This document shows, piece after piece, positions 1 through 64,000 of a DNA stretch of 64,000 nucleotides. A program made the translations under genes and the position numbers. The stretch lies in contig JAJZIM010000008.1 of assembly GCA_021810565.1 (NCBI GenBank), forward strand, positions 1 to 64,000. Direction: 5' to 3'. The stretch is from Bacillota bacterium (GTDB lineage Bacteria; Bacillota; Sulfobacillia; JAJZIM01). The notes beneath the pieces were generated by a model. That model did no database searches. It was not told the origin of the DNA and saw only the letters and a program-made list of their open reading frames with translations. Each line of letters starts with the position of its first letter. Position 1 is the first letter of the stretch.

Positions 1-28
1 CATCCCTGCGGCCAAGGGGGGCTATCGG

Positions 29-289
29 TTAGTGGCCGCCTCTACATATATTGGCATTTTGCGAGAGCCGCATGGGCTCTCGCTTCACGTCATAGGTCTT
101 ACGAATGTAGATGTGGGTAATGCGTAGCAGATAGTGGTGCGCAGCCATCAGTTGCTTCCAGCGGTCCCACTCCCCGGGGCGCACCAGGCGCACCCGCAGC
201 CTAGCCCGCCAGTCCGGCACGGCCTGGCCATGGAGGGTCGGCACATCAGTGTGGTGCATGTTCCAGGTATACCACATCTGCTGCGAAAA
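29..289 (-). pseudogene. N-terminal fragment resembling DUF4338 / DruA-like IS-associated protein
   Basis: Minus-strand translation ...VPDWRARLRVRLVRPGEWDRWKQLMAAHHYL resembles the start of DUF4338 proteins; similarity stops abruptly after HHYL (~pos 110). Confidence 0.5.
61..83. repeat. Perfect inverted repeat GCGAGAGCC-gcatg-GGCTCTCGC
   Basis: 9-bp arms, 5-nt loop, read directly in the sequence. Confidence 0.8.
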
Positions 290-302
290 AGCTAGAGGGG
301 GG

Positions 303-728
303 TCAGCAACCCGGGACCGGCCTAGCTCCGTTCGGACTTTGACGTTGCCCTGCCAACGAGGACCGGCGCCGCCCGGCACCTCTCCGATGAGCGCCTCCTC
401 CCGCTCGCCGACCCTCGGGGGCCACCACCACGTGGTCGGCGTCCCTCAGGAGCCGCTTCACGGTGGCGAGCTGCTCCTTCTTCCCGGATACGGCCCTAAG
501 CTTCGGCCGCTCGGGTATCACCGGCAGGAGGTCCAGCCGCCACCTGCCCTTGAGTCCCGGCTCCCATTCCTCCGGCCCCGCGAGTTCCCCAAGGTGCCCC
601 AGCGCCCAGGTGAAGGTGTACCCGCTTCCCTCCAGGCATCCGTTGCCGCGCCTTGCGGTCGGGTCCACCGTCTTGGCCAGGTCCTGGACCACGGACGGCT
701 TCTCGGTGATCACCAGGGTCTTGCCCAA
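303..728 (-). pseudogene. DNA topoisomerase III (TopB) N-terminal TOPRIM fragment, truncated/frameshifted
   Basis: MGKTLVITEKPSVVQDLAKT...TFTWALGHLGELAGPEEW...KLRAVSGKKEQLATVKRLLRDADHVVVAPEG, then unrelated Arg/Gly-rich sequence; rest of enzyme absent. Confidence 0.8.
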
Positions 729-782
729 GAATTACACCCCCCTCAAGAAAGAGAAAGGACCTCAGCTTTTGCGCCGTGGTCC

Positions 783-1538
783 TCAGCGTTCGGGCACATC
801 GGTATCCGCGCGGTCAAGAGTGCGCCTTCGCATTTCCTCTATGAAGTCCTCCACCCGTGTCTTCCACTGATCAAATTCCCTTTCCACTGCCTGAAGGTCC
901 TTGGGATAATTGCCTTCGTAGTAGAAGAAAATATGTAGCGTATCCGTAAAGTCTCTGAATTCTTTGCCGTATGGTCCGGGTAATTCCCGCGCCATCCCTC
1001 CCCATTTGGTCTCTGTTTTCCCAAGGCAAGTCTGGGCCGCGATCCTTGCCCCATGAAAGAGCGAATCAAAAGCACTCCGGAAACGTCTGTCCTTCATCTC
1101 GGGATCATCGTATCGGATAGCCGCGGCGAAATCTTCCTTGCCTATCCGCAAGCAGGCTTCGGCTTCTTTGAAAGACGCCACTGCCCCCCCTCCTTCTTCG
1201 TAAACCATCCGGGCCTCTTCGATGGTCTCCCCTTCGCCCAGAAGCACACGACCGCAGATGATCGCTCTGGCCAAGTTCCCGATTTTGTCTCCCAGGTGGC
1301 GCAGTATGAGATCGACCGGCATGTTAGCCGCTTGGTTCAATGCGTCGTATAGATCGACAAACAGATCACCTCTACTTGAAGCGGTGGTGACCACCAAGTC
1401 GTAGTCCCGGGCCAAGTCCGGGGCATAGACGGCGGAGCCGATGAGCACCACGTCACGCACCTGGAGATCCACGGCCCGCACCGTGTCGGCAAGCGACTGA
1501 AGCGCCATTTCCCTTTCCGGAGCCGCCACGACGGCCAT
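783..1538 (-). CDS. MNT (minimal nucleotidyltransferase)-HEPN fusion protein
   Basis: NTase motif VVLIGSAVYAPDLARDYDLVV near N-terminus, followed by a HEPN-like helical domain (FRSAFDSLFHGARIAAQTCL...HIFFYYEGNYP). Confidence 0.7.
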   Translation of the reverse strand: MAVVAAPEREMALQSLADTVRAVDLQVRDVVLIGSAVYAPDLARDYDLVVTTASSRGDLFVDLYDALNQAANMPVDLILRHLGDKIGNLARAIICGRVLLGEGETIEEARMVYEEGGGAVASFKEAEACLRIGKEDFAAAIRYDDPEMKDRRFRSAFDSLFHGARIAAQTCLGKTETKWGGMARELPGPYGKEFRDFTDTLHIFFYYEGNYPKDLQAVEREFDQWKTRVEDFIEEMRRRTLDRADTDVPER

Positions 1539-1568
1539 GGTACCACCTCCGCGGACATTATACCACCT

Positions 1569-1859
1569 TCAGGCGGCTTCCGGCAGCCGCCCCCTTGCCG
1601 GGCGCCTCCAGAACGTGTCCACCACCTCCGGATCAAAGCGGGTGCCCACCTGGTTCCGAACGCTCTTCATGGCCTCCGCAGGCTCCCGCGGCGGATGGCA
1701 ACTGCGCTGCCAGGTCATGGCGTCGCAGCCGTCGGCCACGCTCAGGATCCGCGCGCGGGCGGGCAGCTCCTGCCCCTTCAGCCCCAGGGGCCTGCCACCG
1801 CCCGCCCACTGCCGGCGATGGAACATGATCCCGGCCGGGATCCTGTCCCCGGTGGTCAA
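1569..1859 (-). pseudogene. HD-GYP phosphodiesterase C-terminal remnant
   Basis: FHRRQWAGGGRPLGLKGQELPARARILSVADGCDAMT...VGTRFDPEVVDTF matches the HD-GYP C-terminal pattern, but the N-terminal half and HD motif are missing. Confidence 0.75.
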
Positions 1860-2066
1860 GGCCGGCCTACCCCGGATCCGCCATCACTACTTGCGCCGCA
1901 CCTATGCCAACTTGGCCTTTGGCTCCGGGACGCCCGTCAAGGCCGTGGGGCGCAGCTCGGCCGCACAACCACGCGCATGACCCTGCACACCTATGCCCGC
2001 CTCCTTCCCGAGGCGCAGCGGGAATCCCTGAACATGACGCCCGCGCATTCCCCTTCCTGGGCATAG
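1852..2066 (+). pseudogene. Tyrosine recombinase/integrase C-terminal remnant with frameshift
   Basis: KAGLPRIRHHYLRRTYANLAFGSGTPVKAVG then, in another frame, QLGRTTTRMTLHTYARLLPEAQRESL; pattern of phage-type integrase C-termini (HxLRxTxA ... TxxTYAHxLP). Confidence 0.75.
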
Positions 2067-2416
2067 CCAGGAGGGGGTCAAGCGGGCGAAGCCACTCCCG
2101 CTTGCGCGAGGCGGCTGCGGATGGTAAAATTGCCGTGGGTTGTCGGCCATGGGTCGGAAATAAGGTCATCACGGGGAGGTGGTAGGGCAGAATCCGTCAG
2201 ATTACAACGGTCTCCCGTCCATGGCCCACCAGGGCGCACAAGCCCTTGGACAAGCGGATCAACAGCCGTATTCGTCCTTTTCTGTGGTGGGCCGGGGAAA
2301 CAGCCGTTGGGGATTTGCCAACTAGGGCCGGAACGGTCCGAAGTCACGCCTGGGGAGATTGCGGAAGACGTCGGGGGCCGAAGGCTTCCGGCGCGGCGGT
2401 CGGCGAGCCAGGAAAC

Positions 2417-2466
2417 CCCGGGGGCGACCCCGGAAACCCCCGCCTCAAGCCGCACGGCTTAGGCGG
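2417..2466. repeat. Two adjacent strong hairpins (CCGGGG-gcga-CCCCGG; CCGCCT-cAAGCC-gcac-GGCTT-AGGCGG)
   Basis: Inverted repeats read directly. Confidence 0.6.
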
Positions 2467-2586
2467 CGGGAGAGTTCATCAGGCTAAGGGCGGCGCGGAG
2501 ACGAACCGAAGATACGGCGCCGGTAGACTTGACGCCAATTCTGACGGCCGCCCGGAACTCCTTCGAGTGCCAGGTGGGTATCGAGT

Positions 2587-2970
2587 AGGGGCGGATGACC
2601 GCCCCTCTCACAGAACCGCGCGTACGGGCCTCGTACACGGCTCCTCCGGCAGTTGACCCCTCGCGGGGGACAGCCGCTTGGTATAGACGTCCAGCAGGCT
2701 CCGGTACCCTTTCGATCTCAGCCAGGCGTTGTTCAAGGTGGCATGCACCATTTGGCACTTGGAGTTCCGCCACCGGCGCATGCCCAAATGGAACAGGTTC
2801 TCCTCTCGCCAGCCTCTTGCCCGCAGCATCCCCAGCGGCTTTCGTGGATGGCGCCAGTTGCGCGTCTGCACCATCCTGATCCTGCGCCGTATCCACCGAT
2901 CCAGGTCCCCGAACAATCCTTTGACCTGGCCGTGGCAGAAGTAGTTCGCCCAGCCCGTCAGATACCCTGG
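2587..2970 (-). mobile_element. 5'-truncated group II intron: maturase (GIIM) C-terminus plus domains V and VI
   Basis: Minus translation PGYLTGWANYFCHGQVKGLFGDLDRWIRRRIRMVQTRNWRHPRKPLGMLRARG... is a GIIM domain; downstream GAGCCGTGTACGAGGCCCGTACGCGCGGTTC (2613-2643) is a canonical domain V, followed by GGGGCGGTCATCCGCCCC (domain VI). No RT domain upstream. Confidence 0.85.
2613..2643 (-). ncRNA. Group II intron domain V
   Basis: GAGCCGTGTACGAGGCCCGTACGCGCGGTTC: GAGCCG...CGGTTC hairpin. Confidence 0.85.
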
Positions 2971-2971
2971 T

Positions 2972-3523
2972 TCACTCCCGGCTTTCTCCCTCTTGAGCCT
3001 CCATCTTTCCCAACCTGATCAACTGCTCCAGAGCCGCGCGGTCTTCCTCGGAAAGATGCGTTGCGGTGACTTGCCGCACCCTGTCCAATACCTCCTCCGT
3101 CGCCGCACCCAGCATCCGTGACACATCCGCCAGATCCACGGTCCGACTGGCGGCGAGCTTCAACAGGACCAGATACGGCAGAGGCAATACCGGCATACGG
3201 AACAACAGGTTGTCCTGAGCTTCGGCTATAGCCCGCGCAGCCCAGGGCTGCGTTAGATAGATCACGTCGATCGCATTCCCATCCGGCTTCCTCCAGGTCG
3301 TTCCGCCGATGGATAGCCGTCCTTGTCGAAGATATCCGTGCGCGGCCAGAGCTTGCTCTGCCCTGGAGGCGTTCTCTGCCGCCACCACCAAGTCCAGGTC
3401 CGCGGTCTGTCTCTGGGGCGCGTACTTGGCCACCGCGACGCCGCCCACCATCGCATGGAGCACGTCGTGCAACAGGTCCAAGGTTTCTTCCCACCACGCC
3501 CGTCGTATCCGCTCCTTCGCCAT
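2972..3523 (-). CDS. Nucleotidyltransferase (AbiEii/DUF6036-like)
   Basis: MAKERIRRAWWEETLDLLHDVLHAMVGGVAVAKYAPQRQTADLDLVV...; GG(x)VA and D-x-D NTase motif. Start set at 3523 because the longer ORF runs through tRNA-Pro. Confidence 0.65.
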   Translation of the reverse strand: MAKERIRRAWWEETLDLLHDVLHAMVGGVAVAKYAPQRQTADLDLVVAAENASRAEQALAAHGYLRQGRLSIGGTTWRKPDGNAIDVIYLTQPWAARAIAEAQDNLLFRMPVLPLPYLVLLKLAASRTVDLADVSRMLGAATEEVLDRVRQVTATHLSEEDRAALEQLIRLGKMEAQEGESRE

Positions 3524-3765
3524 GAGCCAAGTCAGGTCACTCCCGGAACCGGGGCGCTGACGCCGGGCAGCAAGGTCTACGAACGACCGCCGACTGGCCC
3601 GATCCAAGCCCGTCCCCTCCCCCGTCGGCAAGGCCTCCTGACCGTCGGGCCTGGGTTCGTCAATACCCAGGTGTACTTGCGACGAGACGGCATGGCGGTG
3701 CTGGGCCGTAATGCCGAGTGCCCTGATATATAAAGCCTCAACCCTTGCGGCTCTAGGCTTTCTTG

Positions 3766-3842
3766 TGGTCGGGGCGGCCGGATTTGAACCGGCGGCCCCC
3801 TGCTCCCAAAGCAGGTGCGCTGCCAAGCTGCGCTACGCCCCG
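3766..3842 (-). tRNA. tRNA-Pro(TGG), CCA encoded
   Basis: CGGGGCGTAGCGCAGCTTGGCAGCGCACCTGCTTTGGGAGCAGGGGGCCGCCGGTTCAAATCCGGCCGCCCCGACCA folds as cloverleaf; anticodon TGG. Confidence 0.95.
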
Positions 3843-3881
3843 CCGTCTGCATCATAGCACCTTCGACCCCGCCCGGCAACC

Positions 3882-4364
3882 TCAGTAGTAGCGCAGGTGC
3901 CGCAGCTGTGCCTTTACGTCGCCGGGCGTCAACTCCAGGATGCCGTAGCTGGCCTCGTGGGGGTCCGTGGGCAGGTAGAGGGAGCCGGGGTTGAACAACA
4001 GCACCTCGCCCTCCCACCGGATCTCCGAGCGATGGGTGTGCCCGAAGACCAGGATCTTGGCGTCGAGCTGCGCTCCCCGGCGCAGCAGCGGCTCGTGGTC
4101 CTGCTTGACCCGGTAGAGATGCCCGTGGGTCAGCAAGATCCGCCGTCCCGCGAGCTGCAACACCCGCTCGGTCGGTCCGTCGACCCGCAGGTCGCAGTTG
4201 CCCACTACGGCCGCGGCGCGGGCCCCCGTCAACTGGGCCAGGCACTCGCCGTCGCTGAAGTAGTCCCCCGCGTGAAGCACGAAGTCCACCCGCCCCATCT
4301 GCCGCACGGCCAGGCGCATCTCGTGCGCGGCCCCGTGGGTGTCGCTGAAGACACCGATGCGCAA
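3882..4364 (-). CDS. Metallophosphoesterase (YfcE/MJ0936 phosphodiesterase family)
   Basis: MRIGVFSDTHG...LHAGDYFSDGE...VVGNCD...LTHGH...FGHTH. Confidence 0.9.
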   Translation of the reverse strand: MRIGVFSDTHGAAHEMRLAVRQMGRVDFVLHAGDYFSDGECLAQLTGARAAAVVGNCDLRVDGPTERVLQLAGRRILLTHGHLYRVKQDHEPLLRRGAQLDAKILVFGHTHRSEIRWEGEVLLFNPGSLYLPTDPHEASYGILELTPGDVKAQLRHLRYY

Positions 4365-4379
4365 AGGGCTCCTCCCCCC

Positions 4380-4967
4380 CTACGGCGCGAGCACCCGAAC
4401 CAAGACCGGGCGCAGGGCCTCCACCGCCCGGGCCCGATGGCTCAAACGGTTCTTGATGTCCGGGCCGAGCTCCGCCAGGGTGCGACGGTAGCCTTGCGGC
4501 ACGAAGATCGGATCGTACCCGAAGCCCGAACCGCCCCGTCTCTCCCCCGCTATCCGCCCCTCCAGCAGGCCCTGGGCATTGAAAGCACGCCCGTCCGGCA
4601 GGACCAGCACCAGCACGCAGCGAAAGCGGGCCCGGCGATCGGCGCGCCCCCGCAGCCGCTCCAGCAGCCGGCGGACATTGGCGGCGTCGTCCGCGTCCGC
4701 CCCGGCAAAACGCGCGGAGTGCACTCCGGGCTCCCCGCCCAGGGCGTCCACCTCCAGCCCGGAGTCATCCGCCAGGGCCGGTTGCCCCGTGTGGCGGCCC
4801 ACAATGCGCGCTTTCTCCGTGGCGTTCTCCTCGAAGGTGTCCCCGCGCTCTTCCCACATCGGAAGGTCCGGGAACGCCGCCAGCCCCTCCACCCGGTATT
4901 CCGGCAAGAGGGCCTGGAACTCCCGCAGCTTGCCGAGGTTACGGGTGGCCAGCAGCAGTCGCCGCAT
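4380..4967 (-). CDS. rdgB: XTP/dITP diphosphatase (RdgB/HAM1)
   Basis: [18 protein letters not shown]...[10 protein letters not shown]...[26 protein letters not shown]...FGYDPIF. Confidence 0.95.
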
Positions 4968-5703
4968 CCGTGTCTCCGATCAGCGAGGCCAATTCTCCCA
5001 TGGCCTGGCGCTGGAGCTCCACCAAGTCGGCGATGCCCTTGGACGCCAGGTCCAGCAGTTCCCCCAACCGGGCCCGGCTGAAGGGGCCGCCCTCGCCGGT
5101 GCCCTGCAGTTCCACCAGTTCTCCCCGGCCGGTCATCACCACGTTCAGATCCACCGCGGCTCGGGAGTCCTCCTCGTAGGCCAGGTCCAGGAGCGGCTCG
5201 CCGCCGACGACCCCCACGCTGGTGGCCGCCAGGAAATCCCGCACCGGCAGCCGGGAAAAGGCTCCCCGCGCCCGCAGGCCGGCCAGGGCATCCACCAAGG
5301 CCAGGAACGCTCCCGTCACGGAGGCGGTGCGGGTCCCCCCGTCGGCCTGCAAGACGTCACAATCCAAGAAGATGCTGCGCTCGCCCATGGCGACCAGATC
5401 CACCACGGCCCGCAGGGACCTGCCCACCAGCCGCTGGATCTCCATGGTGCGCCCGTCCTGGCGCCCGCGGGAGGCCTCCCGGAGCTTGCGCTGCTGAGTG
5501 GATCGCGGCAGCATCCCGTACTCTGCCGTCACCCAACCGCTGCCGCCGCCCCGCAGGAAGGGAGGCACCTTGTCCTCCACCGTGGCCGTGCAGGCCACCC
5601 GGGTGTCCCCCACCTCGATGAGCACGGATCCCTCGGCATACTTGTTCCAGCCACGGATCAGCACCGTGGGACGCAGCTCGTTCCATCTCCTGTCCTCGCG
5701 CAA
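4939..5703 (-). CDS. rph: Ribonuclease PH
   Basis: [47 protein letters not shown]...[17 protein letters not shown]. Confidence 0.95.
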
Positions 5704-5715
5704 TCCCTCATCCCC

Positions 5716-6450
5716 CTATAGCTCGTACGCCGCTTCCTCCACCGACAGTTCGGCCTCCGGAAAGCTCTCCGCCGCCTCCCGCAGGGTCTGCGCCAAATCG
5801 TAATGGGGTGGAAAATGGGTCAAAAGCACGCGGCCCACCTCGGCCTGCCGGGCTAACTCCCCGGCCTCCCGCGCCGTCAGATGCCCCGCGATGCGCAGGT
5901 CGTGGTCCGCCTCCTGCAGAGCCGCCTCGCATAGCAGAAAGCGCGTTCCCGCAAAGAAGGTAACCAGTTCCTCGCTCCAGCCCGTATCCGCCGTGTAGCC
6001 GAAGCGCCCGCCGTCCACCGCCACCCCGTAGCAGGGTACGGCATGGGTGGTGCGGACGAACCGCAGGGAGAACGGTCCGGCCAGCACCGGCTCGTCGGGA
6101 TCGATGAGCCGCAGGTCGAAAACCTCTCCCAGCTCCAAAAATCCCCGCTCCTCTTCGCGTCCCGGCGGCAGGTAGACGGGCAGCGGCTCCCGGCGCAGAC
6201 CCCGCTTCACGTCGGCCTCCAGGGCGTAGCGCAGCACCAGCAGGTCCACGAAATGATCGTAATGCAGATGGGAAAGCACCACCGCCTCCAGCCGATCCCG
6301 GGACAGGTGCCGTCCCAGCCGGCCCAGCACGCCGCTGCCGCAGTCCAGCAACAGTCCCCTGCCCTCCGCCTCCAGCAGGTAGCCGGAGGTGGCCTTGCCG
6401 GGGCCCGGATAGGGGCCGGAATGCCCCAGCACCCGCAACCGCATCCCCAT
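5716..6450 (-). CDS. MBL-fold metallo-hydrolase (RNase Z-like)
   Basis: MGMRLRVLGHSGPYPGPGKATSGYLLE...LSHLHYDHFVDL...LTHFPPHYD. Start chosen at 6450 after murI stop. Confidence 0.85.
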   Translation of the reverse strand: MGMRLRVLGHSGPYPGPGKATSGYLLEAEGRGLLLDCGSGVLGRLGRHLSRDRLEAVVLSHLHYDHFVDLLVLRYALEADVKRGLRREPLPVYLPPGREEERGFLELGEVFDLRLIDPDEPVLAGPFSLRFVRTTHAVPCYGVAVDGGRFGYTADTGWSEELVTFFAGTRFLLCEAALQEADHDLRIAGHLTAREAGELARQAEVGRVLLTHFPPHYDLAQTLREAAESFPEAELSVEEAAYEL

Positions 6451-6455
6451 CCCCC

Positions 6456-7226
6456 CTACTCCAGGCGCACCCGCTCCGGCGGCGGCAGCCCCTGCCCCAG
6501 CACGGCCTCGGCCGCCCGCCGGAAAGCCATCGGCTCCCCGGTCACACAAAGCCGCCAGCTTCCCGCCCCCTCACCGGACTCCACCCGGGCCAGGCGCTCG
6601 GCCAACTCCGTCGCCGGGTCCACCACCGTCACGGTCTCGCCCAGGATCTCCCGGAAAAGCTCGTCCAGGGCCGCGATATGGGTGGATCCCAGGATCAGGG
6701 TGTCGGCTCCCGCCTCCCGAACCGCGCGGGCGTGGGCCCGCACCGCCTCCCGGGTGGCCTCCCCCGCCAGCCGCCCCTCCTCCACCAGGCGCACCAGGTC
6801 CGGCGCGCTGCGCCCGACAATCACCACCCGCGGGTTCACCTCCGCGGCGAGGCGGGCGTGGGCCCCGCTGTCCACGGTCAGCTGGGTGGCCAAGAGCAGC
6901 ACCCGTCCGTTGCGGGTGGCCCGCACCGCAGGCAGGGCGCCCGCCTTCACCACGCCCCACACCGGCACCGAGGCGCCCGCCGCCTCGGGCAGACCGGCCA
7001 CCGTGGCGGTGTTGCAGGCCACCACCACCCTGCTCGCCCCCGCCGCGTGCAGGAAGGTCACCCCTTGGCGGGTGAACTCCTCCACCTGGGCCGCCGGCCT
7101 GGGGCCGTAGGGAAAGCGGGCCGTGTCCCCCAGGTAGAGAAGATCCGCCCCGGGCAGGCGCCGCCGGATGGCCCTGGCCACCGTCAGGCCTCCCACCCCC
7201 GAGTCGAAGAGTCCCACGGTGCCCAC
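6456..7226 (-). CDS. murI: Glutamate racemase
   Basis: VGLFDSGVGGLTVARAIRRRLP...YLGDTARFPYG...VVVACNTATV. Confidence 0.95.
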   Translation of the reverse strand: MGTVGLFDSGVGGLTVARAIRRRLPGADLLYLGDTARFPYGPRPAAQVEEFTRQGVTFLHAAGASRVVVACNTATVAGLPEAAGASVPVWGVVKAGALPAVRATRNGRVLLLATQLTVDSGAHARLAAEVNPRVVIVGRSAPDLVRLVEEGRLAGEATREAVRAHARAVREAGADTLILGSTHIAALDELFREILGETVTVVDPATELAERLARVESGEGAGSWRLCVTGEPMAFRRAAEAVLGQGLPPPERVRLE

Positions 7227-7250
7227 TGCCGCTCCCCCTGTCTTAACAGA

Positions 7251-7276
7251 AAAACCCTTCCTCCAGGCGAAGGGCT
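7251..7276 (-). terminator. Rho-independent terminator downstream of tmRNA
   Basis: Minus strand AGCCCTTcgcctggAGGAAGGGTTTTT stem plus T-run. Confidence 0.75.
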
Positions 7277-7283
7277 GGTTTTT

Positions 7284-7637
7284 TGGTGGAGGCGCGGGGG
7301 AACTGCCCCCCCGGTCCGCCGATGTCCCAAAAGAGATCTCTACGGGTGTGTCTTCCGGGTTTTTTCTCGCCGCAACGGCCCTCCGAAAGCGCGAACCGTT
7401 GTGACCAGCCCCTTGTTTTCCCCGCTGCCGCGCAGGGCCTGCCCGGCAAGGGTAGCCTGCTGAAGTTTGACGCCCGGCTCCCTCCCCGCAGGCGGGTTCA
7501 GGGCGGACGTAGCCGCTTTAAGCGGCTAGTGCGTAGTTATTGTTGGCAGTTGTGATGATTTCCCGCGTTTTTACGAGGCACGGGGGCTCGACCCGCCATC
7601 TCTTCCCGGACGATCCGCGTCGAAGCTGTTCGCCCCC
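7284..7637 (-). ncRNA. ssrA: tmRNA; tag peptide ANNNYALAA*
   Basis: 5' GGGGGCGAACAGCTTCGACGCGGAT..., internal GCC AAC AAT AAC TAC GCA CTA GCC GCT TAA, 3' GGGGGGCAGTTCCCCCGCGCCTCCACCA; acceptor ends pair; next to smpB. Confidence 0.95.
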
Positions 7638-7646
7638 AGATCGTCG

Positions 7647-8123
7647 TCACCGGGCCTTGAAGGCCCGCTCCATCTCCCGGCGCGCATCCCGCTCCGCCAA
7701 GGACCGCCGCTTGTCGTACAGGGTCTTTCCCCGCACCAGCGCCAACTCCAGCTTGGCCTTGCCCCTGGGGCTCAGGTACAGCCGCAGCGGCACCAAGGTG
7801 CAGCCTTGCTCCCGGGTCTTGCCCAAGAGGTAGGCGATCTCGCGCCGGTGCAGCAAGAGCTTGCGCACGCGGTACGGATCGTGGTTGAAGCGGTTGCCTT
7901 GCTCATACGGCGAGATGTGCATCCGGTGCAGGAAGACCTCGCCTCCCTCCACCGCCGCATAGGCGTCGCGCAGGTTAACGCGCCCCATGCGGATGGATTT
8001 GATCTCCGTCCCCGTCAGCGCCAGCCCCGCCTCGACGGTCTCCAGGACGTGATACTCATGGTAGGCTTTTCGGTTCTCCGCCACCACGCGGCGGGAGCCA
8101 GCCTGGGAACCGCGCTGCTGCAA
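7647..8123 (-). CDS. smpB: SsrA-binding protein SmpB
   Basis: [44 protein letters not shown]...[19 protein letters not shown]. Confidence 0.97.
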
Positions 8124-8226
8124 GACTACCGCTCCGTTCCGGATGCGGAGGCGCTCCGCCGCCTTATGATACCATCCCCGGGACGCGCCGTCAAGCTCAG
8201 ATGCCTCTTTATCCCACTGTGCCCGG

Positions 8227-8463
8227 TTATTTCATCATGATGCCCAGAATCAGGGATACCAGCAAGAACAGCACCGAGAACCCGGTGGTGAAGCGGCTAA
8301 GGATCTCGTCCAGGCCCCGCTTCTTGCCGAACACGTTCTCGCCCGCCCCGGCGATGGCTCCGGACAGACCCGCGCTGTGCCCGGATTGCAGCAGCACCGT
8401 CGCCACCAAACCGGCGCACATGATGAAGTCCACGCCGATCAACAATATCTCCCAGATGCTCAT
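8227..8463 (-). CDS. secG: Preprotein translocase subunit SecG
   Basis: 78 aa, two TM segments, [36 protein letters not shown]. Confidence 0.92.
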
Positions 8464-8509
8464 CCGACCACCTCCCCCGCTCCCATGTTAAATCCCCCGC
8501 CCCCGGCTG

Positions 8510-12042
<3,533 letters not shown>

Positions 12043-12046
<4 letters not shown>

Positions 12047-13230
12047 GGTGCGTCCTCCAGGCAGGCCACCCCCGGCAGCTCGCGTCCCTCCAGGAACTTG
12101 AGCGCCGCGCCGCCGCCCGTGCACAGATGGGACATGCGCTCGGCGACCCCCGCCTTGCGCACCGCCGCCGTGGCGTCGCCCCCGCCCACCACGGTGAGCC
12201 CCGGGTTGGCCGCCATGGCCCGAGCCACGCCGTAGGTGCCCTGTTCGAAACCGGGCACCTCGAACACCCCCAGAGGCCCGTTCCAAAAGACCGACCGCGC
12301 CCGGGCGATCACCTGCTCATACTCGCGCAGCGTCTGCGGTCCGATGTCCAAGGCCTGCCAGTCGTCGGGCATGCCGTCCACCGGCACCGCCCGGCGCGGC
12401 ACCCCCTCCCGCGGCTCGGGCGCCACCACCATATCCACGGGCAGATGCACCTGCACGCCCCGCTCGGCGGCTTCCCGCAGCAGGTCTCCCGCCACGGCCA
12501 AAGCGTCCGTCTCCACCAGGGAAGATCCCATGTGCAGCCCGCTGGCCGCCAGGAAGGTGTTGGCCAGGCCGCCGCCCACCAGAGCCTCGTCCACCTTGCG
12601 CCACAAGCTTTTTAGCACCCCGATCTTGTCGGACACCTTCGCACCTCCCACCACCAGCAGGAACGGACGGGGCGGCTCCGACAAGAACTCGCTCAGGTAG
12701 GCCAGCTCCTTCTCCAGCAGGAAGCCCGCCACCGCCGGCAAAAAGGCGCTCACGCCGACCACCGAGGCGTGCTGACGGTGCACCACCCCGAAGGCGTCCT
12801 GGACGAAGACGTCTGCCAGTTGGGCCAGCCGCCGGGCAAACTCCGGCTCGTTGGCCTCCTCCTCCGGGTGGAAGCGCAGGTTCTCCAAGAGCAGCACCTC
12901 CCCCGGGTGCAACCGCTCGACCGCGTCCCGGGCTTCGGGACCTACGCACTGGTCGATCTTGCGCACCGGGCAATCCAAAAGCTCGGCCAAGCGGCGCGCC
13001 GCCGGATCCAGGCGCAGGGCCTCCACCACCCGGCCCTTGGGCCGGTCCATGTGGGAGGCCAGGATCACCCGGCAGCCCCGCTCCCGCAGGTAGCGGATGG
13101 TGGGCAGACTGGCCCGCAGGCGACCGTCGTCCTCCACCGTAAGGTCCGGGTTGAGGGGCACGTTGAAGTCCACGCGGACGAGGACGCGCTTGCCGTCCAG
13201 CGCCACCTCCCGCAGGGTCTTTTTCCGCAT
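12043..13230 (-). CDS. pgk: Phosphoglycerate kinase
   Basis: GKRVLVRVDFNVPLN...ILASHMDRPKG...LLENLRFHPEEE...VVGGGDATAAV. Confidence 0.97.
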
Positions 13231-14240
13231 TATAGGCCTTGCTCCCCGATGAACTCGACCAGGTCCACCAGGCGGGTGGAGTAGCCCCACTCGTTGTCGT
13301 ACCAGGCCACCACCTTGACCAAGTCGGCCACCGCCATGGTGGACAAGGCATCCACCACGCTGGAGAGGCTGGTGCCCCGGAAATCGCTGGACACCAAAGG
13401 CTCGCGGCTGACCCCCAGGATCCCCTGCAGGGGACCGGTGGCGGCCGCCCGCTCCATGGCGTCGTTCACCTCGTCCACCTCGGCGGGTCGGCGCAGGGTC
13501 GCCACCAGGTCCACCACCGACACCGAGGGGGTGGGGACCCGGAAGGACATCCCGTTCATGCGTCCCTCTAGTTGCGGCAAAACCTTGCCGATGGCCCGGG
13601 CGGCCCCCGTGGTGGTGGGGATGATGTTCACGGCCGCGGCCCGGGCGCGCCGCAGGTCCTTGTGGGGAAGATCCAGGATCCGCTGGTCGTTGGTGTAGGA
13701 GTGGATGGTGGTCATGAGACCGCGCTCGATGCCGAAGGCGTCGTCCAGGACCTTGGCCACCGGAGCCAGCCCGTTGGTGGTGCAAGAGGCGTTGGAGATC
13801 ACGTGGTGCCGAGCCGGGTCATAGCGGTCCTGGTTCACCCCCATCACCACCGTCAGGTCCTCCCCCTTGGCGGGGGCGGAGATGACCACCTTCTTGGCAC
13901 CGCCAGAATTCAGGTGCGCCGCGGCCTTCTCCCGCTGGGTGAACAAGCCGGTGGACTCCACCACCACCTCCACCCCCAGGCTGCTCCACGGCAGGGCGCC
14001 CGGATCCCGCTCCGCCAAAATGCGCACGGTGCGCCCCTGCACCCGGATGGCCCCCTCCAGGGCCTCCACGTCGGCCGCCAAGGTGCCGTAGGTGGAATCG
14101 TACTTGAGCAGATGGGCCAGGGTGGCCGGACTGGTCAGGTCATTCACCGCCACTATCTCCATCCCCGGCCGGCCCATGGCGATCCGAAAGAAGCGCCGGC
14201 CGATGGAGCCAAAGCCGTTGATGCCTACCCGCAATGGCAC
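13230..14240 (-). CDS. gap: Glyceraldehyde-3-phosphate dehydrogenase, type I
   Basis: LRVGINGFGSIGRRFFR...ISNASCTTNGLAPVAKVL...WYDNEWGYSTRLVDL. Confidence 0.97.
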   Translation of the reverse strand: MPLRVGINGFGSIGRRFFRIAMGRPGMEIVAVNDLTSPATLAHLLKYDSTYGTLAADVEALEGAIRVQGRTVRILAERDPGALPWSSLGVEVVVESTGLFTQREKAAAHLNSGGAKKVVISAPAKGEDLTVVMGVNQDRYDPARHHVISNASCTTNGLAPVAKVLDDAFGIERGLMTTIHSYTNDQRILDLPHKDLRRARAAAVNIIPTTTGAARAIGKVLPQLEGRMNGMSFRVPTPSVSVVDLVATLRRPAEVDEVNDAMERAAATGPLQGILGVSREPLVSSDFRGTSLSSVVDALSTMAVADLVKVVAWYDNEWGYSTRLVDLVEFIGEQGL

Positions 14241-14278
14241 GCAGCTACTCCCCCTTCCGTTGTTGACCTTCGCGCCTA

Positions 14279-14308
14279 ATTATACCGTCATAACGTGGAA
14301 CACCGCAA
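14279..14308 (-). promoter_or_regulatory. Putative sigma-A promoter of the gap operon
   Basis: Minus strand TTGCGG-18 nt-TATAAT ~40 nt upstream of gap ATG. Confidence 0.55.
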
Positions 14309-14572
14309 CCCGCAACAAACCGGCCTCCCCCGCTCGGCGTCCGACCCCTCTTCCCGCCGAGCCCGGAAGCCCTGTCCCCTCCGCCACCGTCCGGCGTGAT
14401 CCCCACCGAGACAGACGGGGGCGCAACTAACCGGACACGAACCTCCCGGCCGACCCGGGGCTGCGTCCAATCCCGGCCCGGCTCCCGCCGCGGCCCTTGG
14501 GCTAGAATGACAAGGCCTCGCCTTTATGATATGATACAAGGTGGCTGCGAGGATTATGGAAAACTGGGGGGC

Positions 14573-14989
14573 ATGGCCGTGCCCGCGTGGGTCTTCGAAG
14601 CTACCCTGGCCTTGATCGCCGCCCTGTTCCTGACCACCAGCATCCTCCTGGGCATGCTGGTGGGACAATTGCGCCGCAGCGCCCGCACCGTAGAGTCCCT
14701 GGCCCAGGAGGCGGTCAGCCAGATGGCCGCGACCCTGCGCAGCATGGAGACGACCTCGGAGGAGTTGCGGGAGGCGGGCCGAGACGCCAGGCGGCAGCTG
14801 GAGGAGGTGCAGCACATGTTGCGCACCGCCGATGCCGTGCTGGACAACGTCCGCTTCACCACCCGGCTAGTGCAGACCAGGATCGGTCCGCCGCTGATCC
14901 AGGCGGCCAGCCTGCTTTCCGGCATCGGGCAGGGCCTGTCCTTTTTGGCCAAGAGAGGCGAGAAGAAAGGGGTGCACGAGGATGTCTGA
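14573..14989 (+). CDS. DUF948-like single-TM protein
   Basis: MAVPAWVFEATLALIAALFLTTSILLGMLVGQL... then long coiled-coil; precedes YtxH gene; start inferred from upstream G-rich SD. Confidence 0.6.
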   Translation: MAVPAWVFEATLALIAALFLTTSILLGMLVGQLRRSARTVESLAQEAVSQMAATLRSMETTSEELREAGRDARRQLEEVQHMLRTADAVLDNVRFTTRLVQTRIGPPLIQAASLLSGIGQGLSFLAKRGEKKGVHEDV

Positions 14990-15326
14990 TCGTGGTGGCA
15001 GTGGGGTCGGTTTCCTGGCGGGGGTCTTGGTGGGAGGGTTGGCGGGAGCCGCTTTGGGCCTCTTGCTCGCGCCCCAGACCGGCGCCGAGACCCGCAACCA
15101 GCTCGGCGAGCGGGGCAAGGCCCTGGGCCAGCAGGCCCGGGAGCTGGCCGACCGGACGCGGGATGTCTCCACCGACTTGGCCAACCGTGCCCGCAAGGTA
15201 CTGAACCAGGAGCGGGAGGCGGCGCGCCAGGTGGTCGCCGCCGGCGCCGAGTCGCGGCGCCAAGAGAAGGAGGTCCTGGAGCGGGAGTTCAAGGAGACCG
15301 TGGATCGCCTGGCTCCGGAGAGTTGA
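14982..15326 (+). CDS. YtxH domain-containing protein
   Basis: GVGFLAGVLVGGLAGAALGLLLAPQTGAETRNQL. Confidence 0.8.
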   Translation: MSDRGGSGVGFLAGVLVGGLAGAALGLLLAPQTGAETRNQLGERGKALGQQARELADRTRDVSTDLANRARKVLNQEREAARQVVAAGAESRRQEKEVLEREFKETVDRLAPES

Positions 15327-15343
15327 AGCGGCGCCCTCGGGAC

Positions 15344-15368
15344 AGCCCCGCCCACGGCGGGGCTTTTG
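15344..15368 (+). terminator. Rho-independent terminator after ytxH
   Basis: AGCCCCGCC-cac-GGCGGGGCTTTT. Confidence 0.85.
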
Positions 15369-15427
15369 CTTGCCCACCTGTCGAAGTCAGATCCCTCGTG
15401 GGGGGAGCAAAATATGATATTTCGATG

Positions 15428-15610
15428 CCTAAATACAACATCCCATGCAAATATCACAATGTTTGTCATTCAGGCAGGAATTACGCCAAAGTGATGGAAC
15501 ATATACTAAAAGCCCATGAGCGATGGGCACCCCGGCGGGTCATCGAGGAGGCTCGACCCGATCTCGCCCCGCCGGCGGCACAAACTTCGCGAGATCGGGA
15601 TGGGGGATGA
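15428..15610 (+). CDS. Small 60-aa ORF with CX5C...HX4H motif, stop overlaps rhodanese start (leader ORF candidate)
   Basis: MPKYNIPCKYHNVCHSGRNYAKVMEHILKAHERW...RPDLAPPAAQTSRDRDGG*; TGA 15608-15610 overlaps ATG 15607. Confidence 0.4.
   Translation, partial: PKYNIPCKYHNVCHSGRNYAKVMEHILKAHERWAPRRVIEEARPDLAPPAAQTSRDRDGG
15557..15599 (+). promoter_or_regulatory. Stem-loop upstream of rhodanese lipoprotein 1 (copy 1)
   Basis: CCCGATCTCG (15557-15566) pairs with CGAGATCGGG (15590-15599); followed by G-rich SD and ATG. Confidence 0.6.
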
Positions 15611-16206
15611 TGATGAAGAAGCTTCCCGGATCGTGGTCCCTGCCGGCCCTGGTGGCCGCCGCCGCGCTCCTAGCCGGGTGCGGCGTTCCGCCGAGCGCCA
15701 CCACCCCCGCCGCTCCGGCCAAGGCCAGCACCGCTGCGGTGCAGAAGGCCGTCGTGCAGCGGGTGGACACCTACTTCGCCAACGAGGCGAAGGCGCCGTT
15801 GGGCGGCAGCTACCAGATCAGCACCGCGGCGCTGTACAAGGCCCTGCAGAAGAACCCGAACCAGTTCCTGCTGCTGGACGTGCGCATGCCCTCCGGCCCG
15901 GCGACCGCCCCCGGCTACGCGCAGGGCCATATCGGCGGAGCGGTCAACGTGCCCTACCCCGACTTGGCCAAGAACCTGAACAAGATCAAGAAGCTGGACC
16001 AGGGCCGTCCCATCGTGACCATCTGCTACACCGGCCAGTGGGCCAATCAGTCGGAGGCGATCCTGCGTCTTTTGGGCTACAACGCTTACGCCCTCCATCT
16101 TTCCATGAGCGACTGGAACCAGAAGACCGACATCCTGCCCCCGAAGCACACGGTGCCCAACTATCCCCTGGTAACGGGGACCAAGCCGGGCACCTTCAAG
16201 CCTTAG
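15607..16206 (+). CDS. Secreted rhodanese-like lipoprotein (copy 1)
   Basis: Lipobox LLAGC; rhodanese-like LLLDVRMPS...GHIGGAVNVPYP...IVTICYTGQWANQSEAILRLLGYNAYALHLSMSDWN. Confidence 0.85.
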   Translation: MMMKKLPGSWSLPALVAAAALLAGCGVPPSATTPAAPAKASTAAVQKAVVQRVDTYFANEAKAPLGGSYQISTAALYKALQKNPNQFLLLDVRMPSGPATAPGYAQGHIGGAVNVPYPDLAKNLNKIKKLDQGRPIVTICYTGQWANQSEAILRLLGYNAYALHLSMSDWNQKTDILPPKHTVPNYPLVTGTKPGTFKP

Positions 16207-16222
16207 TTCACCCATACCTCCT

Positions 16223-16250
16223 GGGGCCGCCGATGCGGCCCCCTTTTTTT
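16223..16250 (+). terminator. Rho-independent terminator
   Basis: GGGGCCGC-cgat-GCGGCCCC plus T7. Confidence 0.9.
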
Positions 16251-16536
16251 CGTCCTGAAAGCCGGTCGTACACGGGAAACGAGCCGGTTCGGCCCCGGCG
16301 AGCCCACCCCGGATTGGCGCAACCTTTTGCCTTATTCAATGATTAAATCGGATATTTCAATGCGCCAATGCTTGATTCCCCGTGCAATTTTGACATGCAA
16401 TTTTTATTATGTGTCTTTTTTCTGCAGGTTTTTTTGCTTCAGCACAGAATAACTCGGTGGCAGAGTGAGAGGAAGGATGAGGATGCTATTCGCGGTTCCC
16501 GGCGATTGCCCTGAAAACCACGGGAGGTGCCGGGAA

Positions 16537-16830
16537 TGGCCGATGGCAAAATGGCACCGTTGGAGCTTTTGCGCACCCTGGCCGAGGACGAGGATACCGA
16601 CTTCCCGCGCGAAGGGGTGCGGCTGGAGGGTGCGCGAAAAAACCGGCGCCGCACGCCATGAGCGCACCAAAGAGCGGGGCAATCCCCGCAACGGCAGGCG
16701 GCCCAGGGACTGGGACACCCGGCTGGGCAAGAGCGTCTCGGGGATCCCCAAGATGCCCAGTGACGACCGTTTGCCGAACTTCCGGGAGCCCCGCCGCATA
16801 GTGGAAGGAGGTGGATTCGGCAGACACCGC
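16537..16830 (+). pseudogene. IS256-family transposase N-terminal remnant (frameshift and internal deletion)
   Basis: MADGKMAPLELLRTLAEDEDTDFPREGVR in one frame, then HERTKERGNPRNGRRPRDWDTRLGKSVSGIPKMPSDDRLPNFREPRRIVE in another; pattern of IS256/mutator N-termini (ER..YRNGYRPRDWDTRVG.IEL.IPKLR.GSYFP.LEPRRR.E). Confidence 0.8.
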
Positions 16831-16939
16831 AGCCTGATGGCCATCGCTCACGTCTCGCGAACCACAGACGGCTTTTCCCCCCTTTGACGAAATGCAACCA
16901 AGAACCAAGCCTGCCGGCGGTGAATTGAGGAGGAAAGAC

Positions 16940-16981
16940 CCCGATCTCGCCCCGCCGGACAGACCCAAGACAGAGATCGGG
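16940..16981 (+). promoter_or_regulatory. Stem-loop upstream of rhodanese lipoprotein 2 (copy 2)
   Basis: CCCGATCTC (16940-16948) pairs with GAGATCGGG (16973-16981); shares CCCGATCTCGCCCCGCCGG...GAGATCGGGATGGGG with copy 1. Confidence 0.6.
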
Positions 16982-16992
16982 ATGGGGCAAAG

Positions 16993-17592
16993 ATGAAGAT
17001 CAAGAGAACAATGGTTCTCCCTGCGCTATTGGCGGCGGCAGCCCTCTTGGCCAGTTGCGGCCCTCCCCCCGCCGTCGCGCCCTCCGCCCCCGCCCAGCCC
17101 AGCTCGGCAGCGGTGCAGACGGCCATCGCCCAGCGGGTCGAGTCCTACTACAACCACGCCTTCGACAACAAGACCATGGCCACCTACCAGATCACCACCA
17201 AGCAACTGTACGGTGATCTGAAAGCCGACCCGAGCAAGTACTTTCTGGTGGACGTGCGCAAACCCAAGAACACCGTCAACTTCGGCATAACCGCTTATGG
17301 ATACGACGGCAACCACATCCCCGGCGCGGTCAGCATCCCCTACGGCCCCGCGGTGGCCAAGGCCATCGCCGACAACGCGATCCCCAAGGACAAGACCATC
17401 GTCACCATCTGCTATACCGGGCAGTGGGCCAACCAGACGGCGGCGCTCCTGCGCCTATTGGGCTACCACGCCTACGCCCTGCACCTGTCCATGAGCGACT
17501 GGAACCAGAAGACCGACGTCCTGCCCCCGAAGCACACGGTGCCCAACTATCCCCTGGTTACGGGGACCAAGCCGGGCACCTTCAAGCCTTAA
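16993..17592 (+). CDS. Secreted rhodanese-like lipoprotein (copy 2)
   Basis: Lipobox LLASC; YFLVDVRKPKN...IVTICYTGQWANQTAALLRLLGYHAYALHLSMSDWNQKTDVLPPKHTVPNYPLVTGTKPGTFKP. Confidence 0.85.
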   Translation: MKIKRTMVLPALLAAAALLASCGPPPAVAPSAPAQPSSAAVQTAIAQRVESYYNHAFDNKTMATYQITTKQLYGDLKADPSKYFLVDVRKPKNTVNFGITAYGYDGNHIPGAVSIPYGPAVAKAIADNAIPKDKTIVTICYTGQWANQTAALLRLLGYHAYALHLSMSDWNQKTDVLPPKHTVPNYPLVTGTKPGTFKP

Positions 17593-17608
17593 TTCGCCCA
17601 TACCTCCT

Positions 17609-17633
17609 GGGGCCGCCGACGCGGCCCCCTTTT
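17609..17633 (+). terminator. Rho-independent terminator (near-copy of that at 16223)
   Basis: GGGGCCGC-cgac-GCGGCCCC plus T4. Confidence 0.85.
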
Positions 17634-17670
17634 CATGCCGCAGTCCGCGGCAAAAAAACCCGCAGATACC

Positions 17671-18276
17671 CTACCGGCGCCCAGGCAGGGGCGGCATGGG
17701 AGGCCGCTCCCCGGTGCGCCAGCTGCCGGAAGGGGGCAGCTGGCCGAGGTCTACGGAGAAGCTCACGGGCCCGGAGGAGCCGTAGGCGGGCCCCTCCATC
17801 ACGGCAAAGCACCGCATGACCCCCCGGGGCACCGGCAGCACGCAGCCGCCTACAGTCCGGATCCTCCCCCGGGGGGGCAGCGTCACCCTGTTCCCCGCCG
17901 GCAGGTACCTGGGAAGCCCTGCCGCAGGAGAAAGGGCGGTCCCCGCGGGCAGGCTCAGCACGAAGCCCGCCGGCACCGTCATCCTCGCCCCCGAAGGCAC
18001 CGGCCTGGGTCCCACCGCGCCGGGTGCATAAGCCAAACCGCCCTGCGCAAAGGTGATGACCACCGGCGCAGGTGAGCCTCCCCACCAGGCCTCGGGAGCC
18101 AGGCTCACCCCCCGGCTCAGGATGAACATCCGAGGCTTGCCGTAGCCCGAAACCGGCCTCGGTGCGGCGGCAGGGGTCTTGGTCTTCCCCGGAGCGCCCT
18201 TGGCCGCCCTACCGCCGCATCCGGTGGCGCCTAGCAGGAGGAAAAATCCGGTCAGGAGCAAGGCCAAGAGTCTCAC
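17671..18276 (-). CDS. Hypothetical lipoprotein
   Basis: N-terminal signal with lipobox-like LLGATGC; no recognised domain. Confidence 0.6.
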   Translation of the reverse strand: MRLLALLLTGFFLLLGATGCGGRAAKGAPGKTKTPAAAPRPVSGYGKPRMFILSRGVSLAPEAWWGGSPAPVVITFAQGGLAYAPGAVGPRPVPSGARMTVPAGFVLSLPAGTALSPAAGLPRYLPAGNRVTLPPRGRIRTVGGCVLPVPRGVMRCFAVMEGPAYGSSGPVSFSVDLGQLPPSGSWRTGERPPMPPLPGRR

Positions 18277-18416
18277 CCGGCTCGCCTCCTCCCCCTCGGC
18301 TCGGCCCAGGTCGGCCCACCGGACGCCGATGCCCTCCGAAAAACCCGTGCCGGGCTTGCAAGGCCGGCGCCCGCTCCGGAAGGCGCGGCCGCATCTGCCG
18401 GAGTCCGCCGCGACCC

Positions 18417-19535
18417 TCAGCCCTCGGCCAAGAAGCGTCCCTTCTCGTAGACCAGCCGCCCGTCGGCGTACACCCGGCCCTCCCGGCGCAGGTCCACCAC
18501 CAGGTCCCAGTGGAGGGCGGAGCGGTTCTCGCCCCCCGTTTCCGGGTAGGCCGCCCCCAAGGCCAAGTGCACCGTGCCGCCGATCTTCTCGTCAAAGAGG
18601 GTGTTGCGGGTGTGGCGGGTGATGGCGTAGTTGTTGCCGAAAGAGAACTCCCCCAGCCGGCGAGAACCCTCGTCCAGGTCCAACAGGGCGTGCAGGAACT
18701 TTTCCCCCTTGGCCGCGTGGGCCTCTTCCACCCGGCCGTCCCGGAAGACCAGCTCCACCCCCTCCACCTCCCGCCCGTCATGGATCGACGGAAAGCTGAA
18801 GCGCACCCGCCCCCGGGTGGCCTCCTCCAGCGGTCCGGTGAAGACCTCCCCGTCCGGCATGTTCTCGTGGCCGCAGCAGTTGATCCAGCGCCGCCCCGCC
18901 ACCCCCAGGGTGAGGTCCGTCCCGGGGGCCGTCAGGCGCACTTCGCGCACCTGGTTCAGCCACTCCACCAAGGCCTCCTGCTCTTGGGCGATGCGCCCCC
19001 ACTCCGCCACCGGGTCGTCCCGGTCCACCAGGCAGGCGCGCAGCACGAAGTCCGCATACTCGGCCAGGGACATCTCCGCCTCCTGGGCGTCCGCCTGGGT
19101 GGGGTACTGCACGCCGCACCAGCGCAACTCGCCCCGCCCCGCCCGCTCCAGAAAGCGCTCCTGCAGGGGGCGCCGGGCCTGCCTGGCCCTGGCCTGCCGC
19201 GCCGGGTCCACCCCCGTCAAGGCGCGGGTGTTGTACTCGCCCCACACCCCCAGGGAGCAGTCGATGCGCTCCACCTCTTCCCGCTCCAGCGGCGACAGGA
19301 AGTCCAGCTGCTCCCCGCTGCCCGCTCGAAGCAACAGCTCGTCCAAGCCGTCCACCTCGATGCGGGTGAAGGGATGCCCTCCCACGCGCAGCACCGCCCG
19401 GTAGGCGGCCCGGACCAGGGGCGCGGCCAGGGCCGGCCCCGCGATGCGCACCAGGTCTCCGGGGCCCACCCCCAGGGAATACTCCACCAGCACCCGGGCC
19501 AGCCGGTCCAGACGCGGATCCTCCAGCATCTCCAT
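18417..19535 (-). CDS. Aminopeptidase, M29 family (AmpS-like)
   Basis: LARVLVEYSLGVGPGDLVRI...NMPDGEVFTGPLEEATRGRV...GEFSFGNNYAITRHTRNTLFDEKIGGTVHLALG. Confidence 0.92.
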   Translation of the reverse strand: MEMLEDPRLDRLARVLVEYSLGVGPGDLVRIAGPALAAPLVRAAYRAVLRVGGHPFTRIEVDGLDELLLRAGSGEQLDFLSPLEREEVERIDCSLGVWGEYNTRALTGVDPARQARARQARRPLQERFLERAGRGELRWCGVQYPTQADAQEAEMSLAEYADFVLRACLVDRDDPVAEWGRIAQEQEALVEWLNQVREVRLTAPGTDLTLGVAGRRWINCCGHENMPDGEVFTGPLEEATRGRVRFSFPSIHDGREVEGVELVFRDGRVEEAHAAKGEKFLHALLDLDEGSRRLGEFSFGNNYAITRHTRNTLFDEKIGGTVHLALGAAYPETGGENRSALHWDLVVDLRREGRVYADGRLVYEKGRFLAEG

Positions 19536-19552
19536 CCCCCCGTTCGCCGCCC

Positions 19553-19582
19553 ATTATATCCGAGGCGGCCCTCTCGCGCCAA
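19553..19582 (-). promoter_or_regulatory. Putative promoter of the M29 aminopeptidase gene
   Basis: Minus strand TTGGCG-18 nt-TATAAT. Confidence 0.5.
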
Positions 19583-19644
19583 GCCCTTGCCGGGGCGGGC
19601 TTTGCCGTGGTAAGATTTGGGGACATGCGGCGGAGGTGGACGGA

Positions 19645-20820
19645 TTGCTGAGATCCCAAGGGCCGGGCCCCCAGGCTTGGCGCGGCTCCCTGCCTTGGGC
19701 GTTCCTGGGCGCCCTGGGCTGGCTGTTCGTGTACGCCGACCGCGCCGTGCTGAGTCCCCTGCTCGCGACCTTCGGGCGGCTGTTCCACGTGGGCCCGGCC
19801 CAGCTGGGCCTGGTCTCCACCGTCTTCTTCCTCACCTACACCGCGATGCAGCTCCCGGCCGGCCGCCTGGCCGACCGATACTCGCCGCGCCTCGTCCTGG
19901 GCCTCGGCTATATCGGCTTCGGCGCCTGCGTCGCCTTGAGCGCCCTCTCCCCGTCCTACCTCTTCCTCCTGGCCTGCACCGCCCTGGCCGGCCTCCTCCA
20001 GGGCACCTACTATCCTACCCAATTCGCCGTCACCGCCCGCCGGATCGCGCCGGCCGGCCTGGCCCTGGCCAACGCCGTGATCACCGCCGGCATGGGGATC
20101 GGCATCGCCGTGGGCTACCTGGTCGCCGCCGCCTGGGGAGCGGGAGGCTGGCAACGGCCGGTCTGGCTGTTGGGCCTGCTTACCGTCGCCCTTGGCCTGG
20201 TGCTATGGCGGGCCACCCCCTGGGATCTGCGGCCCCCCCGGGACCGGCCGGCGGCCCCTCCGCCCTGGCGGGGCGCCTTCGGGCGCCTCCTGGTGGTCAA
20301 TTTCTGCTCCCTGTACGCCTTCTTCTTCCTCCTGGCCTGGCTGCCCTACCTGCTCGCGCACTCCGTCCACCTGGCCGGCTGGAGCCTCGGCGCCCTGTCC
20401 GCCTGGCCCACCCTGCTGGCCGTGCCCGCCACCGTGCTGGTCAGCCGCGCCACGAGCGGCACCGCCCGGGTGCCCCGGATGCGCCGGCTGCTGCTGGCCG
20501 CGGCCTCGGGGGTCGCCCTCCTCCCCTGGGCCGGCGGCCTGGTGCCCGCCCTTTTGGGCCTCACCCTCTACGGAGTGTCCGGCAAGTTGGTCCTGGACCC
20601 GCTGATCCTAAGCGAGACCGCCGCCGCGGTCGACAGCCCCGGCTACGGTCAGGCCTTCGGTCGGCTCAATTTCGTGGGCATGCTGGCGGCCGTGGCCGCT
20701 CCGGGGTTGTCGGGCTGGCTGGTGGAGCGCACCGGCGGCTTCGCCGCGCCCTGCGCCGTGGCCGCCGCCCTCCTGTTGGCCGGCTGGTGGATCGCCCGGC
20801 GGCTTAAGGCCCCGGGGTGA
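19645..20820 (+). CDS. MFS transporter
   Basis: Multiple TM segments, QLPAGRLADRYSPRLVLGLG; TTG start at 19645 proposed from SD GGAGGTG, alternative GTG at 19636. Confidence 0.85.
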   Translation: MLRSQGPGPQAWRGSLPWAFLGALGWLFVYADRAVLSPLLATFGRLFHVGPAQLGLVSTVFFLTYTAMQLPAGRLADRYSPRLVLGLGYIGFGACVALSALSPSYLFLLACTALAGLLQGTYYPTQFAVTARRIAPAGLALANAVITAGMGIGIAVGYLVAAAWGAGGWQRPVWLLGLLTVALGLVLWRATPWDLRPPRDRPAAPPPWRGAFGRLLVVNFCSLYAFFFLLAWLPYLLAHSVHLAGWSLGALSAWPTLLAVPATVLVSRATSGTARVPRMRRLLLAAASGVALLPWAGGLVPALLGLTLYGVSGKLVLDPLILSETAAAVDSPGYGQAFGRLNFVGMLAAVAAPGLSGWLVERTGGFAAPCAVAAALLLAGWWIARRLKAPG

Positions 20821-20836
20821 GCCACCGACCGGAGCG

Positions 20837-21514
20837 TCAGCCCATGGCGTAGGTGACCACCACCCGGGCGGTGTAGGTGAGCTTCCCCGGCGGCAGCACC
20901 GGCGCGGCGGCGCTGGTGGCCGCCCGCGCGAAGGTTAGGGGGAGGGTCTTGCCCGCCGTGGACGACTGCCGGATCTTGAGCGGCGCTCCCAGCGCCACTC
21001 CCTCGGCCTTGACCGCCGCCCGGGCGCGGCTGGCGGCATCCCGCAAGGCCGCGGCCAGGGCCGCATCCCGCACCGTGGTCGGATCGGCCAGGGTGAAGCG
21101 CACCCCCTGGACCGAGTCGGCGCCGTGGGCCACCGCCACATCCAAGAGCTGCCCCAACCGCTTCAGATGACGCACCGTCACCGTCACCTGGTCGGAGGCC
21201 CGAAAGACCACGGCCCCGTGCGGCAGGTATTCCCGCTGCAGACTATACCAGGCGGTGCCCAGGTCGGCGGCGGCCACCCCGGCCTGGCCTAGGGCCGTCA
21301 CCACCGCCCCCGCCCGGGCGGCATCCGCGGACTGGGCCGCCTGGGCGGTGGAGGCCGTCGCGGACACCCCCAGGGTCACCCGCGCCTCGTCGGGCACCGC
21401 CGAGGCCCGGCCCACCCCCCGCACGGTCACCACCTTCCCCCCCGCGCTGGGCGCGCCGCAGGCCGTGAGCAGTCCCAAGAGCGCCACGAGCGGCCACCAT
21501 CGCCAAAGCTTCAT
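20837..21514 (-). CDS. SIMPL domain lipoprotein
   Basis: MKLWRWWPLVALLGLLTACGAPS...VVTVRGVGRASAVPDEARVTLGVSATA... Confidence 0.85.
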   Translation of the reverse strand: MKLWRWWPLVALLGLLTACGAPSAGGKVVTVRGVGRASAVPDEARVTLGVSATASTAQAAQSADAARAGAVVTALGQAGVAAADLGTAWYSLQREYLPHGAVVFRASDQVTVTVRHLKRLGQLLDVAVAHGADSVQGVRFTLADPTTVRDAALAAALRDAASRARAAVKAEGVALGAPLKIRQSSTAGKTLPLTFARAATSAAAPVLPPGKLTYTARVVVTYAMG

Positions 21515-21519
21515 CCCGC

Positions 21520-22194
21520 TTAACCTCCCACTTGGAAAGTGCATTCGGCCGTACGCAGGCCCAGGAAACGCCCGGCGGGGCTGTGGAAGCGCACCCCGAC
21601 CCGGGCCGTGTGGCTGCCCGGGGAGGCGGAGCCCAGGCTCACCTGCCACCGCACGGTGCCGCCGGGAGGAAGGACCAGGCCGCCGGCGCCGGCCGGCACC
21701 GTCCGGGCCACCGTCCGCACCGCCGGCGGGTAGGGCCGCACCTCCACCGGGATGCGGCTCTCGTTGCGGATTTCCAAGGTCAGTCGCACCGCCTCTTTGG
21801 GAGCGAAGACCGCCCGGGCGGGAACCAGCCGCACCGACCAGGGCCCCCGGACCGGCGCAAAGGTGGCCTGGGCCCGCGGGGCCGCGACGGGCGCCCTCGG
21901 GGAGGCGGCCGGACCCGGCGCGGTCACCGGCCGGGGAAAAAGGAGCACGGCCGCGGCTGCGGCGGCCGCCAGGCCCAAGATCCACGGCGCGGGATGCGGG
22001 CGGCGCCGCGGGACAGGCGCTCCCAGGCGCCGGGCTAGCTGCCGCGCCAGCCGGTCCGGCACGGCCGGATCCACCGGTTCCCGCCCCAGCCGGCGGCAAT
22101 GATCGGCCAGTCGGCTCAAGGCCACCAGCTCCTCGTCCGGCGTCCCTCGCCCCTGGAGCGCCTCCTCCAGCTGATCACCGCGCGATTTCCTCAA
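21520..22194 (-). CDS. Single-TM putative anti-sigma factor with Ig/BsuPI-like extracytoplasmic domain
   Basis: Immediately downstream of and overlapping the sigma factor gene; TM ILGLAAAAAAAVLLF; beta-rich C-terminus. Confidence 0.6.
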   Translation of the reverse strand: MRKSRGDQLEEALQGRGTPDEELVALSRLADHCRRLGREPVDPAVPDRLARQLARRLGAPVPRRRPHPAPWILGLAAAAAAAVLLFPRPVTAPGPAASPRAPVAAPRAQATFAPVRGPWSVRLVPARAVFAPKEAVRLTLEIRNESRIPVEVRPYPPAVRTVARTVPAGAGGLVLPPGGTVRWQVSLGSASPGSHTARVGVRFHSPAGRFLGLRTAECTFQVGG

Positions 22195-22730
22195 CGGCCG
22201 TCACCTTTCCCTTCCAGGATCCGCCGCAAGGCCTTGAGGCCGCGGTACTGCAGGGAGCGCACCGCCGGGGCCGCGCATCCCAGGATCCTGGCCGTGTCCT
22301 CCACGGAGCGCTCCTCCCAAAAGCGCAGGGTGAGCACGCGGCGCTGCTGGTCGGTCAGCCGCGCCAGGGCCTCGAGCAGCTCCTCGCGCTCCTCCCGCCG
22401 GTACGCCTCCTCCTCGGGGGAGGGATCGGCATCGGCCGGATCCTCGTCCAGGGGAACCGCCGGGCGTCGCCGGCGCCAGTCGGAGACCGCCAGGTTGCGC
22501 GCCACCCGGAGCAGCACCCCCACCAGGGGGACGCCCCGCTCCCGAAAGGAGGGCAGAACGGGCAGCACCCGCGCGTACACCTCCTGGGTCAGGTCCTCCG
22601 CCAGGGACGCATCGCCCACCCGGTGCCGCAGGTAGCGGTACACCGGCTGCCAGGTGCTGCGGCAAAGCTCCTCCAGGGCCGCGCGGTCTCCTCCCGCGGC
22701 GCGGGCCGCGAGACGCCAGTCCCCCTCCAA
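22191..22730 (-). CDS. RNA polymerase ECF-type sigma factor
   Basis: YRYLRHRVGDASLAEDLTQEVYARVLPVL...QQRRVLTLRFWEERSVEDTARILGCAAPAVRSLQYRGLKALRR. Confidence 0.92.
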   Translation of the reverse strand: MEGDWRLAARAAGGDRAALEELCRSTWQPVYRYLRHRVGDASLAEDLTQEVYARVLPVLPSFRERGVPLVGVLLRVARNLAVSDWRRRRPAVPLDEDPADADPSPEEEAYRREEREELLEALARLTDQQRRVLTLRFWEERSVEDTARILGCAAPAVRSLQYRGLKALRRILEGKGDGR

Positions 22731-22771
22731 GCCGCCACCTCCGAGTTGCCCTCCCCTGTAGGTACAACGCT

Positions 22772-22808
22772 GGGCGGGACCGCCGCGTGACGGCCCCGCC
22801 CGTTTTTC
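22772..22808 (+). terminator. Rho-independent terminator in + orientation
   Basis: GGGCGGGaCCG...CGGcCCCGCCCgTTTTT. Confidence 0.65.
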
Positions 22809-23138
22809 TTAATCCGAGGCTCCGACCGCCTCTTCCCGCGGCCAGCGCTCTCCCCAATGCCGGATGGCGTCGATGACCTCCCCCAGGGTCTCCCCCTTGC
22901 GGGTGAGCCGGTAGACCACCCGCACCGGCACCTCGGCGTACACGGTGCGGGACAGGATCCCCTCCTCCTCCAGCTCCCGCAGCCTCAGGGCCAGGGTCTT
23001 GGGACTGACCTCCCCCAGGGAGCGGCGAAGCTCCCCGAAGCGGCGCGGCCCCTGCAGCAGGTCCCGCAGGATCAGGATGGTCCACTTCCCGCCGATGATC
23101 TTCAGCGCCCGCTCCACGGGACACCCGTTCCCGCCCAA
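22809..23138 (-). CDS. HxlR family transcriptional regulator
   Basis: CPVERALKIIGGKWTILILRDLLQGPRRFGELRRSLGEVSPKTLALRLRELEEEGILSRTVY. Confidence 0.92.
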   Translation of the reverse strand: MGGNGCPVERALKIIGGKWTILILRDLLQGPRRFGELRRSLGEVSPKTLALRLRELEEEGILSRTVYAEVPVRVVYRLTRKGETLGEVIDAIRHWGERWPREEAVGASD

Positions 23139-23197
23139 CTGGCCCGCCCCCTCTCACGGCTTCCCTTTTGGAAACCTGCTTTCATGAATGTGCCTAC

Positions 23198-23227
23198 TTC
23201 ACACAGTATAGCACCCTGGGGTATAAT
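23198..23227 (+). promoter_or_regulatory. Putative promoter of the miniprotein gene
   Basis: TTCACA-18 nt-TATAAT, 23 nt upstream of the ATG. Confidence 0.65.
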
Positions 23228-23250
23228 CCGGCAAGAGGGAGGTGAACCAG

Positions 23251-23406
23251 ATGTACGTTTGCGCCTTTTGCGGCCGCACCTCCGAGGAGAAGGAGCTGTG
23301 CTGCGGCCACTGGATGGCTCCCGAGGGTAGCTATGTGTGCAAGTCCTGCGGCAATGTCTCCGACCAGTCGGGGGAGTGCTGCGGACAGCCCATGGTGCGG
23401 GTCTGA
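23251..23406 (+). CDS. 51-aa tandem desulforedoxin-like / zinc-ribbon miniprotein
   Basis: MYVCAFCGRTSEEKELCCGHWMAPEGSYVCKSCGNVSDQSGECCGQPMVRV*; SD GGGAGGTGA; two repeats of YVCxxCG-x8-CCGxxM. Not in the ORF track. Confidence 0.8.
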   Translation: MYVCAFCGRTSEEKELCCGHWMAPEGSYVCKSCGNVSDQSGECCGQPMVRV

Positions 23407-23462
23407 ACGGCGGGGGGCCTGACGGCCCCCTTCCCCTATCCCGGAAAGGACGGTGCCATCTA

Positions 23463-24242
23463 ATGAGCCTCACCCGCGCCCTTGTGGTCCCCCACGTTCC
23501 CACCCTGCTGATGGAGGAGGCCGCGGGCCGGGAGGGAGCCGTGGTGCGCGCCCTGCGTCGCACCGGGGAGACCCTGCGAGGCGAGGGGGTCACCCTGGCC
23601 GTGGTGGCCACCACCCACTGGCAGCCCTCCGGCCCCTTCCTGGTCGACCCCACGGCGCGCCACCCCACCGTGACGGATTTCTACGGCTTTCCCGTGGAGC
23701 TCGCCTACGATCCCCCGGGAGAGCCCGCCCTGGCCCGAAAGTTGGTGGAGGCCGGGCAGGCGGTCGGGTTGCCGGTGGAAGAGGGATCCCACGGCGCCGA
23801 CCACGGCGTCACCGTGCCGCTGCATTTCCTCTTCCCGGCGGCGGATGTGCCCACGGTCATCCTCTCCGTCTCCCGCCGCGACCTGGGGGAGTGCCGATGG
23901 TGGGGCGAGGCGGTGGCGAGGGTTCTGGCGGCGGACCCGCGCGGCGCGGCGCTTTTGATCAGCGGCTGCCTGGCCCACGACCTGGCCGCCTTCCGGGCCG
24001 GACGGAGCGCCGACACCGAGCGCTTCGACGCCGCCGTGCTGGACCTCTTGCGCGGGGGACACTTCGAGCAGCTGGAGTCATTGAACCCGGAGCTGGTGTC
24101 CTTGGGCCGGCCCGAGGGGGAGCTGCGGGACCTGGCCTTGCTCGGCGGCGCCCTGGGCGGTGGGGCGCGAGGCGATCTCTTGGCCTACGACGGATCGCTG
24201 CCGGGAGTGGGCATGGCCGTGGTGGAGTTCTCGCCCGGATAG
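23463..24242 (+). CDS. Class III extradiol dioxygenase (LigB/DODA-like)
   Basis: VVPHVPTLL...VVATTHWQPSGPFLVD...VTDFYGFPVELAYDPPGEPALARKL...GADHGVTVPLHFLFPAADVPTVILSVS. Confidence 0.85.
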   Translation: MSLTRALVVPHVPTLLMEEAAGREGAVVRALRRTGETLRGEGVTLAVVATTHWQPSGPFLVDPTARHPTVTDFYGFPVELAYDPPGEPALARKLVEAGQAVGLPVEEGSHGADHGVTVPLHFLFPAADVPTVILSVSRRDLGECRWWGEAVARVLAADPRGAALLISGCLAHDLAAFRAGRSADTERFDAAVLDLLRGGHFEQLESLNPELVSLGRPEGELRDLALLGGALGGGARGDLLAYDGSLPGVGMAVVEFSPG

Positions 24243-24979
24243 CTGACCAGCTCCAGGCAAAGCCCCCGGGCCGGAGCGGTGGGCCCGGCTACCCGACGGT
24301 CGCCGCCGGCCAGGATCCGGGCCGGACGCTCGATCTCCCAGGCCCCCTCTCCCACGCGGACCAGGGTCCCCACCAGGTTGCGCACCATGCGGTAGAGGAA
24401 GCCGTCGGCCTCGCACCAGAAGATGATCAGATCCCCCTCCCGCTCCACCTCCAGCCGTTTAACCTCCCGCACGGCGGTCTTGGCCGAACCGCCCGCGCTT
24501 CGATAGGCCCGGAAATCGTGGCGGCCCACGAGATCCCCGGCGGCGCGCCGCATCGCCGCCGCATCCAAGGGTCGGGGATGGTGCCATACCTGGCGGGATA
24601 GCAGGGGAGCGGGGGCGGCCCGATTGAGGATCCGATAGCTGTACAGCTTGCCCACGGCGTCCCGGCAGGCATCGAAGCCCTCCGGTGCCGTCGCGGCGGT
24701 GAGCACCGCCAAATCCCGGGGCAAAAGGCGGTTCAAGGCCCGGCCAAGCCGGCCCGTTGGCACGGTGGTGACCAGTCGGCAGCCCACCACCTGTCCCCGG
24801 GCATGCACCCCGGCGTCGGTGCGCCCCGCCGCCGTCACCGGCTGCGCCAGCCCTCCGATGACGGCCAGAGCCCGTTCCAGCTCCTCCTGCACCGTGCGCC
24901 GGCCCGGCTGGCGCACGAAGCCGTGAAAGTCGGTGCCGTCGTACTCCAAGACCAGCCGGTAGGTCCTTAGCCCAGCCAC
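24185..24979 (-). CDS. truA: tRNA pseudouridine synthase A
   Basis: RLVLEYDGTDFHGFVRQPGRRTVQEELERAL...AAGRTDAGVHARGQV...FLYRMVRNLVGTL. Start approximate (GTG ~24979). Confidence 0.93.
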   Translation of the reverse strand: MAGLRTYRLVLEYDGTDFHGFVRQPGRRTVQEELERALAVIGGLAQPVTAAGRTDAGVHARGQVVGCRLVTTVPTGRLGRALNRLLPRDLAVLTAATAPEGFDACRDAVGKLYSYRILNRAAPAPLLSRQVWHHPRPLDAAAMRRAAGDLVGRHDFRAYRSAGGSAKTAVREVKRLEVEREGDLIIFWCEADGFLYRMVRNLVGTLVRVGEGAWEIERPARILAGGDRRVAGPTAPARGLCLELVSYPGENSTTAMPTPGSDPS

Positions 24980-25749
24980 CACACCACCCCCGCCAGCGCC
25001 CCGCCCAGGACCAGGGCCACCCAATCCCGGGAAGCAAGCTTGAGCCGCCGCAGGCGGGAGCGGCGTCGGCCGGGCTGGTAGCCGCGCGCCTCCATGGCCA
25101 CCGCCAGTTCCTCCGCCCGCCGGAAGGCCCCCACCAAGAGGGGCAAGGCCAGCGGCGCCAGCCGGCGCACCCGGGTGATCCCCCGGCCGCCGGAGGCGCC
25201 TCCCCGCGCCTGTTGGGCCCGGCGCACCCGCTCCGCCTCCTCCAAGAGGACCGGCACAAAGCGCAGGGCCACGGCGACCATCAAGGCGAACTCCTCCACC
25301 GGCAAGCGCAAGCGGCGCAGGGGGGACAAGAGCGCTCCCAATCCGTCGGCCAGCTCCAGGGGGGAGGTGCTCAGGGTGAGCAGGGAGCCCGTGAGCACCA
25401 GGAGGATCAGGCGGCCTCCCTCCAATGCGCTCTGGCGCACTCCGGCGGCCGTGACCGCCAGGGGGCCCTCTCGCAGCACCACCCGGCCGGGGTCGGTGAA
25501 AAGATGCATCCCCGCGGTCGCCAGGATCAGCCAGAGCAGGGGCCGCAGGCCCCGCAACAGCAGCGCCGGCGGCAACCGGGACGCGATGGACACCGCTGCC
25601 GCCGCGCCGGCCAGCACCAAGAGAGCCCGGGGACCGCCCGCCGCTGCCAGGCCGCCGAACGCAAAGGCCAGCACCAGCTTGGCCCGGGGATCCAGGCGGT
25701 GCAGGAGGGAATCGCCCGGATGCTCTGGCCCCGGGAACAGCTGGGACAT
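24967..25749 (-). CDS. ecfT: ECF transporter transmembrane subunit EcfT
   Basis: LHRLDPRAKLVLAF...MVAVALRFVPVLLEEAERVRRAQQARGG. Confidence 0.93.
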   Translation of the reverse strand: MSQLFPGPEHPGDSLLHRLDPRAKLVLAFAFGGLAAAGGPRALLVLAGAAAAVSIASRLPPALLLRGLRPLLWLILATAGMHLFTDPGRVVLREGPLAVTAAGVRQSALEGGRLILLVLTGSLLTLSTSPLELADGLGALLSPLRRLRLPVEEFALMVAVALRFVPVLLEEAERVRRAQQARGGASGGRGITRVRRLAPLALPLLVGAFRRAEELAVAMEARGYQPGRRRSRLRRLKLASRDWVALVLGGALAGVVWWLG

Positions 25750-25750
25750 C

Positions 25751-26605
25751 TCAGCCTACCTCCAGGGCCCGGAGGATGCGCTGGGCCGCCGCGGCGGCAT
25801 CCAGGGCCGGCGACGCCAGGGCCAGCCCGCGCCGGATCAAAAGCTCCTGCACCCGCACCACCGGCGGCACCTCCAGCCCGCACCGGCGCAGCAGGTCCGG
25901 TCGGGCCAGCACCGTCTCGGGGTCTCCCGCCAGGACCAGCCGCCCCGAGCGCAGCAGGGCCACCCGGTGGGCAAAGCGCAGCGCCTCCTCCATGCGGTGG
26001 GTGACCAGCACCACGCCCACCCCCTCCTCCCGGTTCAGGCGAGCCAAGAGCTCCAGCACCTCCCCGCACCCCCGCCAGTCCAGACCCGCCGTGGGCTCGT
26101 CCAGGCACACAAGCTCCGGCTCCATGGCCAGTACCCCGGCCAGGGCCGCCCGACGCCGCTCCCCGCCGGACAGGGCGAAGGGAGAGCGACGCGCGTGCTC
26201 CTCGCCCAGGCCCACCCGGGCCAGGGCGCGGCGCACCCGATCCGCCACCTGGGGCGCCGAAAGCCCCAGGTTGCGCGGCCCGAAGGCCACGTCCTCGGCC
26301 ACCGTGTCGGCGAAGAGGGCGTCCTCGGGAAACTGCTCCGCCAGGGCCACCCGCCGACGCACCGCGTCCGCGGGAAGGGCTTTCCCGTCCCACCGCACCC
26401 GACCGGCGGTGGGCCGCAGCTGGGCGTTCAAGTGGCGCAAAAGCGTGGTCTTCCCCGACCCGGTGCAGCCCACCAGGGCCAGGAACTCCCCCGGGGCCAA
26501 CTCCAGGTCCACCCCCTCCAGCGCCACCGTCTCCCGAGGCGTTCCGGGAAAGAAGCGGTGGCTGACCCGCTCCAGGGTCACGCGCACCCGGACCGCCCCC
26601 CCCAA
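25751..26605 (-). CDS. ecfA2: ECF transporter ATPase EcfA2
   Basis: Walker A GCTGSGKTTLL; LSGGERRRAALAGVLAMEPELVCLDEPTAGLD. Confidence 0.93.
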   Translation of the reverse strand: MGGAVRVRVTLERVSHRFFPGTPRETVALEGVDLELAPGEFLALVGCTGSGKTTLLRHLNAQLRPTAGRVRWDGKALPADAVRRRVALAEQFPEDALFADTVAEDVAFGPRNLGLSAPQVADRVRRALARVGLGEEHARRSPFALSGGERRRAALAGVLAMEPELVCLDEPTAGLDWRGCGEVLELLARLNREEGVGVVLVTHRMEEALRFAHRVALLRSGRLVLAGDPETVLARPDLLRRCGLEVPPVVRVQELLIRRGLALASPALDAAAAAQRILRALEVG

Positions 26606-27399
26606 ACCGCCGCCGCCAGCTCGCCCGCCCGCCGCGGCGCCGAGGGCACATCCATTCCCGCCACGGCCAGGTGCCGGGCCAGCTCCGCCAGGGGCAGGGG
26701 CGGCAGGTCGGGATCGGTGCCGTCCAGCACGCCGGCCGGCGGCCCTTCCCGCACCGCGCGGCCTGCCTTCATCACCACCACCCGGTCGGCCGCCGCCGCC
26801 TCCGCGGGATCGTGGGTCACCAGGAGCAGCGCCAGACCCCGGCGACGCACCTGCCGGCGCAGCACCGCCAGGACCAACCCCCGGGAACGCGGGTCCAGCA
26901 TGGCCGTTGCCTCGTCCAGGATCAGCACCGCCGGCTCCATGGCCAGGGCGCCGGCCAGGGCCACCCGCGCCTGCTGCCCCCCCGACAGGAAACGCACCTC
27001 GCGCCGGGCCAGCTCGGTCAGGCCCGTGTCGGCCAGGGCCCGGTCCACCCGCCGGCGGATCTCCTCCGGGGCCAGGTCCAGGTTGCCCGGCCCGAAGGCC
27101 GTATCCTCCTCCACCACGGGGGCGACGACGGCGTTGGCTGGGTTGGGCCCCACGTAGGCCACCTGCCGGCGCACCCAGGCCAGGGAGGCCGGCTCCACCT
27201 TGACCCCCTCCACCCGCACCTCCCCGCCCGTGGGAAGGAGGAGGCCGTTCAGGAGCCTGGCCAGGGTGGACTTGCCCGAGCCGTTGGGGCCGACCAGGGC
27301 CACCACCTCGCCCCGCTCCAGGAAAAAGTCCACCCCGCCCAGGGCTTGCACCCCGCCGGGGTAGACGAAGCTGAGATCCGTGGCCGCGACGCGGGGCAA
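26578..27399 (-). CDS. ecfA1: ECF transporter ATPase EcfA1
   Basis: Walker A GPNGSGKSTLARLLNGLLLPTGGEVRV; LSGGQQARVALAGALAMEPAVLILDEATAMLDP. Confidence 0.93.
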   Translation of the reverse strand: MPRVAATDLSFVYPGGVQALGGVDFFLERGEVVALVGPNGSGKSTLARLLNGLLLPTGGEVRVEGVKVEPASLAWVRRQVAYVGPNPANAVVAPVVEEDTAFGPGNLDLAPEEIRRRVDRALADTGLTELARREVRFLSGGQQARVALAGALAMEPAVLILDEATAMLDPRSRGLVLAVLRRQVRRRGLALLLVTHDPAEAAAADRVVVMKAGRAVREGPPAGVLDGTDPDLPPLPLAELARHLAVAGMDVPSAPRRAGELAAAVWGGRSGCA

Positions 27400-27401
27400 G
27401 G

Positions 27402-27779
27402 CTACACCAGCTCCAGGATGGCCATGGGAGCGGCGTCGCCGCGCCGCGCCCCCACCTCCGTCACCCGGGTGTAGCCGCCGGACTGCTCCTGGTAGCGCGG
27501 CCCCAGGACGGTGAACAGTTTCTTCAGCACCCGGTTCTTCTTGCCGGGGCGGTTGCTGGTCTCCTCGCCCACGTCCAGCAGGTAGGCGGCCGCCGCGCGC
27601 CGGGCGGCGAGGTCCCCCCGCCGGGCCAGGCTGATCATTTTCTCCGCCACGGACTGGACCTCCTTGGCCCGGGTCTTGGTGGTGAAGATCCGCTCGTGGT
27701 CCAATAGTTCCGTCACCAAGCCCCGCAGCAGGGCGCGGCGCGGCCCGCTGGCCTTGCTCAGCTTCGAGTACATGCCCAT
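27402..27779 (-). CDS. rplQ: 50S ribosomal protein L17
   Basis: YSKLSKASGPRRALLRGLVTELLDHERIFTTKTRAKEVQSVAEKMI. Confidence 0.97.
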   Translation of the reverse strand: MGMYSKLSKASGPRRALLRGLVTELLDHERIFTTKTRAKEVQSVAEKMISLARRGDLAARRAAAAYLLDVGEETSNRPGKKNRVLKKLFTVLGPRYQEQSGGYTRVTEVGARRGDAAPMAILELV

Positions 27780-27783
27780 CTCC

Positions 27784-28728
27784 TCACTCCTCCTCCACGC
27801 GCAGAGCAAGCCCCACGGCCGCCAGCTTCTGCTTGACCTCTTCCAGGGACTTCTTGCCCAGATTGCGCACCTTCATCATCTCTTCATCGGTGCGAGAGGC
27901 CAGCTCCGCGACGGTGTTGATGCCCGCCCGCTTGAGGCAGTTGTACGAGCGCACGGACAGGTCCAGCTCCTCGATGGGCATCTCCAAGAGCCGGCTCTTG
28001 CGCCCGGCCTCCTCGTCGGAGTCCTCCGCGTCGGCCCCCTCGCCCTCGGTGAGGCTTAGGAACAGCTTCATCTGCTCCCGCAGCAGGCGCGCGCCCTGGG
28101 TGACGGCCTCCTCCGGTCGGATGGTGCCGTCGGTCCACACCTCCAGGGTCAGCTTGTCGTAGTCGGTGATCTGCCCCACCCGGGTGTCCTCCACGGTGTA
28201 GTTCACCCGTCGGATGGGGGTGAAGATGGAGTCGATGGGCACCACTCCGATGGGATTGTCCGGCTGCTTGTTGCGGTCCGCCGGCACATATCCCCGCCCC
28301 TGGGCCACCGTCAGCTCCATGGCCAGGTGCGCCCCCTCGTCCAGGGTGGCCAGGTGCAGCTCGGGGTTCATCACCTCCACGTCCGGATCCACCTGAATGT
28401 CCGCCGCCGTGACCTCCCGGGGCCCGTCCACCTCCACCCGCAGCAATTTGGGCTCCGAGGCGTAGAGTTTGAGGCACAGTTCCTTCAGGTTCAGGATGAT
28501 GTCGGTGGTGTCCTCCACCACCCCGGGGATGGTGGAAAACTCATGCAGCACACCGTCGATGCGCACGGAGGTGACCGCCGCGCCCCGCAGGGACGAGAGC
28601 AGGATCCGGCGCAGGGAGTTGCCCAGGGTGATGCCGTAGCCCCGCTCGAGGGGCTCCAGCACGAACTTGCCGTAGCGGCCGTCGTCCCGGGCCACGCACT
28701 CTATCCTCGGCTTCTCAATTTCCACCAT
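27784..28728 (-). CDS. rpoA: RNA polymerase alpha subunit
   Basis: [58 protein letters not shown]. Confidence 0.99.
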
Positions 28729-28746
28729 CGGCCAGCCCTCCTCGGC

Positions 28747-29373
28747 TCACCGCGAGTACAGTTCCACGATCAGACGCTCCTGGATGGCGGCGTCCACGTC
28801 GGTGCGCTCCGGCAGGCGCACCACCCGCCCGGCCATGGCCTCGGCTTCCGCCTCCAGCCAGCCGGGGGTCTGCCTACCCTTGGTCGCCTCCGCGAGTTCC
28901 TTCAGGCGCGACACCTCGCGGCTCTTGTCGCGCACCGCCACCCGATCCGCCACCCGTACCTGAAAGGACGGGATATTGACCTTGCGCCCGTTCACCTGGA
29001 AGTGACCGTGGCGCACCAGCTGGCGCGCCTCCCGCCGGGAGCCGGCCAACCCCAGACGATAGACCACGTTGTCCAGGCGGCGCTCCAGGTAGGAGAGCAG
29101 GTTCTCCCCGGTCATCCCCTTGGCCCGCTCCGCCGTGGCGAAGTACTTGCGGAACTGGCGCTCCAGCACCCCGTACATGCGCTTGGTCTTCTGCTTCTCC
29201 CGCAGCTGCACCCCGTACTCGGACACCTTCTTGCGGCCCTGGCCGTGCTCGCCGGGGCCGTAGGCGTGTTTGTTCATGGGGCACTTCTCCGTGTAGCAGC
29301 GGTCCGCCTTGAAGAAGAGCTTCACTCCCTCCCGGCGGCAAATGCGGCACACCGGACCCGTGTATCTGGCCAT
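28747..29373 (-). CDS. rpsD: 30S ribosomal protein S4
   Basis: [22 protein letters not shown]...[30 protein letters not shown]. Confidence 0.98.
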
Positions 29374-29389
29374 CTACTCACCTCCTCCG

Positions 29390-29779
29390 TCAGACCCGCC
29401 GCCGCTTGGGGGGCCGGCAGCCGTTGTGGGGGATCGGGGTCACGTCCTTGATCATGTTCACTTCCAGCCCCGCCGCCTGCAGCGAGCGGATGGCCGCCTC
29501 GCGACCGGATCCGGGACCCTTCACCATGACCTCCACCTCCCGCAGGCCGTGCTCCATGGCCTCCCGGGCGGCCGCCTCCCCCGCCATCTGGGCGGCGTAG
29601 GGGGTGCTCTTGCGGGATCCCTTGAAGCCCTTGGTCCCGGCCGAGGCCCAGGCCAGGGTGTTGCCGGCCGGGTCGGAGATGGTCACGATGGTGTTGTTGA
29701 AGGTGGACCGGACGTGGGCGATGCCCCGCTCCACATGCTTCTTTTCCTTCTTCTTTCCGCGGACGCTCTTACGCGGCAT
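29390..29779 (-). CDS. rpsK: 30S ribosomal protein S11
   Basis: [48 protein letters not shown]. Confidence 0.98.
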
Positions 29780-29797
29780 CAGTCATTCCCCTCCTCA

Positions 29798-30169
29798 TCA
29801 CTTCTTCCGGCGCACTCCCACGGTGCGCCGCGGGCCCTTGCGGGTGCGGGCGTTGGTCTTGGTGCGCTGCCCGCGCACCGGCATTCCCCGCCGGTGGCGA
29901 AGCCCCCGGTAGCAGCCGATGTCGATGAGGCGCCGGATGTTCAACTGCACCTCGGAGCGCAGCTCACCCTCCACCTTGTAGTGCTTGTCGATCTCCTCCC
30001 GCAACCGGGTGGCCTCGTCCTCCGTGAGGTTGCGCACCCGGGTGTCCGGGTTGATCCCCGTCCGGTCCAGGATCCTCCGGGCCAGGGACGACCCGATGCC
30101 GTATATGAGCGGCAGCGCCGCCTCCACCCGCTTCTCCCGGGGCAGGTCCACCCCTGCGATCCGTGCCAC
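29798..30169 (-). CDS. rpsM: 30S ribosomal protein S13
   Basis: [26 protein letters not shown]...[27 protein letters not shown]. Confidence 0.98.
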
Positions 30170-30187
30170 TTCCCATTACCTCCCTCT

Positions 30188-30301
30188 TCAGCCTTGCCGC
30201 TGCTTGTGCTTGGGGTTCTCGCAAATCACGATCACCGTGCCGTGCCGGCGGATGATCTTGCATTTCTCGCACATCTTCTTCACCGATGGCCGCACCTTCA
30301 T
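30188..30301 (-). CDS. rpmJ: 50S ribosomal protein L36
   Basis: [37 protein letters not shown], 37 aa; below ORF-track size. Confidence 0.97.
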
Positions 30302-30341
30302 CGTCCGCCACCTCCCTCCCGCTGACAGTGGGAAAAAGCCC

Positions 30342-30560
30342 TCACTTGAAGCGATATACGATGCGCCCCCGTGTCAGGTCGTAGGGAGACAGCTCCACGG
30401 TCACCCGGTCCCCCGGCAGGATCCGGATGAAATGCATGCGGATCTTCCCCGACACGTGCGCCAAAATCTTGTGTCCATTGGCCAACTCCACCCGGAACAT
30501 CGCGTTGGGCAGCGGTTCGATCACCTTGCCCTCCACCTCGATGGTGTCATCCTTGGCCAT
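30342..30560 (-). CDS. infA: Translation initiation factor IF-1
   Basis: [72 protein letters not shown]. Confidence 0.99.
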
Positions 30561-30867
30561 TTTGCCCTTCCCCCCCTCTCCGGCTCAGCATCGCCTCCAG
30601 GGCCTTCCTTACCTCTTGATCGCTCACCCGCACCCCTGAAGCCAGCTTGACCTCCAGCTCGGGGGACACCTGGGCGTGGGCCACCAGATGCAGCACGTTC
30701 TTGCGCTTGGCGCCCTCCAGCCGCCGGCGCTTCCCGTCGGCCACCCGGACGAAGCGCTCCCCCTCCCGCCCCACCACCAGGAACCAGGATCCGGCGTCCC
30801 TTCCCGCCCGGGAGCTCACCAGCTCTCCCAGGCGCAGGTCAGAAGACCTGCGGGGCATAATTTCCAT
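30547..30867 (-). CDS. KOW domain RNA-binding protein
   Basis: [51 protein letters not shown]; between infA and map. Confidence 0.8.
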
Positions 30868-30888
30868 TATCCCCCTTCCCTTCCCGCC

Positions 30889-31641
30889 CTATGCAGGGGC
30901 TGCAGTCAGGATCTCGGCCTCCCCCTCGGTCACGGCCACGGTGTGCTCGAAATGGGCGGAGAGGCTGCCGTCCGCGGTCACCGCCGTCCAGTGGTCGGGC
31001 CGCAGGGCCACCTCCCAGCCCCCGATGTTCACCATGGGCTCGATGGCCAGGGTCATCCCAGGACGCAGGCGCGGCCCCCGCCCCGGCGGTCCGAAGTTGG
31101 GGATCTGCGGCTCCTCGTGCATCGCCCGGCCGATGCCGTGGCCGACATAGTTGCGGACCACGGAGTAGCCGTGGGCCTCCACAAACTGCTGCACCTCGTG
31201 GGAGACGTCGGAGAGCCGGTGGTCGGGCCGGACCACGGCGATGGCCCGCTCCAGGGCCTGTCGGGTCACCGCCAGCAGGCGCTGGGCCTCGGGGGAGATG
31301 CGGCCCACGGGGAAGGTGCAGGCGGCGTCGCCGTAGAAGCCGTTCCAGATCGCCCCTAGGTCGATGCTCACGATATCCCCCTCCCTAAGTCGGCGCGCTC
31401 CCGGGATGCCGTGGACCACCTCCTCGTTGACCGAGGTGCAGATGTGGGCGGGAAACTTCTGGTACCCCTTGAAGGCCGTCTGCGCCCCCTGGCTGCGGAT
31501 GCTGTCCAGGGCCAAGAGCTCCAGTTCCCGGGTGGTCACTTCAGGGACCACCGCCTCCTGCAGCCGGGCCAGGGTGACGGCCACGATGCGGCAGGCCTGG
31601 CGCATGAGGGTCAACTCCCGCTCCGACTTGAGGAAGATCAT
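30889..31641 (-). CDS. map: Methionine aminopeptidase type I
   Basis: MIFLKSERELTLMRQACRIVA...CTSVNEEVVHGIPG...VGHGIGRAMHEEPQIPNFG. Confidence 0.97.
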   Translation of the reverse strand: MIFLKSERELTLMRQACRIVAVTLARLQEAVVPEVTTRELELLALDSIRSQGAQTAFKGYQKFPAHICTSVNEEVVHGIPGARRLREGDIVSIDLGAIWNGFYGDAACTFPVGRISPEAQRLLAVTRQALERAIAVVRPDHRLSDVSHEVQQFVEAHGYSVVRNYVGHGIGRAMHEEPQIPNFGPPGRGPRLRPGMTLAIEPMVNIGGWEVALRPDHWTAVTADGSLSAHFEHTVAVTEGEAEILTAAPA

Positions 31642-32273
31642 CGCCCCAGGGCCGACGCGACCCGGTGGGACACCTCCTCCTCCGACCCGGTCCCGTCCAC
31701 TTGGCGCAGCAGCCCGCGGTCCCGGTAGAACTGGGCCACCGGCGCGGTCTCCTGCCGATACACCTCCAGGCGGCGGCGCACCGTCTCCTCCCGGTCGTCG
31801 TCCCGCTGGTACAGCTCGCCGCCGCAACGGTCACAACGGCCGGGGATCCGGGGCGGGTGGAACTCCAGGTGGTAGACGGCACCGCAGCTGCGGCACAGGC
31901 GCCGGGCGGTCAGGCGCCGCAGGATCAGCTCCTCGGGCACCTCCAGGAGGACCGCCGCGTCCAGCGGCGCCGCCAGGACCGCCAACTCCTCCTCCAGGGC
32001 CCGGGCCTGGGGCAGGGTGCGCGGGAAGCCGTCCAGGACGAAGCCCGTCTCCCCCTGCAGCCGCTCCCGCACCATCCCCACCACCACCGCGTCGGGGACC
32101 AGTTCCCCCCGGTCCATGTAGGCCTGGGCCTCCCTCCCCAGCGGGGTGCCCTCCCGCACCGCCTGGCGGAACAGGTCGCCCGTGGACAGATGTGGTACGC
32201 CCAGGCGTCGGGCCAAAAGCGCCGCCTGGGTGCCTTTGCCGGCCCCCGGCGCTCCCAGAAAAAGCACACGCAT
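31638..32273 (-). CDS. adk: Adenylate kinase (long form with Cys zinc motif)
   Basis: MRVLFLGAPGAGKGTQAALLARRLGVPHLSTGDLFR...CRSCGAVYHLEFHPPRIPGRCDRCGGELYQRDDD. Confidence 0.97.
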   Translation of the reverse strand: MRVLFLGAPGAGKGTQAALLARRLGVPHLSTGDLFRQAVREGTPLGREAQAYMDRGELVPDAVVVGMVRERLQGETGFVLDGFPRTLPQARALEEELAVLAAPLDAAVLLEVPEELILRRLTARRLCRSCGAVYHLEFHPPRIPGRCDRCGGELYQRDDDREETVRRRLEVYRQETAPVAQFYRDRGLLRQVDGTGSEEEVSHRVASALGR

Positions 32274-32292
32274 CCTGCCCTTGTTCTCCTCC

Positions 32293-33567
32293 TTACCGCA
32301 AGAAGCCTTGGTAATGGCGCATGAGCAGGTGCGCCTCGATCTGCTTCATGGTCTCCAGGGCCACGCCCACCACGATCAAGAGCGCCGTGCCGCCGAAATA
32401 CATCTGCAGGCCCGTCAGGTCGGTGAGGAAGTTGGGCAGCACCGCGATGAGGCCCAGGAACACCGCCCCCACCAGGGTGACCCGCACCATGATCCGCTCC
32501 AGGAACTGGGCGGTGGGCTTGCCCGGCCGGATCCCCGGCACGAACCCGCCGTACTTCTTCATGTTCTCCGCCACGTCCTTGGGGTTGAAGACCACCGCGG
32601 TGTAGAAGTAGGTGAAGAAGAAGACCAGCAGGAACTCTCCGGCGATGTAGGGGGCGCTGCCGAAGGACAGGTACCCCAGCAGGTTCTGCGCCCACGGGGC
32701 GTGGATGAACTGGGCCAGGGTCACGGGGAACATCATGATGGAGATGGCGAAGATCACCGGGATGACCCCCGCGGAGTTGACCTTCAAGGGGATGTGGGTG
32801 GTCTGCCCCCCGTAGATCCGCCGTCCCACCACCCGCTTGGCGTACTGGACCGGGATGCGCCGCTGCGCCTCCTGGAAGAGCACCACCACGGCGATGATGC
32901 CCACCGCCGCCAGGAGCAGGAGCCCGGCATCGAACCCGCTCAGGGTGCCGGCCCGCAGGTAGCGGAACATGTCCTCGGCCCCCAGGGGGATCTGGGACAC
33001 GATCCCCGCGAAGATGATCAAGGAGATGCCGTTGCCGATGCCCCGGTCGGTGATCATCTCCCCCAGCCACATCAGGAAGGCGGTGCCCGCCGTGAGGGAC
33101 AAGGTGGACAGGACGACGGCCAGGATCCCCGGATGGTAGAAGGAGCCGGGGAGCCGGGAAACCCCCATGGTGATCCCGAAGGCCTCCACCAGGCCCAGGA
33201 TGATGGTGCCGTAGCGGGTGTACTGGGTGATCTTCTTGCGCCCCTCCTCCCCCTCCTTGGCCAGCTGCTCCAGTTTGGGGAAGACCACCGTCAACAGCTG
33301 CATGATGATGGAGGCGTTGATGTAGGGCGTGATGCTCATGGCCAACACCGAGAAGGAGAAGAAGGCGCCGCCGGAAAACATGTTCAAGAGGCCGAAGAAG
33401 CCGCCGCCGGTGGTGAAGAACTTCTCCACCACCGCCTGGTTCACCCCCGGCACCGGGATATGGGAGCCGATGCGGAATACCAGGAACATGTAGGCGGTGA
33501 AGAGGATCCTTCTTCTCAGATCCCCCACCTTCATGGCGCTTTGCAGGGTGTTCAGCATCGCCGCCAT
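32293..33567 (-). CDS. secY: Preprotein translocase subunit SecY
   Basis: TLQSAMKVGDLRRRILFTAYMFLVFRIGSHIPVPGVN. Confidence 0.98.
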   Translation of the reverse strand: MAAMLNTLQSAMKVGDLRRRILFTAYMFLVFRIGSHIPVPGVNQAVVEKFFTTGGGFFGLLNMFSGGAFFSFSVLAMSITPYINASIIMQLLTVVFPKLEQLAKEGEEGRKKITQYTRYGTIILGLVEAFGITMGVSRLPGSFYHPGILAVVLSTLSLTAGTAFLMWLGEMITDRGIGNGISLIIFAGIVSQIPLGAEDMFRYLRAGTLSGFDAGLLLLAAVGIIAVVVLFQEAQRRIPVQYAKRVVGRRIYGGQTTHIPLKVNSAGVIPVIFAISIMMFPVTLAQFIHAPWAQNLLGYLSFGSAPYIAGEFLLVFFFTYFYTAVVFNPKDVAENMKKYGGFVPGIRPGKPTAQFLERIMVRVTLVGAVFLGLIAVLPNFLTDLTGLQMYFGGTALLIVVGVALETMKQIEAHLLMRHYQGFLR

Positions 33568-33571
33568 GGGC

Positions 33572-34021
33572 TCAGATCACCTCCACTTTGCCCCCGGCCG
33601 CCTCGATCTTCTCCCGCGCGGCGCGGGAAAAGGCATGGGCGCGCACGGTGAGGGGCCGATCCAGCTCACCCCCGCCCAGGATCTTCACCCCGTCCCGCAA
33701 GGAGCGCAAGGTGCCGGTGGCCAGCAGGCTCTCGGGGCTGACCTCGCTGCCGGCCGGGAATTTCCCCAGACGCTCCAGGTTCACCGTGGCATACTCGGTG
33801 CGGAAGATGTTGGTGAAGCCCCGCTTGGGCAGTCGCCGCTGCAGCGGCATCTGGCCTCCCTCGAAACCCGGACGCAGGCTGGCTCCGGCGCGGGCCTTCT
33901 GGCCCTTGTGGCCCTTGCCCGCCGTCTTGCCCAGGCCCGAGCCCACTCCCCGGCCCACCCGCTTGCGCTCCCGACGCGCCCCCGCCGGCGCACCCAGGTC
34001 ATGCACCTGCACGGCCGTCAT
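33572..34021 (-). CDS. rplO: 50S ribosomal protein L15
   Basis: [28 protein letters not shown]...[20 protein letters not shown]. Confidence 0.98.
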
Positions 34022-34199
34022 CTCCTTCCGATTGCTCCACGCGCACCAGGTGGTCCACCTTGCGCAGCATGCCCCGCACCGTGGCGTCGTCGGGCCGCAG
34101 CACGCTCTGGCCGATGCGCCTGAGGCCCAAGGAACGCAGGGTGTCCCGCTGGCGCCGGGGGTACCCGATGCAACTTCTCACCCAGGTTATATGCAGCAT
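33999..34199 (-). CDS. rpmD: 50S ribosomal protein L30
   Basis: [55 protein letters not shown]. Confidence 0.96.
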
Positions 34200-34245
34200 T
34201 GACAACGGCCTTCGCCTTCGCTCCTTTCGGGAACCCGCCATCCCG

Positions 34246-34770
34246 TCATGCCGGTTCGACCTGGGTCACCCGCTCCGTCGCCTTGCCCCGCAGCGCGGCC
34301 ACCTCCTCGGCGCTCTTGAGGCCCTTTAGCGCCGCAATGGCCGCGTGCACCACGTTGTGGGGCGACCGGGAGCCCAGGGACTTGGTCAACACGTCCCGCA
34401 GTCCCCCCAGCTCCATCACCGCCCGCACGGTTTCCCCGGCGATCACCCCGGTGCCGGGGGAGGCGGGCCGCACCAGCACCTGGCCGGCGCCGAAATGTCC
34501 CAGCATCGCGTGGGGCACCGTGGTCCCCACCCGGGGCACCCGGACCAGATGCTTCTTGGCGTCCTCGATCCCCTTCTTGATGGCGTCGGGGATCTCCGAG
34601 GCCTTGCCCAGCCCCGCTCCCACGCAGCTCTCGCCGTCTCCGACCACCACCAGCACGCTGAAGGAGAAGCGGCGTCCCCCCTTCACCACCTTGGCCACCC
34701 GGTTGATGGAGACCACCTTCTCCTTCAACTCCAGCTTGGCCGGATCGATCTTGCCCATCCTCCTCGTCAC
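34246..34770 (-). CDS. rpsE: 30S ribosomal protein S5
   Basis: [55 protein letters not shown]. Confidence 0.98.
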
Positions 34771-34775
34771 CCCCT

Positions 34776-35144
34776 TTAGAACTCGAGTCCGCCCTGACGC
34801 GCCCCCTCGGCCAGGGCCGCCACCCGGCCGTGGTAGAGGTAGCCTCCCCGGTCGAAGACCACGGCGCTGATGCCCAGCTCCCTGGCCCGCCGCGCCAAAA
34901 GATCCCCCACCGCCCGGGCCACGGCCACCTTGCCGCCCTCCGGCTGCTTCCCCCGCAGCTCCGGCTCCAGGCTGGAGGCCCCCACCAGGGTGCGGCCCTC
35001 GCCGTCCAGGATGAGCTGGGCGTAGATGTGCCGCGCGCTACGGAAAACGGACAGCCGCGGCCGCCCCGCCGTGCCGCAAAGCTTGCGGCGCACCCGCCGG
35101 TGCCGGCGGTCCCGGGCCTCCCGGCGATCTTCCTGCTTGAACAT
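34776..35144 (-). CDS. rplR: 50S ribosomal protein L18
   Basis: [45 protein letters not shown]. Confidence 0.97.
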
Positions 35145-35158
35145 GTCTCGGCGTCCCC

Positions 35159-35707
35159 CTATTTCTTCCCCGTCTTGCCCACCTTGCGGCGGACGACCTC
35201 CCCCGCGTAGCGGATCCCCTTGCCCTTGTAGGGCTCGGGCGGACGAACCTCCCGGATCCTCGCCGCCAGCTGTCCCACCAGCTCCTTGTCGTTCCCCTTG
35301 ACCTGCACGGTGGTGGGGTTGGGCACCTCGATGGCGATGCCCTCCGGCGGAGCGATCTCCACGGGATGGGAGTAGCCCACGGTGAGCACCAGCCGGTCGC
35401 CCTGCTTGGCCGCCCGGTAGCCCACGCCGGCCAGCTCCAGGTTTTTCTGGAAGCCCGCCGTCACCCCCTGGACCATGTTCTGGATCAGGCTGCGGGTGAG
35501 CCCGTGCAGGGACCGGTGCAGTTTTCCGTCCGTGGGGCGCAGGACCAGGATCTGATCGGGCCGTATCTCCACGCGCATCTCCGGATGCAGCTTGCGCTCC
35601 AAAAGCCCGCGGGGACCGCGGACGGTGAGCCGATGTTCCGCCAACTGCACCTCGACCCCCGGCGGCAGCGCCACCGGCTGTTTACCCACGCGCGACAAGC
35701 CCTCCAC
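35159..35707 (-). CDS. rplF: 50S ribosomal protein L6
   Basis: [41 protein letters not shown]; true start may be TTG at 35695. Confidence 0.97.
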
Positions 35708-35713
35708 CTCCTC

Positions 35714-36109
35714 CTACCAGATGTAGCAGAGCACCTCGCCGCCCACGCCCAGGCGCCGGGCCTCCTTGTCCGTCACGATGCCGCGGGAGGTGGACAGCAC
35801 CGCCACGCCCAATCCCCCCAACACGCGGGGGATCTGATCCTTGCGGGCGTACACCCGAAGACCCGGACGGCTGATCCGCTTCAGCCCGCCGATGACCTTG
35901 GCCTTGTCCGCCCCGTACTTCAGGTGCATCCGCAGGACCCCCTGCTTGCCATCGTCCACCCACTCGTAGTCCCGGACGAAGCCCTCCTCCTTGAGGATGG
36001 CCGCCATGGCGCGCTTCACCCGGGAGCCGGGGATCTCCACCTTCTCGTGGCCCGCCCCGCTGGCGTTTCTGATCCGGGTCAGCATATCCGCGATGGGATC
36101 CGTAGTCAT
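35714..36109 (-). CDS. rpsH: 30S ribosomal protein S8
   Basis: [44 protein letters not shown]. Confidence 0.98.
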
Positions 36110-36131
36110 GAGCTTCCCCTCCCCTCGTGCC

Positions 36132-36317
36132 TCACCAACTGGCCTTGCGCACGCCGGGGATCTCGCCCCGGTGGGCCCGCTCCCTAAAGCACAGCCGGCA
36201 CATCCCGAACTGGCGCATGAAGCCGTGCGGCCGCCCGCAGATCCGGCACCGATTGTAGGCGCGAACCTTGAATTTGGGCGAACGCTGGGACTTTTCGATC
36301 AGAGCCTTCTTGGCCAC
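36132..36317 (-). CDS. rpsZ: 30S ribosomal protein S14 type Z (zinc), GTG start
   Basis: [61 protein letters not shown]. Confidence 0.97.
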
Positions 36318-36328
36318 GTTTCTCCCCC

Positions 36329-36868
36329 CTAATCCCGGAAGGGCATCCCGAGGAGCCGCAACAGCTCGTGGGCCTCCTCGTCGCTCTTGGCCGTGGTGAC
36401 GATGCAGACGTCCATGCCGCGGACCTTGTCGATCTTGTCGTAGTCTATCTCCGGAAAGATCAGCTGCTCCTTGAGCCCCAGGGAGTAGTTCCCCCGACCG
36501 TCGAAGCCCCGCGTGGACAGTCCCCGAAAATCGCGCACCCGCGGCAGGGCCAGGTTGATCAGCCGGTCCAAAAAGTCGTACATGCGCTTGCCCCGGATGG
36601 TCACCCGGCAGCCGATGGGCATCCCCTTGCGCACCCGGAATGCGGCGATGGAGTGCTTGGCCCGGGTCACGGCCGGTCGCTGCCCGGTGATGAGCGCCAG
36701 GTCCTCCGCCGCCGCGTCCAGGGACTTGGGAGTCTGGGTGGCCTCCCCCACGCCCATGTTCACCACGACCTTGGCCACGCCGGGCACCTGCATCACGTTG
36801 CGGTACCCGAAGCGCTGCATCAGGGAGGAGACCACTTCCGTCCGGTATTTCTCCTGTAGCCTCGGCAC
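36329..36868 (-). CDS. rplE: 50S ribosomal protein L5
   Basis: [43 protein letters not shown]. Confidence 0.98.
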
Positions 36869-36883
36869 CTTGCGAATTCCCCC

Positions 36884-37198
36884 CTAACGATCCACGATCT
36901 CGCCGCAGCGCCGGCAGACCCGGGCGCTGGATCCGTCTTCCAGCAGGAGCCGCTTGACTCTGGTGGGCCGGTCGCACTTGGGGCACACCAGCATCACGTT
37001 GGATCCCGGCAGCGGGGCCTCCTTGTCGATGATGCCGCCCTGCATGACCTTGGGCGTGACCCGCTGATGCTTCTTCATCACGTTGATGCCCTCCACCAGG
37101 ACCTTGCCCTTTCCCGGGAACGAGCGCAGCACCTTCCCGCGCTTGCCCAGGTCCTTGCCGGTGAGCACCTGCACCGTATCGCCTTTCTTCAAATGCAT
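36884..37198 (-). CDS. rplX: 50S ribosomal protein L24
   Basis: [44 protein letters not shown]. Confidence 0.98.
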
Positions 37199-37209
37199 CG
37201 GCGTCCCTC

Positions 37210-37578
37210 CTAAAGGACTTCCGGAGCCAGGGAGATGATCTTCATGAACTCGCGCTCCCTAAGCTCCCGGGCCACCGGCCCGAAGATGCGCGTCCCCCGC
37301 GGTTCCCGCTCGTCCCGCAGGATCACCGCCGCGTTGTCGTCGAAGCGGATGAAGGTGCCGTCCGACCGGGCCAGCCCCTTGTGGGAGCGCACCACCACGG
37401 CCCGCACCACGTCGCCCTTCTTCACCACCCCGCCCGGGGAGGCCACCTTCACCGCCGCCACGATGGTGTCGCCGATGTTGGCGTAGCGGCGGAAGGATCC
37501 CCCCAGGACGCGGATGCACATGAGCTCCTTGGCCCCGGTGTTGTCGGCCACCGTTAGGCGCGTCTGCGTCTGGATCAC
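37210..37578 (-). CDS. rplN: 50S ribosomal protein L14
   Basis: [44 protein letters not shown]. Confidence 0.99.
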
Positions 37579-37593
37579 CGGGTCCCCCCCCTT

Positions 37594-37854
37594 CTAAACC
37601 TGCGGGCGCTCCAGGATCTTCACCACCCGCCAGCGCTTGTCCTTGGACAGCGGCCGGGTCTCCTCCATCCGCACCGTGTCGCCCACCCGGCAGGCATTCT
37701 CCGGGTCGTGGGCCTTGTACCGGGCGGTGCGGCGGATCCGGCGCCCGTACAGCGGATGCGTGGTTATGCGCTCCACCGCCACCACCACGGTTTTGTCCAT
37801 CTTGTCGCTGACCACTCGACCCACCCGGGTCTTGCGCAAGCCTTGCGCCTCCAT
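37594..37854 (-). CDS. rpsQ: 30S ribosomal protein S17
   Basis: [72 protein letters not shown]. Confidence 0.98.
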
Positions 37855-37868
37855 CGCCTCGCCCCCTC

Positions 37869-38069
37869 TCAGGCTTCCCTCGCCAACTCCCGCTCCCGAA
37901 GGACCGTCTTAACCCGCGCGATATGCCGCTTCACATCCCGGATCCGCATCGCGTTGTCCAGTTGGCCCATGGCCAGCTGGAAGCGCAGGTTGAAGAGTTC
38001 CGTCTTCAGGTTGGACAGCTTCTCCGACAGTTCCGGTTCGGAGAGGCTATGCACCTCCCTGGCTTTCAT
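37869..38069 (-). CDS. rpmC: 50S ribosomal protein L29
   Basis: [59 protein letters not shown]. Confidence 0.97.
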
Positions 38070-38487
38070 GGACCTCCTCACCCTCTCTCTTGACGAACTT
38101 GGTCTTCACCGGCAGTTTCTGGGCCGCCAGGCGCATGGCCTCGCGGGCCACCTCCTCGGCCACCCCGGCCAACTCGAACATCACCCGGCCCGGCTTCACC
38201 ACCGCCACCCAGTACTCGGGCGAGCCCTTGCCGCTGCCCATCCGGGTCTCCGCCGGTTTGGTGGTGACCGGCTTGGAGGGGAAGATGGTGATCCACACCT
38301 TGCCGCCGCGGCGGATATGCCGGGTCAGGGCCACCCGGGCCGCCTCGATCTGTCGGTCCGTGATCCAGGCCGCCTCCAGGGACTGCAGTCCGTACTCCCC
38401 CAGGGACACCTGGTTGCCCCGGATGGCGGTACCCTTCCGCCGCCCCCGCTGCACCTTGCGGTGTTTGACCCGCTTGGGCTGAAGCAT
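38047..38487 (-). CDS. rplP: 50S ribosomal protein L16
   Basis: [43 protein letters not shown]. Confidence 0.98.
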
Positions 38488-38490
38488 ATC

Positions 38491-39213
38491 TCATTCCCCC
38501 CCGGCCAGCGGCGGCCGCTTGCCGCGCGGCGGCCGGCGGTTGTCCCGGCGTTCCCGCCGCGGCTGCTCCTCGGGCGGCGCCTGGCCGGGCACCACCTCGC
38601 CGCGATAGATCCACACCTTGACCCCGATCTGGCCGTAGGTGGTCTTGGCCTCGGTGAAGCCGTAGTCCACGTCGGCGCGCAGGGTGTGCAGCGGGACGCT
38701 GCCCTCCCAGTACCACTCGCGCCGGGACATCTCCGCCCCGCCCAGGCGCCCCGAGGTCATGACCTTGATCCCCTTGGCCCCCATGCGCATGCTGCGGCCT
38801 ACGGCCTGGCGCATGGCCCGCTTGAAGGAGATGCGCTTCTCCAAGGAGGAGGCCACGGACTCGGCCACCAGCTGGGCGTTGAGTTCCGGAGAGCGCACCT
38901 CGACGATGTTCACCGACACGTGCTTGCCCGTGAGCGCCTCCAGGTTCCGGCGCAGGGCCTCCACCCCGCCGCCGCCCTTGCCGATGACCACCCCGGGCTT
39001 GGCCGTGTGCAGGGTCACCTTGACCCGGTTGGCCGCGCGCTCGATCTCCACCTGAGGCACCCCCGCCTGGCGCACTTGGGAGAGGACGTAGCCGCGCAGG
39101 CGAATGTCCTCGTGCAACAGGTCCGCAAAGTCGCGCTTTCTGGCGTACCACTTGGCGTCCCAGTCCCGGATGATCCCCAGGCGCAGCCCCTTGGGATGTA
39201 TCTTCTGTCCCAT
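38491..39213 (-). CDS. rpsC: 30S ribosomal protein S3
   Basis: [36 protein letters not shown]. Confidence 0.98.
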
Positions 39214-39214
39214 G

Positions 39215-39565
39215 TCAGCTCCTCTCCCGCACCACTACGGTGACGTGGCTCGAGCGCTTCAGGATCGGGAAGGCCTGCCCCCGCTGGCGCGGATGGACCC
39301 GCTTCATGGTCGGCCCCGCGTCCACGAAGGCCCGGGCCACGTAGAGGGATCCCTCGTCCAGGTCCAGGTTGTGGACGGCGTTGGCCACCGCGGAGCGCAG
39401 GGTCTTCTCCACCACCCGGGCTCCCGCCTTGGGCACGAACTTCAGGATGGCCCGGGCCTCCTCCACCCGCTTGCCCCGGATCAGGTCCACCACCACCCGC
39501 ACCTTGCGCGGGGCGATGCGCACGTAGCGCGCGTGCGCCGCCGCCTGCGTCTCTTCGTCCGCCAT
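39215..39565 (-). CDS. rplV: 50S ribosomal protein L22
   Basis: [54 protein letters not shown]. Confidence 0.97.
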
Positions 39566-39578
39566 CGGATTCCCCCCC

Positions 39579-39863
39579 CTACTTCAGGGCCGTGGAGCGC
39601 TCGGTGTGCGCTCCGTGCCCCCGGAAGGTCCGGGTGGGCGCAAACTCCCCCAGCTTGTGCCCCACCATGTCCTCGTTGACGTACACCGGAACGTGCTTGC
39701 GACCATCATAAACCGCCAGGGTGTGCCCCACCATTTCGGGGACCACGGTGGAAGCCCTGGCCCAGGTCTTGAGCACCCGCTTCTCGCCCTTCTGGTTCAT
39801 CAGCTCCACTTTGCGCAACAGGTTCTGGTCCACATAGGGACCCTTCTTGACCGAACGGCTCAA
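39579..39863 (-). CDS. rpsS: 30S ribosomal protein S19
   Basis: [62 protein letters not shown]. Confidence 0.98.
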
Positions 39864-39876
39864 GAGCCTTCCCTCC

Positions 39877-40704
39877 TCACTTCCGCCGTTTGACGATGTA
39901 CTTGTCGGAGTCCTTCTGCTTCTTGCGGGTCTTGTAGCCCAAGGTCGGCTTGCCCCAGGGCGTCACCGGCGACTTGCGTCCCACCGGCGCCTTGCCCTCG
40001 CCGCCGCCGTGGGGATGGTCCACGGGGTTCATGGCCACGCCGCGCACGGCGGGGCGCTTGCCCTGCCAGCGGGAGCGGCCCGCCTTGCCGTAGGAGATGT
40101 TCTCATGGTCCAGGTTACCCACCTGGCCCACCGTGGCCCGGCAGGTCTCGAGCACCCGGCGCTGCTCTCCGGAGGGCAGGCGCAACAGGGCGTAGCCGCC
40201 CTCCCGGGCCATGATCTGGGCCGCCGCCCCGGCGGAGCGGACGATCTGGCCGCCCTTGCCCGGTTTGAGCTCCAGGTTGTGCACCATGGTCCCGATGGGG
40301 ATGTTCTTGAGGGGCAGGCAGTTGCCGGGGCGGATGTCCGCCGCGGGTCCGGAGGCGACCCGATCCCCCACCCCCAGGCCCACGGGGGCCAGGATGTAGC
40401 GCTTCTCGCCGTCGGCGTAGATCAAAAGGGCGATGCGGGCCGAGCGGTTGGGGTCGTACTCCACCGCGGCCACCCGGGCCGGCACACCCTCCTTCTCCCG
40501 CTTGAAATCGATGATCCGGTAGCTTTGCTTGTGGCCGCCGCCGCGGTGGCGCACCGTCTGGCGGCCCTGGTTGTTGCGTCCGCCCCGCTCCGACAGGGGG
40601 CCCACCAGGGATTTCTCCGGCGTGCTCCGGGTCAGCTCCTCGAAGGTGGAGACGGTCTTCTGGCGCACCCCCGGCGACGTCGGCTTGAACTTCTTCAGGG
40701 CCAA
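39877..40704 (-). CDS. rplB: 50S ribosomal protein L2
   Basis: [60 protein letters not shown]. Confidence 0.99.
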
Positions 40705-40707
40705 GAC

Positions 40708-40992
40708 CTACACCCCCTCGAAGAACTGGATCTTCTCGCCCGGACGCAGGGTCACCACGGCCTTCTTCCAATCCGGCTGGTAGCCGGAAGTCTTGCCCTG
40801 GCGCCGGAACTTGCCGTGCATCCTGGCCGTGTTCACCGCGGCGACCTTCACCTTGAAGATCTCCTCCACTGCTTTCTTGATCTGCACCTTGTTGGCGCCG
40901 AGGGCCACCCGGAAGGTGTACCGGCCCTCGGCCATGAGCTGGTTGGTCTTCTCCGTGACTATCGGCCGGACCAGGATGTCCCGGCTGTCCAT
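40708..40992 (-). CDS. rplW: 50S ribosomal protein L23
   Basis: SRDILVRPIVTEKTNQLMAEGRYTFRVALGANKVQIKKAVEEIFKVKVAAVNTARMHGK. Confidence 0.98.
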   Translation of the reverse strand: MDSRDILVRPIVTEKTNQLMAEGRYTFRVALGANKVQIKKAVEEIFKVKVAAVNTARMHGKFRRQGKTSGYQPDWKKAVVTLRPGEKIQFFEGV

Positions 40993-41004
40993 GGTCGTCT
41001 CCCC

Positions 41005-41634
41005 CTAACCCAGAAGTTCCCCCACCCGCAAGGCCGCCTCCCGGGTGAGGACGGTCTTGGGATGCGCCAAAACGTCGTACACGCACAGGTCGTCCGCCAC
41101 CACGGTGCGCACCCCCGGCAGGTTCCGCGCGGACAGCGCCACGTTGCGATCGGCGGCGGGAAGGATCAAGAGCGGGCGGGACGCGCCGAGCTCGGCCAGC
41201 ATCCCGGCCATCTCGCGGGTCTTGGGCTGGCTCATGACCAACTCGTCCAGCACCACCAGTTCCCCGTCGCGCAGCCGGGCCGACAGCGCGCAGCACAGCG
41301 CCGCCCGCCGGGCCTTCTTGGGCATATCCTGCCGGAATTCCCGGGGCACCGGTCCGAAGGCCACGCCTCCGGAGCGCCAAAGCGGCGAGCGGATGCTGCC
41401 CTGGCGGGCCCGCCCGGTCCCCTTCTGGCGCCAGGGCTTCCTGCCGCCGCCGGCCACCGCGGCGCGGTTCTTCACCGCCGAGGTGCCTTGGCGCTGGTTG
41501 GCCAGGAAGCGCACCAGCGCTTGGTGCAAGAGCGCCTCGTTCACCGGTCGGCCGTACACCGCCTCCGGCAACTCCAGTTCCTCCACCGTCTCGCCCCGGC
41601 GGTTCACCACCGATACCTTGGGCAATGCCGTCAC
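41005..41634 (-). CDS. rplD: 50S ribosomal protein L4
   Basis: NRRGETVEELELPEAVYGRPVNEALLHQALVRFLANQRQGTSAVKNRAAVAGGGRKPWRQKGTGRARQGSIRSP. Confidence 0.98.
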   Translation of the reverse strand: MTALPKVSVVNRRGETVEELELPEAVYGRPVNEALLHQALVRFLANQRQGTSAVKNRAAVAGGGRKPWRQKGTGRARQGSIRSPLWRSGGVAFGPVPREFRQDMPKKARRAALCCALSARLRDGELVVLDELVMSQPKTREMAGMLAELGASRPLLILPAADRNVALSARNLPGVRTVVADDLCVYDVLAHPKTVLTREAALRVGELLG

Positions 41635-42260
41635 CTCCCCTTCCCGGACTTGGCCTGACGCACCAGCACCAGGCTGCCCCGCGCTCCCGGCACCGCGCCG
41701 CGGATCAGGAGCAGGTTGCGCTCGGGATCCACCCGCACCACCGTCAGGTTGCGCACCGTGACCCGCGTGTTCCCCAGGTGGCCGGGCATGCGGCGCCCCT
41801 TGTGGACGTGGCCGCCGCCCCCGGAGCTGCGCGGCGCCAGCGACCCCGGACCCCGGTGGTACTTGGAGCCGTGGGTCATGGGTCCGCGCCCGAAGCCCCA
41901 GCGGCGCACGCCGCCCTGAAACCCCTTGCCCCGGGAGGTGCCGACGACATCCACCCGCTCCCCGGGCTCGAAGACGTCGGCCCGCAGCTGTTGCCCCTCC
42001 TGGTACTGTTCCGCCTCGGCCGGCAGCTCGCGCAGGTAAGCCTGCGGTTCCAGCCCGGCCCGGGCAAAGTGGCCCGCGCGGGGCCGGTTCACCTTGGCCG
42101 CCTCGAAGCCCAACTGCACGGCGGCGTAGCCGTCCCGGCCCGCCGTCTTCACCTGGACCACCCGGCAGGGGCCGGCCTGAATGGCCGTCACCGGGATCAC
42201 CTTTCCCGTCTCGTCGAAGATCTGGCTCATGCCGATCTTCTTGCCTAGGATGCCTTTCAC
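41631..42260 (-). CDS. rplC: 50S ribosomal protein L3
   Basis: MKGILGKKIGMSQIFDETGKVIPVTAIQAGPCRVVQVKT. Confidence 0.98.
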   Translation of the reverse strand: MKGILGKKIGMSQIFDETGKVIPVTAIQAGPCRVVQVKTAGRDGYAAVQLGFEAAKVNRPRAGHFARAGLEPQAYLRELPAEAEQYQEGQQLRADVFEPGERVDVVGTSRGKGFQGGVRRWGFGRGPMTHGSKYHRGPGSLAPRSSGGGGHVHKGRRMPGHLGNTRVTVRNLTVVRVDPERNLLLIRGAVPGARGSLVLVRQAKSGKGR

Positions 42261-42288
42261 CCGCGTCGCCCTCCTACCTGGCCGTGGC

Positions 42289-42597
42289 CTAGAGCTTGAT
42301 CTCGATGTCCACCCCGGCCGGCAGATCGAGACGCATCAGCGCGTCCACCGTCTTGGAGGAGGGCTCCAGGATGTCGATGAGGCGCTTGTGGGTGCGCATC
42401 TCGAACTGCTCCCGGATATCCTTCTCCCCGTTGGGGGCCACCAGCACCGTATAGATGCTCTTCTCCGTGGGCAGGGGGATGGGACCCGATACCCCCGCCC
42501 CGGTGCGCCGGGCCGTTTCCACGATCTTCTCCGCCGACTGGTCCAAGGCCCGATGATCGAAGGCCCGCAGCCGGATCCGGATCTTCTGGGAAGCCAA
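42289..42597 (-). CDS. rpsJ: 30S ribosomal protein S10
   Basis: [49 protein letters not shown]. Confidence 0.98.
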
Positions 42598-42609
42598 AGC
42601 CGATACCCC

Positions 42610-43812
<1,203 letters not shown>

Positions 43813-43826
43813 TTCTTCCTTCCTCC

Positions 43827-45911
43827 TTACTGGCCGCCGCGAGCCTTGATGACCGTCTCGGCCACGTTCTTGGGCACCTCGTCGTAATGGGAGAACTGCA
43901 TGGTGTAGGTTCCCCTGCCCTGGGTGCGCGAGCGCAGATCCGTCGCGTAGCCGAACATCTCCGCCAGGGGCACCAGGCCGCGGATGACCTGGGCTCCGGA
44001 GCGGGACTCCATGCCCTCGATGCGGCCGCGACGGGAGTTGATATCCCCCAGGACGTCCCCCATGTACTCCTCGGGAACCACCACCTCCACCTTCATCACG
44101 GGCTCCAGGAGGACCATGCCCGCCTGGCGGGCGCCCTCCTTGAAGCCCAGGGATCCCGCGATTTTGAAGGCCATCTCGGAGGAGTCCACCTCGTGGTAGG
44201 AGCCGTCATACAAGGTGACGCGCATGTCCACCACCGGGTAGCCGGCCAACACCCCGTTCTCCATGGCCTCCCGAATGCCGGCCTCCACCGCCGGGATGTA
44301 CTCCCGCGGGATGACTCCGCCCACGATATGGTTGACGAAATCGAAACCCTGCCCCCGCTCCAGGGGCTCCAGGGCCAGCACCACATGTCCGTACTGCCCG
44401 CGTCCTCCCGTCTGCCGGATGTACTTGCCCTCGGCCTTGGCCACCTTGCCGCGCAGGGTCTCCTTGTAGGCCACCTGGGGACGCCCCACGGCGGCCTCCA
44501 CCTTGAACTCCCGCAGCATGCGGTCCACGATGATCTCCAGGTGCAACTCGCCCATGCCGGAGATGATGGTCTGCCCGGTGTCGGTGTCGGTGTGCATCCG
44601 GAAAGTGGGATCCTCCTCCGCCAGGCGCGTCAGGGCCACCCCCATCTTGTCCTGATCCGCCTTGGTCTTCGGCTCGATGGCCACGGAGATCACCGGCTCC
44701 GGAAACTGCATGGCCTCCAACAGCACCGGCGCGCTCTCGTCGGACAGGGTGTCGCCGGTAGCCGTGTCCTTGAGCCCCACGGCGGCCACGATGTCGCCGG
44801 GGAAGGCCTCGGCGATCTCCTCCCGGTGGTTGGCGTGCATCCGCAGGATGCGCCCGATGCGCTCCTTCTTCTGCTTGGTGGCGTTCAGGACGTAGGATCC
44901 GGCCGTCAGCTTACCGGAGTACACCCGGAAGAAGCACAGCTTGCCCACGAAGGGATCGGCCATGATCTTGAAGGCCAGCGCCGCGAAGGGCTCCCCCTCC
45001 TTGGCGTGGCGCTCCACCTCTGCCGCCCCGTCTCCGGGTACGGTGCCCTGCACCGCCGGCACGTCCAGAGGCGAGGGCAGGTAGTCCACCACGGCGTCCA
45101 GAAGCCGCTGCACGCCCTTGTTGCGGTAGGACGAGCCGCACAGCACCGGGGTCAGCCGGCCGGCGATGGCCCCCTTGCGCAGGGCGGCGCGGATCTCCTC
45201 CCGCGTGATGGGCGCTCCCTCCAGGTACTTGCCCATCAGCTCCTCATCCACGTCGGCCACGGCCTCCAAGAGCTGCTCCCGATATTTCGCCACCAGTTCC
45301 GCCATCTCGGCGGGGATCTGGTCTTCCTGGGCCTTGGTGCCCAGATCGTCCAGGTAGATGATCGCCCGCTCCTCGACCAGGTCCACCAGGCCGCGAAAAT
45401 CATTCTCCGCCCCGATGGGCAGCTGCACGGCCACGGGGTTGGCCCGCAGGCGGCTCTTGAGCTGGTCCAACAGGCCGTAGAAGTCGGCCCCCACGATGTC
45501 CATCTTGTTCACGTAGGCGATGCGCGGCACGTGGTAGCGGTCGGCCTGACGCCACACCGTCTCCGACTGGGGCTCCACCCCGCCCTTGGCGCAGAAGATG
45601 GCCACCGCCCCGTCCAGGACGCGCAACGAGCGCTCCACCTCCACGGTGAAGTCCACGTGCCCGGGCGTGTCGATAATGTTGATCCAGGCGTCGCGCCAGT
45701 GGCAGGTGGTGGCGGCGGAGGTGATGGTGATACCCCGCTCCTGCTCCTGCACCATCCAGTCCATGGTGGCGGTGCCCTCGTGGACCTCCCCCATGCGGTG
45801 CAGCCGCCCCGTGTAGTAGAGGATGCGCTCCGTGGTGGTGGTCTTACCGGCATCGATATGGGCCATGATGCCGATGTTGCGGATATGTTCGGTGCTGTAG
45901 GGTCTGGACAT
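43827..45911 (-). CDS. fusA: Elongation factor G
   Basis: [53 protein letters not shown]. Confidence 0.99.
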
Positions 45912-45923
45912 GGTCGACTCTCC

Positions 45924-46394
45924 TTACCAGCGGTAGTGGCTGAAGGCCCGGTTGGCCTCCGCCATGCGGTGCATCTCTTCCTTGCGGCGCACGGTGGCCC
46001 CGGTGTTGCCGGCGGCGTCCAGAAGCTCCGCCGCCAGCCGGTGCTCCATCCCCCGCTCGTTGCGGCCCCGGGCAAAGCTCACCAGCCACCGGATGGCCAA
46101 GGACAGCCGCCGCTCCGGGCGCACCTCCATGGGCACCTGGTAGGTGGCGCCACCCACCCGACGGGGGCGCACCTCCAAAAGGGGCATGGTGTTCTTCACC
46201 GCCTGCTCCAGCATCTCCAGGGCGTTCTTGCCGGACTTCTCCTGGAGCTGGGTGAGCGCGTCGTAGACGATGTTCTGAGCCAGGTACCGCTTGCCGTCCA
46301 GCATCACCTTGTTGGTCAGGGCAGTCACCAGCTCACTCCCGTAGACGGGATCCGCCGACACGCTGCGCTTGGGAACCGGTCCTTTCCTGGGCAA
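45924..46394 (-). CDS. rpsG: 30S ribosomal protein S7 (TTG start inferred)
   Basis: [47 protein letters not shown]; the ORF-track start lies further upstream in the rpsL coding region. Confidence 0.95.
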
Positions 46395-46405
46395 ACCCAA
46401 CCCCC

Positions 46406-46783
46406 CTACTTGCTGCCGGCCCGTTTGGCGCCGTACTTGGATCTTCCCTGGTTCCGCTTGGCTACCCCGGCCGTGTCCAAGGTCCCGCGGATGATGTGGT
46501 AGCGCACCCCCGGCAGGTCCTTGACCCGGCCGCCCCGCACCAGCACCACCGAGTGCTCCTGCAGATTGTGGCCGATCCCCGGGATGTAGGCCGTAACCTC
46601 GATCCCGTTGGTCAGGCGCACCCGGGCCACCTTGCGCAACGCCGAGTTCGGCTTCTTGGGGGTGGTGGTGTACACCCGGGTGCACACCCCCCGCCGCTGC
46701 GGGTTCTCCCGCAGAGCCGGGGCCGCGGACTTCGCGCCCACCTTCTTGCGGCCGTGGCGCACCAGTTGGTTGATGGTTGGCAT
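46406..46783 (-). CDS. rpsL: 30S ribosomal protein S12
   Basis: [60 protein letters not shown]. Confidence 0.99.
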
Positions 46784-46787
46784 CTCG

Positions 46788-47039
46788 TCACTCCTCGATT
46801 AAGGCTGCGGCGGCGGCACCCACTTTGATCCCACAGGCCCGGCCCAGGTCCTCCATGGACTCCACGAACTCCACTTCCACTCCCCGCGCCCGACTGGCCT
46901 CCAGGAGCTTCTTGACCACCCGCTCCTCGGCGTCCCGGGCGATGAACACCTTGCGGGCCTGGTCCCGCTCCACGGCCTTTTGGCTCTGCTTAAGCCCCAC
47001 CGTCTTGCGACGGGCCGACTGCAAGCCTTCGAAGGACAA
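46788..47039 (-). CDS. L7Ae-family (YbxF-like) ribosomal protein, TTG start inferred
   Basis: [80 protein letters not shown]; between rpoC and rpsL. Confidence 0.85.
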
Positions 47040-47076
47040 CAAAGCTCCCTCCCGTTCGAGGACGCACCAGAGCATT

Positions 47077-50000
47077 CTAGCACCCGGTCTCCTGCTTGTC
47101 AACCACCCGTTCGGCGGCGCCGTTTACCGAAACCTGGATGTTGCGGTAGCGCGACATGCCCGTACCGGCGGGGACCAGCTTCCCGATGATCACGTTCTCC
47201 TTGAGGCCCAGCAGCGGATCCACCTTGCCCTTGATGGCGGCCTCGGTGAGCACCCGCGTGGTCTCCTGGAAGGAAGCCGCGGACAGGAAGGAGTCCGTGG
47301 CCAGCGAGGCTTTGGTGATCCCCAAAAGGACCGGGTGGGCCACGGCGGGCTCGCCCCCCGCCGCCAGCACCCGGGCGTTCTCCGCCTCGAAGTCGAAGAC
47401 GTCCGCCACGCCGCCGGGCAGAAGCTCCGTGACGCCGGGATCATCCACCTTGACCTTGCGCAGCATCTGGCGCACCATCACCTCGATATGCTTGTCGTTG
47501 ATGTCCACCCCCTGCAGGCGGTAGACCCGCTGCACCTCGTAGAGCAGATACAGCTGCACCGAGCGCAAGCCCTTGATCCGCAACAGCTCGTGCGGGTTGA
47601 TGGAGCCCTCGGTGAGCTCGTCGCCGGCCCGAACCTGGTCGCCCTCGCTCACCTTCAGGCGGGCGCCGTAAGGGATCGGGTAGGAGACGAAGTCGCCCTC
47701 GGCGGACGCGATCTCCACCTCCCGGCGTCCCTTGCGTTCCACCAGACGCACCGTGCCGTCCATCTCGGTGATGATGGCCTGCCCCTTGGGCTTTCTGGCC
47801 TCGAACAGCTCCTCCACCCGGGGCAGGCCTTGGGTGATGTCCTCCCCCGCCACCCCGCCGGTGTGGAAGGTGCGCATGGTCAGCTGGGTGCCCGGCTCGC
47901 CGATGGACTGGGCCGCGATGATGCCCACCGCCTCCCCCACCTCCACCATGGAGCCGATGGCCAGGTTGCGGCCGTAGCAGGCGGCGCACACCCCGAACCG
48001 CGACTTGCAGGTGAGCACCGACCGGATGCGCACCTCGCGGATCCCTCCGGCCACCACCGCCTCGGCGGCCTCCTCGTCGATCAGCTGCCCCGCCCTGGCC
48101 AGCAGCTCCCCCGTGGTCGGGTCCCGGACGTCCTCGAAGGCCACCCGCCCCACGATCCGGTCGCTCAAGGACTCGATGCTCTCGTGGCCGTCGGAGATCT
48201 CCGTCACGGCCACGCCGTAGGGGGTGCCGCAATCCTCCTCCCGAACGATGACGTCTTGGGCCACGTCCACCAGCCGCCGGGTCAGGTAGCCCGAGTCGGC
48301 GGTGCGCAGGGCCGTGTCCGCCAAGCCCTTGCGGGCGCCGTGGGTGGAGGTGAAGTACTCCAGCACCGTCAGGCCCTCCCGGAAATTGGCCTTGATGGGC
48401 AACTCGATGATCCGTCCGGAGGGATCGGCCATCAGGCCCCGCATCCCGGCCAGCTGAGAGATCTGCTGGATGTTGCCGCGGGCTCCCGAGATGGCCATCA
48501 TGTACACCGGGTTGAAACGGTCCAGGGTGGCCATCAGGGCCTCCGTCACCTTGTCCTTGGCCTCGTTCCAGATCTCGATGACCTTCTGGTAGCGCTCCTC
48601 TTTGGAGATGAGGCCCCGCCGGTACTGGTTGTCGATCAGTTGCACCCGCTCCTCGGCCCGCTCCAGGATGCGCGCCTTGTCCGCGGGCACGGTCATGTCG
48701 GACACCGCGATGGTGGTGCCCGCCCGGGTGGCGTAGGAGAAGCCCAGCTGCTTGATGCCGTCCAGCACCCTGGCCGTGGCGGCGGTGCCGTGACGCCGGT
48801 AGCAGCGGGCCACGGTCTCCGAGAGGATCTTCTTGTCCACTCCCCGGTCGTAGTCCCGCAGGTCCTCGGGCAGGAACTCGTTGAAGATCAGCCGGCCCAG
48901 GGTGGTGGTGAGCCGGCGGCCTTGGTGGCGCACGGTGATCCGGGCGTGCAGGTCCAAGGCTCCGGCCTCGTGGGCCAGGATGGCCTCGTCCTGGCTGGCG
49001 AAGGCCTTCCCCTCCCCGACGGCCCCCTCCCGCAGCAGGGTCAGGTAATAGCAGCCGAGCACCATGTCCTGGGTGGGGGTGACCACCGGCCGACCATCCT
49101 TGGGGTTCAGGATGTTGTGCGCGGAGAGCATGAGGATCCGGGCCTCGGCCTGGGACTCGGCCGCCAGAGGCACGTGGACCGCCATCTGGTCCCCGTCGAA
49201 GTCGGCGTTGTAGGCGGTGCACACCAGGGGATGGATCTGGATGGCCCGGCCCTCCACCAGGACCGGCTCGAAGGCCTGGATCCCCAGGCGGTGCAAAGTG
49301 GGCGCCCGGTTCAACAAAACGGGGTGGTCCCGGATGACCTCCTCCAGCACGTCCCACACCTCGTTCTTCACCCGCTCCACCATCCGCTTGGCGGACTTGA
49401 TGTTGTGGGCGAAGCCCTCCTGCACCAGCCGCTTCATCACGAAGGGCTTGAACAGCTCCAGGGCCATCTCCTTGGGCAGACCGCACTGGTTGAGGCGCAG
49501 GCGCGGCCCCACCACGATCACCGAGCGGCCGGAGTAGTCCACCCGCTTGCCGAGCAGGTTCTGGCGAAAGCGTCCCTGCTTGCCCTTCAGCATGTCGCTC
49601 AGGGACTTCAGGGGGCGGTTGCCCGGTCCGGTGACCGAGCGGCCCCGGCGCCCGTTGTCGATGAGGGCGTCCACGGCCTCCTGCAGCATGCGCTTCTCGT
49701 TGCGCACGATGATGTCCGGCGCCCCCAGATCCAACAGGCGCTTCAGGCGGTTGTTGCGGTTGATCACCCGCCGGTACAAGTCGTTCAGGTCGGAGGTGGC
49801 GAAGCGCCCGCCGTCCAGCTGCACCATGGGCCTAAGCTCCGGCGGGATCACCGGGATCACGTCCATGATCATCCACTCCGGACGGTTCCCGGACTTGCGG
49901 AAGGCCTCCACCACCTCCAGGCGGCGGATGGCCCGCACCTTGCGCTGTCCCGAGGTGCCCTTGGCCTCCGAGCGAAGCGTCTGGGACAACTCCTCCAGGT

Positions 50001-50547
50001 CGATCTCCTCCAGGAGGCGCTTGATGGCCTCGGCGCCCATGCCGGCCTTGAAGGCGTGCGCGTAGCGCTCCCGGTACTCCCGGTACTCGTTCTCGGTCAA
50101 CAGCTGATCCTTCATCAGCGGCGTGGTGCCGGGGTCGATCACCACGTAGGCGGCGAAATACAGCACCTTCTCCAGGGCGCGGGGCGACATGTCCAGCATC
50201 AGGCCCATGCGACTGGGAATACCCTTGAAGTACCATATATGGGATACTGGGGCGGCCAGCTCGATGTGCCCCATGCGCTCCCGGCGCACCTTGCTGCGGG
50301 TTACCTCCACGCCGCAGCGGTCACAGACGATGCCCTTATAGCGCACGCGCTTGTACTTGCCGCAGTGGCACTCCCAGTCCTTTTGCGGGCCGAAGATCTT
50401 CTCGCAGAACAGGCCCTCCCGCTCCGGCTTGAGGGTGCGGTAGTTGATGGTCTCCGGCTTTTTCACCTCTCCCTTGGACCACTCCCGGATCAGCTCCGGC
50501 GAGGCGAGGCCGATGCGCATGGAGTCGAAATTGTTGACGTCCAACAT
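47077..50547 (-). CDS. rpoC: RNA polymerase beta' subunit
   Basis: [65 protein letters not shown] motif. Confidence 0.99.
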
Positions 50548-50548
50548 C

Positions 50549-53500
50549 CTACTCCTCCTCCATATCCAAAGCGAGCGCGGAGGTGTCCTCGGCCACCAGT
50601 TCCGGGAACTCCTCTTCCTCCTCTTCCGCTGACGGCTCCAGCCGACGCGGCGCCGCCACCACGGGCTCCCCCTCGATGGCCAGCTCCAGGTCCTTGGCCG
50701 TCTCGGTCACGTCGTCTTCCAGCTCCTTGATCTCGATCTCCTGGTCGTTCTCCGCCAGGACCTTCACGTCCAGTCCCAGGCTCTGCAGCTCCTTGATCAG
50801 GACCTTGAAGGACTCCGGCACGCCCGGCTCCGGCACATTCTCCCCCTTGACGATGGCCTCGTAGGTGCGCACGCGGCCCACCACGTCGTCGGACTTCACC
50901 GTCAGGAGCTCCTGCAGGGTGTAGGCGGCACCGTAGGCCTCCAGGGCCCACACCTCCATCTCCCCGAAACGCTGCCCGCCGAACTGGGCCTTGCCCCCCA
51001 GGGGCTGCTGGGTCACCAGGGAGTAGGGGCCGGTGGAGCGGGCGTGGATCTTGTCGTCCACCAGGTGCGCCAGTTTCAGCATGTAGATGTAGCCCACGGT
51101 GATGGGATTGTCGAAGGGCTCCCCCGTGCGCCCGTCGTAGAGCACCGTCTTGCCGTCGAGCGGCAACCCGGACTCCACCAGCTTCTCCATGACGTCCTCC
51201 TCGGTGGCCCCGTCGAAAACGGGCGTGGCCATGGCCATCCCCAGCACCGTGGCGGCCCAACCCAGGTGCGTCTCCAGGACCTGCCCGATGTTCATCCGGG
51301 AAGGCACTCCCAGGGGGTTGAGCACGATCTGGACCGGGATGCCGTCGGGCAGAAAGGGCATGTCCTCCTCGGGGAGGATCTTGGCGATGACGCCCTTGTT
51401 GCCGTGGCGGCCGGCCATCTTGTCGCCCTCGGAGATCTTGCGCTTCTGGGCGATGTACACCCGCACCAGCTCGTTGAGGCCGGGGGCCAGCTCGTCGCCG
51501 TTCTCCCGGGTGAACACCTTGACGTCCACCACGATGCCGCTCTCGCCGTGGGGCACCCGCAGGGAGGTGTCCCGCACCTCTCGGGCCTTCTCCCCGAAGA
51601 TGGCCCGCAGGAGGCGCTCCTCCGCGGTGAGCTCCGTCTCCCCCTTGGGAGTGACCTTGCCCACCAGGATGTCCCCGGGGCGCACCTCGGCGCCGATGCG
51701 GATGATCCCCCGCTCGTCCAGGTCCTTCAGGACCTCCTCGCCCACGTTGGGGATGTCCCGGGTGATCTCCTCCGGGCCCAGCTTGGTGTCCCGGGCGTCG
51801 CACTCGTATTCCTCGATATGGATGGAGGTGAAGACGTCCTCTTTGACCAGCTTCTCGGAGATGAGGATGGCGTCCTCGTAGTTGTACCCCTCCCAGGGCA
51901 TGAAGGCCACCAGGACGTTGCGCCCCAAGGCCAGCTCTCCCAGGTCGGTGGAGGGGCCGTCGGCGATGACCTCCCCCGCCGCCACCCGCTGCCCCATCAG
52001 CACGATGGGGCGCTGATTCATGCAGGTTCCCTGGTTGGAGCGGGCGAACTTGGTCAGCCGGTGCTCATGCATGTTGCCGGTGTCGTCCCGGATCAGGATG
52101 CGCCGGGCGCTGACCCGGATGATGGTGCCGGCGGTCTTGGCCACCTCCACCACTCCCGAGTCGAAGGCGGCCTTGTACTCCATGCCCGTACCCACCAGGG
52201 GCGCCTCGGTGCGCAAAAGCGGCACCGCCTGACGCTGCATGTTGGAGCCCATGAGGGCCCGGTTGGCGTCGTCATTCTCCAAGAAGGGGATCAGGGCGGT
52301 GGCGATGGACACCACCTGCTTGGGTGAGACGTCCATGAAGTCCACCTCCGGCGCGGGAACCTCCAGGTTCTCGTGGCGGTAGCGGGCCAGCACCCGCGCC
52401 TCGGTGAAGTGGCCCTCCTCGTCCAGCTTGGCGTTGGCCTGGGCGATAACCGTCTCATCCTCTTCGTCCGCCGTCAGGTAGACGATCTCGTCGGTGACCA
52501 CGCCCCGCTCCTTGTCCACCTTGCGGTAGGGGGTCTCGATGAAGCCGAACTCGTTGATCCGGGCGTAGGTGGACAAAGACCCGATGAGGCCGATGTTGGG
52601 ACCCTCGGGGGTCTCGATGGGGCACATGCGCCCGTAGTGGGAATGGTGCACGTCCCGCACCTCGAAGCCGGCCCGCTCCCGCGACAAGCCGCCCGGCCCC
52701 AGGGCCGACAGGCGCCGCTTGTGGGTCAGCTCCGCCAGGGGATTGGTCTGATCCATGAACTGGGACAGCTGGCTGGACCCGAAGAACTCCTTCACCGCCG
52801 CCACCACCGGGCGGATGTTGATGAGGGCCTGGGGGGTGATCACGTCCACGTCCTGGATGGTCATGCGCTCCCGCACCACCCGCTCCATGCGGGCCAGCCC
52901 GATGCGGAACTGGTTCTGCAGAAGCTCCCCCACCGAGCGCAGCCGCCGATTCCCCAAGTGGTCGATGTCGTCGGTGGTGCCAAGACCCCGGTTCAGGGTG
53001 ACCAGGTAATTCAGACAGGCCACCACGTCGTCGCGGGTGAGCACCTTCTCCTCCCGGACGCCGTTGGAGATCACCCGCACCGGCCGGCGCTCCCGGCCGC
53101 GCACCAACACCGCGGTGACCCCGGCCGTCTCGAAGCGCTTCGCCAGGGCGCGGTCGATCAGCGTGCCGGCTTCGGCCAGCAGCTCTCCCGTGCCGGGGCT
53201 CACCACCGGCTCCATCAACTCGGTGCCGACGATCCGCCGGGGGATGGCCAGCTTCTTGTTCAGCTTGTAGCGGCCGACGGGGGCCAGGTCGTAGCGCTTG
53301 GGTTCGAAGAACAGCGAATCCAACAGGGTGCGCGCGTTGTCCACCGTCGGCGGCTCCCCGGGGCGCAGCCGCTTGTAGATCTCCACAAGGGCTTCCCCCT
53401 GGGTGTTGGTGCTGTCCTTCTCCAGGGTGGCCAGGACCATCTCGTCTTCCCCCAGGCAGTCGGTGATCTGGGAGTTCTCGGCGTAGCCCAGGGCCCGCAG

Positions 53501-54079
53501 CAGCACGGTGACCGGCACCTTCCGGGTGCGGTCCACCCGCACGTAGAGGACGTCTGCCGCGTCGTTCTCAAACTCCAGCCAGGCGCCCCGGTTGGGGATC
53601 ACGGTGGCGGAGAATAGCAGCTTGCCGCTGGGATCCAACTGCTCGGAGTAGTAGACCCCGGGGGAGCGCACCAACTGGGAGACGATGACCCGCTCCGCCC
53701 CGTTGATGATGAAGGTCCCCTGCTCGGTCATCAGCGGGAAGTCCCCCATGAAGACCTCCTGCTCCTTGACCTCCCCCGTCTCCTTGTTGATCAAGCGCAC
53801 CCGCACCTTGAGGGGCGCGGCGTAGGTCACGTCCCGCTCCTTGCACTCCTCCACCGAGTACTTGGGCTCCCCCAATTGGTAGTCCACGAACTCCAGCACC
53901 AGGTTGCCCGTGAAATCCTGGATGGGCGATATATCCCGGAACATCTCCCGCAGACCCTTGTGCAGAAACCACTGGTAGGAGGTTTCCTGGATCTCGATGA
54001 GGTTGGGGATATCCAACACTTCCCTGATTCTGGAGAAAATCAGCCGCTCCCGCTTGCCGATCCTTACGGGGTGCGCCAT
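50549..54079 (-). CDS. rpoB: RNA polymerase beta subunit
   Basis: [50 protein letters not shown]. Confidence 0.99.
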
Positions 54080-54313
54080 GAAAACAAAACCCTCCTTCGC
54101 GAACCCGGTGCCACGCGAGAAGTTGCAGGGTCAAAAAAGGGAAAACGGCTCCCCCTCCTGGGTGCTCACCACCCCCCGAAAAGCAGACGGCGGGACAAAG
54201 AAACCAGGAGGCGACCAAAGCGTTCGGGCGCCTCCGCGTTTCTCAACCCGTGCCGAACAGGGCGGCCAGGGGCAGCCCCGTCAGTGTTCCCAGTATCCCC
54301 AATGCAAGTGTTT

Positions 54314-54342
54314 ATAATACCACCGGACAGGGGGGGTGTCAA
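54314..54342 (-). promoter_or_regulatory. Sigma-A promoter of rpoBC
   Basis: Minus strand TTGACA (54342-54337)-17 nt-TATTAT (54319-54314), ~235 nt upstream of rpoB. Confidence 0.8.
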
Positions 54343-54412
54343 GATCGGCCGCCGCTTTTTTTCGGCCCACGGCGAGGGGGGTGGGTAGGTCCCGCCCCCC
54401 TGACCTTCCGCG

Positions 54413-54805
54413 CTACTTTATCTCCGCGACGCCTCCCGCCTCGACCAGCTTGGCCTTGATCTCCTCGGCCTCCGGCTTGCCGACCTTCTCCTTGATCGGC
54501 TTGGGCGCGCCGTCCACCAGGTCCTTAGCCTCCTTCAGACCCAGTCCCGTGATCTCGCGCACCACCTTGATCACCTGGATCTTCTTGTCGCCGGCCGAGG
54601 ACAGGATGACGTCGAACTCCGTCTGCTCCTCCTCCACCGGGGCCGCCGCCGCCGGGGCGGGAGCCGCCGCGTAGGCCGCCACCGGGGCCGCCGACACCCC
54701 GAACTCCTCCTCGAAGGCCTTTACCAACTGGGACAACTCGAGCACGGTCATACCCTTGACGATCCCCAGTACTTCCTCGGTCCGGTTCGCTTGCTTGGTC
54801 GCCAT
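54413..54805 (-). CDS. rplL: 50S ribosomal protein L7/L12
   Basis: [22 protein letters not shown]...[47 protein letters not shown]. Confidence 0.98.
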
Positions 54806-54911
54806 CTTCTTGCGCCCGGCCCGGGAACCCCGCTCCCCGGACCGGACTTCACACCTCCTGCTCGTAATTTCGTCGGCAACATCCCTCGGGGCTGACCACG
54901 ATCTCTCGGCG

Positions 54912-55436
54912 CTACCCGGCCGCCTCCCGGGCGTCGCGCACCGCCGCCAGAACGAAGACCGCCTGGCGCAGGGGCGCTTGCAGCACCGAGGCGAAGTTGG
55001 CGATGGGGGCGTTCAGGGCGCCGGCCACCCGGGCCAACAGTACCGGCCGCTCCGGCAGTCCGGCCAGTTCCCGCACCGCGTCGGGGCCCACCACCCGTCC
55101 CTCCAGGATCCCCGCCTTGACCTCCAACTCCCGATGCTCCCGGATGAACTCCACCAGCAGCTTGGCCGGCAGCACCGCATCCTGGGCGCTGAAGGCCAAG
55201 GCCGTGGGACCCTCCAGAAACTCCTCCAGGCCCTCCACTCCCACCTGGCGGGCCGCCAGGCGGATGAGGGTGTTCTTCACCACCCGGTACTCCACACCGC
55301 TCTCCCGCAGCTTGCGCCGCAGTGCGGTGGTCGCTCCCACGCTGAGCCCGGCGAAGCGGGTGAGCACCACCCCCTGGGCGGCGGCCAGCTTCGCGGCCAC
55401 CTCGGCCACCGTTCGTTCCTTCTCCGGCGTCGGCAA
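54912..55436 (-). CDS. rplJ: 50S ribosomal protein L10 (TTG start inferred)
   Basis: [65 protein letters not shown] upstream of TTG. Confidence 0.95.
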
Positions 55437-55452
55437 TAGCGCACCTCCTGTT

Positions 55453-55555
55453 CCAAAATCAAAAGGTCCTGCCCGCGAGGCAAGACCTGAGCGGTCCGGC
55501 CTCGGTGGGATATTGAGCGTCCGCGACGCACCCACTGTCTCAAGCCCGACGTGCG
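55453..55555 (-). promoter_or_regulatory. Ribosomal protein L10 leader with terminator hairpin
   Basis: Minus strand ...CUCAAUAUCCCACCGAGGCCGGACCG... then AGGTCTTGCCtcgcgGGCAGGACCTTTTGATTTT; position and shape match the L10 leader. Confidence 0.78.
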
Positions 55556-55575
55556 ATGAAACCCGGCCGGGGCCG

Positions 55576-56286
55576 CTAGTCGCGCACCTTCGCCCCGCTG
55601 GCCCGCAGCGGGTCGACCTTCACCCCGGGTCCCATGGTGGTGGACAGGCTCACGCCCCGGACATACTGCCCCTTGGCCGCCGCCGGCTTGGCCTTCAAGA
55701 GGGCGTCCATCAGGGTAGCGAAGTTGTTGAGCAGATCCTCCTCCGAGAATGAGGCCTTGCCGATGGGGGCGTGGACGATCCCCGCCTTCTCCGTCCGGTA
55801 CTCGATCTTGCCGGCCTTGATCTCCCGCACGGCACGCTCCACCTCGAAGGTGACGGTGCCCGTCTTGGGGTTGGGCATGAGGCCGCGCGGCCCCAGAATG
55901 CGTCCCAGCTTGCCCACCGCGGCCATCATGTCCGGGGTGGCCACCGCCACGTCGAAGTCGGTCCAGCCGCCCTCGACCTTGGCCGCCAGGTCCTCAGCCC
56001 CCACGAACTCGGCCCCCGCCTGCTCCGCCTCCTTGGCCTTCTCCCCCTTGGCGAACACGGCCACCCGCACCTTTTTGCCGGTGCCGGCGGGCAGGGAAAC
56101 CGCTCCCCGCACCATCTGGTCGGCATGCTTGGGGTCCACCCCCAGCCGCACGGCCGCCTCCACCGTCTGGTCGAACCGTCCCCCGGCCGTCTGCTTGACC
56201 AGGGCCACGGCCTCCTCCGGCAGGTAGGCCCGCCGCAGATCCACCAGCTTGGCCGCGTCCTGATACCGCTTACCCCGCTTGGCCAT
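55576..56286 (-). CDS. rplA: 50S ribosomal protein L1
   Basis: [34 protein letters not shown]...[15 protein letters not shown]. Confidence 0.98.
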
Positions 56287-56303
56287 CCTCGCTTTACCTC
56301 CGT

Positions 56304-56729
56304 TCAGTCGCCGACCTCGATGCCCATGCTGCGGGCGGTGCCTTCCACCATGCGCATGGCCGCCTCGAGATCGGTGGTGTTGAGGTCCGGCAGCTTGAGC
56401 TGGGCGATCTCCTGCACCTTGTTCCGGGCCACCCGGCCCACCTTCTCCTTGTTGGGGACCCCCGAGGCCTTCTCCAGGCCGGCCGCCTTGAGCAAAAGCA
56501 CCGACGCCGGCGGGGTCTTGGTCACGAAGGTGAAGGAACGGTCCTCGAAGACGGTGATCTCCACCGGCACGATCATGCCCGCCTGGGCCGCCGTCCGCTC
56601 GTTGTAGTCTTTGCAGAAGGCCATGATGTTCACCCCGTGGGGCCCCAGGGCCGAACCCACCGGCGGCGCCGGCGTGGCCTTGCCCGCCGGTATCTGCAGT
56701 TTGACCACCGCCGCTACTTTTTTGGCCAA
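56304..56729 (-). CDS. rplK: 50S ribosomal protein L11
   Basis: [39 protein letters not shown]. Confidence 0.99.
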
Positions 56730-56748
56730 CTTGCGATCCCTCCGCTCG

Positions 56749-57276
56749 CTATATTTCCTCGATCTGCGCCACGTCCACTTCCAGCGGCGTGTCCCGACCG
56801 AACATGGACACCATCAGCTTCAGCTTGCCCTTCTCGGCGTTGATCTCCTCCACCGTGCCCACGAAGCCGGAAAAGGGGCCGGAGATCACCTTCACCGACT
56901 GGCCCTCGCGCACGTTGATCTTGATCCTGGCCTCCTCCATGCCCATCTGCCGCATGATCACAGCCACCTCCTGGGGCGGCAACGGCGTGGGCTTGGAGCC
57001 GGAGCCGACGAACCCGGTGACCCCGGGGGTGTTGCGCACCACGTACCAGGAGTCGTCGTCCATGATCATCTCCACCAGTACATAGCCCGGAAAGATCTTC
57101 TTCTTGGTCAGGTGCCGCTTGCCGTCGCGGATCTCGATCTCGTCCTCCATGGGGACCAACACCCGGAAGATCTTGTCCTCCATGTTCATGGACTCGACGC
57201 GCTTCTCCAGATTCTTCTTGACCTTGTTCTCGTAGCCGGAATAGGTGTGGATGACATACCAGTACTTGTTGTTCAT
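56749..57276 (-). CDS. nusG: Transcription antitermination factor NusG
   Basis: [51 protein letters not shown]...[37 protein letters not shown]. Confidence 0.98.
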
Positions 57277-57316
57277 GAGCCGACGGCGCGGGGCCGCGCC
57301 TTCCCCCCCCAGCCCC

Positions 57317-57520
57317 TCATTTGGTCAGGTAGGTGATGAGCTCGCCGAAGGCCACGTCCGCGATCCAGATCGTCACCCCCACCACCAGCACGGACAAAAG
57401 CACCACCCCGGTGAAGACGGCGGTCTGGCGCCAGCCCAGCCAGATCACCTTCTTCATCTCCGCACGCACTTCCTTGAAGAAGCCCGCCGTCCGTTGCGGC
57501 AGGGGTACCCGTTGCTGCAT
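57317..57520 (-). CDS. secE: Preprotein translocase subunit SecE
   Basis: FFKEVRAEMKKVIWLGWRQTAVFTGVVLLSVLVVGVTIWIADVAFGELI. Confidence 0.93.
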   Translation of the reverse strand: MQQRVPLPQRTAGFFKEVRAEMKKVIWLGWRQTAVFTGVVLLSVLVVGVTIWIADVAFGELITYLTK

Positions 57521-57572
57521 GCACCGTCACTGCCTTTTCCCAAAAAAAAATAGCTGCATCTTCCCGGAGGTT

Positions 57573-57649
57573 TGGCAGGGCCGGAGGGATTCGAACCCCC
57601 AACCCGCGGATTTGGAGTCCGCCGCTCTACCAGTTAGAGCTACGGCCCT
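57573..57649 (-). tRNA. tRNA-Trp(CCA)
   Basis: AGGGCCGTAGCTCTAACTGGTAGAGCGGCGGACTCCAAATCCGCGGGTTGGGGGTTCGAATCCCTCCGGCCCTGCCA. Confidence 0.95.
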
Positions 57650-57663
57650 GCGTCTTTCCCCGC

Positions 57664-57813
57664 CTACCGCGTCTCGCGGTGCAGCGTGTGGGTCCGGCAG
57701 GAGGGACAATACTTGCGAAGCTCCAGCCGATTCGGGTCGTTCTTCTTGTTCTTGAAGCTGGCGTAGTTGCGATGCTTGCAATCGGTGCAAGCCAGGGTGA
57801 TCATGGTGCGCAT
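57664..57813 (-). CDS. rpmG: 50S ribosomal protein L33 (zinc form)
   Basis: [49 protein letters not shown], 49 aa; not called at this size in the track. Confidence 0.96.
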
Positions 57814-57893
57814 GTGTCCTCCCCCCTCCCGAGCCGCTATAACAATTTAGCACTTGCCGCAGGGGCTGTCAACTGTTTCGCCGATGAAAAGCA

Positions 57894-57969
57894 TGGCGCG
57901 CCTAGCAGGATTCGAACCTGCGCACCCGGCTCCGGAGGCCGGTGCTCTGATCCACTGAGCTATAGGCGC
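57894..57969 (-). tRNA. tRNA-Arg(CCG)
   Basis: GCGCCTATAGCTCAGTGGATCAGAGCACCGGCCTCCGGAGCCGGGTGCGCAGGTTCGAATCCTGCTAGGCGCGCCA. Confidence 0.94.
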
Positions 57970-59360
57970 GCTGGCGGAGCTGATTCTAACACAGCTTCCC
58001 CTTCGGCGCAAGAGCCGCCCCACAGCCGCTCCAAGGCCGCCAGCACCTGCGGGTCCCACAGGGTGCCGGCACCCCGTCGCAGCACGGCCATGGCCTCCTC
58101 CCGGCTGAAGGCCGGCCGGTAGGGCCGCTCCTCCTGCAGGGCATGGAAGGCGTCCACCACCCCGACGATGCGGGCGCCCAGCGGGATATCCTCCCCGCGG
58201 CGCCCCTCGGGATAGCCCGAGCCGTCGTAGTGCTCGTGGTGGTGGCGCACGATGGGCACCACCCGCTCCATGCCCTCCATGCGCGCCACGATCCCGGCCC
58301 CGATCACGGGGTGGCGGCGCATGACCTCCCACTCCGCCTCGTCCAGAAGGCCTTGCTTGTTCAGCACCGCGCCGGGAATGCCGATCTTTCCCACGTCGTG
58401 CAGGATACCGCCCCAGCGCACCGCCTCCGCCTCTTCCGGTGCCAGCCCCAGCTGCTCGGCCAGGCGCGCCGCATCCGCGGCCATGCCGTCGCTGTGCCCG
58501 CCGGTGATGTGGTCCTTGGCCTCCACCGCGTTGGCCAGGGCCATCACCGCGCTCTCCCGCAGCCGGTTGAGCCGCCGCCAGTCCGAGCGCAACTCCTCCA
58601 GCATCCGTCCGAAGTCGGCGCTGAGGCTCTCCACCTCGTCCCGGGTGGCCAGCACGGGCACCTGAAGGTCCAAGCGTCCCGCGGCGACCTCCCGGGCGGC
58701 CCGCGCCAGCCGGCGCATGGGCACGGCGGTGGTCCAATGGACCATGGCCGCCTGCAGCAGCACCAGGAACAAAAGCACCCCGCCGCCGGCCAAGAGTCCC
58801 CACCGAAACTCGGCAGTCTCCCGCTCCAGGGCGGTCAGGGCGGCCTCGTTGCGCATGCGGATCAGGGAGGACAGGGCGTGCACCTGGTTTTGGAGGAAGC
58901 GGTAGCGCGCGAGCTCGGTGCCGTTGAGCAGGGCGTAGGCCTGGCGCACCTTCCCCCGGCTCAACAGGGCGAAGACCTGATCCTCCTGGGCGGCAAAGGC
59001 TGCGGCGTCCCGCCGCAAGAGGGCGTAGGCGCGATGATCGGAGGGCAGCACGTGGTAACCCAGCTCCTCCAGCGACGCCGAGAGCTCCCGCCGGGGCACC
59101 GCCGCATCGGCGGCCTCGGCCGCGGGACCGGACGCCCCCAGGGAGGCCGCCCGGAACTGGTCCACCCGCAACTCGGCCAAGTCGCCGCGGATTTGCCCCA
59201 GGTAGTACATGGCCATGACCTGGTTGTAGCCGGCGCGCAGGTCGGTCATGGCCGCGTCCTGGGCGCGCACCGCCAGGAAGCCCAGCCCCACGAGCACCAC
59301 CGTCAGGATGCTCACCGCCACCAGGTTCTTTGTGCTGAGGCTAAGACGCCACCGCGCCAT
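57960..59360 (-). CDS. HAMP/HD-GYP domain signalling protein
   Basis: N-terminal TM and periplasmic region, HAMP, HDVGKIGIPGAVLNKQG and HHHEHYDGSGYPEG motifs. Confidence 0.9.
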   Translation of the reverse strand: MARWRLSLSTKNLVAVSILTVVLVGLGFLAVRAQDAAMTDLRAGYNQVMAMYYLGQIRGDLAELRVDQFRAASLGASGPAAEAADAAVPRRELSASLEELGYHVLPSDHRAYALLRRDAAAFAAQEDQVFALLSRGKVRQAYALLNGTELARYRFLQNQVHALSSLIRMRNEAALTALERETAEFRWGLLAGGGVLLFLVLLQAAMVHWTTAVPMRRLARAAREVAAGRLDLQVPVLATRDEVESLSADFGRMLEELRSDWRRLNRLRESAVMALANAVEAKDHITGGHSDGMAADAARLAEQLGLAPEEAEAVRWGGILHDVGKIGIPGAVLNKQGLLDEAEWEVMRRHPVIGAGIVARMEGMERVVPIVRHHHEHYDGSGYPEGRRGEDIPLGARIVGVVDAFHALQEERPYRPAFSREEAMAVLRRGAGTLWDPQVLAALERLWGGSCAEGEAVLESAPPARL

Positions 59361-59446
59361 GCCGTACCCCCGTTCCCGACCGTTACCACGCCTTTGTCAC
59401 ATTCGCCCTTGAAAGGCGCGGGACCTGCCGCAGGGCCGGCGAACGG

Positions 59447-59719
59447 CTAGCGCCGCTCCAGGAGCAGGAAGGCCCCCAACAGCACGAAGGCGGCCCCCGC
59501 CGCCACGCGAAGGAGGGATCCGGGCAGCCGCGCGGCCAGGAAGGCTCCCAGGGCCACCCCCAGCAGGGAGGAGGACACCAGGGCCAGCGCGGCCCCGGCG
59601 AACACCGCCGCGGGAGCCCGGTAGCGGGCCGCCAGGAGCAGCGTGGTCAGTTGGGTCTTGTCTCCCAGCTCCGCCAGGAACACCAGACCGAAGGCGGTGC
59701 CCAAAGCCCGCCATTCCAC
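59447..59719 (-). CDS. GDT1/TMEM165 (UPF0016) family, single-repeat form
   Basis: FGLVFLAELGDKTQLTTLLLAARYR: E-L-G-D-K-T signature, 90 aa. Confidence 0.9.
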   Translation of the reverse strand: MEWRALGTAFGLVFLAELGDKTQLTTLLLAARYRAPAAVFAGAALALVSSSLLGVALGAFLAARLPGSLLRVAAGAAFVLLGAFLLLERR

Positions 59720-59767
59720 CCCATCACCCCCGCCACCCGTATATGTCGGCCCCGCCGGCGGATATGC

Positions 59768-61669
59768 TCAGGGCTTGCCCGCGGCGGTCGTGGGAGCCGG
59801 GGTGGTCTTGGTCGTGGTCTTGGTCGCCGCCGGCTTGGGCTTCGTCAGGTGGAAATAGTAGCGGTAGATGGCCTTGGCCACCGGCGCCACCTGCACCCCG
59901 TAGTACCCGCCCTCCACGTTCACTTCGACGGCGATTTGGGGGTTGTTGGCGGGGGCGTAGGACAGGTAGAAGGCGTTGTTGGGACCGTTGGTCTGGGCGG
60001 TGCCGGTCTTGCCCGCCACCGGGATGGGGAAGCCGGCAAAGACCCCGCCGGCGGTGCCCCCGATGTTGGTTAGGGAGGAGTCCATGGGACCGGGGTGGGT
60101 CTCCAGCTCCATGCCCCGGTGGATGGCCGCCCAGTCGGCCGCCGGCAGGGACACCCGGCCCGCCACCTGGGGATGGAACTGGCGCACCACCTGGCCGCCG
60201 GGGGCGATGATCTTTTGCACGATGTAGGGACGGTAGCGCACGCCGCTGTCGGCGATGGATGCCGCGTAGTCGGCCAGTTGCAGCACGGTGGCCTGGTCGA
60301 AGCCCTGGCCGATGGCCATGTTGTAGTTGTAGCCGGGGTACCAGGGATGGCCGAAGATCTGTTCCACCCAGGCGGCGCTGGGCACGAAGCCGGCGGTCTC
60401 CCCCGGCAGGTCGATGCCCGTGGGGTGGCCCAAACCCATGGCCCAAGCCCAGCGGGCCATGGCGTCGACCCCCGTGCGGTGACCCACGGCGTAGAAGAAG
60501 GTGTCGCAGGATTGGGCGATGGCCTTGGCCAGGTTGTTGGGCCCGGTGCTATAGGGCAGCCAGTTGTGGGGGTAGGGCGGACGCCAGTAGGTGGGCAGGC
60601 CCATGATGATGGTGCTGGGGGTGATGGCCCCCGAGGCCAGACCGGCCACCGCCGTGGCCAGCTTCCAGTTGGAGCCGGGGGCGTAGGCGTCGGAGATGGC
60701 CCGGTTCACCATGCGGGAGGGGTGGCTCACGATGATCTTGCCGATCTCCCGGTTCACCTGGGGGGTGCGCCGCTGGACGAAGAGGTTGGGGTTGTAGCTG
60801 GGCAGGTCCACCATGGCCAGCACCTGGCCGGTGTGCACGTCCAGCACCACCACCGACCCGGCGGTGGCCGGTCCCTTGGCCCCGAAGGTTCCCCGGATGT
60901 AGCTCATCTGCTTGGCCAGGGCCTGGTAGGCCACCTCCTGCAGACCCTGGCTGATGGTGAGCTGCAGGGTGTCCCCGGGCACCGGCGGCTTGCGGCCCAA
61001 GAGCTTGATGGGGTGACCAAGCCGGTTGACCTCCACCTCTTGACCGCCGGGCTTGCCCCGCAGGTAGGACTGGTACTGGAGTTCCAGGCCGGTCTGACCC
61101 ACGATGCTGGTCTGCCGGTAGTGCTGTCCCTTCCATGCCGCCAGTTGCTGCGGGCTGATGTCTCCCACGTAGCCGAATACCTGCGCCCCCACGTCCCCCA
61201 TGAGGTAGTCGCGCACCGGCTGCGGCTCCAGGAGGATGCCCGGCAGGGAGTTCTTGTGCTCCTCCAGGGCGGTGTATTCTCGGGCGGACAGGTCCAGGTG
61301 CAGCGGCACGGGGCCGTTGATCCCCCAGTGGCTGCGGGACAGTCTGCTCCACAATTTGGTGGTGCTCTGCCCGAAGATGGTGGCCAGCTCGGAGACCTCC
61401 GCCTGGGAGGGCTTCTTGCCCATGTTGAAATAGAAGGCGCCGGTCGCGATGCGGCTCGTCACCAGCACCTTGCCGGTATGGGAAACTATCTGACCCCGCG
61501 GGGCGGCGATGGGCAGCACCTCGATGGGGGTCTCCTCCGCCAGCCGTTTGTAGTGGGCGCCCTGCAGGATCTGCATGAAGGCCAGGCGGCCCAACAGCAG
61601 CACCAACACCAAGGCGATGGCCGCCCCCAGAAAGACGGCCCGACGGCTGAACAGCTCCTTCGTGACCAA
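59768..61669 (-). CDS. mrdA: Penicillin-binding protein 2
   Basis: TM N-terminus, YAPGSNWKL (SxxK), GKTGTAQTNGPNNAF (KTG), SCDTFFYAVG. Confidence 0.93.
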   Translation of the reverse strand: MVTKELFSRRAVFLGAAIALVLVLLLGRLAFMQILQGAHYKRLAEETPIEVLPIAAPRGQIVSHTGKVLVTSRIATGAFYFNMGKKPSQAEVSELATIFGQSTTKLWSRLSRSHWGINGPVPLHLDLSAREYTALEEHKNSLPGILLEPQPVRDYLMGDVGAQVFGYVGDISPQQLAAWKGQHYRQTSIVGQTGLELQYQSYLRGKPGGQEVEVNRLGHPIKLLGRKPPVPGDTLQLTISQGLQEVAYQALAKQMSYIRGTFGAKGPATAGSVVVLDVHTGQVLAMVDLPSYNPNLFVQRRTPQVNREIGKIIVSHPSRMVNRAISDAYAPGSNWKLATAVAGLASGAITPSTIIMGLPTYWRPPYPHNWLPYSTGPNNLAKAIAQSCDTFFYAVGHRTGVDAMARWAWAMGLGHPTGIDLPGETAGFVPSAAWVEQIFGHPWYPGYNYNMAIGQGFDQATVLQLADYAASIADSGVRYRPYIVQKIIAPGGQVVRQFHPQVAGRVSLPAADWAAIHRGMELETHPGPMDSSLTNIGGTAGGVFAGFPIPVAGKTGTAQTNGPNNAFYLSYAPANNPQIAVEVNVEGGYYGVQVAPVAKAIYRYYFHLTKPKPAATKTTTKTTPAPTTAAGKP

Positions 61670-61750
61670 AGGCCAACACCTCGCCCGCCATTATAGCACG
61701 TCGGGGCGGCCCCTCTTTGCGCCGGCTCAGGTCTGCGGATCCGAAAAACT

Positions 61751-62182
61751 TCAGCGGTTGATCAGCACGGGAACCTTGGCCAACTGACTGACCCGGCTGC
61801 TGACGCTGCCGATGAGCAGGTTGTAGGCCTGGCCGTGGCCGCGGCTGCCGACCACGATCAGGTCGCAGCCCTCCTCCTCGGCCGTCTGACAGATGGTGGC
61901 CGCCACCGAGCCTTCCGCCAGCTTCCCCTGGGCCGCCACCCCTTCCCCGGCGGCCACGGCCACCGCCTCCTCCAGGATCTTGCGGTAGGCGTCCCGCACC
62001 TCCCGCAGCACCTCGTCGGTGACCACCGGCATGGACAGGGCGGTTCCCGCGAACAGGTTCTGGGGCACCACGGTCAGCACCAAGAGCTGGGAACCGCAAA
62101 GCTGGGCCAGGCGCGCGGCCTGTCCCACCGCCCGCGCGGCGCACTCGGAACCGTCCGAGGCCGCCAGGATCCGCTTGTACAT
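61751..62182 (-). CDS. Universal stress protein
   Basis: MYKRILAASDGSECAARAVGQAARLA...CDLIVVGSRGHGQAYNLLIGSVSSRVSQLAKVPVLI. Confidence 0.92.
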   Translation of the reverse strand: MYKRILAASDGSECAARAVGQAARLAQLCGSQLLVLTVVPQNLFAGTALSMPVVTDEVLREVRDAYRKILEEAVAVAAGEGVAAQGKLAEGSVAATICQTAEEEGCDLIVVGSRGHGQAYNLLIGSVSSRVSQLAKVPVLINR

Positions 62183-62574
62183 CAGTCGTCCTCCACCCGT
62201 CGGGCGTCCACCCAGTCCTCGATGGCCTCCTCGCTGTAGCCGAAAAGCTTGCCCTCCACCCAATGGTAGAAGACCTGCCGATCCCCGGGCGCCACGTCCA
62301 GTACCTCGAGCTGCTCCTGGAGCCGCCGCCACACCCGCAGCACCGTCTCCTGATGGGCGTGGCGCACGAAATAGCAGGCCACACCCGCCGGGGCGGGGAA
62401 CTCCAGGTAGCGGATCCCCAGGTTCAGGGCCAGGTTCAAGAGATCGTTGCGCAGGGCGTTCAGCTGGGCGTCATCGACCGCGAAGTTGCCCAGGTGGGCC
62501 ACCGGCTTGATTCCTAAAGACACGCACTCCGCGTAGATCTGAGCCCGTCCCAGGTCCAGCTCCTTATGACCCAC
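62182..62574 (-). CDS. Hypothetical protein between Fur and USP
   Basis: 130-aa ORF overlapping fur and abutting usp; no recognised domain. Confidence 0.6.
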   Translation of the reverse strand: MGHKELDLGRAQIYAECVSLGIKPVAHLGNFAVDDAQLNALRNDLLNLALNLGIRYLEFPAPAGVACYFVRHAHQETVLRVWRRLQEQLEVLDVAPGDRQVFYHWVEGKLFGYSEEAIEDWVDARRVEDD

Positions 62575-63037
62575 GCCGCCCCACCTCCCCGCTTTCCCGT
62601 CGGCACTGGGCGCAGATCCCGTAGAACTTCAGCTGGTGGTCCAGCACCCGAAAGCCGGTGGTGCCCTCGATGGACGCCTCCAGGCTGTCCAGGAGGTCGT
62701 CGGCAAAGCCGGACACCTGGCCGCACTTGACGCAGATCAGGTGATGGTGGTGGTGCTGGTGGAGGTCCCCCTCCGACACCTCGTAGCGGGTGCACCCGTC
62801 CCCGAAATTGATCTTGTGCAGCACGTCCAGCCCCGAGAGCAGCTCCAGGGTGCGGTAGACCGTGGCCAAGCCGATCTCGGGATACTGGGTCTTCACCAGG
62901 CGGTACACGTCCTCCGCCGACAGGTGCTGCCCCGCGTGGTCCAAGAAGGCACGCAGAATGATCTGGCGCTGCGGGGTCAGCTTGTAGTCCTGCCCCTGCA
63001 ACCGATCGTAGATCTCCTGGAGCATGCCGCTGACCAC
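62564..63037 (-). CDS. Fur family transcriptional regulator
   Basis: YKLTPQRQIILRAFLDHAGQHLSAEDVYRLVKTQYPEIGLATVYRTLELLSGLDVLHKINFGDGCTRYEVSEGDLHQHHHHHLICVKCGQVSGF. Confidence 0.95.
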   Translation of the reverse strand: MVSGMLQEIYDRLQGQDYKLTPQRQIILRAFLDHAGQHLSAEDVYRLVKTQYPEIGLATVYRTLELLSGLDVLHKINFGDGCTRYEVSEGDLHQHHHHHLICVKCGQVSGFADDLLDSLEASIEGTTGFRVLDHQLKFYGICAQCRRESGEVGRRGS

Positions 63038-63073
63038 ATCCTCGCCCCCCGGTTATCGCGGTTCTCAACCTCG

Positions 63074-63103
63074 ATTATACGTTTGCCCGGCGGCCCCTGT
63101 CAA
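63074..63103 (-). promoter_or_regulatory. Promoter of the fur gene
   Basis: Minus strand TTGACA-18 nt-TATAAT. Confidence 0.75.
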
Positions 63104-63108
63104 CGCGG

Positions 63109-64000
63109 TCAGACCAGCAGGGCCAGGAGGGCCTTCTGGGCGTGCAGCCGGTTTTCCGCCTGGTCGAAGACGGCGGACGCGGGACCGTCGATGACCTCGG
63201 CCGCCACCTCCTCGCCCCGGTGGGCGGGCAGGCAGTGCAGAAAGACGGCGTCGGGCTTGGCCCGGCTCATCAGGGCGGCGTCCACCTGGTAGGGGCGAAA
63301 GGCCGCCCGGCGCCCCTCCCGCTCGCTCTCCTGGCCCATGCTGGTCCACACGTCGGTGTACACGGCGTCGGCCCCCGCCACCGCCGCCGCCGGGTCGGTG
63401 CCCACCTCCAGGCGCGCCCCGGTCTCCCGGGCGTCCTCCCGGGCCGCGCGCAACACCTCCGGGTCGGGGGCGAAACCCGGAGGATGGGCCACCCGCACGT
63501 CCACCCCCGTCTTGGCTCCGGCGAACAAGAGGGAGTGGGCCACGTTGTTGCCGTCCCCCACGTAGGAAAGCCGCAGCCCCGCCAGCTCTCCCTTGCGCTC
63601 CCGCAGGGTCAGCAGGTCCGCCAAGGCCTGGCAGGGGTGCAGCCGGTCGGTCAGGCCGTTAATCACCGGCACCGTCGCGTGGCGGGCCAGCTCCTCCGCC
63701 TCGGCGTGGGCGAAGGTGCGGATCATGACCGCCGCCACGTAGCGGGACAGCACCCGCGCCGTATCGGCGACGGTCTCTCCCCGGCCCAGCTGCAGGTCGG
63801 CCGCGTTCAGATACAGGGGCTGTCCCCCCAACTGGCCCACCGCCACCTCGAAGGAGATCCGGGTGCGGGTGGAGGGCTTCTGGAACACCAGGGCCACCGC
63901 CTTGCCCCTAAGCGGATGACAATCGGCCCCCTGATCCCCTTTGAGCTGGGCGGCCAAGTCCAAAAGGAGCGCGACCTCGGCCGGGGTGAAGTCGTGCAGG
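63109..64000 (-). CDS. argF: Ornithine carbamoyltransferase, partial (start beyond window end)
   Basis: LHDFTPAEVALLLDLAAQLKG...ALVFQKPSTRTRISFEVAVGQLGG...VINGLTDRLHPCQALADLLTL...VFLHCLPAHRGEEV. Confidence 0.96.
   Translation of the reverse strand, partial: LHDFTPAEVALLLDLAAQLKGDQGADCHPLRGKAVALVFQKPSTRTRISFEVAVGQLGGQPLYLNAADLQLGRGETVADTARVLSRYVAAVMIRTFAHAEAEELARHATVPVINGLTDRLHPCQALADLLTLRERKGELAGLRLSYVGDGNNVAHSLLFAGAKTGVDVRVAHPPGFAPDPEVLRAAREDARETGARLEVGTDPAAAVAGADAVYTDVWTSMGQESEREGRRAAFRPYQVDAALMSRAKPDAVFLHCLPAHRGEEVAAEVIDGPASAVFDQAENRLHAQKALLALLV

Follow-up and report, generated by a model that had tools for sequence, protein, structure and literature searches.

Does a cysteine-rich open reading frame of 51 codons in the window, the whole 64,000-nucleotide stretch of Bacillota DNA analysed here, encode a working protein, and what might that protein do? 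The frame is a genuine gene, as an earlier note on this DNA had proposed, with relatives in other genomes at E-values down to 7e-13. Its product, MYVCAFCGRTSEEKELCCGHWMAPEGSYVCKSCGNVSDQSGECCGQPMVRV, has 8 Cys per 51 residues and is read from an ATG at 23251 to a TGA stop at 23404-23406; this ATG is the likely start because a GTG at 23242 falls within the Shine-Dalgarno sequence. A chance ORF or a decayed gene might be suspected of any short ORF where high GC content goes with many spurious ones, but relatives at 7e-13, a conserved ligand pattern, a near-perfect Shine-Dalgarno sequence (found in nearly all family members), and low dN/dS (about 0.05-0.25 between close pairs within the family) leave that reading a negligible probability, and it was ruled out by conservation and dN/dS. 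The features of the locus are collected in Table 1.

Table 1. Features in and around the miniprotein gene, in window coordinates.
Feature	Position	Strand	Basis or remark
HxlR-family regulator, RrpB/HypR/YodB-like	22809..23138	-	Pfam E 8e-32
Palindrome TACT-N6-AGTA, putative HxlR operator over the -35 of the miniprotein promoter	23195..23208	.	Pattern search
Sigma-A-type promoter TTCACA-18-TATAAT	23198..23227	+	Promoter scan
Weaker divergent promoter TTGCCG-18-TATACT towards HxlR	23205..23234	-	Promoter scan
Shine-Dalgarno GGAGGTGA	23238..23245	+	Almost unchanged in nearly every family member
Miniprotein CDS, 51 aa, tandem short-loop desulforedoxin-like	23251..23406	+	Translation, relatives, conservation
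Repeat 1 YVCAFCGRTSEEKELCCGHWM, predicted metal site 1: Cys4, Cys7, Cys17, Cys18	23254..23316	+	Sequence and family alignment
Repeat 2 YVCKSCGNVSDQSGECCGQPM, predicted metal site 2: Cys30, Cys33, Cys43, Cys44	23332..23394	+	Sequence, alignment, profile comparison
GC-rich hairpin between miniprotein and LigB, no U-tract	23412..23431	+	Attenuator candidate; no more stable than expected by chance
LigB-type class III extradiol dioxygenase	23463..24242	+	Pfam/NCBIfam scans; start 56 bp past miniprotein stop

Each repeat of the miniprotein reads YVC-x2-CG-x8-CCG-x2-M, and both match C-x2-C-x9-CC-G-x2-M. The description of the repeats as near-perfect holds for this pattern, to which both units conform, but not for their sequence, with 10 of 21 residues common to the two 21-residue units. 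Two C-x2-C-x9-CC sites appeared in 4 of 200,000 shuffles of the protein's own residues. The window protein departs from its relatives in two respects: repeat 1 has EKE ahead of the last two ligands of site 1, where the other members carry an [LI]P[DG] motif, and its net charge of -2 places it among the few acidic members of a mostly basic family (median +3).

Profile-profile comparison upholds the proposed relationship to desulforedoxin. In hhalign, the two repeats match each other at 98.5% and the desulfoferrodoxin N-domain (PF06397) at 92.9% and 94.7%, versus 11-31% for a rubredoxin-type control (PF21349, two CxxC knuckles); with at most 31% in this comparison, a rubredoxin-type relationship was rejected. 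Seven of 21 weak family-profile matches also coincide in place with desulfoferrodoxin domains. AlphaFold models of the window protein (pLDDT 93.2) and of another member, L009 (85.4), were each built from only four sequences, and the model of the miniprotein has no helix. A fold search of the PDB gave desulforedoxin as the first match for both models, although the E-values of 0.43 and 1.2 make this weak match support rather than proof; the six best matches of the window model were all desulforedoxin or desulfoferrodoxin, at E-values of 0.4 or worse. PDB matches to eukaryotic C2H2 fingers were set aside as reflecting repeated Cys knuckles and not homology.

Neither its spacing nor its score qualifies the miniprotein for PF06397 in the strict sense. 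Desulforedoxin sites described in the literature are CX2CX15CC (PMC3116461), and the loop is 15 residues long in all of 28 desulfoferrodoxin domains from Bacillota, whereas nine residues separate CxxC from CC in both sites of every family member, so the shortened loop described earlier is real. The window protein scores 15.6 bits against PF06397, for which the curated cut-off is 23. The miniprotein shares with the PF06397 domain the YxCxxCG...CCGxxM signature, a profile-profile match of 93-95%, and, weakly, the top fold match, but differs in its loop, in carrying two domains per chain, in lacking a superoxide reductase domain, and in allowing His in site 1. The designation as a tandem short-loop desulforedoxin-like protein is supported, and the protein would work like a pair of desulforedoxin-type metal knuckles; the desulforedoxin-type unit can evidently tolerate a loop six residues shorter and occur in tandem. 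The single-chain pseudo-dimer pictured in the earlier note would be a conjectural arrangement of the two repeats. The archaeal zinc microproteins of the HVO_2753 type (PF07754) likewise fit two predicted metal pockets into a very short chain, one of them metal-free in HVO_2753 (PMC11241148), but they use four C(P)xCG motifs, and the miniprotein family gives only sub-threshold PF07754 matches.

The gene belongs to an unannotated conserved family outside Pfam and NCBIfam, no family of which reaches its cut-off for these proteins; single members score just as well, below cut-off, against several unrelated zinc-ribbon models. Tandem members were found with profile A1 (E 7e-13 or better) in 36 of 399 sampled Bacillota genomes, window genome included, at one copy each, which adds a widely distributed family of small proteins. 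The window's own class has them in 4 of 154 genomes by profile search, and a whole-genome search found relatives in three same-class genomes (E 7e-13 to 1.5e-10). A contig scan added relatives in three Bacillota MAGs, two of which are Thermincola, along with single-repeat relatives on two Elusimicrobia contigs (L010:428-556 and L011) and one further Firmicutes contig; the single-repeat unit occurs in only 1 of 200 Elusimicrobia genomes. Two loci, L092 and L093, keep repeat 1 alone, and an unrelated polar tail replaces the second half. A phage, plasmid, or viral origin of the miniprotein was also considered and dropped, with no matches found.

The family set comprised 39 distinct tandem members, aligned in 37 rows with window numbering. 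Cys4, 7, 17, 30, 33, 43, and 44 are invariant in this alignment, and position 18 is Cys or His. The earlier note would have abandoned the protein had homologues been missing, an objection that fails because relatives with a conserved ligand pattern exist, seven of the eight Cys being invariant and the eighth Cys or His. No operon partner is conserved across taxonomic families at the loci examined, and a conserved operon was discounted on the same ground: neighbours include GPI with PrkA, YugP, a LytS-type kinase, a glycerate kinase, or an FlhB-like gene, depending on the taxonomic family (apart from GPI and the zinc peptidase, the names rest on reading of the sequences). A conserved hypothetical protein of ~125 aa lies just upstream of the family gene at eight loci in four taxonomic families (L065, L068, L073, L075, L078, L080, L086, and L088); the one copy scanned had no Pfam match.

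The metal of the miniprotein is most likely zinc. Among the 39 distinct members, 12, all within two taxonomic families, have His as the fourth ligand of site 1. This favours zinc there, as a Cys-to-His ligand change is easier to reconcile with zinc than with rubredoxin-type iron. These histidines count against the redox role that had been suggested for the protein, as does the lack of co-occurrence with desulfoferrodoxin genes, found in 13 of 36 genomes with the family versus 160 of 363 without it (p=0.38; 399 Bacillota genomes). A superoxide-reductase partner was rejected on the same comparison, and PF06397 proteins are absent from the window's genome.

Upstream regions point to sporulation. 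The Bacillus subtilis sigma-F consensus is GYATA-N14-16-GGNNANANTR, and matches of 10/11 or better were counted in 39 family upstreams and in 155 upstreams of other genes from the same loci. Such matches occur in 13 of 39 family upstreams versus 3 of 155 neighbouring-gene upstreams, with a p-value of 5e-8 that is optimistic because related genomes are not independent; 0.85 matches would be expected from dinucleotide shuffles, the reverse strand gives 1, and 200 permuted motifs give at most 3. At 9 or better, the counts are 25 of 39 versus 27 of 155. Of fifteen taxonomic families, six contain members with the pattern at 10 or better. Among the three control matches, two lie upstream of SpoIIR-like proteins, and the one scanned passes the NCBIfam SpoIIR cut-off; since spoIIR is a known sigma-F target (PMC3789822), the scan finds true sites. 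Family upstreams show no enrichment of sigma-A, E, K, or H patterns and a moderate excess of a sigma-B-like one (9 vs 2.3), whose -10 (GGGWAT) overlaps the sigma-F -10 in form.

Taxonomic families are not uniform in this respect. The family labelled f85 has no sigma-F pattern, its gene lying 15-20 bp behind another gene, and f68 and f127 fit only partly. A conserved CATGMTA element in f68 suggests a sigma-G or mixed site, and sigma-F and sigma-G recognition overlap in Clostridioides difficile (PMC7438776). The miniprotein family is probably mainly sporulation-linked, with forespore expression read from the sigma-F-type motif, and its proteins are predicted to form part of the forespore programme. 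For the window's organism itself, the one pointer to sporulation capacity is a CwlD-like amidase that scores below its cut-off.

The window copy is controlled differently. The family-wide upstream scan found no sigma-F-type motif before it; its own promoter and Shine-Dalgarno sequence, both described earlier, are present, the promoter scoring 11/12 against consensus, and two promoter-like sites fall in the upstream region where shuffles average 0.0. The gene is also divergent from an HxlR regulator, as had been observed, whose closest relatives of known structure include YybR, YodB, and HxlR and which has a single cysteine, Cys6. A palindrome of the kind found beside the regulator in YodB/CatR-type units, TACTTCACACAGTA, spans the miniprotein -35 plus part of the -10 of the divergent promoter. 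TACTN6AGTA has three sites in the 3.18 Mb genome, only this one adjoining an HxlR gene, and a reversed control of the pattern has 26. Besides this regulator, just one HxlR-family gene was found in the window genome, outside the window (G000 contig C68:70556-70831, L017); it is divergent from a short ORF resembling a TusA-type sulfur carrier, and the intergenic region is without TACTN6AGTA.

A comparable arrangement is known from Bacillus subtilis, in which the extradiol dioxygenase operon catDE is regulated by YodB and CatR (PMC6212828), and Cys6 of YodB reacts with quinones (PMC8063818). An HxlR/DUF24-family regulator with Cys6, an extradiol dioxygenase, and a TACT...AGTA palindrome are common to both, but the window regulator is divergent from the miniprotein and a LigB-type enzyme, the spacer is 6 bases versus about 7 in the YodB operator according to a review (PMC8063818), and catDE encodes no such miniprotein. 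The LigB-type enzyme is rare in the window's class (2 of 154 genomes at E 1e-30), and neither HxlR nor LigB was noticed adjoining the family gene at other loci examined. The window gene would be read from a sigma-A promoter with its -35 inside an HxlR-type operator, upstream of the dioxygenase, and would be induced when HxlR Cys6 meets electrophiles, quinones, or oxidants. Binding of HxlR to the palindrome is expected from these likenesses, and the miniprotein may be co-transcribed with LigB, which is uncertain because the GC hairpin without a U-tract separates the genes. Such control seems peculiar to the window genome, since elsewhere the family mostly has sigma-F-type promoters, and the window copy may be a developmental gene that has passed to the control of a redox regulator.

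As a whole, these observations are best explained by a zinc double-knuckle metalloprotein, chiefly made in the forespore and binding a partner, with the window copy under HxlR-type redox control, an account that is somewhat likelier to be right than wrong. Two tandem short-loop desulforedoxin-like knuckles, each C-x2-C-x9-C-[C/H], would each hold one metal ion, most likely structural zinc; across Bacillota, the family would be made chiefly in the developing spore from a sigma-F-type promoter; and the metal-stabilised surface would contact proteins or nucleic acids as CsfB and Fin do, not as a superoxide reductase partner. Partner binding as molecular function is suggested by analogy. CsfB and Fin are small zinc proteins that regulate sigma factors in the forespore (PMC5890618), and they resemble the miniprotein family in size, in zinc binding (predicted for the family), and in their sigma-F-type promoter. 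The comparison is an analogy only, because CsfB is a CxxC...CxxC treble clef with a C-terminal helix, whereas the miniprotein has a different ligand pattern and a helix-free model; Pfam scans of the miniprotein family gave no Gin (CsfB) or Fin family match. More tentative is the full scenario of a forespore family with tandem short-loop zinc sites under sigma-F and a CsfB/Fin-like role in spore development, one lineage's copy of which was recruited into an aromatic or quinone stress unit under HxlR control.

Other roles fit part of the evidence. The iron electron carrier envisaged by the earlier note, with Fe(SCys)4 in each site as in desulforedoxin and electrons shuttled in oxidative or electrophile stress, would suit the closest known domain, the adjacent CC ligands of site 2 (kept in all but one member), and the HxlR-type redox regulator beside the window copy; it is doubtful given the Cys-to-His change in 12 members, the missing co-occurrence with desulfoferrodoxin, the lack of a conserved redox partner gene nearby, and family promoters that look sporulation-specific rather than stress-specific. 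Strictly fixed spacing and a confident predicted fold favour defined sites over a flexible metal or thiol buffer, which makes it rather unlikely that the protein is laid down in the spore core for zinc storage or oxidation protection at germination, a use to which 8 Cys and a sigma-F-type promoter would lend themselves. A narrow form of the preferred zinc-protein account, in which the product, made under sigma-F, sets the timing of the sigma switch by binding a sporulation sigma factor as CsfB and Fin do, draws on the sigma-F-type promoter, small size, predicted metal site, and mostly basic charge, but is unlikely in view of the treble clef and helix of CsfB, which the family's ligand pattern and AlphaFold model do not share. 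Least probable of these roles is a local reactivator in the window genome. The small ferredoxin XylT re-reduces the iron of catechol 2,3-dioxygenase, and xylT lies upstream of xylE; the miniprotein is similarly placed before LigB on the same strand, 56 bp apart, and the regulator family matches catDE control, but the role requires an Fe site, a GC hairpin intervenes, and no other tandem member examined adjoins a dioxygenase.

Two further groups of genes in the window deserve mention. On the minus strand, 21520-22730 encodes an ECF sigma factor (22191-22730) and, immediately after it, a possible cognate anti-sigma factor with what looks like a single membrane segment. On the plus strand, 15523-16206 and 16993-17592 are two neighbouring, clearly related lipoprotein-like ORFs, the second without an NCBIfam match, which share a rhodanese-like stretch, VTICYTGQWANQ, and have identical C-termini.
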